Positions 1-64,000 of a stretch of DNA of 64,000 nt are shown one piece after another. The notes under the pieces are model-generated. The model made no database searches, was not told the origin of the DNA, and was given only the letters and a program-made list of their open reading frames with translations. The translations under genes and the position numbers were made by a program. Numbering within the stretch: the first letter of the stretch is position 1; the number at the start of each line of letters is the position of its first letter. The stretch is from Blautia sp. Marseille-P3087. Its GTDB lineage: Bacteria; Bacillota; Clostridia; Lachnospirales; Lachnospiraceae. The DNA lies in contig NZ_LT635539.1 of NCBI RefSeq assembly GCF_900120195.1, forward strand, positions 316,830 to 380,829. Direction: 5' to 3'.

Positions 1-33
1 TCTGGACTAATAAGCGAAACGGAGGAAGTACAC

Positions 34-585
34 ATGGCTGAACTGGATACTGCAAAATTCGAAGAATTTATTTCCGCGTATCCGATATATGAATATCGCA
101 TTCTGGACACATCTGATCTTTCTGTAGCAACAAGAGTACGTCAGATCTGCAGGCAGGAATGTGAACGATATGGAAGTACATGGGCCTGTCCTCCGGCTGT
201 CGGTACGCTTGAGGAGTGCGAAAAAAGGATCCGCAGCTATGGGAAGGCTGTGTTTTTTTCCAGTGTTGCAGAGGTTTCAGATCTTATGAATATGCAGGAA
301 ATGCTTTCTACAAGGGATGCGCATGAAGATCTGACTACCGAAGTTGCCGGATTTTTAAAAGAACAGGGATTTGATACATTTACTCTGTCGACGGAATCCT
401 GCGATATCTGTGAAACCTGTGCCTATACACAGGGCGAACCGTGCAGATTTCCGGAAAGGATGCATCCCTGTCTGGAAAGTCATGGTGTTGTGGTGAGCGA
501 GATTGTTGAGAAAGAACACATGGAATATAGTCTGGGCGGAAATACCATTCTCTGGTTTTCTATGGTCCTGTACCGGGCAGCATAA
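34..585 (+). CDS. DUF2284 cysteine-rich predicted metal-binding protein
   Basis: The 183-residue protein has two cysteine clusters: C39, C43 and C52 near the N-terminus, and C123, C126, C129, C137 and C146 near the C-terminus. This pattern is typical of the DUF2284 predicted metal-binding family, for which no reaction is established. The cysteine spacing suggests iron-sulfur or zinc binding, which is inference. There is no signal peptide or membrane segment, so it is probably cytosolic. The start is supported by GGAGG at 21-25, eight bases before the ATG. It stands alone ahead of the sporulation block and is followed by a hairpin terminator, so it is probably a separate transcription unit or the end of one that begins outside the window. 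Confidence 0.8.
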   Translation: MAELDTAKFEEFISAYPIYEYRILDTSDLSVATRVRQICRQECERYGSTWACPPAVGTLEECEKRIRSYGKAVFFSSVAEVSDLMNMQEMLSTRDAHEDLTTEVAGFLKEQGFDTFTLSTESCDICETCAYTQGEPCRFPERMHPCLESHGVVVSEIVEKEHMEYSLGGNTILWFSMVLYRAA

Positions 586-600
586 ATATTACATAACGAA

Positions 601-647
601 GACCTCTCTGGCATAAAGTAGTGATAAAGACCGGAGAGGTTCTTTTT
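601..647 (+). terminator. Intrinsic terminator whose 3' arm contains the yqfC ribosome binding site
   Basis: Bases 601-611 pair with 631-641 (11 pairs including two G-U), with a 19-base loop and the run TTTTT at 643-647. The GGAGAGGT of the 3' arm is also the Shine-Dalgarno of the next gene, whose ATG is at 648. Folding would therefore both end upstream transcription and hide that site. Confidence 0.55.
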
Positions 648-929
648 ATGAAAAAAGAAAAAGAGCGAAAGAACTGGCGAGGAAATCTGGTCACTTCACT
701 GGAGGTTCCAGGTGATCTTGCTATGAAAGAAACCATAGTGACACTTACCGGGCGAAGCCATGCGATAATCTGCAATTACAAAAGCATTCTCCGGTATCAG
801 CAGGAAGAAATCATTGTGCTGGGATTTCATGGAAAGATAGCCATCCGGGGGAAAAGACTCATGATTCCGAAATATACACCGGAGGAAATGCAGATAGAGG
901 GGATGATATCAGAAATTGTAATGGGATAA
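648..929 (+). CDS. yqfC: Sporulation protein YqfC (YabP/YqfC family)
   Basis: A 93-residue basic protein of the YabP/YqfC family. In Bacillus the family is made in the mother cell under SigE and works during engulfment; the biochemical role is not settled. Identification rests on the length, the motif around VTLTGRSHAIICNY and the downstream yqfD-phoH-ybeY order. I chose ATG 648 over the upstream in-frame GTG at 621 because GGAGAGG lies eight bases before it. The stop codon lies inside a 14-base tandem repeat. Confidence 0.85.
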   Translation: MKKEKERKNWRGNLVTSLEVPGDLAMKETIVTLTGRSHAIICNYKSILRYQQEEIIVLGFHGKIAIRGKRLMIPKYTPEEMQIEGMISEIVMG

Positions 930-956
930 TTGTAATAGGATAATTATAATAGAACG
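915..956 (+). repeat. 14-base tandem repeat, three copies, across the yqfC stop codon
   Basis: Units start at 915, 929 and 943. The first two differ at one base (ATTGTAATGGGATA, ATTGTAATAGGATA) and the third is degenerate (ATTATAATAGAACG). The yqfC stop TAA is at 927-929, so loss of a unit would leave the coding region intact but shorten the gap to yqfD. Confidence 0.75.
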
Positions 957-969
957 TCAGGAGGCTGCT

Positions 970-2208
970 ATGAGAGATCTGACCGGATTTCGAAAAGGCA
1001 TCGTCAGAATTCGGGTTCAGGGAGAACAGACAGAGCGCTTTCTTAATCTCTGCAAAGCCCGTAAAATAAAAATTTCAAGTCTGGATCGAACCGGGGAACA
1101 AAGCCTGGAGGGAGATTTTGGAATACAGGATTTTTTGCGGCTTTCACCGATTCGCAGAAAAACAGGTGTAAAAATACATATTCTTGAAAAACATGGACTG
1201 CCCTTCTTTTTTTACCGAAGTAAAAAGAGAAAGGCTTTTTTTATCGGTATCTTTGTTTGTGCGTTGCTTTTGCTGGGATTATCGGGGCGAATCTGGGAAA
1301 TTGATGTGTCAGGAAATGCGCGGAACAGTACACAGGAGATATTGGATTTTCTTAAGGAGGAGGGTATTGTGCATGGGATGCAGCGGAGTAAGATCAGCTG
1401 CAATGCTATTGCTGCGACAATCAGGGAAAATTATAATGATATTACGTGGGTGTCGGTCAGAATAGAAGGAACGCGGCTTGTGCTTACAGTCAAGGAGGGA
1501 GTTTTTACAGAGGCAGTGGAGAAGGAGAAAAATACTCCCTGTAATCTGACCGCAGATCAGAATGGTGTGATTGTCCGTATGATCACGCGGGCAGGATATC
1601 CGAAACTTCATGTCGGTGAGGAATGCCATATCGGAGATGTGCTGGTTTCCGGCTGTCTGGAGCTGAAAAATGACAGTCAGGAAGTGGTAAGATACGAAGG
1701 TGTTCATGCTGATGCTGATATTTATATAAAGAGAAAAAAGGCTTATTATCGGGAAATTCCTCTGCAATACCAGTCAGAGGAATATGATGGAAGGGAACGA
1801 AAAAGCTATTTTTTTAAAACAGGAAATACTTATCTGGAATTTGGAAAAAGTGCCGAAAAAAACTGGCAGAACACTGTCGAGGAGCAGATTCTCCGGCTGA
1901 CAGACAGTTTTCGGCTGCCGTTCACAGTGGGTAAAATCACCCGGAAATACTACGAAACAGTGCCCAGAGAATACACGGAAAAAGAGGTTCGCGCGCTTGC
2001 GTGGCGCACTTTACAGCTTTACGAGGAAAAATTAATTGAAAAAGGGGTTCAAATATCTGCAAATAATGTTAAAATAGAGGTTGACCACAAGACCTGTATA
2101 AGCAAGGGTTTTCTGGAAATTATAGAAAAAATCGGAAGGGAGACTCCTGTAGAAATACCGGAGCAGCCTGCAGAAAGGACAACAGAGGATGGCGAACAGC
2201 ATTATTGA
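970..2208 (+). CDS. yqfD: Sporulation protein YqfD
   Basis: The 412-residue protein matches YqfD, a mother-cell sporulation protein in Bacillus; the usual length is close to 400. A basic stretch followed by one membrane segment at about residues 88-106 divides a short cytosolic N-terminal domain from a long, probably extracytoplasmic region, which agrees with the family's membrane topology. AGGAGG lies just before the ATG at 970. The 3' end overlaps phoH by 20 bases, which implies translational coupling. Its molecular activity is unknown; family assignment is confident from sequence and context. Confidence 0.9.
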   Translation: MRDLTGFRKGIVRIRVQGEQTERFLNLCKARKIKISSLDRTGEQSLEGDFGIQDFLRLSPIRRKTGVKIHILEKHGLPFFFYRSKKRKAFFIGIFVCALLLLGLSGRIWEIDVSGNARNSTQEILDFLKEEGIVHGMQRSKISCNAIAATIRENYNDITWVSVRIEGTRLVLTVKEGVFTEAVEKEKNTPCNLTADQNGVIVRMITRAGYPKLHVGEECHIGDVLVSGCLELKNDSQEVVRYEGVHADADIYIKRKKAYYREIPLQYQSEEYDGRERKSYFFKTGNTYLEFGKSAEKNWQNTVEEQILRLTDSFRLPFTVGKITRKYYETVPREYTEKEVRALAWRTLQLYEEKLIEKGVQISANNVKIEVDHKTCISKGFLEIIEKIGRETPVEIPEQPAERTTEDGEQHY

Positions 2209-3217
2209 GCTATATACGCAGGTTCCTGCAGATCTGGAGGGAAACGTGTTCGGACAATTTGACGAACACCTGAAACTGATTGAACGGACACTGAATGTCA
2301 CACTGATCTCAAGGGATGGGATGTTGAAGATTCTCGGTACAGAGCAGAGTGCCACTCAGGCAAAAAAACTGATAGAAGAACTGGTGGGGCTTGCCGGAAA
2401 GGGCAACACCATTACGAGACAGAATGTAAGTTACGGATTATCACTTGCGATGGAAGAACGTAACCAGATACTTACAGAGATAGATAAAGATTTTATCTGC
2501 AATACGATACAGGGACGTCCTATTAAGCCGAAGACTTTAGGACAAAAGGATTATGTAGAGCAGATCCGCAAAAAAATGATCGTCTTTGGTATCGGACCGG
2601 CGGGAACCGGTAAGACATACCTTGCAATGGCGATGGCAGTCACTGCATTTCGAAATGAAGAGGTCAGCCGTATCATTCTGACACGACCGGCAATCGAAGC
2701 AGGTGAAAAGCTTGGCTTCCTGCCCGGTGATCTGCAGAGTAAGGTGGATCCATATCTTCGTCCGCTGTATGATGCACTGTATCAGATTATGGGTGCAGAC
2801 AGCTTTGCAAAAAACATGGAGCGTGGACTGATCGAGGTCGCACCGCTTGCCTATATGAGAGGACGTACACTGGATAATGCCTTTATCATTCTGGATGAGG
2901 CGCAGAATACGACACCGGCACAGATGAAGATGTTTCTGACACGTATCGGTTTTGGCTCAAAAGTTGTCGTGACCGGTGATGCTTCACAGAAAGACCTTCC
3001 GCGTGATGCAGTATCCGGTCTTGATGTAGCGGCAAAAGTACTCAAAAAGATTGATGACATCGGCTTTTGCCAGCTTACCAGCAAGGATGTTGTGAGACAT
3101 CCGCTTGTGCAGCAGATCGTCCAGGCTTATGACGATTATGAAAAGAAACAGAAACCATCCCGCGCTACGGGAAGTACAAAGACAGTCCGGAGGAAAAAGA
3201 ATGACCATACAGATTGA
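2189..3217 (+). CDS. phoH: PhoH family P-loop ATPase
   Basis: A 342-residue PhoH-type ATPase. An N-terminal KH-like region is followed by Walker A (GPAGTGKT, about residues 136-143) and Walker B (IILDEAQN, about 233-240). The family is a cytosolic helicase-like ATPase thought to act on RNA, and it is very often beside ybeY, as here. The start lies within the end of yqfD and the stop overlaps ybeY by 17 bases, so the three genes are read as one coupled operon. No phosphate-regulated promoter is visible; the name is historical. Confidence 0.93.
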   Translation: MANSIIELYTQVPADLEGNVFGQFDEHLKLIERTLNVTLISRDGMLKILGTEQSATQAKKLIEELVGLAGKGNTITRQNVSYGLSLAMEERNQILTEIDKDFICNTIQGRPIKPKTLGQKDYVEQIRKKMIVFGIGPAGTGKTYLAMAMAVTAFRNEEVSRIILTRPAIEAGEKLGFLPGDLQSKVDPYLRPLYDALYQIMGADSFAKNMERGLIEVAPLAYMRGRTLDNAFIILDEAQNTTPAQMKMFLTRIGFGSKVVVTGDASQKDLPRDAVSGLDVAAKVLKKIDDIGFCQLTSKDVVRHPLVQQIVQAYDDYEKKQKPSRATGSTKTVRRKKNDHTD

Positions 3218-3695
3218 TTATGAAGCAGAACGAAAACTTGACATAGATTACGAGACACTGGCATCAAAAGTAGCTGAGCATATCCTTGAGACAGAACATT
3301 GCCCGTATGATGTCTGCGTAAACCTTGTGATCACGGACAATGAAGAGATTAAGCGTGTGAATACAGAATTCCGCTCAATCGGAGCGCCGACGGATGTGCT
3401 TTCTTTCCCGATGATCCCGTTTGAGACACCGGCAGATTATTCAGTTATTGAAGGTGATGACAGTTATTTTGATCTCGATACAGAAGAACTGATTCTTGGC
3501 GATGTGATGATTTCCGTAGACAAGGTTTATGCACAGGCAGAAGAATACGGACATAGTACCGAAAGAGAGTTCAGCTTTCTTTTTGCACACAGCATGCTTC
3601 ATCTTCTCGGATATGACCATATGGAACCGGACGAGGCAGCAGTGATGGAGGCGAAACAGGCAAAAGCACTGGAAGATCTGGGAATCACCAGATAA
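3201..3695 (+). CDS. ybeY: Endoribonuclease YbeY (rRNA maturation factor)
   Basis: A 164-residue zinc-dependent endoribonuclease that in other bacteria processes the 16S rRNA 3' end and takes part in ribosome quality control. The zinc motif H-x3-H-x5-H is intact (H130, H134, H140 in HSMLHLLGYDH). I placed the start at ATG 3201, with GGAGG about ten bases upstream, rather than a longer reading frame beginning at 3105 that lies inside phoH. It overlaps phoH by 17 bases. Confidence 0.93.
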   Translation: MTIQIDYEAERKLDIDYETLASKVAEHILETEHCPYDVCVNLVITDNEEIKRVNTEFRSIGAPTDVLSFPMIPFETPADYSVIEGDDSYFDLDTEELILGDVMISVDKVYAQAEEYGHSTEREFSFLFAHSMLHLLGYDHMEPDEAAVMEAKQAKALEDLGITR

Positions 3696-3724
3696 ACAGA
3701 TTAATATACTGGAGAATAGATAAC

Positions 3725-4579
3725 ATGAATTACCGTGAATTACTGAAAGACAAAAAACGTATCGTGGTCAAGGTTGGCTCTTCGTCCCTTATCCACAAAG
3801 AAACCAACAAACTGGATCTTCGCAAGCTGGAGGTTCTTGTCCGTGAATTAAGCGATCTTCACAATCAGGGCAAAGATGTCGTACTGGTCACTTCCGGTGC
3901 GGTGGCAGTCGGCGCATCTGCGTTCGGAATGCATGAAAAGCCCGTGGAATTAAAGAAAAAACAGGCCTGCTCTGCAGTCGGACAGGCACGTCTGATGATG
4001 ATCTATCAGAAACTTTTTTCAGAATATAATCAGATGGCGGCACAGATTCTGATGACCAAAAACACAATGGTCAATAATCTGAACCGCATAAATGCCCGAA
4101 ATACATTTGAAGAACTGCTTGAACTCGGGGCAATTCCTGTTGTCAATGAAAACGACTCGATTTCAAGTTATGAGCTGGAAATGCTGGAATCTTTCGGTGA
4201 TAACGATACACTGTCAGCAGTGATCGCAGGACTGATCGGTGCGGATCTTCTGATCCTGCTTTCAGACATTGACGGTCTCTTTACCGATGACCCGAACACC
4301 AATCCGGATGCAGAGTTTATTGATACCGTGGAGAAACTGGATGACCGTCTGCTCAGCATGGGCAAAGGTCCGAAGAGTAAGGTCGGAACCGGCGGTATGG
4401 CGACGAAGCTGACTGCTGCCGAGATTGCGACATCCGCGGGAGCAGATATGATCATTGCCAACGGCAGAGATTTCCATGTCATCCACAAGATCATCGAAGG
4501 CAGAAAATACGGTACTTTGTTTGCCGGTAACAAAAAAGAAGAATTTTATCTGATCGACTATATAGAAAAGCTTCTCTAG
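3725..4579 (+). CDS. proB: Glutamate 5-kinase
   Basis: ProB phosphorylates glutamate to gamma-glutamyl phosphate, the first and normally proline-inhibited step of proline synthesis. Amino-acid-kinase motifs are all present: KVGSSSL near residue 17, VTSGAVAVG near 57, NENDSIS, SDIDGLFT and GTGGMATK. At 284 residues it consists of the kinase domain only, without the C-terminal PUA domain found in E. coli ProB. It begins 29 bases after ybeY. Its partner proA lies two genes downstream, with a DUF896 gene and a folate enzyme between them. Confidence 0.95.
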   Translation: MNYRELLKDKKRIVVKVGSSSLIHKETNKLDLRKLEVLVRELSDLHNQGKDVVLVTSGAVAVGASAFGMHEKPVELKKKQACSAVGQARLMMIYQKLFSEYNQMAAQILMTKNTMVNNLNRINARNTFEELLELGAIPVVNENDSISSYELEMLESFGDNDTLSAVIAGLIGADLLILLSDIDGLFTDDPNTNPDAEFIDTVEKLDDRLLSMGKGPKSKVGTGGMATKLTAAEIATSAGADMIIANGRDFHVIHKIIEGRKYGTLFAGNKKEEFYLIDYIEKLL

Positions 4580-4591
4580 GAGGAAACCGAT

Positions 4592-4816
4592 ATGATGGAC
4601 AATGAAAAAATCGACCGCATCAACACACTTGCGCATAAGGCAAAGAGTGTAGGTCTTACAGAAGAAGAAAAGAAAGAACAGGCAGAACTCAGGAAAGAAT
4701 ATCTGGCGGCTGTACGTCAGAATCTGCAAGCACAGCTCAACAACATCGATGTCAAAGAAAAAGATGGTTCAGTTACAAATCTGGGTGAAAAATATGGAAG
4801 AAAAAAAGCAAATTAG
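4592..4816 (+). CDS. DUF896 small protein (YnzC family)
   Basis: A 74-residue highly charged, helical protein of the DUF896/YnzC family, recognised by the N-terminal IDRINTLAHKAKSVGLTEEE pattern. It has no established function; the Bacillus members are small cytosolic proteins, one linked to the SOS region. AGGAGG is followed by eight bases and the ATG. It sits between proB and the formyl-THF cyclo-ligase gene and overlaps the latter by 23 bases, so it is probably co-translated. A link to proline or folate metabolism cannot be inferred from position alone. Confidence 0.85.
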   Translation: MMDNEKIDRINTLAHKAKSVGLTEEEKKEQAELRKEYLAAVRQNLQAQLNNIDVKEKDGSVTNLGEKYGRKKAN

Positions 4817-5348
4817 AAAACAGATATTTGCAGCGCGAAAAGCACATACCGATGTACAGATCGAAGAATGGAGCCGGATGATCGCAGATCGGGTGATCAC
4901 ACTTCCAGAATATAAGGATGCGAAGCGTATTCTTGCCTATGCAGATTATAACCATGAAGTTATGACCGGTTTTATCATCGAAGCGGCATGGCGGGATGGT
5001 AAGGAAGTTGCCGTACCGAAGGTAGTCGGTCAGGATATGGTGTTTTATAAACTAACAGATTTTGCACAGCTTGAAAAGGGCTACTTCGGGATTCCGGAGC
5101 CGGCAGGAGGCGAGATTGTTCAGTGGGAAGATGCCATGATGGTCATGCCGGGGGTGGCTTTTGACAGAGAAAATCACCGGGTCGGTTATGGCGGTGGCTT
5201 TTATGACCGCTTCCTTGAAAAACATCCTTGTATCAGACGTGTGGCAGTGGCATTTGAATTTCAGATGCTTCCGGAAGTACCGACAGAACCCACGGATATT
5301 TCACCGGAGATCATTGTTACAGAAAAATCAGCTTATCATCTTAAATAA
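4794..5348 (+). CDS. 5-formyltetrahydrofolate cyclo-ligase
   Basis: This enzyme converts 5-formyl-THF with ATP to 5,10-methenyl-THF, rescuing an inhibitory folate form. Family signatures include the basic N-terminal helix ([14 protein letters not shown]) and the C-terminal [12 protein letters not shown] loop. I used ATG 4794, giving 184 residues, because it follows a GGGTGA and matches the family N-terminus; an in-frame ATG at 4749 would only add a tail read inside the DUF896 gene. It is transcribed with proB and proA. Confidence 0.92.
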
Positions 5349-5377
5349 ACGGGCAGAAGCCCCGGGGAGGTCATGCA

Positions 5378-6628
5378 ATGAATAAAATGCTGTTAGAACT
5401 TGGAATAAACGCAAAAGAAGCAGAAAATACCATGCGCACGATCACGACAGACCAGAAGAATCAGGTGCTTGCGGCGGTTGCCGGTCATCTGGTCGAATCG
5501 ACAGACAAATTACTGGAAGCGAATGCAGTCGATGTGGCGAATGCGAAGCAGAACCACATGCCGGAAGGTCTGGTAGATCGTCTTATGTTGAGCCCGGAGA
5601 GAATCGAAGGCATGGCAGAAGGACTCAGACAGCTAGTGGCGCTTGAAGATCCGATCGGTGAAGTCACCGGTATGAAAAAACGTCCGAATGGACTCCTTAT
5701 CGGGCAGAAACGTGTGCCGCTCGGTGTGGTCGGTATTATTTATGAGGCGCGTCCAAATGTGACAGCCGATGCATTTGGCCTCTGTTTTAAAACAGGCAAT
5801 GTGGTGATCCTGAAAGGCGGTAGTGACGCAATCCATTCTAATGCAGCAATTGTGGACTGTATCCGTGAATCTCTGAAAGCATGCGGTGTTACGGAAAATG
5901 CGATTCAGCTTATTGCAGATACTTCCAGAGAGACCGCAGCAGAATTTATGAAAATGAATGAGTATGTGGATGTACTTATTCCGAGAGGCGGTAAGGGCCT
6001 GATCAAAGCGGTCGTGAACCAGAGTACGATTCCGGTAATTGAGACCGGTACGGGAAACTGTCATATTTATGTAGATGAGAGTGCAGATCTGGATATGGCA
6101 GTAAATATTATTCTTAATGCCAAGACACAGCGTGTTGGTGTCTGCAATGCGTGTGAATCACTTCTGGTACATGGCAATATTAAGGAAAAACTTCTTCCGG
6201 TACTTGCAAAGAAGCTGAAAGAAAAGCATGTGGAAATGCGTGCAGATAAAGAAGCACATGAACTGATGCCGGGTTCTGTAGATGCCACAGAAGAAGACTG
6301 GGGCACAGAATATCTGGATTACATACTGTCAATCAAAGTGGTGTATTCTGTAGACGAGGCAATTGCGCATATCAACCGTTATAACACAGGACACTCTGAG
6401 GCTATCATCACCAATGATTATACCAATGCCCAGAAGTTCCTTGATGAAGTGGATGCGGCGGCAGTATATGTAAATGCCTCTACGAGATTTACTGACGGAT
6501 TTGAGTTCGGTTATGGTGCAGAGATCGGCATCAGTACCCAGAAGCTTCACGCCAGAGGACCTATGGGACTGCTTGCCCTGACGACAACGAAATATATCAT
6601 CTATGGAAACGGACAGATTCGCAGGTAA
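5378..6628 (+). CDS. proA: Gamma-glutamyl phosphate reductase
   Basis: ProA reduces gamma-glutamyl phosphate with NADPH to glutamate semialdehyde, the second step of proline synthesis. The 416-residue length is standard. It has the aldehyde-dehydrogenase-like fold, with the catalytic cysteine in RVGVCNACE (about C256) and the [15 protein letters not shown] region near 118-132. GGGGAGG lies upstream of the ATG. It ends the proB-proA operon; the strong promoter about 30 bases downstream belongs to the next gene. Confidence 0.96.
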
Positions 6629-6656
6629 TATTGGACAAAAGAGCGCATGTGTTGAT

Positions 6657-6685
6657 TTGACATTTAAAGTGTGCGTGTGTATAAT
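6657..6685 (+). promoter_or_regulatory. Consensus housekeeping promoter for the surface protein gene
   Basis: TTGACA at 6657-6662 and TATAAT at 6680-6685 are separated by exactly 17 bases. Both hexamers are perfect matches to the vegetative sigma consensus. The expected 5' leader is about 30 bases and contains GGAGG at 6711-6715. Confidence 0.85.
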
Positions 6686-6724
6686 TAGTTACAGCTTACA
6701 GACTCATAATGGAGGAACATTAAA

Positions 6725-9064
6725 TTGAGACGAAAACAGTTATTTGCAATAATTCTTGCAGGGGCACTTGCAGCAGGAAGCGCTCCGGCAGCAGTATTTG
6801 CCGCTGAGAGCGATATGGCAGCCATGTCAGAAGAAGGCACCGGTGATGCCGGTTTCGAAGAAGCAGGAAGCGAAGACGGAAGCAGCGATGCAGAAACACC
6901 TGTAACAGATGGCGGAGATGCAGCAACAGATGAGACCCCGGCGGATAATACAACGACAGATGAACCACCGGCGGATAATACAACGACAGATGAACCCCCG
7001 GCGGCGGATAATACAACGACAGATGAGACTCCGGCGACAGGAGATGCCGCTGCGGATGCGACACCGACAGAAGAGGCTCAGACACAGGAGCAGACTGACG
7101 AAAATAAAGAAGTGGATAAGCAGGAAGGCGAGACTCCGACGGAGACAGCAGGGATTGTACTTGCTGATGCCGAAGGCAATCAGATTCTGGATCAGGATGG
7201 TAAAGCAATGTCCTATACAACTTTAGAGGAAGCCGTTGCCGGTGCAGAAGCTTATTCAGCAGCAAATCCGGATGCAGCAGTATATATTCAGCTTACAGAA
7301 TCTATTGAACTTGATAAAACAATTACAGTGAGTGGAAAAGTGAATATTCGTGCTGCGAAAGACGGAGTTACAATTTCCAGAAAAGAAGATGGTACTTTTA
7401 CAGGAACTATGTTCTCTGTAAGTGGAGAAGGTAGCTGGCTTCAGTTATTTGCAGATGGTACCCCAGATTCGACTCTTACAGTTTCCGGTAAGTGCTCAGA
7501 AGATGGCGCTGTACCTGCAGATGGGGCAATTGTAGATATTTCAGACAGTGCAAAATTTGGGTTAAACCCGAATGTAACGCTGACAGAAAATGATTATGAG
7601 GCAGGTGGTGCTGCAATTAATTGCAACACCGGTACAATCGTTTTTACCGGTGGTAAGGTTACCGGTAATACAGTTGGTGATAAAGGTGCAGTATACAGTA
7701 ATAAAGATGTGTCTGTGGAAGGTGATGTAAGTGTTACCGGAAATAACGGAAACAAGAACATAACTCTGGACGGTTCTGCAAAACTGATTGTTACAGGAGC
7801 ATTGACTGGTAAATCTTCATTCAGTCATAAAGGCGAAAAAGCAGGCCTGGAAGTAATTAAGGCTGGAAAAGATGCGTCTGGAAAAGATGTCTCAAAAGAT
7901 GTCTTTACAGCAGCTGTAAAAAATATCAGCTACGAAAACTCATCAAAATATGAATATTCTACAGCTTCAAATGGTCTTTCTGTTTCTCTGAAAGAGGTAA
8001 AGAAGGATCCGGAGCCGGAGAAGCCGGCAAATTATACACTGTCTTATAAAACAGGCTCATTAAAATGGCTCAGCCATACCTCTGTACAGGCAAAATATTC
8101 AGTTACAGGAGACTGTGAGTGGACATATTTCTTTGTAGATGCTACGGCAGATAGTGCAACAATTAATTCGACATACAAAGCAATGAAGAGCAAGCTTAAA
8201 TTTACAGCTGTAAAAGCCAATACGGAATTTACTGTAGTTGCGGAAAATGTCCCGGAAACAGCGCCCAGGTTTATCGTTCTTACAAGAAGAAATTCAAGTG
8301 ACACGAAACCTAAGGCAATTTCGTGTAGCCTAGCAACGGCAAAAATGAAAAAAGCGCGTCCGACAGAACCAAAGGAAGATGACAATAATAACAATAACAC
8401 TCAGACAGCCCGTACCCATACAGTAACAGATGGTGCAAGGGTAGAAGGTCTGGATGGAGAAATCAAGTTCTTTTCTAAGAGATATGTTTCATTCACTGCG
8501 ATTGGTGCAGGAACGGAGGACAGTGCACCATATGTAAAAGGTGATGTGAGATGGATTCCTGTATATTGGAAATTCCCGGGCAGTGACAGCACTCATACTA
8601 CATGGAGCATAGGTGGCAAAAACGGAAAGGGTATTCAGCCGTCAAACGGAGCTTCTACACAGGATTTTACGATTCAGATCTACTGTGAGAAACAGATTCA
8701 TAATGGAACTACATGGCAGGATACCGATGTAGTGGAGTATTTTACGAAAAAATTCACTATAGCCAGCTACACAGATGAAGAAGAACAGCAGTGGCTGAAG
8801 GATAATGGCTATATAACAGATGACACAGACGGCGACAATGATGGCAGTGGCGATGGCAGTGGCAATGGCAGCGGAGCTGGCGGTACAGATGCAGAACTGA
8901 CTGCAACGGCAGCAGCATCTGCAAAAGATGCAGGCTCCAAATCCAAATCTGCAGTATCTACAGCCGACGAATCCCCGATCGGCACAATGTCTGTACTCGC
9001 AGCACTTTCACTTCTTGCAGGCGGTTATGTAGTAGTCCGCAAACGCAAAAAAGAAGAAATCTGA
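6725..9064 (+). CDS. Large secreted, probably surface-anchored repeat protein
   Basis: The 779-residue protein starts at TTG 6725, nine bases after GGAGG; the signal peptide (about residues 1-27) begins right there, which supports this start. Next comes an acidic Thr/Pro/Asp linker with three near-identical 10-residue repeats (about 73-103), then a beta-rich region of parallel-beta-helix character (about 140-420), a further beta domain, and a Gly/Ser/Asp linker. The C-terminus has SPIGT, a hydrophobic segment and a basic RKRKK tail. That is the layout of a sortase sorting signal, but the usual LPxTG is absent. A surface or adhesion role is likely; no enzyme domain was recognised. The promoter is very strong. 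Confidence 0.75.
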   Translation: MRRKQLFAIILAGALAAGSAPAAVFAAESDMAAMSEEGTGDAGFEEAGSEDGSSDAETPVTDGGDAATDETPADNTTTDEPPADNTTTDEPPAADNTTTDETPATGDAAADATPTEEAQTQEQTDENKEVDKQEGETPTETAGIVLADAEGNQILDQDGKAMSYTTLEEAVAGAEAYSAANPDAAVYIQLTESIELDKTITVSGKVNIRAAKDGVTISRKEDGTFTGTMFSVSGEGSWLQLFADGTPDSTLTVSGKCSEDGAVPADGAIVDISDSAKFGLNPNVTLTENDYEAGGAAINCNTGTIVFTGGKVTGNTVGDKGAVYSNKDVSVEGDVSVTGNNGNKNITLDGSAKLIVTGALTGKSSFSHKGEKAGLEVIKAGKDASGKDVSKDVFTAAVKNISYENSSKYEYSTASNGLSVSLKEVKKDPEPEKPANYTLSYKTGSLKWLSHTSVQAKYSVTGDCEWTYFFVDATADSATINSTYKAMKSKLKFTAVKANTEFTVVAENVPETAPRFIVLTRRNSSDTKPKAISCSLATAKMKKARPTEPKEDDNNNNNTQTARTHTVTDGARVEGLDGEIKFFSKRYVSFTAIGAGTEDSAPYVKGDVRWIPVYWKFPGSDSTHTTWSIGGKNGKGIQPSNGASTQDFTIQIYCEKQIHNGTTWQDTDVVEYFTKKFTIASYTDEEEQQWLKDNGYITDDTDGDNDGSGDGSGNGSGAGGTDAELTATAAASAKDAGSKSKSAVSTADESPIGTMSVLAALSLLAGGYVVVRKRKKEEI
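6941..7033 (+). repeat. 30-base in-frame repeats coding for the Thr/Pro/Asp linker
   Basis: Copies at 6941-6970 and 6971-7000 differ at one base; a third at 7004-7033 follows a three-base insertion and has a few changes. Each encodes ADNTTTDExP. Such repeats can change copy number by slippage without shifting the frame. Confidence 0.85.
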
Positions 9065-9085
9065 TTTTACATAAGAAATATTTTT

Positions 9086-9115
9086 AAGAGGCAGGTCTTT
9101 TGACCTGTCTCTTTT
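9086..9115 (+). terminator. Intrinsic terminator of the surface protein gene
   Basis: Bases 9086-9097 pair with 9102-9113 (12 pairs, one G-U) around a TTTT loop, and a short T-run ends at 9115. Confidence 0.8.
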
Positions 9116-9169
9116 CATATACTGATAGAGGAACAAATAACTTTTTTCATACATAGCAGGAATGAAGAT

Positions 9170-10075
9170 ATGATCAAAACAAACAACACACTCTGTACAT
9201 ATGAAGAACTTTATTACGAAATGTGGGAAACGGCAGGACGCTACAGCAGGATTACACGCTTTCAGGTGATCGGAAGTTCTCATGATGAACGACTGATACC
9301 GGCAGTATGGGTGGGAAATGGCACTCAGACAGTCTTTTGTATCGCCGGAATGATCGGCACAGACAGATATATGCCGGGTTATCTGGTGGAGATGATGAAA
9401 GAATACACAAGAGCCTGGGAATGTGGCTGGAAGCTTGAAGAGATCTATGATCTCAGAGATTTATTTGAAAAGTGGACAATCTGTTTTGTTCCGCTTCTGA
9501 ATCCGGATGGCTATGAAATTTATGAGAATGATTTCTTTGCCATACGTAATCCCATCTATCGGCAGATGCTACGTATGCAGGAAGTCTCCTGCAAAGAATT
9601 TACCGGCAATGCGCGGGGAACAGAACTCAGAAAAAATTTTCCTACCGGTTATTACCGAAGAAAGCAGATCCACCAGCAGCCTGCAAGTGAAAATGAAACA
9701 AAAGCGCTGGTAAGAATGTTTCAGGATGATCCGGGTCGGGGACTCCTTTCCTTTGGATATGCCGGCAAAAGAATCGTTTATTTTCGGCAGCCACAGGCAT
9801 TCAGCGCAAACCAGAAATCATACCGTATGGCAAGACATCTGCAAAAATGCAGTGCATCCGACATGGACAAAAAGAATTTCCATCTCGAAGATGTGGAACC
9901 TGCAGGCCGTCAGGGGTATGGTTCTCCTGAACAATTTTACGCAGAAATTTGCCATCAGCCGGCGTTTCGTATTGAAGTGCCCTGTGAAAATGCTGCGCAT
10001 GATACTTCGATTGAAAAACAGACAGAATACAGAGAAATCCATACACTGCCGCTGGAATATATTTTTTCACTGTAA
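9170..10075 (+). CDS. M14-carboxypeptidase-like protein lacking zinc ligands
   Basis: The 301-residue protein has the M14 layout: FVPLLNPDGYEI near residue 107, a stretch resembling ARGxDLNRNFP near 148, and IEVP near 268 with the general-acid Glu (E269). The metal site is not there. The expected HxxE reads I62-G-T-D65, the LNRNFP motif reads LRKNFP, and the third ligand His is replaced in SFGYAG (about 194-199). It has no signal peptide, unlike most secreted M14 enzymes. It is therefore probably not an active metallopeptidase; a binding or regulatory role is possible. It stands alone, with terminators or promoters on both sides. Confidence 0.7.
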   Translation: MIKTNNTLCTYEELYYEMWETAGRYSRITRFQVIGSSHDERLIPAVWVGNGTQTVFCIAGMIGTDRYMPGYLVEMMKEYTRAWECGWKLEEIYDLRDLFEKWTICFVPLLNPDGYEIYENDFFAIRNPIYRQMLRMQEVSCKEFTGNARGTELRKNFPTGYYRRKQIHQQPASENETKALVRMFQDDPGRGLLSFGYAGKRIVYFRQPQAFSANQKSYRMARHLQKCSASDMDKKNFHLEDVEPAGRQGYGSPEQFYAEICHQPAFRIEVPCENAAHDTSIEKQTEYREIHTLPLEYIFSL

Positions 10076-10112
10076 TCGGAAGTACAAATCGATGGTATAG
10101 AGGAGATAACGC

Positions 10113-10141
10113 TTGCACAAGCCCTGAAATTACGGTATGAT
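10113..10141 (+). promoter_or_regulatory. Probable promoter of miaB
   Basis: TTGCAC at 10113-10118 and TATGAT at 10136-10141 are 17 bases apart. The predicted transcript starts about 55 bases before the miaB ATG, which has GGAG upstream. Confidence 0.55.
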
Positions 10142-10205
10142 TATAAGATGCAATTAATTAATTTACCATTATAAATGATTATTATAACGAAGGAGTCAGT
10201 ACGAA

Positions 10206-11642
10206 ATGACAAACGAATCCTCTAAAGAGAAAAATATTACAAGCGCAGAAGAAACCCTGCGCCAGCGTTCATTTATAGAACTTGCACAGGCATTAACCGC
10301 ACAGAAATCCAATGCGGCAGGCCGTCCGCTTACCTATTGCCTGACAACATTCGGATGCCAGATGAATGAAAAGCAGTCTGAGGCCGTAGCGGGAATTATG
10401 GACGAAATCGGATATGTACGACAGGATAATGAAGAGGCAGATGTGGTCTTGTACAATACCTGTACTGTCCGCGAGAATGCAAACCTCAAAGTATACGGAA
10501 GACTTGGCCATCTGCATAGTCTGAAAGACCGCAATCCGGATATGAAGATTATTCTTTTTGGCTGTATGATGCAGGAACAGCATGTGGTTGACAAGATCAG
10601 GAAGTCTTATCCATTTGTAGACCTTGTATTCGGAACACACAACATCTTTAAATTTGCAGAGCTTTTCTATGAGATGCTGCAGTCGGATCAGCAGATCATC
10701 AATATCTGGGAAGGAACAGACCAGATCGTAGAAGATCTTCCGACAGAACGTAATTATACATTTAAGTCAGGTGTTAATATCATGTTTGGCTGCAACAATT
10801 TCTGCAGTTACTGTATTGTACCATACGTACGCGGACGTGAGAGAAGCCGTGAACCGGAAGCAATCGTAAAAGAGGTAAAACGTCTGGTTGCAGATGGTGT
10901 CTCAGAGGTCATGCTTCTCGGACAGAACGTAAACTCTTATGGAAAAACACTGGAACATCCGGTTACATTCGCACAGCTTCTGGAAATGCTGGAAGATGTG
11001 GAAGGCCTGAAGCGTATCCGCTTTATGACTTCTCATCCGAAGGATCTTTCTGATGAACTGATCGAAACAATGGCAAAAAGTAAAAAAATCTGTCATCATC
11101 TTCATTTGCCGCTTCAGTCCGGAAGCAGCCGTATCCTGAAGATCATGAACAGACGCTACGATAAGGAAAAATATCTGGATCTGGTCGAAAAGATCCGCAA
11201 GGCAATCCCGGATATTTCCCTGACTACAGATATCATTGTTGGTTTCCCGGGAGAGACTGAAGAGGATTTTCAGGAAACTCTGGATGTTGTGGCAAAATGT
11301 GGTTATGATACTGCATTTACGTTCCTTTATTCAAAGAGAAGTGACACACCTGCTGCTGCTATGGAGAATCAGGTTCCGCAGGATGTGGCGAAAGAGCGTT
11401 TCAACCGTCTTCTTGCACTGGTACAGAAGGAGGGTCGTACACGTTCTTCCAGATTTGAAGGTTCCATCCAGGAAGTACTGGTAGAGGAAGAAAGCAAAGA
11501 AAAAGGAATTTTTACAGGAAGAACCGAATATAATCTTCTTGTACATTTCCCGGGCAGTGCCGATCTTCTTGGTAAGTATGTCAAAGTCAGCCTTGATGAG
11601 TGTCACGGCTTCTATTACATGGGCTCTCTTGTCGAAGAATAA
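10206..11642 (+). CDS. miaB: tRNA-2-methylthio-N6-dimethylallyladenosine synthase
   Basis: MiaB is a radical-SAM methylthiotransferase that adds the methylthio group to i6A37 in tRNAs. The N-terminal UPF0004 domain carries the auxiliary-cluster cysteines (about C51, C86, C120). The radical-SAM motif is GCNNFCSYC (C196, C200, C203), and a C-terminal TRAM-like RNA-binding domain covers the last ~70 residues. At 478 residues it has a slight N-terminal extension. It works after MiaA, whose gene is 8 kb downstream in the same direction, with mutS-mutL between, as is common in Clostridia. Confidence 0.96.
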   Translation: MTNESSKEKNITSAEETLRQRSFIELAQALTAQKSNAAGRPLTYCLTTFGCQMNEKQSEAVAGIMDEIGYVRQDNEEADVVLYNTCTVRENANLKVYGRLGHLHSLKDRNPDMKIILFGCMMQEQHVVDKIRKSYPFVDLVFGTHNIFKFAELFYEMLQSDQQIINIWEGTDQIVEDLPTERNYTFKSGVNIMFGCNNFCSYCIVPYVRGRERSREPEAIVKEVKRLVADGVSEVMLLGQNVNSYGKTLEHPVTFAQLLEMLEDVEGLKRIRFMTSHPKDLSDELIETMAKSKKICHHLHLPLQSGSSRILKIMNRRYDKEKYLDLVEKIRKAIPDISLTTDIIVGFPGETEEDFQETLDVVAKCGYDTAFTFLYSKRSDTPAAAMENQVPQDVAKERFNRLLALVQKEGRTRSSRFEGSIQEVLVEEESKEKGIFTGRTEYNLLVHFPGSADLLGKYVKVSLDECHGFYYMGSLVEE

Positions 11643-11650
11643 GGGCAGAT

Positions 11651-11679
11651 TTGACAGCTTTGGAGGAATGTGGTACTGT
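11651..11679 (+). promoter_or_regulatory. Possible promoter for the DUF6465 gene
   Basis: TTGACA at 11651-11656 and TACTGT at 11674-11679 are spaced by 17 bases. The -35 is perfect and the -10 is weak. It lies between miaB and the next gene. Confidence 0.4.
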
Positions 11680-11728
11680 AACGGAGAAGAAAGTAGTGTA
11701 TTTATACATGCTCAGGAGGAAAATTATT

Positions 11729-12175
11729 ATGAGAAAAAGAAATGCAAAAACAACAGTTAAGTCAACAGAAGCAATTGCTGAAACAGCAGCAAAAGTAAAA
11801 GAGACTGTAAAAACAGCAGCCAAAAAAGTTGAGGCTTCCGCACCGGCTGAGAAGACAGCAGAGGTTGTAAAGGAAGTTGTAAACAAAGCACCGGAAGTTG
11901 TTCAGAAAGCAGAAAAAACAGTTAAGACTGCTACAAAGACAGCAACCAAGACTGTTCGCAAAGCAGCTGGCGTAAGAGTAAAAGAAGTATCTCTTGAAAT
12001 CTTCGAAACAAACGTTTCTATGAAAGACGTAGAGAAAGCAGTCAAAAAAGCAGTTGCAGATAAAGGATTGACAGGAGATGTCAGCATCTACATTAACGCT
12101 GAGAGACGTGCTGCATACTACACAGTAAATCAGGAAGGTTCTGACGAATACAAAGTAGACCTTGGAAATTTATAA
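11729..12175 (+). CDS. DUF6465 family protein with Lys/Ala/Thr-rich N-terminal half
   Basis: The 148-residue protein has a low-complexity first half of Lys, Ala, Thr, Val and Glu in short repeats such as KTATKTATKTV. This resembles histone-H1-like or LEA-like amphipathic tails. A compact C-terminal domain (about residues 80-148) contains the conserved VKKAVADKGLTGDVSIYINAE region that I associate with DUF6465. ATG 11729 has AGGAGGA nine bases upstream; a longer frame from 11600 overlaps miaB and is rejected. It ends three bases before dus. Function unknown; nucleic-acid or envelope association is a guess from composition. Confidence 0.7.
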   Translation: MRKRNAKTTVKSTEAIAETAAKVKETVKTAAKKVEASAPAEKTAEVVKEVVNKAPEVVQKAEKTVKTATKTATKTVRKAAGVRVKEVSLEIFETNVSMKDVEKAVKKAVADKGLTGDVSIYINAERRAAYYTVNQEGSDEYKVDLGNL

Positions 12176-12178
12176 TTT

Positions 12179-13129
12179 ATGAAGCTGTATCTTGCTCCAC
12201 TTGAGGGAATCACGAATCATATTTATCGTAAAGCTCTTTATGAATGTTTCGGAGGTTTTGATAAATATTTCATTCCTTTTATCAGGGCAAAACAGAACCT
12301 GAATTTCAGCGGCAGAGAAAAAAAAGACATTGATCCGGAAAACAATCAGGGAATGTATGCGGTTCCGCAGATCCTGACCAGAAATGCAGAGGATTTTCTG
12401 CATACGGCGTCGCAGCTCGCCGGGCTCGGTTATCGGGAAATTAATCTGAATCTTGGGTGTCCGTCAAAGACAGTAGTTACGAAAGGCTGTGGTGCGGGTT
12501 TTCTTGAGAGACCGGATGAACTGGAACGTTTTCTTGATTATATTTTTGCAAATACCGATTTGAAAATATCCATAAAGACGCGACTGGGTATGGATGATGC
12601 GGAGGAATTTGAAGATTTACTGGAAATTTATAATCGCTTTCCACTGGAAGAACTGATCGTTCATCCGAGAGTTCAGAAAGACTTTTATAAAAATATTCCG
12701 AATCTGGAAGCTTTTGAACATGCAGTTCAAAAGAGTAAAAATCCGCTTTGCTACAATGGGGATATTTTTTCGGCAGAAGATTTTGCAAAAGTGCAGGAAC
12801 GCTTTTCGTCTGTAGATTGTTTTATGATGGGACGCGGTGTACTGGCGTTGCCTTCTCTTGCAAGAGAGATCCGAGGCGGAAAGGCTGCTGATAAAGAGGA
12901 GATACGTAAGTTTCACGATATTGTATATCATACATACTGTCAGGAAGTATCCGGAGACAGAAATGTCCTTTTCAAAATGAAAGAACTCTGGTTTTATCTG
13001 GCACCGATGTTTACTGACAGCAAAAAATATGTTAAAAAGATCAAAAAAAGTGAAAAATGTGCGGTGTATGAATGTGCGGTGAACGAATTGTTCGCAAATT
13101 GTCCGTTCAATATTACAGCCGGACAGTAA
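12179..13129 (+). CDS. dus: tRNA-dihydrouridine synthase
   Basis: An FMN-dependent enzyme that reduces uridine to dihydrouridine in the tRNA D-loop. The TIM barrel begins with LAPLEGITNHIYR, and the catalytic loop NLGCPSKTVVTKGCGAGFL contains the active cysteine (about C104). The 316-residue length is normal. The start is only three bases after the DUF6465 stop and lacks a strong Shine-Dalgarno, so it probably depends on translational coupling. Which Dus subgroup (A, B or C) cannot be fixed by eye. Confidence 0.9.
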   Translation: MKLYLAPLEGITNHIYRKALYECFGGFDKYFIPFIRAKQNLNFSGREKKDIDPENNQGMYAVPQILTRNAEDFLHTASQLAGLGYREINLNLGCPSKTVVTKGCGAGFLERPDELERFLDYIFANTDLKISIKTRLGMDDAEEFEDLLEIYNRFPLEELIVHPRVQKDFYKNIPNLEAFEHAVQKSKNPLCYNGDIFSAEDFAKVQERFSSVDCFMMGRGVLALPSLAREIRGGKAADKEEIRKFHDIVYHTYCQEVSGDRNVLFKMKELWFYLAPMFTDSKKYVKKIKKSEKCAVYECAVNELFANCPFNITAGQ

Positions 13130-13133
13130 AAGA

Positions 13134-13170
13134 AAAGGAAAGGGAATACGTTAAAGTGTCCCTTTCCTTT
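13134..13170. terminator. Bidirectional terminator between convergent genes
   Basis: Bases 13134-13145 and 13159-13170 form a perfect 12-pair stem. A pyrimidine-rich tail follows on +, and TCTTTTAC follows on the - strand, so it can serve both dus and the - strand gene ending at 13199. Confidence 0.75.
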
Positions 13171-13198
13171 CGTGCTTCTTTGTATTAATAGAAAGCAA

Positions 13199-13726
13199 TT
13201 ATTCTTCTGCATAGTCGCCGTTATCAGAGGATGTGGTGTCATCTGTGCCGGTGTTATCCGGTTCGTAATAGGTGAATCCGTCACCGCCATCGTCGGTGCT
13301 GTCAGGATAATCGTAATCACCCGGCTGTGAAATACCCTCATCAACTACGTTATCACCGGAACCGTCATCATAATTGTTGTCAGTGGATGAATCGATATTG
13401 GAATTGTCCGTGTCAGAAGTATCCGTGCCGGTATCTGAACTGGTATCTGAACTGTTATCATAAGACGGGTCATAACTGTCGGAATTATCCGAAGAATCGT
13501 CATAATCATAATTGCTGTCCTGAGTATAAATCGGAAATCCGGCATCTTCTTCCTGTGAGGAACGGATCGCCTCAGCTTCTGCTGCTGTCTCTGGTGCTTC
13601 TGTAACCGTGGCACGGGCTTTGGCAGCTACGACAGCGTCCTTTGGTACTACTGCATAAATAGCAAACATGGCGCAGGAAAAAACGAGCGCCATCATGGCA
13701 ATGTGTATTTCGTCTCTGTATTTCAT
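13199..13726 (-). CDS. Membrane-anchored protein with long acidic Asp/Ser/Thr/Asn tail
   Basis: The 175-residue protein has one N-terminal membrane segment (about residues 10-27) and then about 145 residues dominated by Asp, Ser, Thr, Asn and Tyr, ending in YAEE. With a short basic N-terminus the tail would face outside; it is strongly negative and probably disordered. GAGGG precedes the ATG at 13726. I recognise no family. It could bind cations or act as a wall spacer, but nothing shows this directly. It is the only - strand gene in the first 36 kb. Confidence 0.65.
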   Translation of the reverse strand: MKYRDEIHIAMMALVFSCAMFAIYAVVPKDAVVAAKARATVTEAPETAAEAEAIRSSQEEDAGFPIYTQDSNYDYDDSSDNSDSYDPSYDNSSDTSSDTGTDTSDTDNSNIDSSTDNNYDDGSGDNVVDEGISQPGDYDYPDSTDDGGDGFTYYEPDNTGTDDTTSSDNGDYAEE

Positions 13727-13773
13727 AGATATCCCTCTTTGCTTATGTGTTTGATCTTTTCATAGTATATCAT

Positions 13774-13782
13774 GTCCTGAGC
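13774..13782 (-). promoter_or_regulatory. Extended -10 promoter for the acidic tail protein
   Basis: On the - strand TGATATACT (TGn followed by TATACT) lies about 48 bases before the ATG at 13726. The -35 is poor, which is normal for extended -10 promoters. Confidence 0.45.
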
Positions 13783-13810
13783 TGTTTTTGTAAAGAAAAT
13801 TCTACCACAA

Positions 13811-13839
13811 TTGCAATATTTTGCGTTCCATTGTAAAAT
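13811..13839 (+). promoter_or_regulatory. Promoter for the RsmJ-like methyltransferase
   Basis: TTGCAA at 13811-13816 and TAAAAT at 13834-13839 are separated by 17 bases. It lies back to back with the - strand promoter at 13774-13782. Confidence 0.5.
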
Positions 13840-13869
13840 AGGACTATTCCAGGAAAGTGAAAGAAAAAA

Positions 13870-14601
13870 ATGAGTGATAAAGTTGTTATCTGCCTCGAAA
13901 AAGGCGGACAGAGAGATATGGCGGAAGCCTTTGCCAGACGCACAGGCTATCGCATTGCAGAAAAACAGGGAGAATATCTGACAGTTCTTTTCAGTGCAAA
14001 AGGAGTGTCTCTGACAGGTTTCGGACTGACTTATCAGGGTGATTTTGAAAATATGCTTCATCGTGTCACGAATGGCAGACTGCAGCATGAAATGCTGGTT
14101 CGTGCGGCCAAGTCGGAGAAACCCGGTCGTAAGGCAATTGATGCGACAGCCGGTATGGGTGAAGATGCATTCCTTCTGGCAGCGCAGGGTTATGAGGTTA
14201 CATTGTATGAACAGAATCCGGTGATCGCGGCACTTCTGAAGGATGCACTGCGCCGTGCGAAGAAACATATGGTTTTAAAAGACATTGCGGCCCGAATGAA
14301 ACTGATTGAGGGCAACAGCGTAGAATGCCTGGCGAAACAGCTTGATTCGGTAGATGTGATCTATCTCGATCCGATGTTCCCGGCAAGACAGAAATCCAGC
14401 CTGATCAATAAAAAACTTCAGCTGATCCAGAAGCTTGAGCCGCCGTGCTCCGAAGAGACGGATCTGTTCGATGCGGCAATCAGGGCAAATCCGGAAAAAA
14501 TTATTGTAAAAAGGCCGTTGAAGAGTGAATTCCTCGCCGGCAGAAAACCATCCTACACCTTAAACGGAAAGGCAATCCGGTATGACTGCTACACTTTATA
14601 G
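13870..14601 (+). CDS. RsmJ-like SAM-dependent methyltransferase
   Basis: The 243-residue class I methyltransferase has the SAM motif AIDATAGMGEDAFLLA (about residues 93-108) and the catalytic-type stretch VIYLDPMFPARQKS near 165-179. It ends with VKRPLKSEFLAG. These match the RsmJ family, which methylates G1516 of 16S rRNA in E. coli; the same target here is inference. It has its own promoter, and no sister gene is read with it; mutS has a separate promoter. GTGAAAG is the only Shine-Dalgarno-like sequence before the ATG. Confidence 0.82.
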   Translation: MSDKVVICLEKGGQRDMAEAFARRTGYRIAEKQGEYLTVLFSAKGVSLTGFGLTYQGDFENMLHRVTNGRLQHEMLVRAAKSEKPGRKAIDATAGMGEDAFLLAAQGYEVTLYEQNPVIAALLKDALRRAKKHMVLKDIAARMKLIEGNSVECLAKQLDSVDVIYLDPMFPARQKSSLINKKLQLIQKLEPPCSEETDLFDAAIRANPEKIIVKRPLKSEFLAGRKPSYTLNGKAIRYDCYTL

Positions 14602-14622
14602 AAATTTTCTCATCACCGCACC

Positions 14623-14651
14623 TTGAACCCCCTGTTTATTTATGTTAAAAT
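14623..14651 (+). promoter_or_regulatory. Probable promoter of the mutS-mutL-miaA operon
   Basis: TTGAAC at 14623-14628 and TAAAAT at 14646-14651 are spaced by 17 bases. The predicted leader is about 135 bases and includes the inverted repeat at 14685-14739. Confidence 0.55.
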
Positions 14652-14684
14652 TAAAAAGTTTCAAAAATACAACTAACAACTACC

Positions 14685-14739
14685 TGACCATGTTTCACAC
14701 AGTTTTCCAAATGATCATTACTGTGAAAAGACATGGTCA
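14685..14739 (+). promoter_or_regulatory. Long inverted repeat in the mutS leader
   Basis: TGACCATGT at 14685-14693 pairs perfectly with ACATGGTCA at 14731-14739. Inside, CACAG pairs with CTGTG (14721-14725), and the loop holds the palindrome AATGATCATT (14710-14719). No T-run follows, so it is not a terminator. It may be a structured leader or an operator. Confidence 0.55.
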
Positions 14740-14792
14740 TACTTAAGATAAAGAGGTATATAGCCTCACATTAAAAGGAGATTACAAACACA

Positions 14793-17426
14793 ATGGCAAT
14801 GAGTCCGATGATGCAGGAATACTGCAAAACAAAGGAAAAATATAAGGATTGTGTGCTTTTTTACAGGCTGGGTGACTTTTATGAAATGTTCTTTGACGAT
14901 GCGCTTCTTGTATCTAAAGAACTGGAACTGACACTGACCGGAAAGGACTGCGGACTGGAAGAACGTGCGCCGATGTGCGGTATTCCGTTCCATGCATCCG
15001 AAGTGTATATTAAACGACTGATCGAAAAAGGGCATAAGGTTGCAATCTGTGAACAGGTCGAAGACCCGAAGAAAGCAAAGGGACTTGTAAAGCGTGAAGT
15101 CATCCGTGTGGTAACACCGGGAACAACGCTGGATGCCACATCACTGGATGAATCCAAAAACAACTATCTGATGTCGATCGTTTCACTCGAAGACCATTTT
15201 GGCTGTGCCATTGCAGATATTACGACTGGTGACTGTTTCCTCACTGAGGTAGACAGACCACAGAAACTGCTTGACGAGATCAACAAATTCGTTCCGGCAG
15301 AAATTATCTGTAATGACGCCTTTTTTATGAGCGGAGTTGATACAGAAGATTTAAAAGAACGCCTGAGAATCTGCATCTTTCCGCTGGATAACTGGTATTT
15401 TGATGACAGCCTCTGCCAGCGTACTCTGAAAGAACATTTTCATGTAAATACACTGGAAGGACTGGGACTGCAGGATTATGACAGCGGCGTGATCGCAGCA
15501 GGTGCTTTGTTCCAGTATCTCAACGAGACGCAAAAAACAGCGCTGTCACATATGGCAACGATCCACCCGTATACCGCAGATAAATTTATGCTGATCGACA
15601 GTTCTACAAGACGAAATCTTGAACTTGTAGAAACACTTCGCGAAAAACAGAAACGTGGATCTCTTCTGTGGGTTCTGGATAAGACAAAGACTGCGATGGG
15701 CGCCCGTACACTGCGTGGTTATGTAGAGCAGCCACTGATCGATGCCCAGGAGATCAACCGGAGGCTGGCAGCAGTTGAGGAACTGACACAAAAACCGATG
15801 CTCCGCGAAGAAATCAGAGAATACTTAAATCCTGTCTATGATCTTGAGCGACTGGTCAGCCGTATCAGCTATCAGTCCGCAAATCCGAGAGATATGGTTT
15901 CTTTTGCATCTTCGCTTGAAATGCTTCCGTTTATTCGTCAGATCCTGAAAGATTTCGAAGCGCCTGTCCTGAAGCAGATCTATGAAGATATGGATCCGCT
16001 GGAAGATGTGACGGATCTGATCAAACGTGCGATTGTAGAAGATCCGCCGCTTGCACAGAAAGACGGAGGTATCATTCGGGAGGGCTTTAATGCGGATGTT
16101 GATAAATACCGTCGTTCCCGTACAGACGGTAAGAAATGGCTGGCGGAACTTGAAGCAAGAGAAAAAGAACGTACCGGTATCAAGAACCTCAAGATCAAAT
16201 ATAATCGTGTATTCGGCTATTCTCTGGAAGTGACAAATTCATTCAAAGACCAGGTTCCGGACAACTATGTTCGTAAACAGACCCTGGCAAATGCAGAACG
16301 TTATATTACACAGGAACTGAAAGACCTGGAAGATCTGATCCTTGGTGCGGAAGACCGTCTCTATGCCCTGGAATATGAACTGTTTGCAGATGTAAGAGAA
16401 AAGGTCGGTCAGGAAGTTGTACGTATCCAGAAGACTGCAAAAGCAGTTGCGGCACTCGATGTATTTGCTTCACTTGCACTTGTGGCAGAACGCAACAATT
16501 TCGTGAAACCAAAGATCAACGAAAATGGTGTCCTTGACATCAAAGGCGGACGCCATCCGGTCGTTGAGCAGATGATTGAAAATGACATGTTCATTGCGAA
16601 CGATACATATCTGGACAACCAGAAAAAGCGTGTTTCTGTTATTACGGGACCGAATATGGCTGGTAAATCTACTTACATGCGCCAGACGGCACTGATCGTT
16701 CTGATGGCACAGATCGGAAGTTTTGTTCCGGCAGAAAAAGCAAATATCGGTATCGTGGATCGTATCTTTACCCGTGTGGGTGCGTCTGATGATCTTGCAA
16801 GCGGTCAGAGTACTTTTATGGTAGAGATGACAGAGGTTGCAAATATTCTCCGTAATGCTACTGCAAAGAGCCTTCTGATCCTCGATGAGATCGGACGTGG
16901 TACAAGTACATTTGACGGACTTGCCATCGCCTGGGCAGTGATCGAACATATCAGCAATACAAAGCTTTGCGGCGCGAAGACTCTTTTTGCGACACACTAT
17001 CACGAACTGACCGAGCTGGAAGGCAAGATTCCGGGAGTGAATAATTACTGTATTGCAGTCAAAGAAAAGGGCGACGATATTGTTTTTCTTCGAAAGATTG
17101 TCAAAGGCGGTGCTGACAAGAGTTATGGTATTCAGGTTGCCAAGCTGGCAGGTGTTCCGGATTCTGTTATCAGCCGCGCAAAAGAGCTGGTAGAGGAACT
17201 GAGCGACGCGGACATTACAGCTGCCGTTAAGGATCTGACCGCTCCGAAGAAAAAACAGAAAATCATGTATGATCAGGTAGACATGGCACAGATGTCACTT
17301 TTTGACACCGTGCAGGACAATGATATCGTAGATGAAATCCGTGATCTTGATATGACACATCTGACACCGATGGAAGCTATGAATATTTTATATAATTTAC
17401 AGAACAAGATCAAAAATCGCTGGTAA
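14793..17426 (+). CDS. mutS: DNA mismatch repair protein MutS
   Basis: MutS binds mismatches and small loops and recruits MutL. The 877-residue protein has the mismatch-reading motif GDFYEMF near residue 29, the connector and core domains, Walker A GPNMAGKST (about 618-626) and Walker B LLILDEIGRGTST (about 694-706). A helix-turn-helix follows, then a short C-terminal tail. The start at ATG 14793 has AGGAG 12 bases upstream, slightly far; in-frame ATGs at 14799 and 14808 are less likely. mutL follows after 19 bases. Confidence 0.97.
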   Translation: MAMSPMMQEYCKTKEKYKDCVLFYRLGDFYEMFFDDALLVSKELELTLTGKDCGLEERAPMCGIPFHASEVYIKRLIEKGHKVAICEQVEDPKKAKGLVKREVIRVVTPGTTLDATSLDESKNNYLMSIVSLEDHFGCAIADITTGDCFLTEVDRPQKLLDEINKFVPAEIICNDAFFMSGVDTEDLKERLRICIFPLDNWYFDDSLCQRTLKEHFHVNTLEGLGLQDYDSGVIAAGALFQYLNETQKTALSHMATIHPYTADKFMLIDSSTRRNLELVETLREKQKRGSLLWVLDKTKTAMGARTLRGYVEQPLIDAQEINRRLAAVEELTQKPMLREEIREYLNPVYDLERLVSRISYQSANPRDMVSFASSLEMLPFIRQILKDFEAPVLKQIYEDMDPLEDVTDLIKRAIVEDPPLAQKDGGIIREGFNADVDKYRRSRTDGKKWLAELEAREKERTGIKNLKIKYNRVFGYSLEVTNSFKDQVPDNYVRKQTLANAERYITQELKDLEDLILGAEDRLYALEYELFADVREKVGQEVVRIQKTAKAVAALDVFASLALVAERNNFVKPKINENGVLDIKGGRHPVVEQMIENDMFIANDTYLDNQKKRVSVITGPNMAGKSTYMRQTALIVLMAQIGSFVPAEKANIGIVDRIFTRVGASDDLASGQSTFMVEMTEVANILRNATAKSLLILDEIGRGTSTFDGLAIAWAVIEHISNTKLCGAKTLFATHYHELTELEGKIPGVNNYCIAVKEKGDDIVFLRKIVKGGADKSYGIQVAKLAGVPDSVISRAKELVEELSDADITAAVKDLTAPKKKQKIMYDQVDMAQMSLFDTVQDNDIVDEIRDLDMTHLTPMEAMNILYNLQNKIKNRW

Positions 17427-17445
17427 AAGGGCAGGGTGAGGTGCT

Positions 17446-19488
17446 TTGAAAAAAATTGCAGTTTTAGATCAGAACACAATTGACAAGATTGCTGCCGGAG
17501 AGGTAGTGGAGCGTCCATCTTCGGTTGTAAAAGAACTGGTAGAGAATGCCATAGATGCCGGAGCAACGGCTGTGACTGTGGAGATCACAGATGGCGGAAA
17601 AAAGCTGATCCGTATCACAGATAATGGATCTGGAATGGAATCTGAGCAGATTCCGCTTGCATTTTTGCGTCATGCGACAAGTAAAATTGAAAAGGTCGAA
17701 GATTTGGAGCACATTGCATCGCTGGGCTTCCGTGGGGAGGCACTTTCCAGTATTGCAGCTGTTTCACAGGTAGAACTGATCACAAAAACTCCTTCAGATA
17801 TCAGCGGTTCCCGTTATGTGATTGAAGGTGGGAAGGAAATTGCGCTGGAAGAGCTCGGAGCGCCGGAAGGAACGACGTTTCTTGTGCGAAATCTTTTTTA
17901 TAATACACCGGCGAGAAGTAAATTCCTGAAATCAGATATGACAGAAGCAAATTATATCCATACACTGATGGAACAGCTTGCCCTGTCCCACCCGGAGATT
18001 TCGTTTAAATATATTCAGAACAAACAGGTCAAACTGCATACATCCGGAAATTACAGTGTGAAAGATGTAATATACAGCGTGTATGGCAGGGAAATTGCAA
18101 AAGCTCTTCTGGATGTAAACTATGAAAATTCTTTTATGAAAGTAGAAGGATTTGTAGGAAAACCGGAGATTGCCAGAGGAAACCGCAGTTTTGAGAATTA
18201 TTATATCAATGGCCGTTATGTAAAAAACAATATCATCACAAAGGCTATTGAAAATGCATACAGAGGCTTTCTGATGCAACATAAATTTCCATTTGTTTCG
18301 CTGCGCATGGAGATGGAGGGAAATGATCTCGATGTCAACGTACACCCGGCGAAAAGAGAGGTACGCTTTGCCAGAGAACAGGAAGTTTATGATGCAGTGT
18401 ATGATATGGTACGCAGTGCACTGACCAGAAGGGAAATGATACCGAAAGTATCTGTAGACAGTACTCCTGCAAAAACAGAAACAAAAGAAGAAAAAATCAC
18501 CCGTGCTGCGGTACCGGAACCGTTTGAAACGAAACGCCGTGAAGAAATGTACCCGAACACGGTGAGAAAGCCAGAAGTACAGGCAAATTTAAATCCAAAA
18601 CCGGAAGTACAGGCAAATTTAAATCCAAAGCCTGAAGCAAGGGATGGCTTAAATGAAAGAACGGAAATACGAAAGCCTCTTTCACAGAGTACCCCATCCA
18701 AAACACTTGTCAGTGAACCGGCAGCAGAATACAGACCTGCATTCTCTAAGGCAGAGGAAGAAATGTTCAGTGGTACACTTCGTGAAAACCAGAAACTGGA
18801 TGAAGAGAAGAAGCTGACAGAATTAAAGCCGACAGAAGAGCCGGAAAAGAAACAGGCGCCTCCGCAGCAGCTGGAGCTTTTTGAAGAGAAACTTCTTGCA
18901 CCGGAATCCAGAAGCCGTATCCGCGTAATCGGACAGATTTTTGATACTTACTGGCTGGTGCAGTTTGAAGATAATTTTTATATCATCGATCAGCACGCGG
19001 CACACGAAAAAGTATATTACGAGCGTATGGTGAAACAGTTCCGTGAACATTCCATCGATTCGCAGTATCTGAGTCCGCCGATGATCGTTACTTTAAGTAT
19101 GCAGGAAGAAGAAGTACTGAATTCAAATAAAGACTATTTTGAACAATTCGGTTTTGAAATTGAGAATTTCGGTGGGCGTGAGTATCGTATCAGCGCCGTT
19201 CCGTCGAACCTTTATGGGTTGACGGAGGAAGATCTGTTTCTGGAGATGCTTGACAATCTTTCTGGTAACAACAGCACAGACGCGTTGGATATTTTTGCAT
19301 CAAAACTTGCTACTATGGCATGCAAAGCAGCAGTAAAAGGCAATCATGCGATGTCTTTTGAAGAAGCGGAAAAGCTGATCGACGAGCTTCTGACACTGGA
19401 TAATCCGTATCATTGTCCGCACGGACGTCCGACAATCATTGCGATGACGCGCACAGAACTGGAAAAGAAATTTAAAAGAATTGTATAA
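17446..19488 (+). CDS. mutL: DNA mismatch repair endonuclease MutL
   Basis: The 680-residue MutL starts at TTG 17446 behind GGGTGAGG. The GHKL ATPase domain (about 1-335) has ENAIDAGA, DNGSGM and GFRGEAL. A charged linker follows (about 340-490), with an internal 30-base repeat. The C-terminal domain has the metal endonuclease motif DQHAAHEKVYYE (about 514) and CPHGRP (about 655), so this is the nicking type of MutL found in bacteria without MutH. It is co-transcribed with mutS and miaA. Confidence 0.96.
   Translation: MKKIAVLDQNTIDKIAAGEVVERPSSVVKELVENAIDAGATAVTVEITDGGKKLIRITDNGSGMESEQIPLAFLRHATSKIEKVEDLEHIASLGFRGEALSSIAAVSQVELITKTPSDISGSRYVIEGGKEIALEELGAPEGTTFLVRNLFYNTPARSKFLKSDMTEANYIHTLMEQLALSHPEISFKYIQNKQVKLHTSGNYSVKDVIYSVYGREIAKALLDVNYENSFMKVEGFVGKPEIARGNRSFENYYINGRYVKNNIITKAIENAYRGFLMQHKFPFVSLRMEMEGNDLDVNVHPAKREVRFAREQEVYDAVYDMVRSALTRREMIPKVSVDSTPAKTETKEEKITRAAVPEPFETKRREEMYPNTVRKPEVQANLNPKPEVQANLNPKPEARDGLNERTEIRKPLSQSTPSKTLVSEPAAEYRPAFSKAEEEMFSGTLRENQKLDEEKKLTELKPTEEPEKKQAPPQQLELFEEKLLAPESRSRIRVIGQIFDTYWLVQFEDNFYIIDQHAAHEKVYYERMVKQFREHSIDSQYLSPPMIVTLSMQEEEVLNSNKDYFEQFGFEIENFGGREYRISAVPSNLYGLTEEDLFLEMLDNLSGNNSTDALDIFASKLATMACKAAVKGNHAMSFEEAEKLIDELLTLDNPYHCPHGRPTIIAMTRTELEKKFKRIV
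18571..18630 (+). repeat. 30-base direct repeat in the MutL linker
   Basis: Bases 18571-18600 and 18601-18630 are identical except at two positions and encode PEVQANLNPK twice. A third, diverged copy (PEARDGLNER) follows at 18631-18660. Confidence 0.85.
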
Positions 19489-19504
19489 AAATACAGGAGC
19501 AGTT

Positions 19505-20449
19505 ATGAAAAGACCTTTAATTGTCCTTACCGGACCGACGGCAGTGGGAAAAACAAGCCTGTCTATTTCACTTGCAAAGGCGGTGAACGGGGAAATTATT
19601 TCTGCGGATTCCATGCAGGTATATAAAAGAATGGATATCGGCTCGGCAAAAATCCGTAAGGAAGAAATGCAGGGCGTGGAGCATTATCTGGTGGATGTAC
19701 TTGAACCGGAAGAGGAATTTCATATTGTGAAATTTCAGGAGATGGCAAAAGCTGCCATGGAAGAAATCTATGCAAAAGGAAAAGTACCGATTCTTGTCGG
19801 CGGAACTGGATTTTATATTCAGGCAGTAACAAGAGATATTGATTTTACAGAGGCGCAGCAGGAAAATACCTACCGTGCCGAACTGGAAAAGCTGGCAGAA
19901 GAAAAAGGTGCCGAGTATCTTCATGAGCGTCTTCGCGAGGTCGATCCGGCGAGTGCAGAGTCGATTCATGCCAATAATGTCAAACGTGTGATCAGGGCAC
20001 TGGAATTTTATCATCAAAACGGAACACCGATTTCTGAACATAATGAAGAACAGAAAAAACAGGTAAGCCCATATAATCTTGCCTATTTTGTGCTGAATGC
20101 TCCACGTGAAATTTTATATGAGAGAATTGACAGGCGCGTGGATCAGATGCTGGAAGAAGGTCTGGTAAAAGAAGTCGAAGAGCTTAAGCGAGAAGGCTGC
20201 CATCGTGGAATGGTTTCCATGCAGGGACTTGGTTATAAGGAAATCCTTGCGTATCTGGAAGGAGAATATCCGCTGGAAGAAGCAGTGCGCATTCTGAAAC
20301 GCGACACCAGACATTTTGCGAAGCGGCAGCTTACCTGGTTCCGAAGAGAGTCTGATGTGATCTGGGTAGATAAAGAGAAATTTGACTGGGATGAAAAAGA
20401 AATCCTGAAATATATGAAACACATTTGTGAGGAAAGGAAGATCGTTTAG
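19505..20449 (+). CDS. miaA: tRNA dimethylallyltransferase
   Basis: MiaA transfers dimethylallyl from DMAPP to A37 of tRNAs reading UNN codons, giving the substrate of MiaB. The 314-residue protein has the P-loop GPTAVGKTSL (about 8-17), DSMQVYKRMDIGSAK and GGTGFYIQAV. I placed the start at ATG 19505, behind AGGAG, rather than an upstream in-frame start within the mutL end. The next gene begins one base after its stop. No hfq lies between, although hfq often follows miaA. Confidence 0.95.
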   Translation: MKRPLIVLTGPTAVGKTSLSISLAKAVNGEIISADSMQVYKRMDIGSAKIRKEEMQGVEHYLVDVLEPEEEFHIVKFQEMAKAAMEEIYAKGKVPILVGGTGFYIQAVTRDIDFTEAQQENTYRAELEKLAEEKGAEYLHERLREVDPASAESIHANNVKRVIRALEFYHQNGTPISEHNEEQKKQVSPYNLAYFVLNAPREILYERIDRRVDQMLEEGLVKEVEELKREGCHRGMVSMQGLGYKEILAYLEGEYPLEEAVRILKRDTRHFAKRQLTWFRRESDVIWVDKEKFDWDEKEILKYMKHICEERKIV

Positions 20450-20450
20450 T

Positions 20451-21728
20451 ATGAAAGAACTTTATGAACAGCTTGGGATTTCTTCTCAGGTATATGATTT
20501 TGGGGCAGAGATCGAAGAATCGCTGAAGGAACGTTTTGAGCAGTTTGATAAAACAGCAGAATACAATCAGCTTAAAGTGCTGATGGCAATGCAGAAAAAT
20601 AAAGTAAGCGCAGAGTGTTTTCAGTCTTCTTCCGGTTATGGATATGATGATTTTGGAAGAGATACCCTGGAGAAAGTCTATGCGGACACCTTCCATACAG
20701 AAGCCTGTCTGATCCGTTCACAGATTACCTGTGGTACACATGCACTTGCAATTGCACTTTTTGGAAATCTCCGTCCGGGTGATGAACTTCTTGCACCGGC
20801 AGGAAAACCATATGATACTCTGGAAGAGGTAATTGGAATCCGTCCATCCAGAGGTTCTCTTGCAGAATATGGTGTAACCTACAGACAGGTTGATCTGAAA
20901 GAAGACGGAACATTCGATTATGATGCGATTCGTGCAGCTATCAATGAAAAAACAAAACTTGTCGAAATTCAGCGTTCAAAAGGTTATCAGACAAGACCGT
21001 CATATTCTGTAAAACAGATTGGAGAACTGATCTCTTTTGTCAAGAGTATCAAGCCGGATGTGATCTGTATGGTTGACAACTGCTACGGAGAATTTGTAGA
21101 TACAGTAGAACCGAGTGATGTAGGTGCAGACATGATCGTTGGTTCTCTGATCAAAAATCCGGGAGGCGGACTTGCACCGATCGGTGGTTATATTGCAGGA
21201 ACAAAAGAATGCGTGGAAAATGCAGCAACACGTATGACCTGTCCTGGACTTGGCATGGAAGTCGGAGCATCTCTTGGTGTAAATCGCTCTTTCTATCAGG
21301 GATTTTTCCTTGCGCCAATGGTGACGAAGGGCGCGTTAAAGGGTGCTGTGTTTGCAGCAAATATTTATGAAAAACTTGGTTTCCCGGTTGTTCCGAACGG
21401 AAGTGAACCACGTCAGGATATCATTCAGGCAGTGACTTTGGGTACGCCGGAAGGGCTGATTGCATTCTGCAAGGGCATTCAGGCAGCGGCACCGGTAGAC
21501 AGCTATGTAGATCCGGAACCGTGGGATATGCCGGGATATGACAGTCAGGTAATCATGGCGGCAGGTGCTTTTGTGCAGGGATCTTCAATCGAACTTTCTG
21601 CAGACGGTCCGGTCAAACCGCCATATGCAGTTTATTTCCAGGGCGGACTCACATGGGAACATGCAAAACTCGGTGTACTGATGTCTTTACAGAAACTTGT
21701 TGACGCAAAGATTGTGACACTTCCCTGA
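20451..21728 (+). CDS. Methionine gamma-lyase family PLP protein (YnbB, aluminium-resistance family)
   Basis: The 425-residue protein belongs to the YnbB family of PLP enzymes related to cystathionine gamma-synthase. The PLP lysine is in GSLIKNPGGGLAP (about K235), and the pattern QITCGTHALAIAL is near residue 86. Members are annotated as methionine gamma-lyase-like or aluminium-resistance proteins; the true substrate is unproven. It directly follows miaA, as in Bacillus and many Clostridia, with one base between the genes. Confidence 0.85.
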   Translation: MKELYEQLGISSQVYDFGAEIEESLKERFEQFDKTAEYNQLKVLMAMQKNKVSAECFQSSSGYGYDDFGRDTLEKVYADTFHTEACLIRSQITCGTHALAIALFGNLRPGDELLAPAGKPYDTLEEVIGIRPSRGSLAEYGVTYRQVDLKEDGTFDYDAIRAAINEKTKLVEIQRSKGYQTRPSYSVKQIGELISFVKSIKPDVICMVDNCYGEFVDTVEPSDVGADMIVGSLIKNPGGGLAPIGGYIAGTKECVENAATRMTCPGLGMEVGASLGVNRSFYQGFFLAPMVTKGALKGAVFAANIYEKLGFPVVPNGSEPRQDIIQAVTLGTPEGLIAFCKGIQAAAPVDSYVDPEPWDMPGYDSQVIMAAGAFVQGSSIELSADGPVKPPYAVYFQGGLTWEHAKLGVLMSLQKLVDAKIVTLP

Positions 21729-21749
21729 TCAGGGAAAAAGGGAGAAAGT

Positions 21750-22934
21750 ATGAGTGAAAATCTGCAGGTGATCGTGATTGGCGGCGGCGCATCCGGACTG
21801 ACTGCAGCAGTTGTGGCGGCACAGAATGGTGCAACAGTAACTGTTCTTGAACAGAACGAAAATCCGGGCCGTAAGATCTGCGTGACCGGAAACGGCCGCT
21901 GCAATCTGACCAACAAAAATATGCAGCCGGAGATTTTTCGGGGAGAACATCCGGAAATTGTGCAAAGCGTCCTGAAACAGTTTTCCATGGAAGATACGCT
22001 GGAGTTTTTTGGACAGATAGGTGTGGCTTTTGTCGACCGCAATGGTTGGGTATATCCCAGAAGCAATCAGGCAAAATGTATCCCGGAATTGATGGTTCAA
22101 AAAGCACATTCTCTGAAAGTAAAAATCAAAACAAGAGAAAAAGTGAAGGACATTTATAAGGAAAACGGCAGATGGAAAGTCCGGACAGAAGGATGGATTT
22201 ATGAATGCGACAGGGTGATACTGGCGAATGGTTCCAGTGCATCACAGGTTCCTGGTTCTGACGGAAGCGGATATGCAATCGCGGAGAACCTCGGACATCG
22301 GATCATCAGACCACTGCCGGCTCTTACAGGACTGCGCTGCAGGGGAAATGCTTTTTCTGCCTGGGCAGGCGTGCGTACGGAGGGTGAAGTGACCCTGCTT
22401 CTGGATGGAAAGCCGTTTTGTAAAGAACGGGGCGAACTTCAGCTTACGGATTATGGCATTTCGGGAATTCCGGTCTTTCAGCTAAGCAGATATGCAGTCC
22501 GTGCATTGGCAGAAGGCAAAATAGCAGAACTTTCTGTTAATTTTTTCCCGGAGTATACGACGGAAGAACTGACAAAACTGCTGGATAAACGCCGAGAACT
22601 TTGTCCGTATCAGTCGGCAGTGGAACTCCTTGTAGGACTCTTGCCGGATAAACTGATCCGTGCTTTCCGCAAACAAAAGGATCTGATTCAGACGCTGACT
22701 TCATACAGACTGACGGTCAAAGAAAGCACTGGACTGGAACAGGCCCAGGTTTGCTCCGGTGGTGTTGACACAACTCAGGTAAATACAGAAACACTTGAAT
22801 CACATATTCATAAAGGGCTTTATTTTGCAGGAGAACTTCTGGATATTGATGGTCCGTGCGGTGGCTATAATCTGCAGTGGGCATGGTCAAGCGGCGCGGT
22901 AGCCGGCTTACACAGTGCGAGGGAGAAGTTATGA
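21750..22934 (+). CDS. HI0933/BaiN-family flavoprotein
   Basis: The 394-residue FAD protein has the dinucleotide-binding motif VIGGGASGL (about 7-15), the RKICVTGNGRCNLTN segment (about 45-59) and the C-terminal GVDTTQVNTETLESH and DIDGPCGGYNLQWAWSSG signatures of the HI0933/YhiN/BaiN group. BaiN in Clostridium scindens acts in bile-acid 7-dehydroxylation, but most family members are in unrelated contexts, so no bile-acid role can be claimed here. It overlaps the next flavoprotein by four bases (ATGA). Confidence 0.85.
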   Translation: MSENLQVIVIGGGASGLTAAVVAAQNGATVTVLEQNENPGRKICVTGNGRCNLTNKNMQPEIFRGEHPEIVQSVLKQFSMEDTLEFFGQIGVAFVDRNGWVYPRSNQAKCIPELMVQKAHSLKVKIKTREKVKDIYKENGRWKVRTEGWIYECDRVILANGSSASQVPGSDGSGYAIAENLGHRIIRPLPALTGLRCRGNAFSAWAGVRTEGEVTLLLDGKPFCKERGELQLTDYGISGIPVFQLSRYAVRALAEGKIAELSVNFFPEYTTEELTKLLDKRRELCPYQSAVELLVGLLPDKLIRAFRKQKDLIQTLTSYRLTVKESTGLEQAQVCSGGVDTTQVNTETLESHIHKGLYFAGELLDIDGPCGGYNLQWAWSSGAVAGLHSAREKL

Positions 22935-24517
22935 TACGTATTACACAGTTAAAACTTCCTGTTGATCACAGGCAGGAGCAGTTACGAAAAAAAATAGCCA
23001 GAATTCTGAAATGCGGGGAAGATACTTTTTCTTATGAAATCGTACGTCAGTCATTGGATGCCCGCCATAAAGACGATAAAAAATTTGTCTATACAGTAGA
23101 CGTGAGTACTCCGGCAGAAAAGAAGCTGCTTCGCAAAAACAGAGATAAAAATGTGACTTTCTTTGAGAAAAAAGAATATTGTTTCCCGAAATCGGGCGAA
23201 GAGATTCTGAAGAATCCTCCGGTAGTTGTCGGAAGCGGACCGGCAGGTCTTTTCTGTGCATGGTATCTGGCAAGAGCGGGTTATCGGCCGCTGGTACTGG
23301 AGCGCGGACAGGAAGCGCAGAAGCGTAAGGAAACGGTTGATCGTTTCTGGAAAGACGGGATTCTTGATCCGGAGTCCAATGTACAGTTTGGAGAAGGCGG
23401 CGCAGGAACGTTTTCTGATGGAAAGCTGAATACGCTGGTAAAAGATCCGAACGGACGTAATCATGAAGTGCTGAAACGTTTTGTGGAGGCGGGAGCACCG
23501 CAGGAAATCGTATATCAGCAGAAACCGCACCTCGGAACGGATGTGCTGATTGGGATTGTTGAGACCATGCGTCATCAGATTGAAGAAATGGGCGGGGCGT
23601 TCCGTTTTGAATCAAAAGTAACAGACCTTTGTATGGAAAAAGGACGGCTTTGTGCTGTGGAAATAAATGACAAAGAAAAAATACCGGCAGAAGTCTGTGT
23701 ACTTGCACTTGGACACAGTGCCCGTGATACTTTTTCCATGCTGCACAGACGTGGAATCTTTATGCAGCCGAAATCATTTGCAGTAGGGCTTCGTATGGAG
23801 CATCCGCAGAAGATGATCAATATGGATCTTTATGGTGAAGAAGAAAACAAAGTGCTGGGAGCAGCCAGCTATAAGGTGACGTATACCTGTGAGAATGGCA
23901 GAGGCATTTATTCGTTCTGCATGTGTCCGGGAGGTTATGTAGTCAATGCATCCTCAGAAGCGGGTATGCTTGCAGTCAACGGGATGAGTTATCAGGCACG
24001 TGACAGCAAAAATGCCAACAGTGCGCTGATCGTTACTGTTTCACCGGAGGATTTTCCGGAGCAGGGGGCTCTTGGAGGTATTGCTTTTCAGAGGAATCTG
24101 GAAAAGGCAGCATGGGAACTTGGAAAAGGCAGAATCCCGGTACAGCTTTTCGGAGATTTCAAAGAACACAGGAAAAGTATGAAATTTGGCGAGGTTATGC
24201 CACAGATGAAAGGGGCATATGTCCTTGCAGATGTACGTTCGATTCTTCCGAAAGTAATTGGAGATTCCATCGAAGAAGGTGTGACTGCATTCGGCAGAAA
24301 AATAAAAGGTTTCGACCGTCCGGATGCACTTTTAAGCGGCATCGAAAGCCGTACATCCTCGCCTGTGCGTATTGTGCGGGACAAACAGGGATGTGCAAAT
24401 ATCGAGGGAATTTACCCCTGCGGCGAAGGCGCAGGATATGCGGGAGGTATTACTTCTGCGGCTATGGACGGGATAAAAATCGCTGAGTTCATATGTGAAA
24501 AATTTAAGAATTTCTAG
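22931..24517 (+). CDS. FAD-dependent dehydrogenase (COG2509 type)
   Basis: The 528-residue protein has an N-terminal domain of about 95 residues, then the FAD-binding motif VVGSGPAGLFCAWYLA (about 101-116). Family signatures include FGEGGAGTFSDGKLNT and the C-terminal GEGAGYAGGITSAAMDG. The COG2509 group is an uncharacterised flavin oxidoreductase class common in Firmicutes. I placed the start at ATG 22931, which overlaps the previous stop by four bases and has GGGAG upstream; a longer frame from 22877 lies inside the previous gene. A terminator begins at its stop codon. Confidence 0.85.
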   Translation: MIRITQLKLPVDHRQEQLRKKIARILKCGEDTFSYEIVRQSLDARHKDDKKFVYTVDVSTPAEKKLLRKNRDKNVTFFEKKEYCFPKSGEEILKNPPVVVGSGPAGLFCAWYLARAGYRPLVLERGQEAQKRKETVDRFWKDGILDPESNVQFGEGGAGTFSDGKLNTLVKDPNGRNHEVLKRFVEAGAPQEIVYQQKPHLGTDVLIGIVETMRHQIEEMGGAFRFESKVTDLCMEKGRLCAVEINDKEKIPAEVCVLALGHSARDTFSMLHRRGIFMQPKSFAVGLRMEHPQKMINMDLYGEEENKVLGAASYKVTYTCENGRGIYSFCMCPGGYVVNASSEAGMLAVNGMSYQARDSKNANSALIVTVSPEDFPEQGALGGIAFQRNLEKAAWELGKGRIPVQLFGDFKEHRKSMKFGEVMPQMKGAYVLADVRSILPKVIGDSIEEGVTAFGRKIKGFDRPDALLSGIESRTSSPVRIVRDKQGCANIEGIYPCGEGAGYAGGITSAAMDGIKIAEFICEKFKNF

Positions 24518-24543
24518 GAGGGAGTGTACATCTCCCTCTTTTT
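24516..24543 (+). terminator. Intrinsic terminator overlapping a stop codon
   Basis: AGGAGGGAG at 24516-24524 pairs with CTCCCTCTT at 24532-24540, with TTTTT at 24539-24543. It closes the long mutS to flavoprotein transcription unit. Confidence 0.8.
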
Positions 24544-24604
24544 ATGCTAAAATAATCTTTGATTCTTTTGGGAATCTGTCACAGAGAGCGGACAGGTAAA
24601 TCAA

Positions 24605-25315
24605 ATGAACCATACGATCAAAGAAATGCCGGAATCACAGAGACCTTATGAGAAATGCATACGGGAAGGTGAAGGCTCTTTAAGTGACAGCGAACTTCTG
24701 GCAGTGATACTTCGGACAGGGACCAGAGGAAGTAATTCACTGACTCTGGCAAATGATATTTTAAAACACATGGAGCAGTCTTCTTATCCGGGACTTCCGG
24801 GGATTATTCACAGTTCATTGCCTGAACTGCGCAGGATTCATGGAATAGGTGTCGTCAAGGCAGTACAGCTTAAATGCATTGGGGAACTGTCAAAGCGAAT
24901 CGCCAGTGAGGCCGCAAGGTCTATGCTGGATTTTAAAAATCCGGATTCGATCGCAGCGTATTATATGGAACAGCTTCGCCATCAGGAGCAGGAAGTGATG
25001 ATCTGCATGATGCTGGATAATCAGAACCATCTGCTTGGTGATACAGTGCTGTCTAAAGGAACCGTCAATGCGACGCTGATCACTCCGAGGGAAGTCTTTT
25101 TGGAAGCTCTGCGTTATCATGCGGTCAACCTGATATTGATTCACAATCATCCGGGAGGAAATCCATCCCCCAGTGTATGCGACAGAGAAATTACGGAGAG
25201 GATCAGTCAGGCGGGTGAGATGCTTGGTATCTGTCTGCTGGATCATATTATCATCGGTGATCAGAGATACGTAAGTTTTAGAGAACAGGGATTGTTGGAC
25301 GAATATCCGGTATGA
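24605..25315 (+). CDS. radC: RadC family JAB-domain protein
   Basis: The 236-residue protein has an N-terminal helix-hairpin-helix part (residues ~1-95) and a JAB/MPN metalloprotease-like domain with the motif HNHPGGNPSPSVCD (about 178-191). RadC was named for DNA repair, but that role has been withdrawn in E. coli; the family's function is uncertain. It precedes the mre operon by 12 bases, the same order as radC-mreBCD in Bacillus, which strengthens the assignment. Confidence 0.92.
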   Translation: MNHTIKEMPESQRPYEKCIREGEGSLSDSELLAVILRTGTRGSNSLTLANDILKHMEQSSYPGLPGIIHSSLPELRRIHGIGVVKAVQLKCIGELSKRIASEAARSMLDFKNPDSIAAYYMEQLRHQEQEVMICMMLDNQNHLLGDTVLSKGTVNATLITPREVFLEALRYHAVNLILIHNHPGGNPSPSVCDREITERISQAGEMLGICLLDHIIIGDQRYVSFREQGLLDEYPV

Positions 25316-25327
25316 AGGGATTGTTTT

Positions 25328-26341
25328 ATGCTTTTAAGAAAAACATACGGAATAGATCTGGGAAGCAGCAGCATTAAAGTCTATTCCTTTTTTAAAAACA
25401 AAAGTTATATGGAAAAGAACATGCTTGCGTCAAAAGGACGCAGGATCATCGCCGTGGGCAATGAAGCGTACGATATGTTTGAAAAAGCACCTGCTGATAT
25501 CGTAGTTAATTCGCCGATGGCTTTTGGTATGATTGCCAATCTGGAACTGCAGGAAATTGCACTGTACAGTATGATGAAAAAAATTGACCGTTTTCTCGGT
25601 ATCGGTTCCGATATGTTTTTTTCGGTACCACTTGATATGACGGCTATCGAAAAAAGGGCATACTATCATGTGGCGAACGGACACTGGCTCCGTCAGAACA
25701 AAGTATATATGGTGGAAGCCCCGATCGCAGATGCGATTGCCATGGGAGTGGATCTTAATAAAAATGCGGGAAGCATGATTGTTAATATCGGCGCACAGAG
25801 CACGCAGTTTTCGGTCATTACTGACGGCAAGATCATCATTGCCAGGAAAATTCCGATCGGTGGCAGACAGATGAATGAAGCAATCTGCAATGAGATACGT
25901 AAGCGTTACAATCTTCAGATCGGTACGCGTACGGGAAAACGTTTGAAACTTGCGATGGGACGTTTGAACGACCAGCGCAAGGATGCGCGTAAAGTCGTTG
26001 GTATCGACGGAATATCCGGCCTTCCGAGAGAAGAAGTAATTTCCGGATATGTAGTCAATGCGGGAATCATGAATTGCGTCAACGATATTGCGGCAGAGAT
26101 GAAGACATTTCTTGAGCGTATTCCGCCGCAGATTTCCTACCATATTGCCCGTGAGGGGATTTTTCTTACAGGCGGCAGTACAAAGATTCCATACATAGAT
26201 AATTATCTTGCAAGTTACACCGGCTTTTCGTTTAAGCTTTCAGATCTTTACGAAAAGGCAACTGTCACAGGTCTGGAAAAAATCATCCGTGACCGTGACC
26301 TGATGAAGTGGGCTCAGCCCGTAAAACAACGTAAATTATGA
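25328..26341 (+). CDS. Divergent MreB-like actin-family protein
   Basis: The 337-residue protein has the actin/HSP70 phosphate-1 motif YGIDLGSSSIKVY (about 6-18), MIVNIGAQSTQFSVI (about 155-169) and the adenosine motif FLTGGSTKIPY (about 278-288). It sits in the mreB position before mreC-mreD. It differs clearly from canonical MreB, most of all near the N-terminus. It probably polymerises at the membrane and directs side-wall synthesis with MreC, MreD, PBP2 and RodA. A second, more typical mreB elsewhere in the genome is possible. Confidence 0.87.
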   Translation: MLLRKTYGIDLGSSSIKVYSFFKNKSYMEKNMLASKGRRIIAVGNEAYDMFEKAPADIVVNSPMAFGMIANLELQEIALYSMMKKIDRFLGIGSDMFFSVPLDMTAIEKRAYYHVANGHWLRQNKVYMVEAPIADAIAMGVDLNKNAGSMIVNIGAQSTQFSVITDGKIIIARKIPIGGRQMNEAICNEIRKRYNLQIGTRTGKRLKLAMGRLNDQRKDARKVVGIDGISGLPREEVISGYVVNAGIMNCVNDIAAEMKTFLERIPPQISYHIAREGIFLTGGSTKIPYIDNYLASYTGFSFKLSDLYEKATVTGLEKIIRDRDLMKWAQPVKQRKL

Positions 26342-26360
26342 TCTTTTAGGGGTATGATAC

Positions 26361-27242
26361 ATGAAAAACCTGAAAAAAAAGTTTCAGTTTCGTCTACATT
26401 TAAAAAGTAAACATCTGCTTGTTATTATGACGCTTTTCTGCGGAAGTACCATTGTTGCTACGCTTGCTTCCGGGATTACGACAGTACCGTTTCAGGAGGC
26501 AGTGGGAACAATTGTAGTTCCTTTTGAAAAAAGCATTAATACGATTGGTGTATGGCTTACTGATCTCCATAAGGCATTCAAGGACAAACAGGATCTTGTA
26601 GATGCAAATGAGGAACTTCAGAATACAGTAGATACACTGACGGAGCAGAATAATATTCTGATTCAGAACCAGTCTGAGCTTACGCGGCTTCAGGAACTGT
26701 ACAAGCTGGATGAGGAGTATTCCGATTATCCGAAGGTTGCGGCAAGAATCATTTCTAAAGATCCGGGCAACTGGTATGATACATTTATGATCAATAAGGG
26801 CAGCAAAGACGGAATACGTGTAGACAATAACGTTATTGCCGGAAAAGGCCTGGTTGGTATTGTCACAGAAGTCGGCAGTAACTGGGCAACTGTCCGTTCG
26901 ATCATTGACGACAGTAGCAATGTAAGTGCAATGACTGTCGGTACCGATGATACCTGCGTAGTCGAAGGAGATCTGGAGCTGATCGATGAGGGTAAACTGC
27001 GTTTTACACAGCTCTATGATAAAGAAGATAAAGTAACAGCAGGAGAACGGGTTGTTACTTCAAATATCAGTGAGAAATATGTTGAAGGACTTTTTATCGG
27101 ATATGTCAGTGAGATTTCACTGGATTCCAACAATTTGACAAAGACAGGTACACTTGTTACACCTGTTGATTTTCAGCATCTCAAAGATGTGTTTGTCATT
27201 ACCGTAAATAAACAGGATTCCATAGAGGAAGGAGAACAGTGA
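26361..27242 (+). CDS. mreC: Rod shape-determining protein MreC
   Basis: The 293-residue bitopic membrane protein has one N-terminal membrane segment (about 20-38), a coiled coil (about 68-110) and the extracytoplasmic beta-barrel domain with GSKDGIRVDNNVIAGKGLVGIV. MreC links the MreB filament to PBP2 on the outside face. The stop shares bases with the mreD start (TGATG). Confidence 0.94.
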   Translation: MKNLKKKFQFRLHLKSKHLLVIMTLFCGSTIVATLASGITTVPFQEAVGTIVVPFEKSINTIGVWLTDLHKAFKDKQDLVDANEELQNTVDTLTEQNNILIQNQSELTRLQELYKLDEEYSDYPKVAARIISKDPGNWYDTFMINKGSKDGIRVDNNVIAGKGLVGIVTEVGSNWATVRSIIDDSSNVSAMTVGTDDTCVVEGDLELIDEGKLRFTQLYDKEDKVTAGERVVTSNISEKYVEGLFIGYVSEISLDSNNLTKTGTLVTPVDFQHLKDVFVITVNKQDSIEEGEQ

Positions 27243-27769
27243 TGAGAAGCAAGATTGTGCTGCTTGTGACGACAGTTGTCTGTTTTCTGATTCAGTCGAC
27301 TGTGTTGCATCTGATATCTATTGGTTCGATCACACCTAATCTGCTGCTGATTCTCTGTGTTTCCATGGGACTTATGCGGGGGCGTAAGGTGGGCTTATGG
27401 ACAGGCTTTTTCAGCGGTCTTCTGATAGATCTGTTTTATGGATCTGTATTTGGTTTCTATGCACTGATCTATATGTATGTCGGCTTTTTCAGCGGTTACG
27501 CATTTCGTATTTATTATGATGATGACATTAAAGTGCCGATCATGCTGACAGTGATCATGGATACATTTTACAATCTTGCAGTATATGGACTGCAGTTTCT
27601 GCTTCGGGGAAGACTGGGACTGGGTACATATTTTACAAGAATCATCGTTCCGGAAGTTTTTTACACAGTGTTCCTTACTGTGATCGTGTATCGGATTTTT
27701 CACTATATTAACTATCATTTCATGAGCGCAACAAGGAAAGAAAGTGAGTCTATTTGGGTACTAAAATAA
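27242..27769 (+). CDS. mreD: Rod shape-determining protein MreD
   Basis: The 175-residue, very hydrophobic protein has about five membrane segments, the normal MreD layout. I use ATG 27242, inside the mreC stop (TGATG); GTG 27239 is an alternative, and both lie behind GGAG. The 3' end overlaps the PBP2 gene by 16 bases. It acts in the elongation complex. Confidence 0.92.
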   Translation: MRSKIVLLVTTVVCFLIQSTVLHLISIGSITPNLLLILCVSMGLMRGRKVGLWTGFFSGLLIDLFYGSVFGFYALIYMYVGFFSGYAFRIYYDDDIKVPIMLTVIMDTFYNLAVYGLQFLLRGRLGLGTYFTRIIVPEVFYTVFLTVIVYRIFHYINYHFMSATRKESESIWVLK

Positions 27770-30663
27770 AAAAACTATTCAAAAAAATTCAGTTAAAGAG
27801 AACGTCTGTACTTCTTCTTGTCTTTTTTCTTATGGCATTTGTACTGATCAGACAGTTATTTAATCTCCAGATCATTCAGGGAGAAAACTATATAAATGAG
27901 TTTCAGACAAGAACGACTAAGACACGTGTGCTTAAGAGTACCCGTGGAAATATTTATGACAAAAATAATAAACTCATCGCGTCAAATGTTCTGTCGTATT
28001 CTCTTACATTTGAGGACAACGGAACATATGATACAACAAGGGAAAAGAACCTCACATTGAACGGGGTTGCATATAAAGTATTAAAGATCCTTGCATCCAA
28101 CGGAGATTCGTTGTCGAATTCTTTCCATATTCAGCTGGATAAAGACGGAAATTACAGTTTTGATGTAGATGAAGGATTTACACTGAACCGATTTCGGGCG
28201 GATATTTACGGTCATGCTCTGATCGATGATCTGACGGAAGATGAGGCAGATGCAACGGCGGATGAGATGATGAGTTATCTTACCGGAAACAAGGGATTTT
28301 CTATTGTTCTTTATGGAGATAATGCTTACACAGATGCAGAGTTGAAGCAATACGGCCTTCCAAAAGAACTTACGAAACAGGAAATCCTGAATATTGCAAT
28401 CATGCGTTATGAACTCAGCACAAACAGTTTCCAGAAATACATGGCAGTTACGATTGCGACCAATGTCAGTGAAAGTACAGTTGCTGCTGTAATGGAAAAT
28501 CAGAATGAATTACAGGGTATTGATGTGCTGGAAGATTCTGTCCGTCAGTATGTAGATGATGACAGCATGGGACCTCTTCTCGGTTATACCGGACGTGCAT
28601 CTGCGGAAGAGCTGGAAAGTCTCAAAAAACAAAATTCAGATTATTCCAATGATGCGATCATTGGTAAAGCCGGCATTGAACAGTATATGGAACTTCAGTT
28701 ACAGGGCAAAGACGGCCAGGAAACAGTTACGGTCGATAACCTTGGTAAAGTACTTAAGATTGACAATAATACAACCGTAGAACCGGTTGCCGGAAATGAC
28801 GTCTATCTTTCTGTAGATTCTGACTGGCAGAGTGCTATTTATCAGATTCTGAAACAGCGTGTGGCAGGTATCCTTCTGAATAAGATCGAGGCAGTCAAAG
28901 AATATGATTATGAAGGTGAAAATGATGCCAGCCGGATCATCATTCCGATTTATGATGTTTACAATGCACTGATTTCCAACAGCGTGATTGATATTGATAA
29001 ATTCAGTGACGAGAAGGCCTCCGATACAGAAAAAAATCTTTATGCCAAATTTCAACAAAAGCAGCAGGAAGTTTTTGATACAATAACTAACAGGCTGACA
29101 AGTTCAAATCCGGCAGCCTACAAAGATGAAAGTAAAGAAGTACAGGAATATTTAAGTTATATCTGTGATACGGTTCTGAGAGATACACTTGGTGTCATTG
29201 ACAAAAATGCTGTAGATACTTCTGATGCGACTTATCAGGCATGGGCGAATGACCAGAGTATCAGCCTGAAAGATTATCTGAATTATGCAGCGAGCCAGAA
29301 CTGGATCAATATTTCGGTAATCTCTCCAAAAGGAGAATATCTGGATTCCCAGGAAATTTATCAGGCGTTGACGGATTATGTGATAGATTATCTGAAGACA
29401 GATACCGGATTTTCAAAACTTCTGTATAAATACCTGCTTATGAATGATCAGATCTCCGGGCAGCAGATTTGTCTGGTGCTGTATGAACAGGGCGTTCTGT
29501 CAAAAGAAGATAACTGTTATGAAAATCTGGCTTCCGGTGCAATGTCGGCATATGATTTTATGATCAATAAGATTTCTGATCTTGAGATTGAACCGGCACA
29601 GCTGGCACTGACTCCGTGTTCTGCATCTGCGGTAGTTACAGATGCAAAGACCGGTAAGGTACTGGCATGCGTTTCTTATCCGGGATATGACAACAACCGT
29701 CTCAGTAACAACATGGATACATCTTATTACACGAAACTTGCACTTGATCAGTCGAGTCCGTTCTTTAATAAGGCAACACAGCAGACAACAGCACCTGGTT
29801 CTACTCTTAAGCTTCTGTCCGCGGTCACTGGTATGATGGAAGGCATTATTGATGATGGCACTTATTTTGACTGTACAGGTGAATTCGATTTGGTAACACC
29901 ATCTATCTGGTGCTGGAATAAGCAGGGTCATGGACCACTTGAAATCAGAGGGGCAATCGAACAGTCCTGTAACTATTTCTTTAATATGGTCGGTTTTCTT
30001 GCAGGCAAGAATTCAGACGGAGATTTTTCTGAGAACTTAAGTCTGACGAAACTTCAGAAATATGCATCAGAGTTTTATCTGGACAAAAAGAGCGGGATCG
30101 AGATTTCTGAGGCATCACCACATGTTTCAGACAGCAAAGCGGTACCGTCTTATATTGGACAGGGTAACCATCTGTTTACAACAACACAGCTGGCCCGTTA
30201 TGCAACAGCACTTGCCACTTCCGGAACAGTCTATGATCTGTCACTCCTTGATAAGGTAACTGATGCACAGGGCAAAACGATTGAAGAATATGCGCCATCA
30301 GTTGCAAATGAGATGAGTGATGTTCCGAGTAATGTATGGGAAGATATTCATGACGGTATGCGTCGAGTGGTAGAAACTCATGAGCAGTTTAACGGGCTGG
30401 GAGTGACATTATCCGGTAAGACAGGTACAGCGGAGCTTGATATTTACCATCCGAACCATGGTCTTTTTATCGGATATACTACATCATCCGAGTCAAATGA
30501 ACCGGAATATTCTATTGCAGTCAGAATTGCGAACGGCTATACTTCCGGTAATGCATGTCTGACAGCAAATGATATATTAAAATATATTTACAATCTGGCA
30601 GATGAAGATACCATTCTGACAGGCTATGCCTCCAGTGATACCAGTAATACATCAAATGACTGA
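27754..30663 (+). CDS. mrdA: Class B penicillin-binding protein 2
   Basis: A 969-residue transpeptidase of the elongation complex. One membrane segment (about 17-37) is followed by the dimerisation domain and then the transpeptidase domain with STLK (S682), SCN (about 737) and KTGT (about 889). It is longer than E. coli PBP2 (about 630) because of an insert at roughly 360-620, a size usual in Lachnospiraceae. TTG 27754 is the likely start, with AGTGAG upstream and a basic N-terminus just before the membrane segment. Beta-lactams would target it. Confidence 0.93.
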   Translation: MGTKIKKLFKKIQLKRTSVLLLVFFLMAFVLIRQLFNLQIIQGENYINEFQTRTTKTRVLKSTRGNIYDKNNKLIASNVLSYSLTFEDNGTYDTTREKNLTLNGVAYKVLKILASNGDSLSNSFHIQLDKDGNYSFDVDEGFTLNRFRADIYGHALIDDLTEDEADATADEMMSYLTGNKGFSIVLYGDNAYTDAELKQYGLPKELTKQEILNIAIMRYELSTNSFQKYMAVTIATNVSESTVAAVMENQNELQGIDVLEDSVRQYVDDDSMGPLLGYTGRASAEELESLKKQNSDYSNDAIIGKAGIEQYMELQLQGKDGQETVTVDNLGKVLKIDNNTTVEPVAGNDVYLSVDSDWQSAIYQILKQRVAGILLNKIEAVKEYDYEGENDASRIIIPIYDVYNALISNSVIDIDKFSDEKASDTEKNLYAKFQQKQQEVFDTITNRLTSSNPAAYKDESKEVQEYLSYICDTVLRDTLGVIDKNAVDTSDATYQAWANDQSISLKDYLNYAASQNWINISVISPKGEYLDSQEIYQALTDYVIDYLKTDTGFSKLLYKYLLMNDQISGQQICLVLYEQGVLSKEDNCYENLASGAMSAYDFMINKISDLEIEPAQLALTPCSASAVVTDAKTGKVLACVSYPGYDNNRLSNNMDTSYYTKLALDQSSPFFNKATQQTTAPGSTLKLLSAVTGMMEGIIDDGTYFDCTGEFDLVTPSIWCWNKQGHGPLEIRGAIEQSCNYFFNMVGFLAGKNSDGDFSENLSLTKLQKYASEFYLDKKSGIEISEASPHVSDSKAVPSYIGQGNHLFTTTQLARYATALATSGTVYDLSLLDKVTDAQGKTIEEYAPSVANEMSDVPSNVWEDIHDGMRRVVETHEQFNGLGVTLSGKTGTAELDIYHPNHGLFIGYTTSSESNEPEYSIAVRIANGYTSGNACLTANDILKYIYNLADEDTILTGYASSDTSNTSND

Positions 30664-30757
30664 TGTGTCTTCCGAAAGAGATCTTTCCGGAAATGGCAGA
30701 AAAAGCTACGCAGGAGAATACCAGAAGTCTGGAACATATTTTCAGGAGGGAACAAAA

Positions 30758-31546
30758 ATGGGAGAAGTCATAGTAGTAACATCCGGCAAGGGTGGAGTCG
30801 GTAAAACGACAACAGTTGCGAATCTCGGAACAGGCCTTGCCATGCTGAACAAAAAAACAGTCGTAGTAGATACCGATATCGGACTTCGTAATCTGGACGT
30901 TATTCTTGGTCTGGAAAACAGGATTGTATATAATCTGGTGGATGTCATCAACGGAAGCTGCAGACTGAAACAGGCATTGATCAAAGACCGACGCTATCCG
31001 GATCTGTTTTTGCTTCCGTCAGCTCAGACGAAGGATAAGTCTGCTGTTTCACCGGAGCAGATGATCAAACTGACAGATGAACTCAGGGAAGAATTTGATT
31101 ATGTCCTTTTGGACTGTCCTGCAGGGATAGAGCAGGGATTTCGGAATGCGATAGCGGGAGCTGATAAGGCAATCGTAGTGACTACTCCGGAAGTGTCAGC
31201 AATTCGCGATGCAGACCGAATTATCGGACTTCTGGAGGCATCGGACCTTCGAGACATCCATCTGATCATAAACCGCTTAAGACCAGATATGATTGCCAGG
31301 GGTGATATGATGTCTGTGGATGATGTAACAGAAATTCTTGCTGTGGATCTGATCGGAACTATTCTTGATGATGAGCAGATTGTTGTGGCTGCCAATCAGG
31401 GAGAGCCGCTGTCCGGACAGAATTCTCAGGCAGAAGAAGAATATAAGAATATCTGCCGGAGAATTCTCGGGGAGGAAGTACCGTTTGCGGAGCTGAAACA
31501 GAAAAAAGGTATGTTCAGGAGATTAAGCGATATCTTTCATAAATAG
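30758..31546 (+). CDS. minD: Septum site-determining ATPase MinD
   Basis: The 262-residue ParA/MinD ATPase has the deviant Walker A KGGVGKT (11-17), DTDIGLRNLD and DYVLLDCPAG. The C-terminal amphipathic membrane-targeting helix is KGMFRRLSDIF. ATG 30758 has AGGAGGG eight bases upstream; the longer open frame from 30626 overlaps mrdA and is not used. minE follows, but minC, which normally precedes minD here, is missing; the 94-base gap contains no gene. Confidence 0.95.
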   Translation: MGEVIVVTSGKGGVGKTTTVANLGTGLAMLNKKTVVVDTDIGLRNLDVILGLENRIVYNLVDVINGSCRLKQALIKDRRYPDLFLLPSAQTKDKSAVSPEQMIKLTDELREEFDYVLLDCPAGIEQGFRNAIAGADKAIVVTTPEVSAIRDADRIIGLLEASDLRDIHLIINRLRPDMIARGDMMSVDDVTEILAVDLIGTILDDEQIVVAANQGEPLSGQNSQAEEEYKNICRRILGEEVPFAELKQKKGMFRRLSDIFHK

Positions 31547-31594
31547 ACAGTTGATTCTGTTTCCGTTAAGCTTCGTTAAAGGAGGGTGTTCCCT

Positions 31595-31861
31595 GTGAAA
31601 TCTGTCAATAAGATAAAAGGCCGTTCGGCAGAATACGCAAGAAAGAGGATGACACTTCTTCTTGTGTCGGAACGGCTTGACTGCTCTCCGCAAATGATAA
31701 ATATGCTGAAAAACGATTTGATCCGTACCGTAAAAAAATATATTCCAGTGGATGAGAAGGGGGTTAATATCTGTATTACACAGGAACCTCCGATCATTCA
31801 TGCAAAGATACCGGTACGGTCTGAAAATAAAGGAATACAGGAAAATGATAAAACAATATAA
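31595..31861 (+). CDS. minE: Cell division topological specificity factor MinE
   Basis: An 88-residue MinE that stimulates MinD ATPase and drives Min patterning. The SAEYARKRMTLLLVSER segment (about 9-25) is the MinD-contact helix, and the C-terminal dimer domain contains CITQEPPIIHAKIPV. The start is GTG 31595, nine bases after GGAGG; a GTG at 31586 overlaps that site. It overlaps rodA by 17 bases. Confidence 0.92.
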   Translation: MKSVNKIKGRSAEYARKRMTLLLVSERLDCSPQMINMLKNDLIRTVKKYIPVDEKGVNICITQEPPIIHAKIPVRSENKGIQENDKTI

Positions 31862-33005
31862 ATTAAGATTTTACAATTTCAGACTGGTAATATTTTTGCT
31901 GGCAATCAGTACGTTTGGTATTATACTGGTCGGAAGCGCAAGAGAGGATCTGATGACCAAGCAGCTTGCCGGAGTTATTATCGGTTTTATTATTATGGTA
32001 ATCCTTTCATTGATGGATTATTCATGGATTTCAAATTTTCAGTGGATCATGTACGGCGCCAATATCGTTTTGCTTCTGATTGTGCGTCTGTTTGGTGATT
32101 CGGCTAACGGTGCGGCAAGATGGATTGATTTTGGTTTTATTCGATTTCAGCCGACTGAGCTGTCAAAGATTATAATAATATTGTTTTTTGCACGATTTTT
32201 TATGGATCATGAGGAAGACCTGAATACGGTTCGGACACTGGCAAAATCTGTAATTCTTCTGGCAATCCCGCTGATTCTTATTTATGAACAGCCGGATATG
32301 AAAAATACACTGATGATGCTTGCTGTATTTTGTATTCTGATCTATATTGCAGGATTGAGCTATAAGGTCATTGGCGGAATGTTTCTGATCATAATCCCGC
32401 TTTCTATTATTTTTTTATCAATTGTTGTTCAGCCGGATCAGAATCTGATCAAAGATTATCAGAGAAAACGTATTATGGCTTTCCTTTATCCAGAGAACGA
32501 AGAATATGGCGACGATATTGAACAGCAGAATAACTCCAAGACAGCAATTGCTTCGGGTGAACTGATCGGCAAAAAACTTTCCGGAGATAAAGAAGTGGCC
32601 TCTGTAAATGAGGGGAACTTCGTATCAGAGAATCAGACAGACTTTATTTTTGCTGTAGCCGGTGAGGAATATGGTTTTATGGGATGCTGTGCAATCGTCC
32701 TTCTGCTGCTGGCAATTTCGGTAGAATGTATTCGGATGAGCCTCAGGGCAAAAGACCTGTCGGGGAAGATTATATGCTGCGGTATGGCAAGTATTGTATC
32801 ACTCCAGAGTTTCCTGAATATCTGCGTGGCGACAGGAATTGCACCAAATACCGGTACACCGCTTCCTTTTGTCAGTTATGGACTTACGTCTCTTGTGAGT
32901 CTTTATATTGGTATGGGACTGGTATTGAATGTAGGACTTCAGAGCAGCGCCTACAATAAAGAAATCCGCAAGAACACGATCGATAAGAAAGAGGATTATT
33001 TATGA
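31845..33005 (+). CDS. rodA: RodA/FtsW-family peptidoglycan glycosyltransferase
   Basis: The 386-residue polytopic SEDS protein polymerises lipid II in side-wall growth with PBP2. It has about ten membrane segments. SEDS signatures are WIDFGFIRFQPTELSK near residue 91 and the C-terminal ATGIAPNTGTPLPFVSYG. ATG 31845 lies inside minE; a longer frame from 31752 is a shadow of minE. It ends with a four-base ATGA overlap to the carboxypeptidase gene. Confidence 0.93.
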   Translation: MIKQYKLRFYNFRLVIFLLAISTFGIILVGSAREDLMTKQLAGVIIGFIIMVILSLMDYSWISNFQWIMYGANIVLLLIVRLFGDSANGAARWIDFGFIRFQPTELSKIIIILFFARFFMDHEEDLNTVRTLAKSVILLAIPLILIYEQPDMKNTLMMLAVFCILIYIAGLSYKVIGGMFLIIIPLSIIFLSIVVQPDQNLIKDYQRKRIMAFLYPENEEYGDDIEQQNNSKTAIASGELIGKKLSGDKEVASVNEGNFVSENQTDFIFAVAGEEYGFMGCCAIVLLLLAISVECIRMSLRAKDLSGKIICCGMASIVSLQSFLNICVATGIAPNTGTPLPFVSYGLTSLVSLYIGMGLVLNVGLQSSAYNKEIRKNTIDKKEDYL

Positions 33006-34150
33006 CAGAAAGACAGCAAAAAAGAAATACAGCAGGACAGGGACAGCGACGCAAAACAGCAAGACCGGAGCAATTGACCAGAAAAGCTCCTGAAACGGCA
33101 CGTCTGCAGGCGCGCAGAAATCCGAGAAGAACTCCGAGAATACGCAAAATGCGCCGGAAACGTATAAAAAGTACGGTTATACTGGTACTTTTTCTGTTAG
33201 TTGTTTTTGCTGGTGCATTCGGTGGCTTTTATGTCCTCAGAGGAGGCAGTATTTCCACTCCGGCGCAGGCATATGACATTACCAGAGAATTTCAGCATCA
33301 GAGTCTTGTAGGAACCAGTCAGAGAGCATCAGCATTTGCGGCGGATCTCTGTGTGGTAGACGGGGATCAGCCAATGGATTCTGTATCGCTGGAAGATGGA
33401 CAGGAGGGCGTTTTGCTGGATTTGAAAGATAAATCCGTGTTATTTGCCAAAAGTGCATATGAGCGTGTATATCCGGCCAGCATCACAAAAATCATTACAG
33501 CACTCCTTGCGTTTAAGAACAGCAACATGGATGATGTAGTGACAATTTCACAGGAAAACATTACATTAGAGGAGGGTTCTCAGGTAGTAGGATTTCAGGA
33601 AGGTGATCAGGTGACAATGGATCAGCTGGTACATTGTCTTCTTGTTTATTCCGGAAATGATGCTGCATCTGCAATTGCGACACACGTAGGTGGTACGACA
33701 GAGAATTTTGTTTCCATGATGAATGAGTATGCTGCTCAGCTTGGATGTACAGGAACTCATTTTACGAATCCACATGGGTTGCAGGATGAAAACCATTATA
33801 CAACACCATATGATATTTATCTGATGTTGAAAGAGGCATTGAATTATCCGGAATTTACAGAGATTACACAGATGCCGAGTTATACTGTTACATTTACACA
33901 CAGTGACGGATCAGAGGACAGTGTGGCACTGACTGCAACGGACCATTATCTGACGGGCGAGGCAAATGTGCCGAAAGGTGTTACAGTTCTTGGAGGAAAG
34001 ACCGGTACGACAAACAGTGCGGGTAACTGCCTGGCGTTACTCAGCCAGAATTCTTATGGCTCTCCATATATTTCGATTGTTATGGGAGCATCAAGTAAAG
34101 AGCTTCTTTACCAGCAGATGACATCACTCCTTGAAAAAATAAATCAGTAG
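33002..34150 (+). CDS. D-alanyl-D-alanine carboxypeptidase, membrane-anchored
   Basis: The 382-residue S11 (DacA/DacF) peptidase trims the terminal D-Ala of peptidoglycan stems. The N-terminal 55 residues are very rich in Arg, Lys and Gln, then one membrane segment (about 58-80), so it is a type II membrane protein rather than a secreted one. Catalytic motifs are SITK (S160), SGN (about 216) and KTGT (about 333). It is the last gene of the mre-min-rod operon and replaces the mgsA gene often seen after rodA in Clostridia. Confidence 0.92.
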   Translation: MTERQQKRNTAGQGQRRKTARPEQLTRKAPETARLQARRNPRRTPRIRKMRRKRIKSTVILVLFLLVVFAGAFGGFYVLRGGSISTPAQAYDITREFQHQSLVGTSQRASAFAADLCVVDGDQPMDSVSLEDGQEGVLLDLKDKSVLFAKSAYERVYPASITKIITALLAFKNSNMDDVVTISQENITLEEGSQVVGFQEGDQVTMDQLVHCLLVYSGNDAASAIATHVGGTTENFVSMMNEYAAQLGCTGTHFTNPHGLQDENHYTTPYDIYLMLKEALNYPEFTEITQMPSYTVTFTHSDGSEDSVALTATDHYLTGEANVPKGVTVLGGKTGTTNSAGNCLALLSQNSYGSPYISIVMGASSKELLYQQMTSLLEKINQ

Positions 34151-34163
34151 ATACAATAGACAA

Positions 34164-34199
34164 AAGCCTTTACTGTTCAACTGTTTACAGTAAAGGCTT
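34164..34199 (+). terminator. Perfect 13-pair hairpin after the mre-min-rod operon
   Basis: AAGCCTTTACTGT at 34164-34176 pairs perfectly with 34187-34199. Only a weak AAAATTT follows, so termination may be partial. Confidence 0.55.
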
Positions 34200-34228
34200 A
34201 AAATTTCACAAAAAGTTACATTTATCTA

Positions 34229-34257
34229 TTGAAATTTGAGATAAAATGCACTATAAT
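34229..34257 (+). promoter_or_regulatory. Promoter of the P-loop protein gene
   Basis: TTGAAA at 34229-34234 and TATAAT at 34252-34257 are spaced by 17 bases. The leader is about 60 bases, with GGAGG at 34311-34315. Confidence 0.75.
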
Positions 34258-34323
34258 ACAAACATATTAATTATCGTTTTTGTTCAAAATTAATATTATA
34301 TTGTGTCTAAGGAGGAAAACAGG

Positions 34324-34743
34324 ATGGTTGAACTGATCGTAGGTAAGAAAGGTAAGGGCAAAACAAAAGTACTGTTAGACAAAGTGAACGGCGCAATTAA
34401 AGAAGCCAATGGCAGCATTGTTTACTTAGATAAAAGTGCAAAACATATGTATGAATTAAATAATAAAGTTCGTCTGATCGATGTATCTGGATATCCGATT
34501 AAGAATGCAGACGAGTTTGTAGGATTTGTTTGTGGTATTATTTCTCAGGATCATGATCTTGAGCAGATTTATCTTGACAGTTTCCTGACAACAGCGAAAC
34601 TTGAGGGACAGGATGTTACAAATGCATTAGAGCAGTTAAGTGCAGTTGGCGAGAAGTTCAACGTAAAATTTGTTGTAAGTATGTCTCTTGACAAAGAAGA
34701 AGTTCCTGCTTCCTTACAGGACAAGATTATTACAGCATTATAA
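34324..34743 (+). CDS. Small P-loop protein of unknown function
   Basis: The 139-residue protein begins with a Walker A motif, GKKGKGKT (about 7-14), and has an acidic stretch LEQIYLDSF (about 80-88) that could be Walker B. It has no membrane segment. Similar small proteins in Lachnospiraceae are sometimes labelled PilT-like, but there is no pilus context and I do not support that name. The start has GGAGG eight bases upstream. It is monocistronic, between its own promoter and a strong terminator, just before the mgtE leader. Confidence 0.7.
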   Translation: MVELIVGKKGKGKTKVLLDKVNGAIKEANGSIVYLDKSAKHMYELNNKVRLIDVSGYPIKNADEFVGFVCGIISQDHDLEQIYLDSFLTTAKLEGQDVTNALEQLSAVGEKFNVKFVVSMSLDKEEVPASLQDKIITAL

Positions 34744-34810
34744 ACCGTAAAAAAGAAATTCGGGATTAGTCTTTTTAAACCATATAAGGTACATATGATG
34801 GGGTAATCAG

Positions 34811-34844
34811 AGAGGATTCTGTTGGGGGACAGGATCCTCTTTTT
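34811..34844 (+). terminator. Strong intrinsic terminator after the P-loop gene
   Basis: Bases 34811-34822 pair with 34829-34840 (12 pairs, one G-U) around a G-rich six-base loop, followed at once by a T-run. Confidence 0.85.
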
Positions 34845-34883
34845 GTGCAATTATATTGTGCAAATTGTATAGTTGATCAAGCG

Positions 34884-34912
34884 TTGACTTTTAAGAAGGC
34901 ATACGTTATAAT
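34884..34912 (+). promoter_or_regulatory. Promoter of the mgtE leader
   Basis: TTGACT at 34884-34889 and TATAAT at 34907-34912 are spaced by 17 bases. Transcription should start near 34919, about 330 bases before the mgtE ATG. Confidence 0.75.
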
Positions 34913-34956
34913 GTGTACGTCAAAAAAGAATTCTAAAGTAAAGGCAGGTGAACAGA

Positions 34957-35046
34957 ATGGATAATTGTGATTCTCACGGGCGAAGTAGTTACACAGGACA
35001 GAAATTAAAAGCAGTCTGTGAGTACAGTTACTACATTCTGTTTTAA
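34957..35046 (+). CDS. Possible 29-codon leader peptide of mgtE
   Basis: ATG 34957 follows AGGTGA (34946-34951) by five bases. The frame runs 29 codons to TAA at 35044-35046, right after the closing helix of the leader. The peptide begins MDNCDSHGRSSY and ends in EYSYYILF, rich in Tyr and Ser. Its limits coincide with the folded region, so translation would open the closing helix. It could equally be a chance frame inside a structured RNA. Confidence 0.35.
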   Translation: MDNCDSHGRSSYTGQKLKAVCEYSYYILF

Positions 35047-35134
35047 TTTGGTTATTATTCTCTTTTTCATTTCCAGATAATTTTCTGTTCTGTAAAAATC
35101 CCTGAACACAATTAAGTTCAAATCAGATATTTGA

Positions 35135-35163
35135 CATGTTTTGCAGAAAGACATGCTTTTTTT
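35135..35163 (+). terminator. Terminator inside the mgtE leader
   Basis: CATGTTTT at 35135-35142 pairs with AAGACATG at 35148-35155 (eight pairs, one G-U), followed by C and seven T at 35157-35163. It lies 83 bases before the mgtE start, in the position of an attenuator. Confidence 0.65.
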
Positions 35164-35245
35164 GTGTTGCCATGTTTATTGATGGCAGCTTCTATGGCTA
35201 TGCCTTTTTGTACGATTATTATGGGAAAAAAGGAGGAAATACAGA

Positions 35246-36634
35246 ATGGAAAAAAGGGTACAGGATTATGGAAAAGAAATCCTGAATGTTGTGAGAAGCA
35301 ATGTTTCTCCGGCAGTTCTGGCAAAGAGACTTCAGGATTTCCACGAAAATGATCTTGCAGATGTTCTGGAAGAACTGTCTGTAGTAGAACGCTGTAAGCT
35401 CTATCGTGTACTGGATATGGATATGCTGTCCGATATTTTTGAGTATACGGATGAAGATACCGTAGTAAAGTATCTGGAAGAAATGGAGGTAAAAAAAGCT
35501 GCAGCAATACTGTCAAAGATGGAAACAAATGTACTGGCAGATGTACTTCAGCAGTTTGAACGCTCCAAAAGAAAGATTTTAATTGAGCTTCTTGATGATA
35601 AAGTAAGACACGATATTGAACTGATCACGTCATTTGATGACGATGAGATCGGTAGTCGTATGACAACGAATTATATTGTGATACATGAAAACATCAGTGT
35701 CAAAGAGGCAATGAGTCAGCTGGTCACACAGGCGGCAGAGAATGATAATATCTCAACGATTTTTGTAATCAATGATGCTGAAGAATTTTATGGAGCAATT
35801 GATCTTAAGGACCTCATTATCGCGAGACAGAATCATCCGCTGGAGGAACTGATCGTTACTTCTTATCCATATGTTTATGGAACGGAACTGATTGATGACT
35901 GTATCGAAAATCTGAAAGATTATTCCGAAGATTCGATTCCGGTGCTGGATAATGATAACCGTCTTCTGGGCGTTATTACTTCGGCGAATATCGTAGATCT
36001 TGTTGATGATGAAATGGGAGAGGACTATGCGAAGCTGGCTGGTCTGACTGCGGAGGAAGATCTGCAGGAACCATTGAAAGAAAGTATGAAAAAAAGAATG
36101 CCATGGCTGATCATTCTTTTGGGATTGGGTATGGTAGTTTCTTCTGTTGTTGGGGTATTCGAAAAAGTTGTTACAAATCTGCCGATTATCATGTGCTTCC
36201 AGTCACTGATTCTTGATATGGCAGGAAATGTCGGCACACAGTCTCTGGCTGTCACAATCCGTGTCCTTATGGATGAATCACTTACCGGCAGACAGAAACT
36301 GGAACTTGTACTGAAAGAGATGAAAATTGGCCTCTGTAACGGTGGGGTACTTGGTATTTTATCCTTCGTACTGATTGGTCTGTATATCTGGCTGTTTAAG
36401 GGAAAAACGCTGGTATTTGCATATGCGGTCTCCGGCTGTATTGGTCTTTCCCTGCTTCTGGCAATGCTGATATCAAGTGCGGTGGGAACCTGTATTCCTC
36501 TGTTTTTCAAAAAGATCCATATCGATCCGGCAGTTGCATCCGGACCGTTGATCACCACAGTAAATGACCTGGTTGCGGTTATTTCCTACTATGGACTGAG
36601 CTGGATTTTTTTGATCGAGGTACTTCATCTTTAA
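35246..36634 (+). CDS. mgtE: Magnesium transporter MgtE
   Basis: The 462-residue Mg2+ channel has an N-terminal superhelical domain (about 1-130), a CBS pair (about 135-265) that senses cytosolic Mg2+, and a C-terminal pore of five membrane segments containing PIIMCFQSLILDMAGNVGTQS (about 313 on). AAGGAGG precedes the ATG. It appears to have its own promoter and attenuator-like leader. Its stop overlaps that of the convergent recombinase gene by four bases, and no terminator lies between them. Confidence 0.95.
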   Translation: MEKRVQDYGKEILNVVRSNVSPAVLAKRLQDFHENDLADVLEELSVVERCKLYRVLDMDMLSDIFEYTDEDTVVKYLEEMEVKKAAAILSKMETNVLADVLQQFERSKRKILIELLDDKVRHDIELITSFDDDEIGSRMTTNYIVIHENISVKEAMSQLVTQAAENDNISTIFVINDAEEFYGAIDLKDLIIARQNHPLEELIVTSYPYVYGTELIDDCIENLKDYSEDSIPVLDNDNRLLGVITSANIVDLVDDEMGEDYAKLAGLTAEEDLQEPLKESMKKRMPWLIILLGLGMVVSSVVGVFEKVVTNLPIIMCFQSLILDMAGNVGTQSLAVTIRVLMDESLTGRQKLELVLKEMKIGLCNGGVLGILSFVLIGLYIWLFKGKTLVFAYAVSGCIGLSLLLAMLISSAVGTCIPLFFKKIHIDPAVASGPLITTVNDLVAVISYYGLSWIFLIEVLHL

Positions 36635-37695
36635 TCTTCACGAAGTCTGACTGCTGTGGCTGCCTGACGCCGTCTGGCATCGTCTAAGGCTGCGTAATGT
36701 TTCTTGGTAGTATTGACATCCTTATGCCCCAGAACGTCCGCTACAAGGTAAATATCGCCGGTTTCCTGATACAGGGCTGTGCCATATGTACTGCGGAGTT
36801 TATGGGGCGTTATTTTTTTGGTAGTTGTGATCTGGCGGGAGTACTTTTTGACCATGTTTTCGACTGCCTGCACGCCCATACGTTTGCGCTGAGCAGAGTA
36901 GAAGAGAGCATGTTCATGTCCGGCGAGAGGAGTGATAACTTCGCGTATCTCCAGATAGCGTTTCAGAGCTTTTTCAACTTCTTCACCAAAATAAACAACC
37001 ATTTCGTTGCCACCTTTTCGGGTGACTTTAATTCCATTATTTTTAAAATCTACATCTTCAATATCAAGACCGACACATTCAGATACACGGATTCCGGTGC
37101 CGAGAAGAAGCGTGACGATTGCCAGGTCACGTTCCTTTGTTTTTTCGTAATATACACGTTTCTGACCGGTCAGGCTGTCTCCACAGTGCTCGATATAGTC
37201 CAAAAGCAACGCAACTTCATCTGTATCCAGGCGGATAATGCTTTTGTCATGGATTTTCGGGACATCAATCAGGACAGTCGGGTTTGTGTGGATCATTTCA
37301 CGTTTATAATAATAAGCATAAAAACTGCGCAGAGCAGAAATTTTGCGCTTTAATCCACGTTCACCGTTGGTTTCGGTTTTGTCACCATTCTGGTATATCT
37401 TGAGATATTCCATGTATTCTTCAAGATCGACGGCTTTGATCTGATCAAGGACAGCCACAGAAAAATCAGTCATTGCATAATTTTTGAATGCCGGATTTTC
37501 ATCAAGAAGAAACTGAAAAAAAATTCGTATGTCGTATGCATAAGAAATTCGTGTCTTTGTGGTTGTCGTAGAATCAATGGCACGAAAATAATCTTTGCAA
37601 AACGCAGGCAGCGTCGAAAGAACCTGCCGAAGCTTTAAGATATTTTCGGTATCGGTATGTTCACGGTAAGTGGTTCTTGAGGTATTTACGGGCAT
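36631..37695 (-). CDS. XerS-like tyrosine recombinase
   Basis: The 354-residue tyrosine recombinase has an N-terminal SAM-like domain (about 30-145) and a catalytic domain with the full set R203, K227, H298, R301, H324 and nucleophile Y334. The segment KTKERDLAIVTLLLGTGIRVSE and the long N-terminal domain resemble streptococcal XerS (356 residues), which resolves chromosome dimers alone. No phage or plasmid genes are nearby, so a housekeeping role is likely. AAGGAG precedes the ATG. It lies exactly where gene direction switches. Confidence 0.8.
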   Translation of the reverse strand: MPVNTSRTTYREHTDTENILKLRQVLSTLPAFCKDYFRAIDSTTTTKTRISYAYDIRIFFQFLLDENPAFKNYAMTDFSVAVLDQIKAVDLEEYMEYLKIYQNGDKTETNGERGLKRKISALRSFYAYYYKREMIHTNPTVLIDVPKIHDKSIIRLDTDEVALLLDYIEHCGDSLTGQKRVYYEKTKERDLAIVTLLLGTGIRVSECVGLDIEDVDFKNNGIKVTRKGGNEMVVYFGEEVEKALKRYLEIREVITPLAGHEHALFYSAQRKRMGVQAVENMVKKYSRQITTTKKITPHKLRSTYGTALYQETGDIYLVADVLGHKDVNTTKKHYAALDDARRRQAATAVRLRED

Positions 37696-37781
37696 AATAA
37701 AAACTCCTTATATATCTATTTGAAAAACTCGGGTTTGTCGTATAGATCTATTGTATTCATAAAATATCCTATTCATCGTTG

Positions 37782-38228
37782 TTATAAAATCTTTTCATCT
37801 AAAATGATCGTAAACGGTCCGTCGTTAAGAAGGGACACTTTCATGTCTGCACCAAATTCGCCATGCTCAACAACCGGAACAGATTTCTTTGCTTCATCGA
37901 TCATATATTCATACAAAGCTTCCGCCATATGTGGTTCTCCGGCTTCGATAAAGCTTGGCCGATTTCCTTTCTTACAGTTTGCATATAGGGTAAACTGCGA
38001 CACGATTAGCAATTCACCATCTACATCTTTCAATGATAAATTGGTTTTACCATTTTCATCTTCAAAAATGCGAAGACCGAGAAGTTTGCGAAGATATTTA
38101 TCTGCAATTTCCTTTGTATCGTCCTGACCGGCTCCGACAAAAACAAGAAGTCCCTTCCCTATTTTTCCGATTGTATTTCCATCTACCTGTACCTCCGCAT
38201 GAAGTACACGCTGAATGACCAGACGCAT
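37782..38228 (-). CDS. dtd: D-aminoacyl-tRNA deacylase
   Basis: Dtd hydrolyses D-amino acids mischarged on tRNA. The 148-residue protein has [17 protein letters not shown] (about 77-93) and the cross-subunit Gly-Pro motif NDGPFTI near the C-terminus, both needed for chirality proofreading. The family usually has YADCRKG, so the YANCKKG here is a mild variant. GGAGG precedes the ATG. It has its own extended -10 promoter upstream. Confidence 0.95.
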
Positions 38229-38282
38229 AAATATTCCTCCGATTATTTTTATTTAAACTTAAATATTTCAGACAATACATCT

Positions 38283-38291
38283 ATTATAGCA
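38283..38291 (-). promoter_or_regulatory. Extended -10 promoter of dtd
   Basis: On the - strand TGCTATAAT (TGn plus a perfect TATAAT) lies about 55 bases before the dtd ATG, just after the terminator of the preceding gene. Confidence 0.6.
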
Positions 38292-38300
38292 TGTTTGGAC

Positions 38301-38358
38301 AAAGAAAAAAAGCTCCGACTCAGTAATCCTGCCAGATGCAGTTTGATGAATCGGAACT
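38301..38358 (-). terminator. Terminator of the cytidylate-kinase-like gene
   Basis: On the - strand 38358-38347 pairs with 38322-38311 (12 pairs, two G-U) and is followed by TTTTTTTCTTT. Confidence 0.8.
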
Positions 38359-38380
38359 GTAAATTTAAGAATATGTAGCT

Positions 38381-39022
38381 TTAACGAGATGCTTTTGTTG
38401 AATCAAAAATTTTAATAGATTCGATAATCGCTTTGACGGTATTGTCGATTCCGTACTTGCTGCTGTCAATGCAGAGGTTGTAGCTCTTGGCAGATCCCCA
38501 TTTTTTATTCGTGTAATAATTATAATAACTTGCTCTGCTCTTATCGGTTTTGGTGATGATATCGCGTGCTTCCTTAGGTGTTTTATTGTATTTGGCGGCA
38601 ATCCGGTTGATTCGCCAGTCAAAATCTGCGTGTACGAAAACACTGAAACAGTCTTTCCAGTCAGCAAGAGCATAATCAGCACAACGGCCGACCATTACAC
38701 ACGGACCTTCTCCTGCAAGCTTCTTGATAGCATCAAACTGTGCAAGGAAAATCTTGTGATTCATAGGCATATCTGAAAAACCTGCGGAGGAATAACCAAA
38801 TGAATAGGTGTCCATCACGAGTGAATAAAGAAAACTGTTTGTTGGTTTCTCATCGTGATGTTCAAAAAGTTCTTTACAGATACCGCTGTCATTTGCTGCA
38901 TGCTCCAACAGTTCTTTATCATAATATTTAATGCCGAAATAATTGGCAATCTCCTGTCCGATCTGTCTGCCACCACTTCCATATTCACGCCCGATTGTAA
39001 TAATTGAACTAGTATTGTTCAT
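38381..39022 (-). CDS. Cytidylate kinase-like family protein
   Basis: The 213-residue P-loop kinase has ITIGREYGSGGRQIGQEIA (about 8-26). Its Walker A is the GREYGSGG variant typical of the cytidylate-kinase-like family rather than true Cmk. Later motifs MVGRCADYAL and RINRI fit the family. The substrate is not known; true Cmk is usually encoded elsewhere, beside rpsA or ispH. I placed the start at ATG 39022, after AGGGAG. It is monocistronic, with its own promoter and terminator. Confidence 0.8.
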   Translation of the reverse strand: MNNTSSIITIGREYGSGGRQIGQEIANYFGIKYYDKELLEHAANDSGICKELFEHHDEKPTNSFLYSLVMDTYSFGYSSAGFSDMPMNHKIFLAQFDAIKKLAGEGPCVMVGRCADYALADWKDCFSVFVHADFDWRINRIAAKYNKTPKEARDIITKTDKSRASYYNYYTNKKWGSAKSYNLCIDSSKYGIDNTVKAIIESIKIFDSTKASR

Positions 39023-39057
39023 AATAGACACTCCCTTCTGCAAGAATCATATTGACA

Positions 39058-39086
39058 TTATACAATATATACAAAGAAAATCCAAC
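39058..39086 (-). promoter_or_regulatory. Promoter of the cytidylate-kinase-like gene
   Basis: On the - strand TTGGAT (39086-39081) and TATAAT (39063-39058) are spaced by 17 bases. The -35 touches the stop codon of the upstream rluD gene. Confidence 0.65.
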
Positions 39087-40000
39087 TATTTTCTCAATTT
39101 TTCTAAAAGTTTTGAAAAATATTCAGGCAAAGGAGCTTCGAACTCCAGATATTCTCCCGTTATCGGATGAACAAAACCAAGAATCATTGCATGTAATGCC
39201 TGGCCCTGAAGGTGATAAGGATTTTTGGAAGAACCATATACAGTATCTCCGAGAAGCGGATGTCCGAGGCTTGCCATATGAACACGGATCTGGTGTGTAC
39301 GACCTGTTTCCAGACGGCATTCAATATAAGTTGCCTGTCCAAAACGCTCAAGTACTTTATAATGTGTGATTGCCTCTTTGCCGTTTTTATGGTTGATTGC
39401 CATTTTTTTGCGGTCTGTAGGATGACGGCCGACAGGTGCATTGACAGTTCCTTCATCTTCTTTGAGGTTTCCCTGCACAACCGCGCGATAACGGCGTTTG
39501 ATGCTGTGTTCTTTGAGCTGTTCGGCAAGGTCACGGTGTACGACATCATCTTTGCAGATCAGAAGCGCACCGGTGGTATCTTTGTCAATTCGGTGTACAA
39601 TACCTGGGCGAAGCACTCCGTTAATACCGGATAAATGTTCTCCACAGTGTGCCATAACGGCATTGACAAGTGTGCCGGAAGTATGTCCGGCACTGGGATG
39701 TACGACCATGTCTTTTGGTTTGTTTACGACAAGTACATAGTCATCTTCATACAGAATATCCAGAGGAATATTTTCCGGGAGGATATCCAGAACTTCCGGA
39801 TCAGGGATATGAAACTCGATATAATCTCCGGACTGAGTCTTATAATTGGCTTTGATGACGCGGCCATTTACGAGCACCTGTTCTTCTTTGAGAAGTTTCT
39901 GAATATAAGAACGGGAATGCTCCGGACACTGATCCGCAAGATAACGGTCGATCCGTATATTGTTTGCGGATGCATCTACGTTAAATTCTAATGTTTCCAT
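39086..40000 (-). CDS. RluD-family 23S rRNA pseudouridine synthase
   Basis: The 304-residue protein has an N-terminal S4 RNA-binding domain (about 13-60) and the synthase domain with HRIDKDTTG holding the catalytic aspartate (D139), then TGRTHQIRVH. RluD modifies helix 69 of 23S rRNA in E. coli; the same sites here are inferred. It follows lspA by three bases, an arrangement common in Firmicutes. Confidence 0.92.
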   Translation of the reverse strand: METLEFNVDASANNIRIDRYLADQCPEHSRSYIQKLLKEEQVLVNGRVIKANYKTQSGDYIEFHIPDPEVLDILPENIPLDILYEDDYVLVVNKPKDMVVHPSAGHTSGTLVNAVMAHCGEHLSGINGVLRPGIVHRIDKDTTGALLICKDDVVHRDLAEQLKEHSIKRRYRAVVQGNLKEDEGTVNAPVGRHPTDRKKMAINHKNGKEAITHYKVLERFGQATYIECRLETGRTHQIRVHMASLGHPLLGDTVYGSSKNPYHLQGQALHAMILGFVHPITGEYLEFEAPLPEYFSKLLEKLRK

Positions 40001-40003
40001 GTG

Positions 40004-40525
40004 TTATCCTTTATGATTAATAAAATAAAAATCTTCATCTTTGTAGCGGAAAATAACAAACACCGCCAGCAGAATGCCGCCACAGACAACGTAGATATCG
40101 GCAATATTGAATACCGGAAAATCAATCAGAGAAAAATAAATAAAGTCTGTGACATAACCGTAAAATGCGCGGTCGATAAAATTGCCGAGTGCGCCGCTGA
40201 AAAGAATTCCGCCAATGATGCTCAGAGGCGCGTAATAGCCGTTTTTAGGAATTCTGGCATATAAATAGAGAATTCCTGCGCAGAAGGCAACGCAAAGGAT
40301 TAAAAACAGGATCTGGCGCCCCTGAAGCAATCCAAAAGCCATGCCGCGGTTTTCTACGTACTGAAATTCAAGAACGTCCGGAATCAGTATGATTCCGGAT
40401 GTCTCCTTCAGATATTTTACTGCCAGATGTTTGGTAAGCTGATCAATGACAGTCAGGATGGTAATTCCTCCGAACCAGAGTAGCATATACCAGATCTGGC
40501 TGTTCTGTTGGGATTTTTTTTTCAT
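40004..40525 (-). CDS. lspA: Lipoprotein signal peptidase
   Basis: LspA removes signal peptides from prolipoproteins in the membrane. The 173-residue protein has four membrane segments and the two catalytic aspartates, D118 in GNFIDR and D143 in NIADIY. AGGAG precedes the ATG, which overlaps the aroB stop by four bases. Confidence 0.95.
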   Translation of the reverse strand: MKKKSQQNSQIWYMLLWFGGITILTVIDQLTKHLAVKYLKETSGIILIPDVLEFQYVENRGMAFGLLQGRQILFLILCVAFCAGILYLYARIPKNGYYAPLSIIGGILFSGALGNFIDRAFYGYVTDFIYFSLIDFPVFNIADIYVVCGGILLAVFVIFRYKDEDFYFINHKG

Positions 40526-41613
40526 TGAAGAATCTCCTGAATACCGGAAAGAAGTTCTTCATCTGTCACGGTGCGGTCAATAAAGCTTTTGCCGATGCCG
40601 TTCATCAGAATGAATTTGATGGTGCCCTGTTCCATCTTTTTGTCTTTTTTGGTAGCGGCAAGCACCTTTTGCGGATCCAGACCATTTACATGAGCCGGAA
40701 GACGATAAAGTTCACAGCCGGTTCTGATCTGCAGATACTCGTTTTCGGTAAGAAGGCCACGCTTCATAGAGATGAAAGCTGCGGCAACAAGACCGATTGC
40801 AACACACTGTCCGTGAAGAAGCTGAAAATCCATCAGCTTTTCGACAGCATGTCCGATAGTATGCCCAAGGTTTAAAAGAGCACGTTCACCCTGCTCTTTC
40901 GGATCACGTTCTACGACGCCGGCTTTGATCTCACAGCAACGCCGGATCATCTGGGCAAGAAGTTCCGGATCAAGATTCTGAATGGTCTTTTGATGCTCAC
41001 ACACAAAGTGATAAAAATCACCATCACAGATCAGTCCGGTTTTTAAGACTTCACCCATTCCGCATGCAAACTGCGTATCAGGAAGGCTTTTCAGTGTCTG
41101 AAGATTCATATAGACAAGACGTGGCTGATGAAATGCTCCGACCATATTTTTGTACTGGCTAAAATCTACACCGGTTTTGCCTCCGACACTGCTGTCCACC
41201 TGAGCGAGAAGTGTGGTTGGTACCTGAATAAAATCGATTCCGCGAAGGTAAGTTGCTGCACTGAATCCTGCGAGGTCACCAACGACACCGCCTCCAAGTG
41301 CAACAATCAGACTTTTACGATCCAGCTCAGATTCGATCAGTTTTTCGTACAGATTCTGTACGGTATGAAGATGCTTGCTTTTTTCGCCTGCCTCAAAAAC
41401 AAAAAGGGAAATAGACGAGGCAACAGAAGAAAGGGCAGATTTCAGAGAATCCGCGTACAAGGGTGCAACGTTGGTATCGGAAACAATACACATTTTGCGA
41501 CTGTCTAGCCCTTCTGTACGGATGGCGTCTGCAAGGGAACCAAATCCCTCTTCGAAATATATCGGATAATAAAAATCACCGCTGCGCTTTACCTGTAATG
41601 GTTCTGTTTTCAT
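40522..41613 (-). CDS. aroB: 3-dehydroquinate synthase
   Basis: AroB converts DAHP to 3-dehydroquinate, step two of the shikimate pathway, with NAD and a divalent metal. The 363-residue protein has VALGGGVVGDLAGFSAATYLRG (starting near 104) and the metal-binding LNLGHTIGHAVE (about 248). No other shikimate gene is nearby; it is carried in the ylm-lspA operon, 17 bases after ylmH. Confidence 0.95.
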   Translation of the reverse strand: MKTEPLQVKRSGDFYYPIYFEEGFGSLADAIRTEGLDSRKMCIVSDTNVAPLYADSLKSALSSVASSISLFVFEAGEKSKHLHTVQNLYEKLIESELDRKSLIVALGGGVVGDLAGFSAATYLRGIDFIQVPTTLLAQVDSSVGGKTGVDFSQYKNMVGAFHQPRLVYMNLQTLKSLPDTQFACGMGEVLKTGLICDGDFYHFVCEHQKTIQNLDPELLAQMIRRCCEIKAGVVERDPKEQGERALLNLGHTIGHAVEKLMDFQLLHGQCVAIGLVAAAFISMKRGLLTENEYLQIRTGCELYRLPAHVNGLDPQKVLAATKKDKKMEQGTIKFILMNGIGKSFIDRTVTDEELLSGIQEILQ

Positions 41614-41630
41614 AATATGGTCCTCCTCAT

Positions 41631-42383
41631 CTATTTGTAGCGTGATAATTTTATGCTGTAGCGACCTTTTTTCGTCTGACCGAAAACCCCCTCATAGCGA
41701 AAGCGTCCCTTGCTGCGGACGGAAATAATATCACCGTCTTTGGGTTCATATCCATTAGAAGTAATCAGTTTGCCGTTTACGAAGACCTGACCACCTTCAA
41801 TGAAGGAAACCATGCTGCTGCGGGAACTCTGAAAAGCAAGCCCGATCAGACTGTCCAGACGAACAGATGCACATGTACCGCTGATCGTTTCAAACTGCGG
41901 TGTCGGGAAGTGCTCCGGATTGTCAACTCTGGAAATTTTCATAGTGGTATGACGTACCCGGGTGAGATTTTCAATAATATAATCCGAAATTTTATTGTGG
42001 CAGAATATCCAGGCCGTGTGTTCCTGCACAAGGATGTCCCCGATCACGGAACGCTCAATACCGAGATTGAGGACAGCTCCCAGAAAGTCACGATGTGTCA
42101 GTGATTCAGAAAATTTGGCTGCCAGAGGTTCGATTTTTAGACATGTGATCGGGTATTCCCACGGAAACAAAAGAGCATCAGGATGAAATGCCACCATCTG
42201 ACGCTCTGCTTGCTCATAACCGCCTGAGCATTCTGTGATTACGCCCGGCATCTGATTCTTTTGTTCATTTACAATATTTTGTTCGTTTAAATTAAGAAAA
42301 TCCGAAAAGGTGACAATATCTCTCTGATAAGAGAGATTTGCCAGTTCCCGGATCCTCTTGATAAAGAATTCGTCTTTGTTCAT
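41631..42383 (-). CDS. ylmH: YlmH family RNA-binding protein
   Basis: The 250-residue protein has the YlmH N-terminal domain and a C-terminal S4 domain (about 175-240) with SSRSSMVSFIEGGQVFVNG. In Bacillus YlmH belongs to the sepF-divIVA cluster, and it has been linked to rescue of stalled ribosomes. It begins six bases after sepF. Confidence 0.9.
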   Translation of the reverse strand: MNKDEFFIKRIRELANLSYQRDIVTFSDFLNLNEQNIVNEQKNQMPGVITECSGGYEQAERQMVAFHPDALLFPWEYPITCLKIEPLAAKFSESLTHRDFLGAVLNLGIERSVIGDILVQEHTAWIFCHNKISDYIIENLTRVRHTTMKISRVDNPEHFPTPQFETISGTCASVRLDSLIGLAFQSSRSSMVSFIEGGQVFVNGKLITSNGYEPKDGDIISVRSKGRFRYEGVFGQTKKGRYSIKLSRYK

Positions 42384-42388
42384 TGATC

Positions 42389-43015
42389 TTAGTATCCTGC
42401 TCTTACGGACGGAATGGAATTACCACCGAGAATATTCTGAAGGTCTCCGGTAATATCTACGTTATATGGTCCAAGAATAAAGATATAACTGGATACTTTC
42501 TGAAGACTTCCACCCAGAGAATAACATGCTCCTGAAGTAAAGTCGATGATACGCTGTGCAAGTTCCATATCGATTCCCTCAAGATTCAGGATTACGGTAG
42601 AGTTATCAACAAGTGTATCTGCAATTTCACGTGTATCTTCCATAGAGGTTGGGCGAATAACACAGACTTCCATGTTAGCTGCCTGTGAACCTTTGCGGCT
42701 GCTTCTCATAGGTGTGATTTTTGAAGAAGTACGTGCAGGCTTGTCCTGCTTGAATGTTGTCTTCGGAACAGAGATGGATTTGGATGCGGACTGTTTGGAA
42801 ACAGGAGTCTCCGGTTCATCATCGAAATCATCATAGTCATCCTCTTCGGATTTTTTGGAGAATTTCTGGAAGAACTTCTTGACTGGCTTGTCTTCCCGGT
42901 CTTCATCGAGAAAATCATCGTCATCACCGTCAAGGAGATCATCATCTAAATAATCATCCTCATCGTAGTCATCATTCAGTTTTACAGCATCTAAAAGTTT
43001 ATCTAAAACACTCAT
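42389..43015 (-). CDS. sepF: Cell division protein SepF
   Basis: SepF polymerises on the membrane and anchors FtsZ. The 208-residue protein has an N-terminal amphipathic membrane helix (MSVLDKLLDAVKL), a long acidic, Asp-rich linker (about 15-65) and the conserved C-terminal domain (about 108-195) with VILNLEGIDMELAQRIIDF. I placed the start at ATG 43015, behind GGAG; the GAG-ATT start four codons upstream would lack a proper site. It is longer than Bacillus SepF (about 150) because of the linker. Confidence 0.93.
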   Translation of the reverse strand: MSVLDKLLDAVKLNDDYDEDDYLDDDLLDGDDDDFLDEDREDKPVKKFFQKFSKKSEEDDYDDFDDEPETPVSKQSASKSISVPKTTFKQDKPARTSSKITPMRSSRKGSQAANMEVCVIRPTSMEDTREIADTLVDNSTVILNLEGIDMELAQRIIDFTSGACYSLGGSLQKVSSYIFILGPYNVDITGDLQNILGGNSIPSVRAGY

Positions 43016-43044
43016 TTTAATCTCCAATCTTATTGTTCTGCGCG

Positions 43045-43737
43045 TCAGACTGCATAATTTCTTTCACCGAAAATTCCGGTTCCGACGCGAACCATTGTAG
43101 CGCCTTCCTGCACGGCTACCTGATAATCTCCGGTCATACCCATGCTCAAAACACTCATATTAACATTATTAATGTTTTTGGCAGCAATGTCAACACTTAA
43201 TTTCTTTAATTGACGGAAAATGCCGCGGTTCTCTTCCGGATCTTCTACATATGGAGCAATCGTCATAAGCCCTTCTATATGTATATGCGGAAAGACTGCG
43301 ACAGATTCCACGAGAGAAAGAACTTCTTCGGTTTTCAGACCGAATTTACTCTCCTCCTGCGCCACGTTTACCTCGATAAGAACCGGAACAGTAACATTAT
43401 GCCTGGCTGCTTCATGCTCGATCGTTTCTGCAAGACGCAGAGAATCCACGGAATGGATAAGAGCCACTTTATCTACAATATATTTGACTTTGTTGCGCTG
43501 CAGATGTCCGATCATGTGCCAGCGGATATCAGACGGAAGCTGCGGTACCTTATCCATGATCTCCTGTACTTTGTTTTCTCCGAAATCCCTGGAACCGGCA
43601 TCATATGCTTCCTGAAGCATAGACACAGGCTTGGTTTTGCTGACAGAGATCAATGTAACCTCTTTCGGGTCACGCCCTGCTTTTCTGCATGCAAGTTCAA
43701 TGTTTTTTCTTACCTGTTCAAGATTTTCTGCTACCAT
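43045..43737 (-). CDS. ylmE: YggS/PLPBP-family PLP-binding protein (YlmE)
   Basis: The 230-residue single-barrel PLP protein helps keep vitamin B6 balance and has no known catalytic activity. The PLP lysine is in LISVSKTKP (about K34), and the C-terminal LSMGMTGDYQVAVQEGATMVRVGTGIFG binds the phosphate. It precedes sepF by 29 bases, as ylmE does in Bacillus. Confidence 0.94.
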   Translation of the reverse strand: MVAENLEQVRKNIELACRKAGRDPKEVTLISVSKTKPVSMLQEAYDAGSRDFGENKVQEIMDKVPQLPSDIRWHMIGHLQRNKVKYIVDKVALIHSVDSLRLAETIEHEAARHNVTVPVLIEVNVAQEESKFGLKTEEVLSLVESVAVFPHIHIEGLMTIAPYVEDPEENRGIFRQLKKLSVDIAAKNINNVNMSVLSMGMTGDYQVAVQEGATMVRVGTGIFGERNYAV

Positions 43738-43767
43738 AATAGATTAAGCCTCCTGATTCGTATATAT

Positions 43768-45204
43768 CTAGTATAAAATCTCTTCTTCATTTACTTTGTC
43801 TGCATTTCGGACGATATGGTCATAACGGGAAAGACCGTATGAGGTGGATTTGGATGCAATGGCATATTCTTCGTTCTGATCAAGGATTTCAATCCGGCGG
43901 AATACCGCATATCCCTGATTAATGCAATAAACACCTTCGAGTACACCTACATCACTTACAACGTATTTACTCTGGTCCTTCTGGCTGACGATTACATCAC
44001 CCTCGGCAAATGACTTCTTATCTACATAATAAATATATGATTTCTGGTCTTCAGGTTTGTCCGCATTATCAGCAGTGTCTTCCTCAATGCTGGCATAGAT
44101 GGAAGCCTTGACAAAGGAAAGACTGTCGTTATTGTCTTTACCCTGCACCATGAAACCGATATCCTGACTGTCTTCGTTTTTTGTTGAATATTTGGAAGGA
44201 ATCAGATAAAATTCCTTGGTCACAATGGAGGAAAGTGGAATCTTAAGACCGGTCACAGTATTGGTAACCAGCTCTATTTCCAGAAAACGATCTGCTGCAT
44301 AACGGATTAAACCTTTGTTAAAATCAATCTTACCGTATTTGGAACCGTCAATTTCGACAATGCTGAAATCGCCGGTCTGTGTCATATCGTCTTTCAGAAA
44401 TTTTACACGCACAGTACTGCGGTCGGCAAGTTTTGCGGCCTGTTTGGCACTGAGCGGAATCATAAGACTCCAGTTTTCATTAGATATCAGTGTATACAAG
44501 CTGTCACCGGCTGACACTGAATTCTGCGTCTTTAAGTCTGTTTCATGGTACGCATTCTGGTCGAAATCTTCAGTGCTCAGTGAGGATACAGACTTGTTCT
44601 CATATCCGTCCATAGAGTAAAGAACGATGCCGTCCTGCTCTGCTTTACTTAAGGTCTGATTACCATAAGAAACCACACTGGATGTGGAATCGGAAGAATC
44701 TGATGAAGAAGTTCCTCCGGTAACACCGGCATACTGAAGAATGCTGCCTTCCAGATTGTACTTAAAACTGTAGGTAGTGTTAAATTTGCTGGCATTGAAG
44801 CCTTTTGAAAAGCTCTGGAGCTGGCTTCGGATGCTGGAAAGTTCTTCATTACTTAATTCTGTCGTGCCTTCTGTTTTTTTGGAACTGCTGATGCCGTATA
44901 CTACACCGTTTGCATTGATCTTGGAACCTTCACGGGCATAATAATTAACATAACCGCCGGTCTCCGCTTTGTGAACGGTCTCCTCACGTATAGCAAGACC
45001 GGTATACGTTTCGTTTCGGGAAAGTGGTCCTGCAATTACCAGATAGGATTCGATGTTTGAAGAAGTCAGATAAAGAATCATACTGAACAGCATATAAATA
45101 AACAATACACCAAACAGCATGGTTCCGATATTCATGCCGAATAAGTTTTTAAGTTTTTTGAGGATGCCGGAACCGGATCCGTTTTGTTTATTATTAACAG
45201 GCAA
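43768..45204 (-). CDS. HlyD-like membrane-fusion adaptor protein
   Basis: The 478-residue protein has an N-terminal basic stretch, one membrane segment (about 26-47) and a large extracytoplasmic part. HlyD-like half-motifs are GGYVNYYAREGSKINANGVVYGI (about 83-105) and, near 230-300, a beta-rich barrel region. Such adaptors normally work with an ABC or RND pump, but none is adjacent. The same type of gene leads the ylmE-sepF-ylmH operon in many Lachnospiraceae, which suggests an envelope or division role rather than drug export (inference). Confidence 0.7.
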   Translation of the reverse strand: MPVNNKQNGSGSGILKKLKNLFGMNIGTMLFGVLFIYMLFSMILYLTSSNIESYLVIAGPLSRNETYTGLAIREETVHKAETGGYVNYYAREGSKINANGVVYGISSSKKTEGTTELSNEELSSIRSQLQSFSKGFNASKFNTTYSFKYNLEGSILQYAGVTGGTSSSDSSDSTSSVVSYGNQTLSKAEQDGIVLYSMDGYENKSVSSLSTEDFDQNAYHETDLKTQNSVSAGDSLYTLISNENWSLMIPLSAKQAAKLADRSTVRVKFLKDDMTQTGDFSIVEIDGSKYGKIDFNKGLIRYAADRFLEIELVTNTVTGLKIPLSSIVTKEFYLIPSKYSTKNEDSQDIGFMVQGKDNNDSLSFVKASIYASIEEDTADNADKPEDQKSYIYYVDKKSFAEGDVIVSQKDQSKYVVSDVGVLEGVYCINQGYAVFRRIEILDQNEEYAIASKSTSYGLSRYDHIVRNADKVNEEEILY

Positions 45205-45264
45205 AAAAATGCCTCCTTTATTTTCTAATTCTCATTAAAAATCATATAAAAAGACAATACAAGT

Positions 45265-45293
45265 ATTGTAACATTTTGTGGGGTATCTGACAA
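45265..45293 (-). promoter_or_regulatory. Promoter of the HlyD-like/ylmE/sepF operon
   Basis: On the - strand TTGTCA (45293-45288) and TACAAT (45270-45265) are spaced by 17 bases, about 60 bases before the gene. Confidence 0.6.
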
Positions 45294-45339
45294 GAAAAAG
45301 GCAAAATAATTAAGGCAGAAAACAAATATATATGGAAAA

Positions 45340-45366
45340 CGAACATATTTTCCGAATATCTGTTTG
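45340..45366 (+). promoter_or_regulatory. Two adjacent LexA boxes at the lexA promoter
   Basis: CGAATATCTGTTTG at 45353-45366 fits the Gram-positive SOS box CGAAC-N4-GTTCG with two mismatches and overlaps the -35. A weaker copy, CGAACATATTTTCC, is at 45340-45353. They suggest autoregulation of lexA, possibly cooperative. Confidence 0.6.
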
Positions 45367-45392
45367 CTATTTCTGAAAGGGTATGTTATACT
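45364..45392 (+). promoter_or_regulatory. Promoter of lexA
   Basis: TTGCTA at 45364-45369 and TATACT at 45387-45392 are spaced by 17 bases. The -35 lies in the second LexA box, so a bound repressor would block polymerase. Confidence 0.6.
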
Positions 45393-45433
45393 TTTTTTAA
45401 AAAATAATGTTCATATTTCTTGGAGGTGAACCT

Positions 45434-46054
45434 ATGTCATACGGTCGAATCAGTAAAAAACAGCAGGAAATTCTTGATTATATAAAAAACGAAATTCTGA
45501 ACCGTGGATTTCCACCGGCAGTACGTGAAATCTGTGAGGCGGTTAATCTGAAATCCACTTCTTCGGTTCATTCACATCTGGAAGCACTGGAAAAGAATGG
45601 ATATATCCGCAGAGATGCCACAAAGCCCAGAGCAATCGAGATCATCGATGATAATTTTAATTTAGTACGCAGAGAGGTTGTCAATGTACCGCTTGTAGGT
45701 ACGGTTGCGGCCGGCCAGCCGATTCTGGCAGTAGAGAATATCGAAGGTTATTTCCCGGTGCCGGCAGAATACATGCCGAATGCACAGAGCTTCATGCTGA
45801 AAGTTAAGGGAGAAAGTATGGTAAATGCAGGAATCTTTGATGGTGATCAGGTGCTGGTAAAGCAGCAGGCTTCGGCATCTAACGGAGATATTGTCGTAGC
45901 GCTGGTAGAAGATTCTGCTACAGTGAAGACTTTTTATAAAGAGGATGGCTATTATCGTCTTCAGCCGGAAAATGATTCTATGGATCCGATTCTGGTACAT
46001 GGTGATATTCAGATACTTGGAAAGGTATTTGGTGTGTTCCGCCTTTATCAGTAA
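45434..46054 (+). CDS. lexA: SOS repressor LexA
   Basis: The 206-residue protein has an N-terminal winged helix (about 1-65) and the S24 self-cleavage domain with the A93-G94 cleavage site, S128 in GESM and K165 in ATVKTF. ATG 45434 follows GGAGGTGA. It is the only + gene in the right half and is divergent from the HlyD-like operon. Upstream boxes indicate that it represses itself until RecA filaments trigger cleavage. Confidence 0.96.
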   Translation: MSYGRISKKQQEILDYIKNEILNRGFPPAVREICEAVNLKSTSSVHSHLEALEKNGYIRRDATKPRAIEIIDDNFNLVRREVVNVPLVGTVAAGQPILAVENIEGYFPVPAEYMPNAQSFMLKVKGESMVNAGIFDGDQVLVKQQASASNGDIVVALVEDSATVKTFYKEDGYYRLQPENDSMDPILVHGDIQILGKVFGVFRLYQ

Positions 46055-46094
46055 TCAGCAGATCATACTGCTGAAATTTGCATATGAAAAATCA

Positions 46095-46143
46095 AAAGAC
46101 ATGTCCGTAAGTCTTTGTATGACTCTGCGGGCATGTCTTTTTT
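46095..46143. terminator. Bidirectional terminator between lexA and rsfS
   Basis: Bases 46095-46107 pair with 46128-46140 (13 pairs, one G-U). TTTTTT follows on +, and TTTTGATTTTT on the - strand. Confidence 0.85.
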
Positions 46144-46178
46144 GTTGATTTGATTTACATAATTTTATTATTGTAAAC

Positions 46179-46535
46179 TTATTTTAAAAAATCAGCACTA
46201 TCCAGTTCTTTTCCATCTCTCCAGATTCGTTCCAGATCATAGAAAAGACGGTTTTCTTCATCGAAAACATGGATGATCACATCGCCGTAATCCATCAGGA
46301 TCCAGTTGGAACCACGGGTTCCTTCTACCTGTTTGGGCTCATAACCGGCTCTTCCGAGCTGTTCTTCTACATTATCGACGATTGCCTGTACCTGATTCAG
46401 GTTGTTTCCGCTTGCGATAATGAAATAATCAGCAATTACAGATACTTCGTGAATGTCGATTACTTTGATATCAATTGCTTTTTTGTCATCGATCGCCTTG
46501 CAGGCGATACGTACCATTTCCTGTTCTTTATTCAT
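46179..46535 (-). CDS. rsfS: Ribosomal silencing factor RsfS
   Basis: RsfS binds L14 of the 50S subunit and blocks joining with 30S when nutrients are short. The 118-residue protein has the family motifs DIHEVSVIADYFIIASG (about 27-43) and SNWILMDYGDVIIHVF (about 81-96). It follows yqeK and nadD, the usual Firmicute order. Confidence 0.95.
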   Translation of the reverse strand: MNKEQEMVRIACKAIDDKKAIDIKVIDIHEVSVIADYFIIASGNNLNQVQAIVDNVEEQLGRAGYEPKQVEGTRGSNWILMDYGDVIIHVFDEENRLFYDLERIWRDGKELDSADFLK

Positions 46536-46574
46536 AGTTATCTCATCCTTTCCGGTCAGACAGAAAATCAGATG

Positions 46575-47171
46575 TTATCTGCTCTCCTGCCGTTCCTTAT
46601 GTAAGGTGTCATAATAGGCGAATGCATCTTTTGTTGCAGAATCGACATCATCCGGATTTTTGTCAAGATAAGTCAGGGTATCCCGGAGAATTGCATACAT
46701 ACATTCATTCAGATCCTCGAAAGCAAGCTTACGGACTTCAGTCAGGTTCGGTGCTTTATTTCTCGCCGGTTCAATATAATCTGCAATATAAACAATCTTT
46801 TCGAGGGTACTCATCTCTGGCTTACCGGTAGTATGGAATGTGATGGAAGAAAGAATTTCTTCATCAGTGATTCCGTATTTTGCACGTGCAATATAAGCTC
46901 CGAGTTTGGCATGAAGAAGAAAAGGATGTTCCTTTTCAAATGGAGTAACCGGGATATTGTGTTCTGCACACATTTTTAGTTTCTTTTTATTTGGAATGCA
47001 TTTTGCGCTGTCATGGAGCAGCCCTGCAGCCTGGGCATCTTTGAGGTCATATCCGTGGACCATTGCCAGCGAGGCGCAGGTAAACATAACACCGAGCGTA
47101 TGCTCAAAACGATCTTCATCGAGATATTTGGAAAGTTTTTTCTGCATTTTTATAAAATCGTAATCAGCCAT
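46575..47171 (-). CDS. yqeK: HD-domain diadenosine tetraphosphatase YqeK
   Basis: The 198-residue HD hydrolase has H24 near FEHTLGV, HD at 53-54 in GLLHDSAK and a later ITFHTTG and IVYIADYIEP. YqeK proteins split Ap4A symmetrically to ADP. I placed the start at ATG 47171, which overlaps nadD by eight bases; a longer frame from 47306 lies inside nadD. Confidence 0.92.
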   Translation of the reverse strand: MADYDFIKMQKKLSKYLDEDRFEHTLGVMFTCASLAMVHGYDLKDAQAAGLLHDSAKCIPNKKKLKMCAEHNIPVTPFEKEHPFLLHAKLGAYIARAKYGITDEEILSSITFHTTGKPEMSTLEKIVYIADYIEPARNKAPNLTEVRKLAFEDLNECMYAILRDTLTYLDKNPDDVDSATKDAFAYYDTLHKERQESR

Positions 47172-47811
47172 TCGTTTCGGATGCTCCTTCCGTAATATGA
47201 TAAATATGGTGCTCATTGATATAGTCGGCAACTGCGTCTGGTACATAATAACGAAGGCTTTTGCCCTCCTGATGCCATTGGCGCAGCAGCTGACTGGAAA
47301 TATCAATATTCATGGTGTCCAGCCGTACAAAATGACCATGATAAAGCTGTGTCAGACGTTCCATTTCTTCAGACAGCTCTTTTACGGGTGTATGGTCTCT
47401 CGTGGCAACTACGATCGTACATGCAGCACAGATTCTCTCGGGCTTCATCCAGGTGGTGAAACTGTATAGGGAATCTGCACCGATGATAAAGTAGTAATCG
47501 GTATCAGGGTTCTGCTTTCTGAGATTCTCAAGTGTGTGATACGTGTAAGATAAACCATGGTCATGCATCTCAATCAGAGAAAGCTCAAAATGGGGATTTC
47601 CGGTAATCGCCCGCTCTACCATGGCAACTCTCTGCTCATCGGTTGCACGGCCGGCGCGGTTACGTTTATGAGGCGGATTGCCAGCGGGCATAAACCATAT
47701 TTTATCCAGCCCAAGCTGTTCATATGTTTTTTCTCCCAGAATCAGATGGCCTATATGGATCGGATCAAAAGTTCCGCCCATGATCCCGATTTTTTTTCGT
47801 CTGGTATCCAT
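47164..47811 (-). CDS. nadD: Nicotinate-nucleotide adenylyltransferase
   Basis: NadD makes deamido-NAD from nicotinate mononucleotide and ATP. The 215-residue protein has GGTFDPIHIGHL with the HxGH motif (H19, H22) and the C-terminal ISSQLLRQ in place of the more usual ISSTxIR. It lies between yhbY and yqeK in the ribosome-assembly cluster. Confidence 0.95.
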   Translation of the reverse strand: MDTRRKKIGIMGGTFDPIHIGHLILGEKTYEQLGLDKIWFMPAGNPPHKRNRAGRATDEQRVAMVERAITGNPHFELSLIEMHDHGLSYTYHTLENLRKQNPDTDYYFIIGADSLYSFTTWMKPERICAACTIVVATRDHTPVKELSEEMERLTQLYHGHFVRLDTMNIDISSQLLRQWHQEGKSLRYYVPDAVADYINEHHIYHITEGASETNG

Positions 47812-47859
47812 GCTGGTTTTACTTCCTTCCTGAATATATTTTGGACAATATATGCCGGT

Positions 47860-48150
47860 TTATGGAAGAATGATTTTCTTTTTGTCTTTTTTACCTTCGC
47901 GGTAAAGAACGATTTTTCTTCCGATTACCTGAACAACTTCAGAATGTGTTCTTTCTGCAAGGACTTCTGCCATCTGGCGAGGATCGTCCAGACAGTTCTG
48001 GAGAACGCTGATCTTGATCAGTTCACGGGCTGCAAGAGCTTCGTCAACGGAAGCGGTATTTTCCGGTGTCACACTGCCCTTTCCGAGCTGCATGATCGGA
48101 TCCATCTTCATCGCAAGGCTTTTCAGATATGCTCTCTGTTTACTTGTCAT
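47860..48150 (-). CDS. yhbY: YhbY-family CRM-domain RNA-binding protein
   Basis: The 96-residue protein is a single CRM domain with the conserved GKGSVTPE loop (about 19-26) and IKISVLQNCLDD. YhbY associates with pre-50S particles. It begins 18 bases after obgE. Confidence 0.92.
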   Translation of the reverse strand: MTSKQRAYLKSLAMKMDPIMQLGKGSVTPENTASVDEALAARELIKISVLQNCLDDPRQMAEVLAERTHSEVVQVIGRKIVLYREGKKDKKKIILP

Positions 48151-48168
48151 ATTTTTACGACCTTTCTG

Positions 48169-49461
48169 TTATTTGTAATAATCAAAGTCAAAACCGTACA
48201 TGCGGACAGTATTGCCTTCTTCGATTCCTGCTTTTTCGAGTTCTTCAAGAATACCGCCTTCTTTGAGGAAACGCTGAAAGAAAGCAAAACCTTTTTCGGA
48301 GTCCAGATTGGTATAGCCAAGCATTTTTTCAATCTTCGGACCTTCCACAACAAAAATTCCAGGATCTTCAGGAAGCCTTTCGACTGTAAATGGAAGGTTC
48401 TCTGTAAACAATTCGTCTTCAGGGAAGAATTCCTGTTCGAATACGATACGCTCGGCAGGAACACTCTGAAGAAGCTCTTTGATCGCAAAGAGAAGTTCTT
48501 TGATGCCCTGTCCGGTTACTGCAGAGATCGGGTAGACTTTGATTCCTTTTGGTTCAAATTCTGCTCTTAATTTCTCTATTGGGTTTTCATCATCGCCGTC
48601 AAAAATACAGTCCACTTTATTAGCGGCAATAAGCTGAGGTCTGGCTGCGATTTCCGGATTGTATGCTTCGAGTTCGTGATTGATCTTGTAAATATCATCA
48701 ATCGGATCACGGCCTTCGGTAGATGCTGCATCTACAATGTGTACCAGCACTCTGGTACGTTCGATATGACGAAGAAATTCATGTCCCAGACCGACTCCCT
48801 CAGAAGCTCCTTCAATCAGTCCCGGGATATCTGCGATAACAAAACCGCCGTTTGCGGTGTCAACAACACCAAGATTCGGACTTAATGTTGTAAAGTGATA
48901 ATTGGCAATTTTGGGCTGGGCGTTGGTAACACGGGACAGGAATGTGGATTTTCCGACATTTGGAAAACCTACAAGACCTACGTCTGCAATTACCTTTAAT
49001 TCAAGAAGCACTTCAAGCTCCTGCGCAGGCTGTCCCGGCTGTGCATATTTCGGAACCTGCATGGTAGGAGTTGCATAATGCTGGTTTCCTTTACCACCAC
49101 GTCCGCCTTTTAAGACAATCTGGCGGCGGTTTTCACCGGACATATCGGCAATAACCTTGCGGGACTGTGCTTCCATAATGACAGTTCCTTCCGGTACTTT
49201 CAGGATGATATCATCTCCGTCTGCACCGTGGCAACGTTTCTTGCCGCCTTCCTGTCCATCCTGTGCTTTGAATTTGTGTTTATGACGGTATTCGCCGAGT
49301 GTGTTCTGGCCTTCATCTACTTCGAAGATCACATCGCCGCCGCGTCCGCCGTCGCCACCGTCAGGACCGCCATTGGGTACATAAAGCTCCCGGCGAAAGC
49401 TTACATGTCCGTCTCCGCCTTTTCCTGAACGGATGATAATTTTTGCTCTGTCTGCAAACAT
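48169..49461 (-). CDS. obg: Obg GTPase
   Basis: An essential 50S-assembly GTPase. The 430-residue protein has the glycine-rich Obg domain (about 1-158), the G domain with GFPNVGKS (165-172), DIPGLIEGA and NKVD, and the C-terminal OCT domain (about 350-430). I placed the start at ATG 49461 with AGGAG upstream; an in-frame start 14 codons earlier has no site. Confidence 0.96.
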   Translation of the reverse strand: MFADRAKIIIRSGKGGDGHVSFRRELYVPNGGPDGGDGGRGGDVIFEVDEGQNTLGEYRHKHKFKAQDGQEGGKKRCHGADGDDIILKVPEGTVIMEAQSRKVIADMSGENRRQIVLKGGRGGKGNQHYATPTMQVPKYAQPGQPAQELEVLLELKVIADVGLVGFPNVGKSTFLSRVTNAQPKIANYHFTTLSPNLGVVDTANGGFVIADIPGLIEGASEGVGLGHEFLRHIERTRVLVHIVDAASTEGRDPIDDIYKINHELEAYNPEIAARPQLIAANKVDCIFDGDDENPIEKLRAEFEPKGIKVYPISAVTGQGIKELLFAIKELLQSVPAERIVFEQEFFPEDELFTENLPFTVERLPEDPGIFVVEGPKIEKMLGYTNLDSEKGFAFFQRFLKEGGILEELEKAGIEEGNTVRMYGFDFDYYK

Positions 49462-49537
49462 ATGTCGCTCCTTATTATTTTTGGATTCAAAGAAAGGCTC
49501 CAAACCTGAACGATTTGAAGCCTCACGCTGAACTTGA

Positions 49538-49825
49538 TTATTCTGCCTCTACCGGAACGATAGAAACCTGTTTCTTATCGCGTCCTTTTCTGGTGAATCT
49601 TACTACACCATCTGTCAGTGCAAATAATGTATAATCTTTACCACAGCCTACGTTCTCACCTGCATGAATCTTGGTTCCACGCTGTCTGTAAAGGATGTTT
49701 CCAGCTTTAACAAACTGTCCGTCTGCTCTTTTGGCACCTAATCTCTTGGATTCGGAGTCACGGCCGTTCTTTGTAGAACCAACACCTTTTTTATGTGCGA
49801 ATAACTGAAGGTTCATTTTCATCAT
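49538..49825 (-). CDS. rpmA: 50S ribosomal protein L27 with cleaved N-terminal extension
   Basis: The 95-residue L27 begins [10 protein letters not shown] before [14 protein letters not shown]. The NLQLFA extension is the Firmicute type that Prp removes to expose the mature N-terminus needed at the peptidyl-transferase centre. GGAGGTG precedes the first ATG by seven bases; ATGs at codons 2 and 4 are alternatives that do not change the mature protein. Confidence 0.97.
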
Positions 49826-49829
49826 GTCG

Positions 49830-50150
49830 TTACACCTCCCTGACTTTTACTTTTAAATAACGTTTTGAATAACTATGTTCAATTTCTGTCAGACCAAGAA
49901 GTAATGAATTCATCAAAAGTGTTCCACCCTCCGAAATCGGAGCTGTAAAAGTAAAAGAAACAAAACCGTCCTTTTCTTTTGCTTTAATGGAATCCTTAGT
50001 CAGCTGTTCCAGAGAATTGACGGTATTGATTACCAGAGCGGAAACAGCGGCACATATAATGTCCTGCCCTTCTTCTGCATAATCGGCATGTCCTTCAGAA
50101 ACAAAACTGATATAGGAATTATTTTTCTTGCTGACTGTCACTGTAATCAT
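49830..50150 (-). CDS. prp: Ribosomal-processing cysteine protease Prp
   Basis: The 106-residue protease cleaves the N-terminal extension of L27. The catalytic pair is in the conserved GHADYA (His about 21) and [10 protein letters not shown] (Cys about 33). It lies between rplU and rpmA, four bases before its substrate gene. Confidence 0.95.
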
Positions 50151-50162
50151 GCAAACACCAGA

Positions 50163-50468
50163 TTAAGCGTTGATCTTTTCGATTTTAACTTTTGTAAACT
50201 GCTGTCTGTGACCGTTTTTCTTGTGATATCCAGTTTTTCTTTTGTATTTGTAAACGATAACTTTTTTAGCTTTTCCGTTTTCAACTACAGAAGCGGTAAC
50301 ACTGGCATTAGCTACATCAGCTCCAACTTTTAAACCTTCATTGCTAACTGCAAGAACGTTATCAAAAGTAACGGTTTCACCAGCTTCAACACCGAGCTTT
50401 TCAACTCTGATTACGTCGCCCTCGGCAACTTTGTACTGTTTACCACCTGTTGCAATAATTGCGTACAT
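50163..50468 (-). CDS. rplU: 50S ribosomal protein L21
   Basis: The 101-residue L21 begins [14 protein letters not shown] and has the C-terminal [14 protein letters not shown] rRNA-contact loop. I placed the start at ATG 50468 behind AGGAGGTG; a GTG three codons earlier overlaps that site. It opens the rplU-prp-rpmA-obg run. Confidence 0.97.
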
Positions 50469-50509
50469 CTGTGGCACCTCCTATAATCTTTACTCGCCAG
50501 ATATGGTGG

Positions 50510-50534
50510 ATGAGGATTTATGATAAAATCTCAT
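50510..50534 (-). promoter_or_regulatory. Hairpin in the rplU leader, possible L21 leader element
   Basis: In the transcript ATGAG plus ATTT pairs with AAAT plus CTCAT (nine pairs with one bulged base) around a six-base loop. It lies about 40 bases before the rplU start, in the roughly 90-base leader. Confidence 0.5.
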
Positions 50535-50566
50535 GCGCTTAAACCTCTCTGTGCGGCATCTGCTAT

Positions 50567-50595
50567 ATAATAGCATGGGATTTGGAATGCGTCAA
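50567..50595 (-). promoter_or_regulatory. Promoter of the rplU operon
   Basis: On the - strand TTGACG (50595-50590) and TATTAT (50572-50567) are spaced by 17 bases. Confidence 0.7.
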
Positions 50596-50646
50596 GAGAG
50601 ATTTTTCTTTTTTTGTAAAAAAGAATTAAAAAATGGAAAAGAGATT

Positions 50647-50694
50647 GCGAGGGGGAGGATCTCGGAGTTGCGAACGGCCGAATCTCCCCCTCGC
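50647..50694 (-). terminator. GC-rich hairpin between rng and rplU
   Basis: GCGAGGGGGAG at 50647-50657 pairs perfectly with 50684-50694. T-rich stretches follow on the - strand (CTCTTTT and TTTTTT), so it may end the rng transcript. Its GC content is much higher than its surroundings. Bases 50700-50800 hold no recognisable gene. Confidence 0.55.
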
Positions 50695-50800
50695 GCTCCC
50701 CCTTTTTGGCCACCGCTGAAAAGCGAATGGCGGGTATGGGGAAGAAGATTAAATATGGAGAAAGTGTTAGTTGTTCAAAAGATTGGACGCTAAAATGAAG

Positions 50801-52015
50801 CTAAATGGTTGAAAGGCTGTGGATGTCTTCGATTACGGGGCGGCGGACTTTCTGGCGGGTCATCTCGAGGATATGAAGTGGGGTTATATCAACTGCTGTG
50901 CATTTGACGGGATCCTTGCGCAGATGTTTTTGTAAAACATGAAAAAGTTCGTCCTGGTGGTCGGTATTCTGCATGTTGATAAAATCGATCAGGATGATGC
51001 CGGAAAGGTTCCGAAGGCGAAGTTGTCTGGCAATTTCTGCTGCTGCCTCGAGGTTGATTTTGCGGTAGGTCTCTTCTGCTTTTTTCTTACCGGTGTATTT
51101 GCCACTGTTGACATCAATGGATACAAATGCTTCTGTCTGTTGGATCACGAGAAAACCTCCACTCTTCAGCCATATTTTTTCATGGCAGATTTCATCGATG
51201 GCGCTTTCCAGACTATGCAGCTTATATAATGGAAGGAGTTTGTCCTGATACAAATTAAGTATTGCCAGTTTTTCAGGCTGAAATTCATTCAGATAATCAG
51301 AAATTTTTGTGTGCATTTCCGAAATATCTGTAACAATCTCATCCAGATCTCTGCCGTAAATGTCGCGCACAGCAGAAAGATAAAAAGGCTCGGACTCATA
51401 CAGAAGGCTGAAACAGGTGCGGTTTCTTCCATATACGGCAACCTTTTCGTACTGTTTCTTAAGCATATCCAGTTCATGAAAAAATTCTTCTTTGGAAGCA
51501 TCGGCGGCATTTGTGCGGGCGATAAGTCCATATCCACGGTCAGGAATATTTCTTTCATCATCTAGCCATTTACTCAATTTGCTGCTTTCCTCTTTGGAAA
51601 GTTTGTTGGAAATTCCGATTTTGCGATTGCCTGTGGTAAGAACCAGAAATTTGCCGGAAAAATTCAGATTGGCGGTAAGCGCCGGGAGTTTGCCCTTCAT
51701 GGCATCCCGGTTTATTTGTACCAGAATCTGGTCACCGGGACGAAGCGGCTGTCCTTCCCTGTGACCGTCTGCGAATATGGCATGTTCACATTGGTTCAGT
51801 GGCAGATAACCATTGACAGAATCATTCAGGCGGACAAATGCTGCCTGAATGTTGGTTGCAATTTTTTCTACCTGTCCTACGTAAATATTATTTAAGATAT
51901 TTTTCTTTCCGGAAGGTTCCAGACGAAGTTCAATGACTTTCTGATCTTTTACAACTGCGCAGACAGTACACAGAACTTCGCGAAGATACATTTCTGTAAT
52001 TACAAGCTTATTCAA
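50801..52015 (-). CDS. rng: Ribonuclease E/G family protein
   Basis: The protein of about 404 residues has an S1-like N-terminal part (about 35-110) and the RNase E/G catalytic core with metal-binding aspartates in VSIDVNSG (about 296-303) and IILIDFINM. It lacks the long C-terminal scaffold of E. coli RNase E and resembles RNase G. It cuts single-stranded RNA and matures rRNA. I prefer TTG 52015, five bases after AGGTGA; GTG 52024 is possible. It overlaps the DUF2344 gene. Confidence 0.9.
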   Translation of the reverse strand: MNKLVITEMYLREVLCTVCAVVKDQKVIELRLEPSGKKNILNNIYVGQVEKIATNIQAAFVRLNDSVNGYLPLNQCEHAIFADGHREGQPLRPGDQILVQINRDAMKGKLPALTANLNFSGKFLVLTTGNRKIGISNKLSKEESSKLSKWLDDERNIPDRGYGLIARTNAADASKEEFFHELDMLKKQYEKVAVYGRNRTCFSLLYESEPFYLSAVRDIYGRDLDEIVTDISEMHTKISDYLNEFQPEKLAILNLYQDKLLPLYKLHSLESAIDEICHEKIWLKSGGFLVIQQTEAFVSIDVNSGKYTGKKKAEETYRKINLEAAAEIARQLRLRNLSGIILIDFINMQNTDHQDELFHVLQKHLRKDPVKCTAVDITPLHILEMTRQKVRRPVIEDIHSLSTI

Positions 52016-52715
52016 CTTTCTCACCTAATGCTTCCATAGAAACAAGTTTCAGATGTTCTTCATCGCCTTTGTTGGCATAGATTTCGCGGCGTTCGATCAT
52101 ATATGCGAACGGAAGCGGCTCCTCGCCCATCCATCGAAGGAATGTATCCATGACAAGTTCCGGTTTGGTGTAGTTGGAACTTGCGGAAGCGAGCTGCATG
52201 AAAATACCTTCGCCATCGAGACGCATCTCATAAATATATGGACGGATATCTATGGTCTTTTCACTGCGCTTTGTTTTCTTGGTCACGATGATCTCTTTCT
52301 GGGCAAGAAATCCGTCCAGTTTCTCTCTCCAGGATGCAGCAGGTTCTTTTCCATCACGAAACTGTACAAAATAGTCTGCTGCTGCTACCAGAGCCATGGC
52401 GGTGCTTGCTTTGCCGTCTTCTACCTGACGGGCAGAACATACGGAAACACCGTCTGCCATGACAGCATTCAGTCGTTCCTCGATTTCCTTTGTCGGAACA
52501 GTGTCTGTCAGTTCCATATCAAAATATTCTCCGAGACTGGTAGTTCCTACACCGAGTGGTGCTGCAAAGGACATGATCATATGTGGGCTGTATCCACCTG
52601 AAAACGCGACTGGAAGCTCTGCTCTGCGAATTGCTTTCTGGAAATAACGCATGGTGTCCAGATGACCGACGAATTTCATATGTCCGGTTTTGGCAAATTT
52701 AATTCTTACTTTCAC
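52008..52715 (-). CDS. TIGR03936/DUF2344 radical-SAM-associated protein
   Basis: The 235-residue protein begins VKVRIKFAKTGHMKFVGHLD, typical of DUF2344. The family is found beside, or fused to, TIGR03960 radical-SAM proteins; function unknown, probably RNA-related from the FVGHLD and SGGYSPHMIMSFA regions. The start is GTG 52715, eight bases after GGAGG, and overlaps the upstream gene by 17 bases. Confidence 0.87.
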   Translation of the reverse strand: MKVRIKFAKTGHMKFVGHLDTMRYFQKAIRRAELPVAFSGGYSPHMIMSFAAPLGVGTTSLGEYFDMELTDTVPTKEIEERLNAVMADGVSVCSARQVEDGKASTAMALVAAADYFVQFRDGKEPAASWREKLDGFLAQKEIIVTKKTKRSEKTIDIRPYIYEMRLDGEGIFMQLASASSNYTKPELVMDTFLRWMGEEPLPFAYMIERREIYANKGDEEHLKLVSMEALGEKVE

Positions 52716-54570
52716 AGCACACACCTCCTTTGTATTTGAGAACACCACAGCCGGAACATTTCTGGCGACAGTTTGGCGTTACAGTTTCTGCTTTGGCCTG
52801 CTCCCATTCACGAATCAGGAATTTTTTGGTCACACCTGCATCAATGAAGTCCCATGGAAGGATTTCATCTGTGCTGCGTTCACGCAGTGTATAAAATTCG
52901 ATGTCAACACCTGTCTCTTTGAAAGCTTCTTTCCAGATATCGTAGTGGAAACTTTCGGACCAGGCATCGTAAAGAGCACCCTTTTCGTATGCTTTAAGAA
53001 TAACTTTGGAGCAGCGTCTGTCACCTCTTGCGAGAAAACCTTCGAGTACAGTAACGTCCGGCTCGTGCCAGTTGTAGCGTATGCTTCTCTGATTTAACTG
53101 AGAGCGGATTTCATTTTTGACAATTTTTGCCTTTTCGATGAAATCTTCTTCACGGAACATAGGAGCCCACTGGAATGGAGTGAAAGGCTTCGGTACAAAG
53201 AATGAGGTACTGACATTGATCTGGACTTTCCCTTTGCGCTGTTCCTTTGGAACGGTTTCGTAGTAAGTTTCTGCAATCTTCTGAGCAAGATGTGCAATCC
53301 CCTTCATATCATCTTCTGTTTCTGTAGGAAGACCGAGCATAAAATAAAGTTTTACCTGATTCCATCCGCCTTTGAAGGCTTCTCCGGCACCGTGAAGGAT
53401 ATCTTCTTCCGTAAGTCCTTTGTTGATAACGTTACGAAGCCTCTGGGAACCTGCTTCCGGTGCAAAAGTCAGACTGCTTTTTTTGACATCCTGTACCTTA
53501 CTCATGACATCCAGTGCAAATGCATCAATTCGGAGTGACGGCAGGGAAATATTGACTGCCTCATCACGGAATTCATCAATCAGAAAATTTACGATTTCTT
53601 TCAGATGACTGTAATCACTGGAACTTAAAGAACTTAAGGAAATTTCTTCGTGTCCTGTTTTCTGAAGCATGGTTCTTGCAGCTTTTTTCAGTTTTTCCAC
53701 GTCGCGTTCTCGTGTTGGACGGTAGATCATACCTGCCTGGCAGAAACGGCATCCACGGATACATCCTCTCTGAATCTCCAGAGTGACACGGTCCTGTGTT
53801 GCCTTGATATGAGGAACGACCGGAGCCTCCAGATTGTTGTAATCCTTATCCATGTCAATGATCAGCTGTTTTTCTACTTTTTCCGATACACCTTCGCATG
53901 TCGGATGAAAAGATTCGATCGTACCGTCTTCTTTATAGGTGACTGCATAAAGTGATGGTACGTAGATTCCAGGAATCTGTGCAGCTTTCAGAAGAAAATC
54001 CGATCTGCTGCCACCGGCTTTTTTGTTTGCTTTATATGCATCAAAAAGTGCATCATAAACGGTCTCGCCTTCTCCAATATAAAAGAGGTCAAAGAATTCT
54101 GCCAGAGGTTCTGGATTGTATGCACAGGCACCACCGCCGATTATGACTGGATCATTTTCTTCGCGGTCAGCTGACAAAAGTGCGATTCCGCTGAGATCCA
54201 GAAGCTGAAGGACATTTGTATAACACATCTCATATCCGAGAGTAATGCCGAGAAAATCAAAATCTTTTACCGGGTCCTGAGATTCCAGAGTGAACAGAGG
54301 AATATGTTCTTCTCTCATGATTTTGTCAAGATCTGTCCACGGAGAAAAAAGACGCTCGCACCATACGTCGTCTCTTTTGTTAAACATATCATATAAAATC
54401 ATCATGCCGAGGTTTGACATACCGATTTCATAGACATCCGGGAATGCCATCGCAAACCGGATATCTACGTCCTCTTTGTTTTTCATAACTGCATTGACTT
54501 CACCGCCGATGTAACGGGCGGCTTTGTCGATCTGCAGGAGTATTTCATCGCGTAATGCTAGTTTTCTCAT
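52699..54570 (-). CDS. TIGR03960 B12-binding/radical SAM protein
   Basis: The 623-residue protein has an N-terminal B12-binding-like domain (about 40-200) with EIGMSNLGM and GGGACAYNPEP. The radical-SAM core has the motif CIRGCRFCQAG (about 273-283). The C-terminus carries a CxxKCSGCG metal-like cluster. The substrate is unknown; its constant linkage to DUF2344, RNase G and L21/L27 suggests an RNA or ribosome modification, which is inference. Confidence 0.88.
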   Translation of the reverse strand: MRKLALRDEILLQIDKAARYIGGEVNAVMKNKEDVDIRFAMAFPDVYEIGMSNLGMMILYDMFNKRDDVWCERLFSPWTDLDKIMREEHIPLFTLESQDPVKDFDFLGITLGYEMCYTNVLQLLDLSGIALLSADREENDPVIIGGGACAYNPEPLAEFFDLFYIGEGETVYDALFDAYKANKKAGGSRSDFLLKAAQIPGIYVPSLYAVTYKEDGTIESFHPTCEGVSEKVEKQLIIDMDKDYNNLEAPVVPHIKATQDRVTLEIQRGCIRGCRFCQAGMIYRPTRERDVEKLKKAARTMLQKTGHEEISLSSLSSSDYSHLKEIVNFLIDEFRDEAVNISLPSLRIDAFALDVMSKVQDVKKSSLTFAPEAGSQRLRNVINKGLTEEDILHGAGEAFKGGWNQVKLYFMLGLPTETEDDMKGIAHLAQKIAETYYETVPKEQRKGKVQINVSTSFFVPKPFTPFQWAPMFREEDFIEKAKIVKNEIRSQLNQRSIRYNWHEPDVTVLEGFLARGDRRCSKVILKAYEKGALYDAWSESFHYDIWKEAFKETGVDIEFYTLRERSTDEILPWDFIDAGVTKKFLIREWEQAKAETVTPNCRQKCSGCGVLKYKGGVCCESKN

Positions 54571-54676
54571 AGTTTTCCTTTCAAAGGTTCATATATAACA
54601 GGTTACATGAAGAGATATCTGCCACTGTTCACAAATAGTATCCCGCGACATAATGATATTTCTTCACAGTATTCCT

Positions 54677-54705
54677 ATTATATATGGTTTGCATGGGGAA
54701 TTCAA
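54677..54705 (-). promoter_or_regulatory. Promoter of the radical SAM-DUF2344-rng operon
   Basis: On the - strand TTGAAT (54705-54700) and TATAAT (54682-54677) are spaced by 17 bases, about 105 bases before the ATG at 54570. The leader has no clear hairpin. Confidence 0.75.
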
Positions 54706-54735
54706 GCAATAATTAGTGTGACAGATAAAGGAAAA

Positions 54736-55257
54736 TCAACGTTCAAGTATGCCGGCATCTCTTAGATTTGCAAGCAGTGCATTAAAGTCCTCTACAATGT
54801 CGTCCAGATTGTTGGCATCCCCCACGGCAGTTGCCGGTGTCACTGTTCCAGCAGGTCCGGTAGCCCCCGTAGCTCCAGTAGCCCCGGTAGCGCCGGTTGA
54901 ACCAGTAGCTCCCTGCTCTCCGGCAGGTCCAGTAGCCCCGGTTGCTCCAGTTGAACCAGTAGCTCCCTGCTCTCCGGCAGGTCCGGTAGCACCGGTAGGT
55001 CCAGTAGCACCGGTAGGCCCGGTAGCCCCAGTTGCTCCGGTATATCCCTGAATTCCAGGTTCGCCCTGCGGTCCCTGTGGGCCTATAGGACCAGGTACTC
55101 CCGGGCATCCTCTTGGTCCTGTCGGTCCTGTCGGCCCCGGACAGCCTCTGTTACATTCGCAGTGATTGTTATTTCCAAAACACGATGTACAGGATACATC
55201 ATCATGTCTGTCCTGCTGCATCTCCAGCTCATTCTGTTTGCGGCGTCTCAACAACAT
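54736..55257 (-). CDS. Collagen-like G-x-y repeat protein, probable spore or cell surface
   Basis: The 173-residue protein has a charged N-terminus with six cysteines (residues 23-39), about 33 G-x-y triplets (38-137) changing from GPT/GPQ to GAT, and a C-terminal domain of about 35 residues ([22 protein letters not shown]). An 18-residue unit is tandemly duplicated (92-109, 110-127). The Thr-rich GAT triplets resemble exosporium BclA, where Thr carries glycans. There is no signal peptide or anchor, which fits mother-cell assembly onto spores. GAGGTGA precedes the ATG. Confidence 0.8.
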
Positions 55258-55294
55258 ACTATATTCACCTCATACTGCAAATAACTTTCCATAC

Positions 55295-55321
55295 AGTATA
55301 TGAGCAACAGAATCTAACTGT
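55295..55321 (-). promoter_or_regulatory. Possible mother-cell sigma promoter of the collagen-like gene
   Basis: On the - strand ACA (55321-55319), 16 bases, then CATATACTG resembles a SigK promoter (AC, 16-17 bases, CATAnnnTA) with one mismatch. CATATACT also fits a SigE -10. This is weak evidence. Confidence 0.25.
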
Positions 55322-55377
55322 GCACACAGGATAATGCTATTGTTACTGCTTACAGCAGGAATGCTATAATTTTTTTA

Positions 55378-56457
55378 TCATTCCAATCCATACTTTTCTC
55401 TGAAATAATTCGTATTATATTTTACTCCCGGATCATCCGGTTTTTCTTTGCTTGCTTTTTTGTGAAAAAAGAAAGCCTGCTCATGACATCCCATTCTGTC
55501 ATAGCAGACACAAAGCTGCATATATGGTACAAAGCCATGACATTCTGCCATAAAAAAACCACCCTTCTTTTTTTCAGAAGGAGCGGTAAGTGCCTGACCG
55601 TACCAGTAAGCGGCCTGTCTGTACCACTTTCTTTCCAGAAAGATTTTTCCAATCTCGCAGCAGATTTCAGCTCTGGGAATATCCAGCGTCAGACTGTACA
55701 GAAAAGCTTCGAGTGCAGCATCGTTTTTTTTAAGTTTGTTATAACACTGTCCGAGAATCATACAGGCATCTATGCGATTCTCAATCCATGTACCCGGCTC
55801 TTCCAGAAAAGCTTCGAGTACATCTGCGGTTTCCTGATACTTTTGATGATAAAACAATTCTCGTCCATAATACAATTGGTGTCGTGGTTCCAGCTTTTCC
55901 TCCTCAGCCAGCATTTTCTGATAAATTCGAAGATTCCTATCCGGATCTCTCTGAGTGCATTTTCGATGTTGGATTTTTATATCTGAATAAAAAATGTTCC
56001 CCGTTGGCGTTATCGCCTCATGAACTTTTCCGCTCCACCGGAAATTTTCTGAAGTTTTAAGAATTCTTTCCCTGTAGTAAGAGAATGTCACCTTTCCAGT
56101 GCTGTCAAAACAAGCAGCATATTCCATCATCACTACATCGACTTTTTTATCAAGGGATGCTTTCAGCAGTTTAAGTTTCTCCAGATTCTTTTCATCCATA
56201 ACATCGTCCGCATCCAGCCACATCCAGTAATCCGTGCGTACTTTTTCTACAAGAAAATTCCTTGCAGCAGAAAAATCATCACACCAGGGAAAATCAAATA
56301 CCTGAGAGGTATATTGTCCGGCAATCTCTTTCGTTCTGTCCGAAGAACCGGTATCTGCAATCAGAATTTCATCCACAATCTCCGAAACAGGGTTTAATAT
56401 CCTTTCCAGCACAGCTTCTTCATTTTTTACGATCATACAAAGGGTGAGTGAAATCAT
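55378..56457 (-). CDS. GT2-family glycosyltransferase with TPR-like tail
   Basis: The 359-residue protein has a GT-A domain (about 1-180) beginning LTLCMIVKNEE, with ADTGSSDRT (about 34-42) and the metal-binding LDADD (about 80-84). A helical TPR-like region follows (about 190-350). This is the SunS-like architecture used for protein or peptide glycosylation. The collagen-like gene lies directly downstream, 120 bases away in the same direction, so its Thr residues are a plausible target (inference). Confidence 0.85.
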   Translation of the reverse strand: MISLTLCMIVKNEEAVLERILNPVSEIVDEILIADTGSSDRTKEIAGQYTSQVFDFPWCDDFSAARNFLVEKVRTDYWMWLDADDVMDEKNLEKLKLLKASLDKKVDVVMMEYAACFDSTGKVTFSYYRERILKTSENFRWSGKVHEAITPTGNIFYSDIKIQHRKCTQRDPDRNLRIYQKMLAEEEKLEPRHQLYYGRELFYHQKYQETADVLEAFLEEPGTWIENRIDACMILGQCYNKLKKNDAALEAFLYSLTLDIPRAEICCEIGKIFLERKWYRQAAYWYGQALTAPSEKKKGGFFMAECHGFVPYMQLCVCYDRMGCHEQAFFFHKKASKEKPDDPGVKYNTNYFREKYGLE

Positions 56458-56487
56458 ATTTGATGATTATCCTTTATGATTTTATAA

Positions 56488-56516
56488 AATTTATGTATCT
56501 TTTATTTGCTATATAC
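56488..56516 (-). promoter_or_regulatory. Possible SigE-type promoter of the glycosyltransferase gene
   Basis: On the - strand GTATAT (56516-56511), 15 bases, then CATAAATT (56495-56488) matches the SigE -10 CATACAnT at seven of eight positions. It lies about 30 bases before the ATG. Confidence 0.3.
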
Positions 56517-56583
56517 CCGTTGGTAAGTATCTGACGGTTTTCGAAAATATTTCTCAGCAGATAAAAAGCAATCAATTGTAAGC

Positions 56584-56616
56584 AAAAAGGACAGGCCTGT
56601 AGCAGACCTGCCCTTT
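56584..56616 (-). terminator. Terminator of the PH-domain gene
   Basis: On the - strand 56616-56604 pairs with 56598-56586 (13 pairs, two G-U) around a five-base loop, followed by a T-run. Confidence 0.85.
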
Positions 56617-56627
56617 TGAGTATGATT

Positions 56628-57014
56628 TTATCTGCAGCTGTCGGTCTCTGCCATTTGGCTCATGGCTGGATTGCCGTCCAGATGCTGCATGTTTAATGTT
56701 TTTCTTTTCATCCGCTCTTCCTCGGAATGTTTCAGGATAAAGTCCTTGATTTCTTTGGAATGTTTGATATGGCACAGTTTGAGATCCGGGTCTGTAACAT
56801 CGCCTGTAAAGCAATGAATGGTTCCGAGTCCCAGCATACGCTCCAGCAGAGTACTCTCCAGACGTACATCAATTACTTTATAAAGGTAACAGTCATTCTC
56901 CTCTTTTCTCAATAATCCGTTGTTTATTGTTATGATCTCATCTGTAACGGTATAAGAGGTAAAAGTCCATGGTAAGCCAAGAAACATGGAACGCTTTTTT
57001 TCTGTATAGGTCAT
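56628..57014 (-). CDS. Bacterial PH-domain protein
   Basis: The 128-residue protein has one PH-like domain (about 5-100) of the YdbS/bPH_2 kind, recognised by TSYTVTDEIITINNGLLRKEENDCYLYKVIDVRL (about 20-53), with no membrane segment. Role unknown; such domains often bind membranes or partner proteins. GGAGG is seven bases before ATG 57014; an ATG three bases earlier is too close to it. The last 25 residues are Met-rich and look dispensable. Confidence 0.72.
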   Translation of the reverse strand: MTYTEKKRSMFLGLPWTFTSYTVTDEIITINNGLLRKEENDCYLYKVIDVRLESTLLERMLGLGTIHCFTGDVTDPDLKLCHIKHSKEIKDFILKHSEEERMKRKTLNMQHLDGNPAMSQMAETDSCR

Positions 57015-57090
57015 CATTAATCCTCCCTCGTTGTTTTTGCTTTATTTTATCACATAAAGGAACAATTTGCCAGATGCAATAAGGTCAGAT

Positions 57091-57414
57091 CTACCATCCG
57101 GTGTTTGCTGCAAAAAACAATATAATTATCTGTACAAAAAGGATGAGGGGGATACCCAATGTAAAATTAAGCTTTTGTGTTTTATGGCGAAACAGGTACA
57201 TGGCAGCCAGTCCGCCGATGGAGCCGCCGATCAGAGAAAGTCTGAAAAGTGTAGAAACCCGTATTCTTGAACGATGATGTATCGCATTAAACTTATCAAT
57301 TCCAAACACAGCGAACGTAACAAGATTTATGATGATCAGATAAATATACACTCCTCTGTGTCGGATAAAAAAATCCTGAAAATTGGCGAGCAGATGATAG
57401 TCAAAATTGTTCAT
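57091..57414 (-). CDS. DUF1294 membrane protein
   Basis: The 107-residue protein has three membrane segments and the DUF1294 pattern of NLVTFAVFGIDK, R-x-R, LIGGSIGGLAAMYLFRHKTQK. Function unknown. I chose ATG 57414; TTG 57420 is also possible. It follows hisIE by ten bases and is probably the last gene read from the his promoter. Confidence 0.85.
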   Translation of the reverse strand: MNNFDYHLLANFQDFFIRHRGVYIYLIIINLVTFAVFGIDKFNAIHHRSRIRVSTLFRLSLIGGSIGGLAAMYLFRHKTQKLNFTLGIPLILFVQIIILFFAANTGW

Positions 57415-57424
57415 TGGCAATTAC

Positions 57425-58708
57425 CTACCTTCTGGCAAGTTCGTTGGTGATCTCTTCCCAGGTGGCTCCTTTTTCGACCATGAGGACCATGGCGTGGTAC
57501 AGAAAATCAGAAATCTCGTATTTGATTTCTTCTTTGTCCGGGTTCTTAGCAGCAATGATGATCTCTGTGCACTCTTCGCCAACTTTTTTGAGTATCTTGT
57601 CAATGCCCTTGTCGAAGAGATAGTTGGTATAGGAGCCTTCCTTCGGATGAAGTTTGCGGTCGGCGATGACATCATATACATCCTGGAATACATGAAGCGG
57701 ATTGGTGTCGTTGGATTCCTTCTGAACCAGAGGTTTGAAGAAACAGCTTCTGCTGCCGGTATGGCAGGCCGCTCCGATCTGATCTACTTTTGCAAGGATC
57801 GTGTCGTTGTCACAATCAAGAGCAAGTGACTTGACATATTGGAAATGGCCGGACGTAAGTCCCTTAAGCCAGAGCTCCTGGCGGCTGCGGCTCCAGTATG
57901 TCATTTTTCCTGTTTTGAGTGTATTATTAAAAGCTTCTTCATTCATATATGCGACCATAAGTACCTGATCAGTTTTATAATCCTGAACGACTACCGGAAT
58001 CAGTCCGTCACTGTTCAGTTTAAAATCAGCCCATGCAATGGCACTCTCAAAGGTAACAACAGGAATTCCGTCTGCTTTACAGTCTGTCTTGAAATCCTGA
58101 AGAGAAATATCAAGAGAGCTGATATAGGCACCGCTTAAAGCATACACAGAATTCTTCTGAAGCAGAGATTTAAGTGCGGCAGTCTTGCTTACTTCTGTAT
58201 GAAGGATGATTTTGATAGAGGAACATGCATGAATTTCATCTTGAATGGTATCAAGTGCAAGGACTTCATCTGCAAATGACTCGATCAATGCCTGGTTTGC
58301 GGTGAATTCTTCCGTAGAAGAAATACAGACTGCCATTTTTTCTTTGCCGAAACGTCTGGATACTTCTTCAAGAAGCGAAATATTATTGGCTTTTGAAAAA
58401 TTCAGGACGACCTTTGCACAGCCGGCATAAAGAAGTTTTTTGACGTCTTCCATGCGATTGATATTGCCTGCTGCCATAACAGGAATTTCGGCAGCAGAAC
58501 AGATGCTCTTAATGTTGGAAATGGCCTGTTCATGCTCTGTGTCTCCGGAAGAAATATCAAAAATGAGAAGTTCATCAGCGCCATTGTCTCGGTAAAAACG
58601 GACAAGATTTTCTATGTTTCCGTCACCGAACAGATTTCTCTGACCAAAACCGGTGACTGCTTTTCCTGACTGCAGATACAGACAGGGAATCAATAATTTA
58701 TCTGCCAT
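57425..58708 (-). CDS. hisIE: HisIE with an N-terminal degenerate HisF-like domain
   Basis: The 427-residue fusion has three parts. Residues ~1-218 form a HisA/HisF-like barrel starting [15 protein letters not shown]. The catalytic Asp at position 11 is Tyr (Y11), and the second Asp is replaced in AVCISST (about S129), so this domain should be inactive. HisI (about 225-330) has the zinc/catalytic [11 protein letters not shown]; HisE (about 335-427) has [15 protein letters not shown]. It performs phosphoribosyl-ATP pyrophosphohydrolase and AMP cyclohydrolase steps of histidine synthesis. Confidence 0.9.
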
Positions 58709-58723
58709 GGCTGAATTTCCTCC

Positions 58724-59314
58724 TTATGCAAGACTTCCCTTAGTAGAAAGTACGTCTGTAATACGCGGATCAAAAGAAACCGCCTGATCCAGAGCTTTTG
58801 CAAAGCTTTTGAACATTGCTTCTGCGACATGGTGACTGTTGCCACCGGTAAGAACTTTGATATGCAGATTCATTCCACAGGAATAAGAAATGGCATAGAA
58901 AAATTCTTTTACCATTTCGGTGGACATATCTCCGATTTTTTCAGATGTAAATTCTGCATCCCATGAAAAATAAGGGCGTCCGGATAAATCAATAGCACAC
59001 AGCACCAGAACTTCATCCATAGGCAGAATACAGCTTCCGTAGCGGCGGATGCCTTTTTTGTCCCCAATGGTCTCTTTGATTGCGGAACCAAGCACAATAC
59101 CGGTATCTTCGATCGTGTGATGATCGTCTACCTGGAGGTCACCGTGTACCCGTATGGCCAGGTCAAAAAGTCCGTGGCGGGTAAAACCATCCAGCATATG
59201 ATCAAAAAATCCGACACCGGTCTCAATATCTGAGTAACCGGTTCCGTCGAGATTTAGTTTTAATTTGATTTCAGTTTCTTTGGTGTTTCGTTCTACAGAA
59301 GCTTCTCTTGCCAT
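58724..59314 (-). CDS. hisB: Imidazoleglycerol-phosphate dehydratase
   Basis: HisB dehydrates imidazole-glycerol phosphate. The 196-residue single-domain enzyme has the metal-binding FFDHMLDGFTRHG, DDHHTIED and HHVAEAMFK motifs, and no phosphatase domain. It lies 11 bases after hisD. Confidence 0.96.
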   Translation of the reverse strand: MAREASVERNTKETEIKLKLNLDGTGYSDIETGVGFFDHMLDGFTRHGLFDLAIRVHGDLQVDDHHTIEDTGIVLGSAIKETIGDKKGIRRYGSCILPMDEVLVLCAIDLSGRPYFSWDAEFTSEKIGDMSTEMVKEFFYAISYSCGMNLHIKVLTGGNSHHVAEAMFKSFAKALDQAVSFDPRITDVLSTKGSLA

Positions 59315-59325
59315 GGCTTCTCCTC

Positions 59326-60627
59326 CTACTGTTCTTCGTCTTCGAACCGTACCGCAATGGAATTTGCGTGTGCAGTCAGCTGTTCGGATGTAGCAAACTG
59401 TTCGATATCTTTGTGAATCTTACGCAGTGCCTCTCTTGAATAATATACGATGCTTGACTTCTTGACAAAATCGTCTACGGAAAGTGCGGAGAAAAATTTT
59501 GCTGTTCCGTTTGTCGGAAGGACGTGGTTTGGTCCTGCAAAATAATCACCGAGAGGTTCAGAACTATTTTCTCCGATAAAGATGGCACCTGCATTACGTA
59601 CTTTCATCATAACTTCAAACGGATTTGCAGTCACGATCTCCATATGTTCAGAAGCAATGGCATTTGCTGCATCAATTGCCTCGTCCATGTCTTCGGCAAT
59701 CAGGATATAGCCAAAATTGTCGAGAGACTTCTGGATGATCTCTTTTCGGGAAAGAACTTTGACAAAACCATCAACTTCTTCGCTGACTTTTGCCGCAAAT
59801 TCTTTGCTTGTGGTAATCAGGATTGCGGAAGCAAGTTCGTCGTGTTCTGCCTGAGAAAGAAGGTCTGCAGCTACATATCTCGGATTAGCAGTTTCATCGG
59901 CAAGAACAAGAATCTCACTTGGTCCTGCAATGGAATCAATGCTGACATATCCATATACGGCTTTTTTGGCGAGAGCAACAAAAATATTGCCAGGTCCTAC
60001 GATCTTGTCAACTTTCGGGATACTTTCTGTACCGTAGGCAAGAGCACCGATCGCCTGTGCACCGCCGACTTTGTAGATTTCATCAGCACCGGCTTCTTTT
60101 GCGGCAACAAGTGTGGACGGATTTACTTTACCGTCTTTTCCCGGAGGGGTGGTCATAACGATCTGGTCAACACCTGCAACTTTGGCAGGTACGATGTTCA
60201 TAAGAACGGAGGAAGGATATACTGCCTTGCCACCCGGTACATATACACCGACTCTTTCAAGGGCAGTTACTTTCTGACCGAGCATGGTTCCGTTTGTTTC
60301 GCTGGTAAACCAGCTGTTCTGTCTCTGCTTTTCGTGATAGCTTCTGATATTGACAAGTGCTTTACGGATGACATCGATCAGCACCGGATCCACAGCTTCA
60401 TAAGCTTCTTTGATCTCTTCTTCGGTGACTTTGATCGTATCTGCGGTAATTTCAGTTTTGTCAAATTCTTTAGTATAGGCAAAAAGGGCGGAATCACCTT
60501 CTGTTTTTACTTTGTGAAGAATCTCATCAACGGCAGATTCGAATTTGCCGTAGTTATTTGGGCTTCGTTTCAGGAGATTTTCCAGAATATCTTTTGTGCT
60601 TTCTTTTGTAAGTGCTACTGTACGCAT
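59326..60627 (-). CDS. hisD: Histidinol dehydrogenase
   Basis: HisD oxidises histidinol to histidine in two NAD-dependent steps. The 433-residue protein has [23 protein letters not shown] and the C-terminal [17 protein letters not shown] chose ATG 60627, nine bases after AGAAGGG; an ATG three codons earlier abuts that site. It follows hisG by 20 bases. Confidence 0.96.
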
Positions 60628-60647
60628 TGTGCTCATCCCTTCTGTTT

Positions 60648-61289
60648 TTATTTATCAATTACATTTCGAAGATCACGGATCAGATTGCGGATTCGTTCAT
60701 CTTCCATTTTCATGCTGACTTGATTGACAACCATTCTTGCAGAAAGCGGGCAGACTTCTTCGAGAACATTCAATCCGTTTTCACGGAGTGTGCTTCCTGT
60801 TTCTACAATGTCGACGATCACTTCGGACAGTCCGACAATCGGAGCAAGTTCGATGGAACCGTTCAGTTTGATGATTTCTACGGTCTGATGTTTTTTGTTA
60901 TAGAAATAATCTTTTGCAATATTCGGATATTTGGTTGCTACGCGGATCAGCTGATTATTCTGCAGAAGTTCACGGGCGCTTTCCGGTCCGCAGACGCACA
61001 TACGGCATTTTCCGAAACCGAGATCCATGACTTCATACATTTTGCGTCCTTCTTCAAGGATGATGTCTTTGCCGGTAACGCCGATATCAGCGGCACCGTA
61101 CTCAACATAGGTAGGTACGTCAGGACCTTTTGCAAGGAAAAAACGTAATTTCAGTTCTTCGTTGACGAAAATAAGTTTACGCGTATCTTTATCACGCATC
61201 TCCTCACAGGTGATACCGATTTTTTCAAACATGTCCAGGGTTTTCTGGGCAAGTCGTCCTTTTGTAAGTGCAACAGTAAGATATCTCAT
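60648..61289 (-). CDS. hisG: ATP phosphoribosyltransferase, short form
   Basis: HisG joins ATP and PRPP in the first step of histidine synthesis. The 213-residue short form lacks the C-terminal regulatory domain and depends on HisZ, encoded just upstream. MRYLTVALTKGRLAQ and VETGSTLRENGL (PRPP loop) are seen. ATG 61289 follows AAAGGAGG; a longer open frame from 61370 enters hisZ. Confidence 0.96.
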   Translation of the reverse strand: MRYLTVALTKGRLAQKTLDMFEKIGITCEEMRDKDTRKLIFVNEELKLRFFLAKGPDVPTYVEYGAADIGVTGKDIILEEGRKMYEVMDLGFGKCRMCVCGPESARELLQNNQLIRVATKYPNIAKDYFYNKKHQTVEIIKLNGSIELAPIVGLSEVIVDIVETGSTLRENGLNVLEEVCPLSARMVVNQVSMKMEDERIRNLIRDLRNVIDK

Positions 61290-61290
61290 A

Positions 61291-62409
61291 TCAGCAGTCC
61301 TCCTTTTCGCGGCGCAGGGCAACGGATGTACCCTTGCTTCTGAGTTCCTGAGCTTCCCGGATGGCTTCACAGCGGTTTGCCTCAGTATAAGTCAGGATGA
61401 CCGGCGCTTTCTTTTTCGGAAGGCTGATCTTCTGTCTGGACAATGCCATGAGCAGATTATCTACAGCAAGTCCGAAACCGATGGAGGCAGCAGGCTTTCC
61501 GAAATGTTTCAGAAGTTCATTGTAGCGGCCGCCTTTTACGACCGGTTCACCGGTTCCATAGGTGTATGCCTGAAAAATGATTCCGGTATAATACTGCAGT
61601 TTGCTGAGCATACCAAAATCAAAACTGATATATTTTTCGTATCCGTAGATTTTAAGAATCTCATAAATCTCTTCCAGACGTTCTACGGCTTTGATCGCAC
61701 AGATATTGTCTGTCAGACTGCGTGCTTTTGCGAGAACTTCTGCAGAGCCAAAGAGATGAGGCAGTTCCAGGAAAGCTTTTTCCAGATTTGTCGGGATATT
61801 CTGGCTGCGGACAAGATCTTCTACGCCAAAGTAATTCTTCTGAGAAATCAGAGAACGGAGATTTTCTTCTGCTTCGGTATCCAATCCTGCGTCCTGCAGA
61901 AGTGATTTGAAGTAATCCACCTGTCCGACACTGACCTGAAATTCTTTCAGACCGGATTTAAGAAGACATTCTACAGTCATGGCAAGAAGTTCCGCATCTG
62001 CTTCGGCAGAATCATCACCGATACGCTCGACACCCATCTGTGTCGTTTCTTTCAGACGTCCCTGATAACTGGAGTTATTAATGAAAGTGTTTCCTGTATA
62101 GGACAGTGTGACAACTTCCTGCTCTGGATTGAAATAAGTGGCGCAGGCTCTGGAAACAGACGGGGTAAAGTCCGGACGTAATACCAGAGTGTTTCCTTCA
62201 CGGTCAAAAAATTTATAAAGATCCTTGGATGGAATCGTTCCAACCTCTCTGCTGAAAACTTCAAAATATTCAAAAGAAGGAGTTTCAATCTCCTCATATC
62301 CATAGGAATCAAATACTGTGCGGATTTCTGTCTGAAGATGATGCTTCTGACTGCACTCTCCGTTGTAAATATCGCGTACACCTTCCGGCGTGTGAAAAAT
62401 TCGCTGCAT
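61291..62409 (-). CDS. hisZ: ATP phosphoribosyltransferase regulatory subunit HisZ
   Basis: The 372-residue HisRS-like protein has class II synthetase motifs (LVLRPDFTPSVSR, PVVKGGRYNELL) but no tRNA-binding domain. It activates HisG and mediates histidine feedback. It opens the his operon under a near-perfect promoter; one base separates its stop from hisG. hisA, hisF, hisH and hisC are not in the window. Confidence 0.95.
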   Translation of the reverse strand: MQRIFHTPEGVRDIYNGECSQKHHLQTEIRTVFDSYGYEEIETPSFEYFEVFSREVGTIPSKDLYKFFDREGNTLVLRPDFTPSVSRACATYFNPEQEVVTLSYTGNTFINNSSYQGRLKETTQMGVERIGDDSAEADAELLAMTVECLLKSGLKEFQVSVGQVDYFKSLLQDAGLDTEAEENLRSLISQKNYFGVEDLVRSQNIPTNLEKAFLELPHLFGSAEVLAKARSLTDNICAIKAVERLEEIYEILKIYGYEKYISFDFGMLSKLQYYTGIIFQAYTYGTGEPVVKGGRYNELLKHFGKPAASIGFGLAVDNLLMALSRQKISLPKKKAPVILTYTEANRCEAIREAQELRSKGTSVALRREKEDC

Positions 62410-62477
62410 AATCGTTTCCTCCTCATTATATGAGAAACACTTTAACGTGCTACCATGCTACTATATAAAACAAAGAA

Positions 62478-62506
62478 ATTATAATAGGAAAAGCAGAAAT
62501 TGTCAA
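62478..62506 (-). promoter_or_regulatory. Consensus promoter of the his operon
   Basis: On the - strand TTGACA (62506-62501) and TATAAT (62483-62478) are spaced by 17 bases; both are perfect. The -35 overlaps the end of recU. The leader is only about 60 bases, with no T-box or attenuator visible. Confidence 0.85.
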
Positions 62507-63036
62507 TCCCGCAATTTCAAATCTGTCTGGATTCCATCAAGATACGGAATCAGGAATCCATTTTTCTTTTGAAGATAATAAATGTTATTTAATTCTTCGC
62601 GTCGAAAACTTTTGCGCCCGCCCTCTTTCATGCGGTTCCAGAAAATTATCAGATCACGTAATGGCAGGTAATAAAATAAATCAGCATGACTGAAAAAGAT
62701 AAGAAAAAAAGCAATGCCCCCCTGCTGTTCGAATGCATTCATAAACTCGACCTGGTGTGGGTGGATATTGCTTAATGGGAATGTATCAACACTGCATTCT
62801 TTGGCATCGAAGCAGACAGGAATTCCCTGTACAGCGCCGATGTAATCGACGGTACTTCTCTGTTCAAAGTAAGCAAGTGTGATATGCCGGTTTTCTTTGT
62901 CCATGCGGACCGGTGTGATCGGTGTGGGAATCTTCTGGATCAGGGCAAGCTTTTTCTCGGCGTATTGTTCGTTTGTACGATTGATGAGATCCTCCAGGGT
63001 AGAACCCCGGAGGCCTCTGCTGTTCCATGTTGCCAT
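62503..63036 (-). CDS. recU: Holliday junction resolvase RecU
   Basis: The 177-residue Firmicute resolvase has LEDLINRTNEQY (about 15-26), KIPTPITPVRM (about 35-45), QRSTVDYIG and CFDAKE with the catalytic acidic and lysine residues, and HPHQVEFM. It cleaves four-way junctions in recombination. In Bacillus recU pairs with a PBP gene; here it lies between lepB and the his operon. Confidence 0.88.
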   Translation of the reverse strand: MATWNSRGLRGSTLEDLINRTNEQYAEKKLALIQKIPTPITPVRMDKENRHITLAYFEQRSTVDYIGAVQGIPVCFDAKECSVDTFPLSNIHPHQVEFMNAFEQQGGIAFFLIFFSHADLFYYLPLRDLIIFWNRMKEGGRKSFRREELNNIYYLQKKNGFLIPYLDGIQTDLKLRD

Positions 63037-63047
63037 ATATATTCCTC

Positions 63048-63605
63048 TTATTTCAGAAGCTTGATGGATGGATAATAGCGAACGATTGCTTTTCCTACAA
63101 TCTCATCAAAGGAAACAAAGGTGTTCTTCCAGAATCTGGAATCTCTGGAATATTCACGGTTGTCTCCGAGCATGAAGTAACTGTTTTCCGGCACTGTGTA
63201 CGGACCATAATTTCCGGTCGGTACTTCTGGTACAAAACTGTCATCCAGAGGTTCATCGGAACCGTTTATGTAGACTTTTCCGTCACGGATTTCAACAGTC
63301 TCACCCGGGAGTCCGATCAGACGTTTGATAAACAGCTGGCTTTCGTCATCCGGGAACTTGAAGATGATGATATCAAAACGTTCCGGGTCTTTTGTTTGGT
63401 ATGAAATATGTTTGCCGAAAAGATCAAAGTTAAGTCCGTATGCCATACGAAATCCGAAGATACGGTCACCGGTCATGATCGTGTTTTCCATAGATTCAGA
63501 AGGAATCTTTGCATTGATAAGAACTACGTTGTTTACCACAAGAACAACGACAACAACAATAATGATCATTTTTATATAATCCCAGATTTCATTCCAGATT
63601 TTCAT
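63048..63605 (-). CDS. lepB: Signal peptidase I
   Basis: The 185-residue type I signal peptidase has one N-terminal membrane segment (about 12-31), the nucleophile S38 in PSESM and the general base K94 in FIKRLIGLPGE. GDNREYSRDSR near the end is box E. It acts outside the membrane on secreted preproteins such as the surface protein at 6.7 kb. It overlaps the upstream pseudouridine synthase gene by 17 bases. Confidence 0.95.
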   Translation of the reverse strand: MKIWNEIWDYIKMIIIVVVVVLVVNNVVLINAKIPSESMENTIMTGDRIFGFRMAYGLNFDLFGKHISYQTKDPERFDIIIFKFPDDESQLFIKRLIGLPGETVEIRDGKVYINGSDEPLDDSFVPEVPTGNYGPYTVPENSYFMLGDNREYSRDSRFWKNTFVSFDEIVGKAIVRYYPSIKLLK

Positions 63606-64000
63606 AATAACTCTCCTCTAAGTGTTCTTCTTTTAATATGGTTAAAAACTGCTTTGGCAAAGGTGCAAGGAAACATTTGCCGGACAATGTGGCGAACTTT
63701 CCGGTAAGCTCCGGGAAAGTCAGCCGGTATGCATGAAGCAGCTGATGATTCAGATGATATTTTTCATGGAAATAACGGTTAAATTCTTTTTGACCGTATT
63801 TCATATCGCCGGCAAGGGGATGGCCCTCGGAGGCAAGATGGGCGCGGATCTGATGTGTCCGTCCGGTGATCAGACGCACACGCAGAAGCGTCATATGACT
63901 TGTATGCCCCAGCGGTTCATAGCGTGTTTCTATGGGCTGGGAATCTTTTATTTTTGTTTTTGATATAGTTACTTTATTAAGCTTTGTGTCTTTGTAAAGA
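63589..64000 (-). CDS. RluA-family pseudouridine synthase, 5' end outside the window
   Basis: The frame is open from the right edge to its stop at 63589 without interruption, giving the last ~136 residues. It has RVRLITGRTHQIRAHLASEGHPLAGDMKYG, the conserved C-terminal part of the RluA family. The catalytic HRLD segment should lie beyond 64000. It is a second member of the family besides the gene at 39.1 kb. Confidence 0.88.
   Translation of the reverse strand, partial: LYKDTKLNKVTISKTKIKDSQPIETRYEPLGHTSHMTLLRVRLITGRTHQIRAHLASEGHPLAGDMKYGQKEFNRYFHEKYHLNHQLLHAYRLTFPELTGKFATLSGKCFLAPLPKQFLTILKEEHLEESYYENLE

Follow-up and report, generated by a model that had tools for sequence, protein, structure and literature searches.

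The leader that precedes the Mg2+ transporter gene mgtE in Blautia sp. Marseille-P3087 is probably, at odds that we put near two in three, an attenuator built like that of the trp operon around a short upstream open reading frame (uORF), in which the acidic N-terminus of the encoded peptide would serve as the sensor, probably of Mg2+. As far as sequence can settle the matter, this uORF is translated, conserved and specific to the mgtE leaders of Clostridia, and the conserved long-range pairings of the leader make a switch governed by ribosome position plausible. No earlier description of it was found in the literature searched (open-licence papers).

The mgtE locus and its leader

All positions given here refer to the window, i.e., the whole stretch of 64,000 nucleotides (64 kb) that was analyzed. 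The gene downstream of the leader encodes an Mg2+ transporter of 462 aa, and the nearest mgtE to it is that of Blautia sp. MSJ-19 (88% identical). The elements of the locus are the following:

34884-34912, + strand: predicted promoter, TTGACT-17-TATAAT, matching the consensus at 11/12 positions
34946-34950, + strand: SD-like AGGTG in front of the uORF, conserved as part of the leader block
34949-34960, + strand: A5, the 5' strand of helix A, over the uORF start codon
34957-35046, + strand: uORF of 29 codons, MDNCDSHGRSSYTGQKLKAVCEYSYYILF, translated to judge by its frame-specific synonymous substitutions
34957-34986, + strand: conserved ten N-terminal codons, the proposed sensor
34960-34962, 34969-34971 and 34981-34983, + strand: key codons of the uORF, for Asp2, Asp5 and Arg9 (CGA)
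34992-35005, + strand: B5, the 5' strand of helix B, at about uORF codons 12-17
35033-35044, + strand: A3, the 3' strand of helix A, at the end of the uORF
35081-35094, + strand: B3, the 3' strand of helix B; in several relatives it is the terminator 5' arm
35135-35163, + strand: terminator-like hairpin (35135-35155, -7.2 kcal/mol) followed by a T7 tract
35239-35254, + strand: mgtE translation start region, complementary to B3
35246-36634, + strand: mgtE (Pfam MgtE, MgtE_N and CBS)

An initial annotation, made from the DNA letters, had already proposed the promoter, a 29-codon frame, a nine-pair closing helix and a terminator. All four were recovered: the promoter and the frame lie at the positions listed above, the latter with its AGGTG in front and a TAA stop just past the helix, the helix was exact to the base (34951-34959, AACAGAATG, with 35034-35042, CATTCTGTT), and the terminator is borne out as terminator-like, although the hairpin was missed by our terminator pattern scan because it has too little G+C.

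Two further observations concern the surroundings of the leader. Upstream of it, an ORF of 146 aa (34303-34743) has no Pfam match and carries an N-terminal stretch, GKKGKGKTK, that resembles a nucleotide-binding motif. Just 3' of the terminator T-tract, at 35157-35174, lies a motif like TTTTTGGTGTGC, which recurs in loci L002, L003, L008, L012, L018 and L023 and is kept in leaders whose surroundings have otherwise diverged.

A conserved uORF with an acidic start

The codon-like substitution that the initial annotation had suggested looking for is present, and in this frame only. In a comparison of 51 non-redundant leaders with equal spacing, single-base changes within codons 2-10 leave the amino acid unaltered in 57% of cases in the frame of the uORF, versus 16% expected, and the other two frames reach 24% and 16%, versus 27% and 23% expected. 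Codons 11-22 are free of stops in all 59 leaders in the uORF frame, as compared to 32 and 27 leaders in the other frames. The codon for Ser6 alternates between AGT and TCT, GAT and GAC are used about equally for Asp, the start is ATG or GTG, and the indels found within the coding block are multiples of three.

The N-terminal consensus, M/V-D-[S/N]-C-D-S-[H/C/R]-G-R-S, owes part of its constancy to the profile with which the leaders were found, which is not the case for the synonymous pattern and the open frame. Asp5 is invariant (51/51 leaders, encoded by GAT or GAC), position 2 is Asp or Glu in 56 of 59 leaders, and Arg9 is encoded by CGA in 50 of 51, a codon that makes up only 6% of the Arg codons in the mgtE genes themselves. 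Conservation also covers Cys4, Gly8 and Ser10 and stops there, with Cys4 being swapped for Gly, Ser or Arg and His7 for many residues. Beyond these ten residues, the uORF varies in sequence and in length, from approximately 22 to 50 residues or more. In the variants reading MDSCDSRSRS, Arg7 is likewise encoded by CGA.

Two interleaved long-range helices

The region 34919-35050 folds at -32.5 kcal/mol, versus -21.6 kcal/mol for dinucleotide shuffles (z -3.2; 0/200 as good). Two helices, A and B, interleave in the leader, with their strands in the order A5, B5, A3, B3. Helix A has a complement better than dinucleotide shuffles (p<0.05) in 39 of 58 leaders, and its partners covary where the start is altered (GAGCAGAATGGAT/GATCTGTTCTGCTTC in L014, TGAAGAGAATGGA/GCCATTCTCTTTT in L117 and GAGAGCAGCTATG/AGTAGCTGCTCTTT in L134), so that the conservation check proposed in the initial annotation for the closing helix came out positive. 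Depending on the leader, A3, its 3' strand, lies in any of the three reading frames and thus represents a constraint on the RNA. Helix B joins uORF codons 12-17 to a segment past the stop and is better than shuffles in 31 of 58 leaders; partner strands were picked as best complements, which makes single cases weak, including that of the window (p 0.08 and 0.03).

Helix B had been overlooked in the initial annotation, which proposed two other alternative pairings. The one between 34951-34957 and 35083-35089 is indeed complementary, but the better and conserved partner of the downstream segment is 34992-35005. The other, between 35082-35087 and 35144-35149 within the terminator, is complementary too, but it did not emerge in folding and was dropped. 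Coding-like substitution and conserved pairing both being positive, the suggestion of a ribosome-controlled attenuator that uses the short frame is supported; of the accompanying idea that translation opens the closing helix, the attenuator with its short frame is retained, but the switch would mainly consist in the B5/B3 helix rather than in the opening of helix A.

Two outputs of the predicted switch

The 5' arm of an intrinsic terminator is overlapped by B3 in L115, L122, L124, L125, L127, L128, L130, L132, L133 and L139, and B5 and the terminator 3' arm therefore compete for B3. In a strict count, this overlap occurs in 12 of the 27 leaders with a clear terminator, versus 5.9 expected with shuffled B5 (p 0.004) and 7.9 expected with the B5 of other leaders (p 0.05). 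A different partner, the mgtE start region, is complementary to B3 in the window and its close relatives. In the window, 35080-35095 can form a 16-nt duplex with that region (p 0.02 versus shuffles, among the best 2% of leader segments). The group of the window counts 16 leaders; B3 ranks in the top 5% of leader segments for this pairing in 13 of them, and 7 of the 16 pass the shuffle test.

The window was folded in three states, by constrained, pseudoknot-free folding. The predicted accessibility of the mgtE start codon is 0.03 in the ribosome-free leader, rises to 0.47 when a ribosome sits on the first ten codons, and is 0.03-0.04 when B5 or the entire uORF is covered; the probability of helix B reaches 0.80 in the second of these states only. 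Folding predicts the same switching logic, with the terminator as output, in L122, L126, L127, L132 and L139, and several other relatives give no clean switch. A choice among exclusive pairings made by the position of the ribosome, as in trp attenuation, is thus predicted for the window and five relatives, not for all. We rejected the idea that helix B switches the terminator of the window itself, which the folding does not show.

Distribution of the element

The element is present in approximately 40 of the 80 closest mgtE loci, with a conserved block, reading AAAGGCAGGTGAACAGARTGGAYAGTTGTGAYAGTCATGGGCGAAGT, that sits some 160-590 nt upstream of mgtE; about half of the close mgtE loci have no recognisable copy. 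A sequence-only profile of this block (R1), run blind on whole genomes, matches in 45 of 397 genomes of the family, and 29 of the 30 best family matches precede mgtE. The exception, L124, displays a complete leader (1500 onwards) with the uORF MDSCDSQSRS, helix A, helix B and a strong terminator, followed by a gene other than mgtE; it may be a remnant after mgtE loss. A broader profile (R2) extends this to other families of the class, where its matches again lie in front of mgtE, even where the MgtE protein is only 24-26% identical to that of the window. A phylum-wide scan gave no clear mgtE-type copy outside the class, with weak matches only. In divergent relatives, the peptide is kept and its flanks are altered.

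Acidic uORFs before corA

Several of the weak profile matches that do not lie before mgtE are short ORFs with acidic starts before corA (e.g., MDCDPDSRN in L140 and MDGDAGSK in L177), and two weak phylum-wide matches, from one genus, likewise belong to acidic uORFs, one upstream of corA and the other of a CNNM/CorC gene. Around 10 of 70 corA loci of the class have an SD-preceded uORF starting with M/V-D-x-D-P (L200, L207, L211, L216, L218, L219, L221, L222, L231 and L232), versus none on the reverse strand, and these are spread over several families of Clostridia. As a background, other sequence from fetched loci (1.3 Mb, both strands counted) contains ~1,280 short ORFs preceded by an SD, of which 3 start with M-D-x-D or M-D-x-x-D and none with M-D-x-D-P. 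The corA uORFs apparently form a second, independent family of acidic leader peptides. Among 30 CNNM loci and 8 MgtA loci, only one acidic uORF was found, before mgtA, and the pattern is thus not general to all transporter families. As single cases, we noted a uORF encoding MDSDDHTRRLG before an mgtA-type ATPase gene (L258) and an acidic uORF, MDTSDSCPDPAR, before a CNNM/CorC-type gene (L175, 1519 onwards).

Alternative explanations

As mgtE is a known target of the M-box, and the AGGTGA of the leader is like the M-box start (as remarked in the initial annotation, which could match no more of it), a divergent M-box has to be considered. The Rfam searches of the window and the genome refute this reading, to which we give practically no credence. 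At gathering score, no Rfam family was detected in the 64-kb window; the relaxed matches in the leader all fall under the gathering scores, the best of them being a microRNA model; and for the M-box (RF00380), neither the gathering nor the relaxed threshold gave a match in the window, and the organism's own genome has none. The same search detected M-boxes in the controls Bacillus subtilis and Lactococcus lactis, as well as in relatives (2 of the 31 genomes searched). Since no M-box was found in 19 mgtE loci that lack the motif, it is no simple replacement of the latter either. The Rfam check that the initial annotation had suggested thus supports its setting the leader apart from the M-box.

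The other alternatives differ in what they make of the uORF. Short Erm leader peptides arrest ribosomes in response to a signal, and MDSCDSHGRS might likewise be a programmed arrest peptide that stalls the ribosome near codons 9-10, with the downstream RNA switch unchanged. The signal could be Mg2+, a different metal coordinated by the D/C/D/H residues, or a factor, and the stall would not come from a general acidic destabilisation. Such an arrest would account for a conservation that reaches Cys4, Gly8, Arg9 (CGA) and Ser10 and then ends, and folding, in the window, agrees better with a ribosome remaining on the first ten codons than with its loss; we nevertheless find it unlikely, as the substitutions at Cys4 and His7 fit poorly with a metal site and the corA uORFs have the acidic start alone in common. 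The strong letter conservation over ~45 nt, including the CGA at codon 9 and the SD-flanking AAAGGCAGGTGA, and the stable fold (z -3.2) could also point to an Mg2+-binding riboswitch with an aptamer overlapping the uORF, whose translation would be secondary. This seems improbable to us, as an aptamer would leave unexplained the variation typical of a reading frame (AGT/TCT for Ser, GAT/GAC, in-frame indels, frame-specific synonymy), the divergent relatives keep the peptide and alter its flanks, and there is no Rfam match. Even less weight is given to a conserved small protein acting in trans (e.g., on MgtE) with incidental leader pairings: its N-terminus is conserved and it is always found beside mgtE, yet conservation is confined to ten residues, with a remainder that is variable in sequence and length, and pairings A and B are conserved at the RNA level.

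A proposed mechanism

In the attenuator that we favour, the ribosome would begin the uORF once transcription has passed its start region. At low Mg2+, it would be slowed, stalled or lost within the first ten codons (with Asp2, Asp5 and the rare CGA at position 9), and B5 would then be free to pair with B3. Bound in helix B, B3 would be unavailable both for the terminator (in many relatives) and for sequestering the mgtE start region (in the window and its near relatives), and mgtE would be on. With sufficient Mg2+, the ribosome would pass over B5 and B3 would be released, turning mgtE off; without translation, helix A would enclose B5 together with the uORF start codon, and mgtE would be off too. 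The target being an Mg2+ transporter, we infer Mg2+ as the signal; the direction of the response and the choice between slowing and drop-off are inferred too. That low Mg2+ turns mgtE on through inefficient translation of codons 2-9 nonetheless seems likely. It is the acidic, conserved N-terminus of the peptide that appears to do the sensing; a point against this is that only two of its residues are acidic, fewer than in the classic destabilising runs. The conserved Cys4, CGA9 and Ser10 suggest that more than acidity is at work.

Comparison with known systems

The leader resembles the enterobacterial MgtL, MgtQ and CorL, without detected homology. In MgtL, which precedes enterobacterial mgtA, the starting EPDP is a destabilising motif and ribosomes dissociate at low Mg2+ (PMC11282234), inefficient translation of the uORF thereby turning the gene on (PMC11552253; PMC11282234). 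Here too, a short translated uORF with an acidic N-terminus (Asp2, Asp5) lies before an Mg2+ transporter gene. By motif comparison, however, EPDP and the conserved ten residues have the acidic start alone in common, the mgtE peptide being proline-poor and MgtL proline-rich; the bacterial class and the transporter differ, and the output of MgtL is Rho-dependent termination, whereas the predicted output here is an intrinsic terminator or a hiding of the mgtE start region. The M-D-x-D-P start of the corA uORFs also resembles MgtL. In mgtQ of Salmonella, translation of the short ORF is impeded by Asp2 and Glu5, two residues required for production of the Mg2+ transporter MgtB (PMC8092293). Acidic residues at positions 2 and 5 are thus common to both, but mgtQ is intergenic in the mgtCBR operon, purely translational and devoid of the CGA/Arg-Ser signature. 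As for corL, a uORF before enterobacterial corA whose translation represses corA (PMC11552253), its location corresponds to that of the clostridial M-D-x-D-P uORFs, which have fewer acidic residues, while corL is Rho-dependent and enterobacterial.

The likeness to trp attenuation consists in a leader peptide, three alternative pairings and a predicted output that is off when untranslated, on with an early-held ribosome and off with a ribosome over the second segment; the differences are that no run of regulatory amino-acid codons is found here, that the presumed signal is Mg2+ and that the output in the window would be the mgtE start region. The mgtE motif (SRC-65-1), a candidate RNA before mgtE reported only in Thioalkalivibrio (PMC11109978), is set apart by its description, having another taxonomic range and being a riboswitch candidate rather than a uORF. 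The M-box, which is combined with a conserved uORF in mycobacteria (PMC12810186), resembles our leader in controlling Mg2+ transporter genes and differs from it by an aptamer that is absent here.

Taken more broadly, Clostridia might possess a large unrecognised Mg2+-sensing leader-peptide system that comprises two or more independent kinds, one with M-D-x-C-D-S-x-G-R-S in front of mgtE and another with M-D-x-D-P in front of corA. The ribosome would be the sensor in the place of the M-box, the acidic start would be convergent with that of Salmonella, and the mgtE kind would also need its obligatory CGA, which might serve to delay the ribosome for as long as the nascent chain has not reached a stabilising length; we regard the chances of this wider reading as evenly balanced. 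If true, it would explain how mgtE and corA could respond to Mg2+ without an M-box and would give a function to a conserved short peptide of common gut bacteria. Ribosome-based Mg2+ sensing would then be a strategy that has arisen more than once, rather than an enterobacterial speciality, and the recurrent acidic start (positions 2 and 4 or 5) would provide natural variants for studying how short acidic nascent chains destabilise ribosomes.
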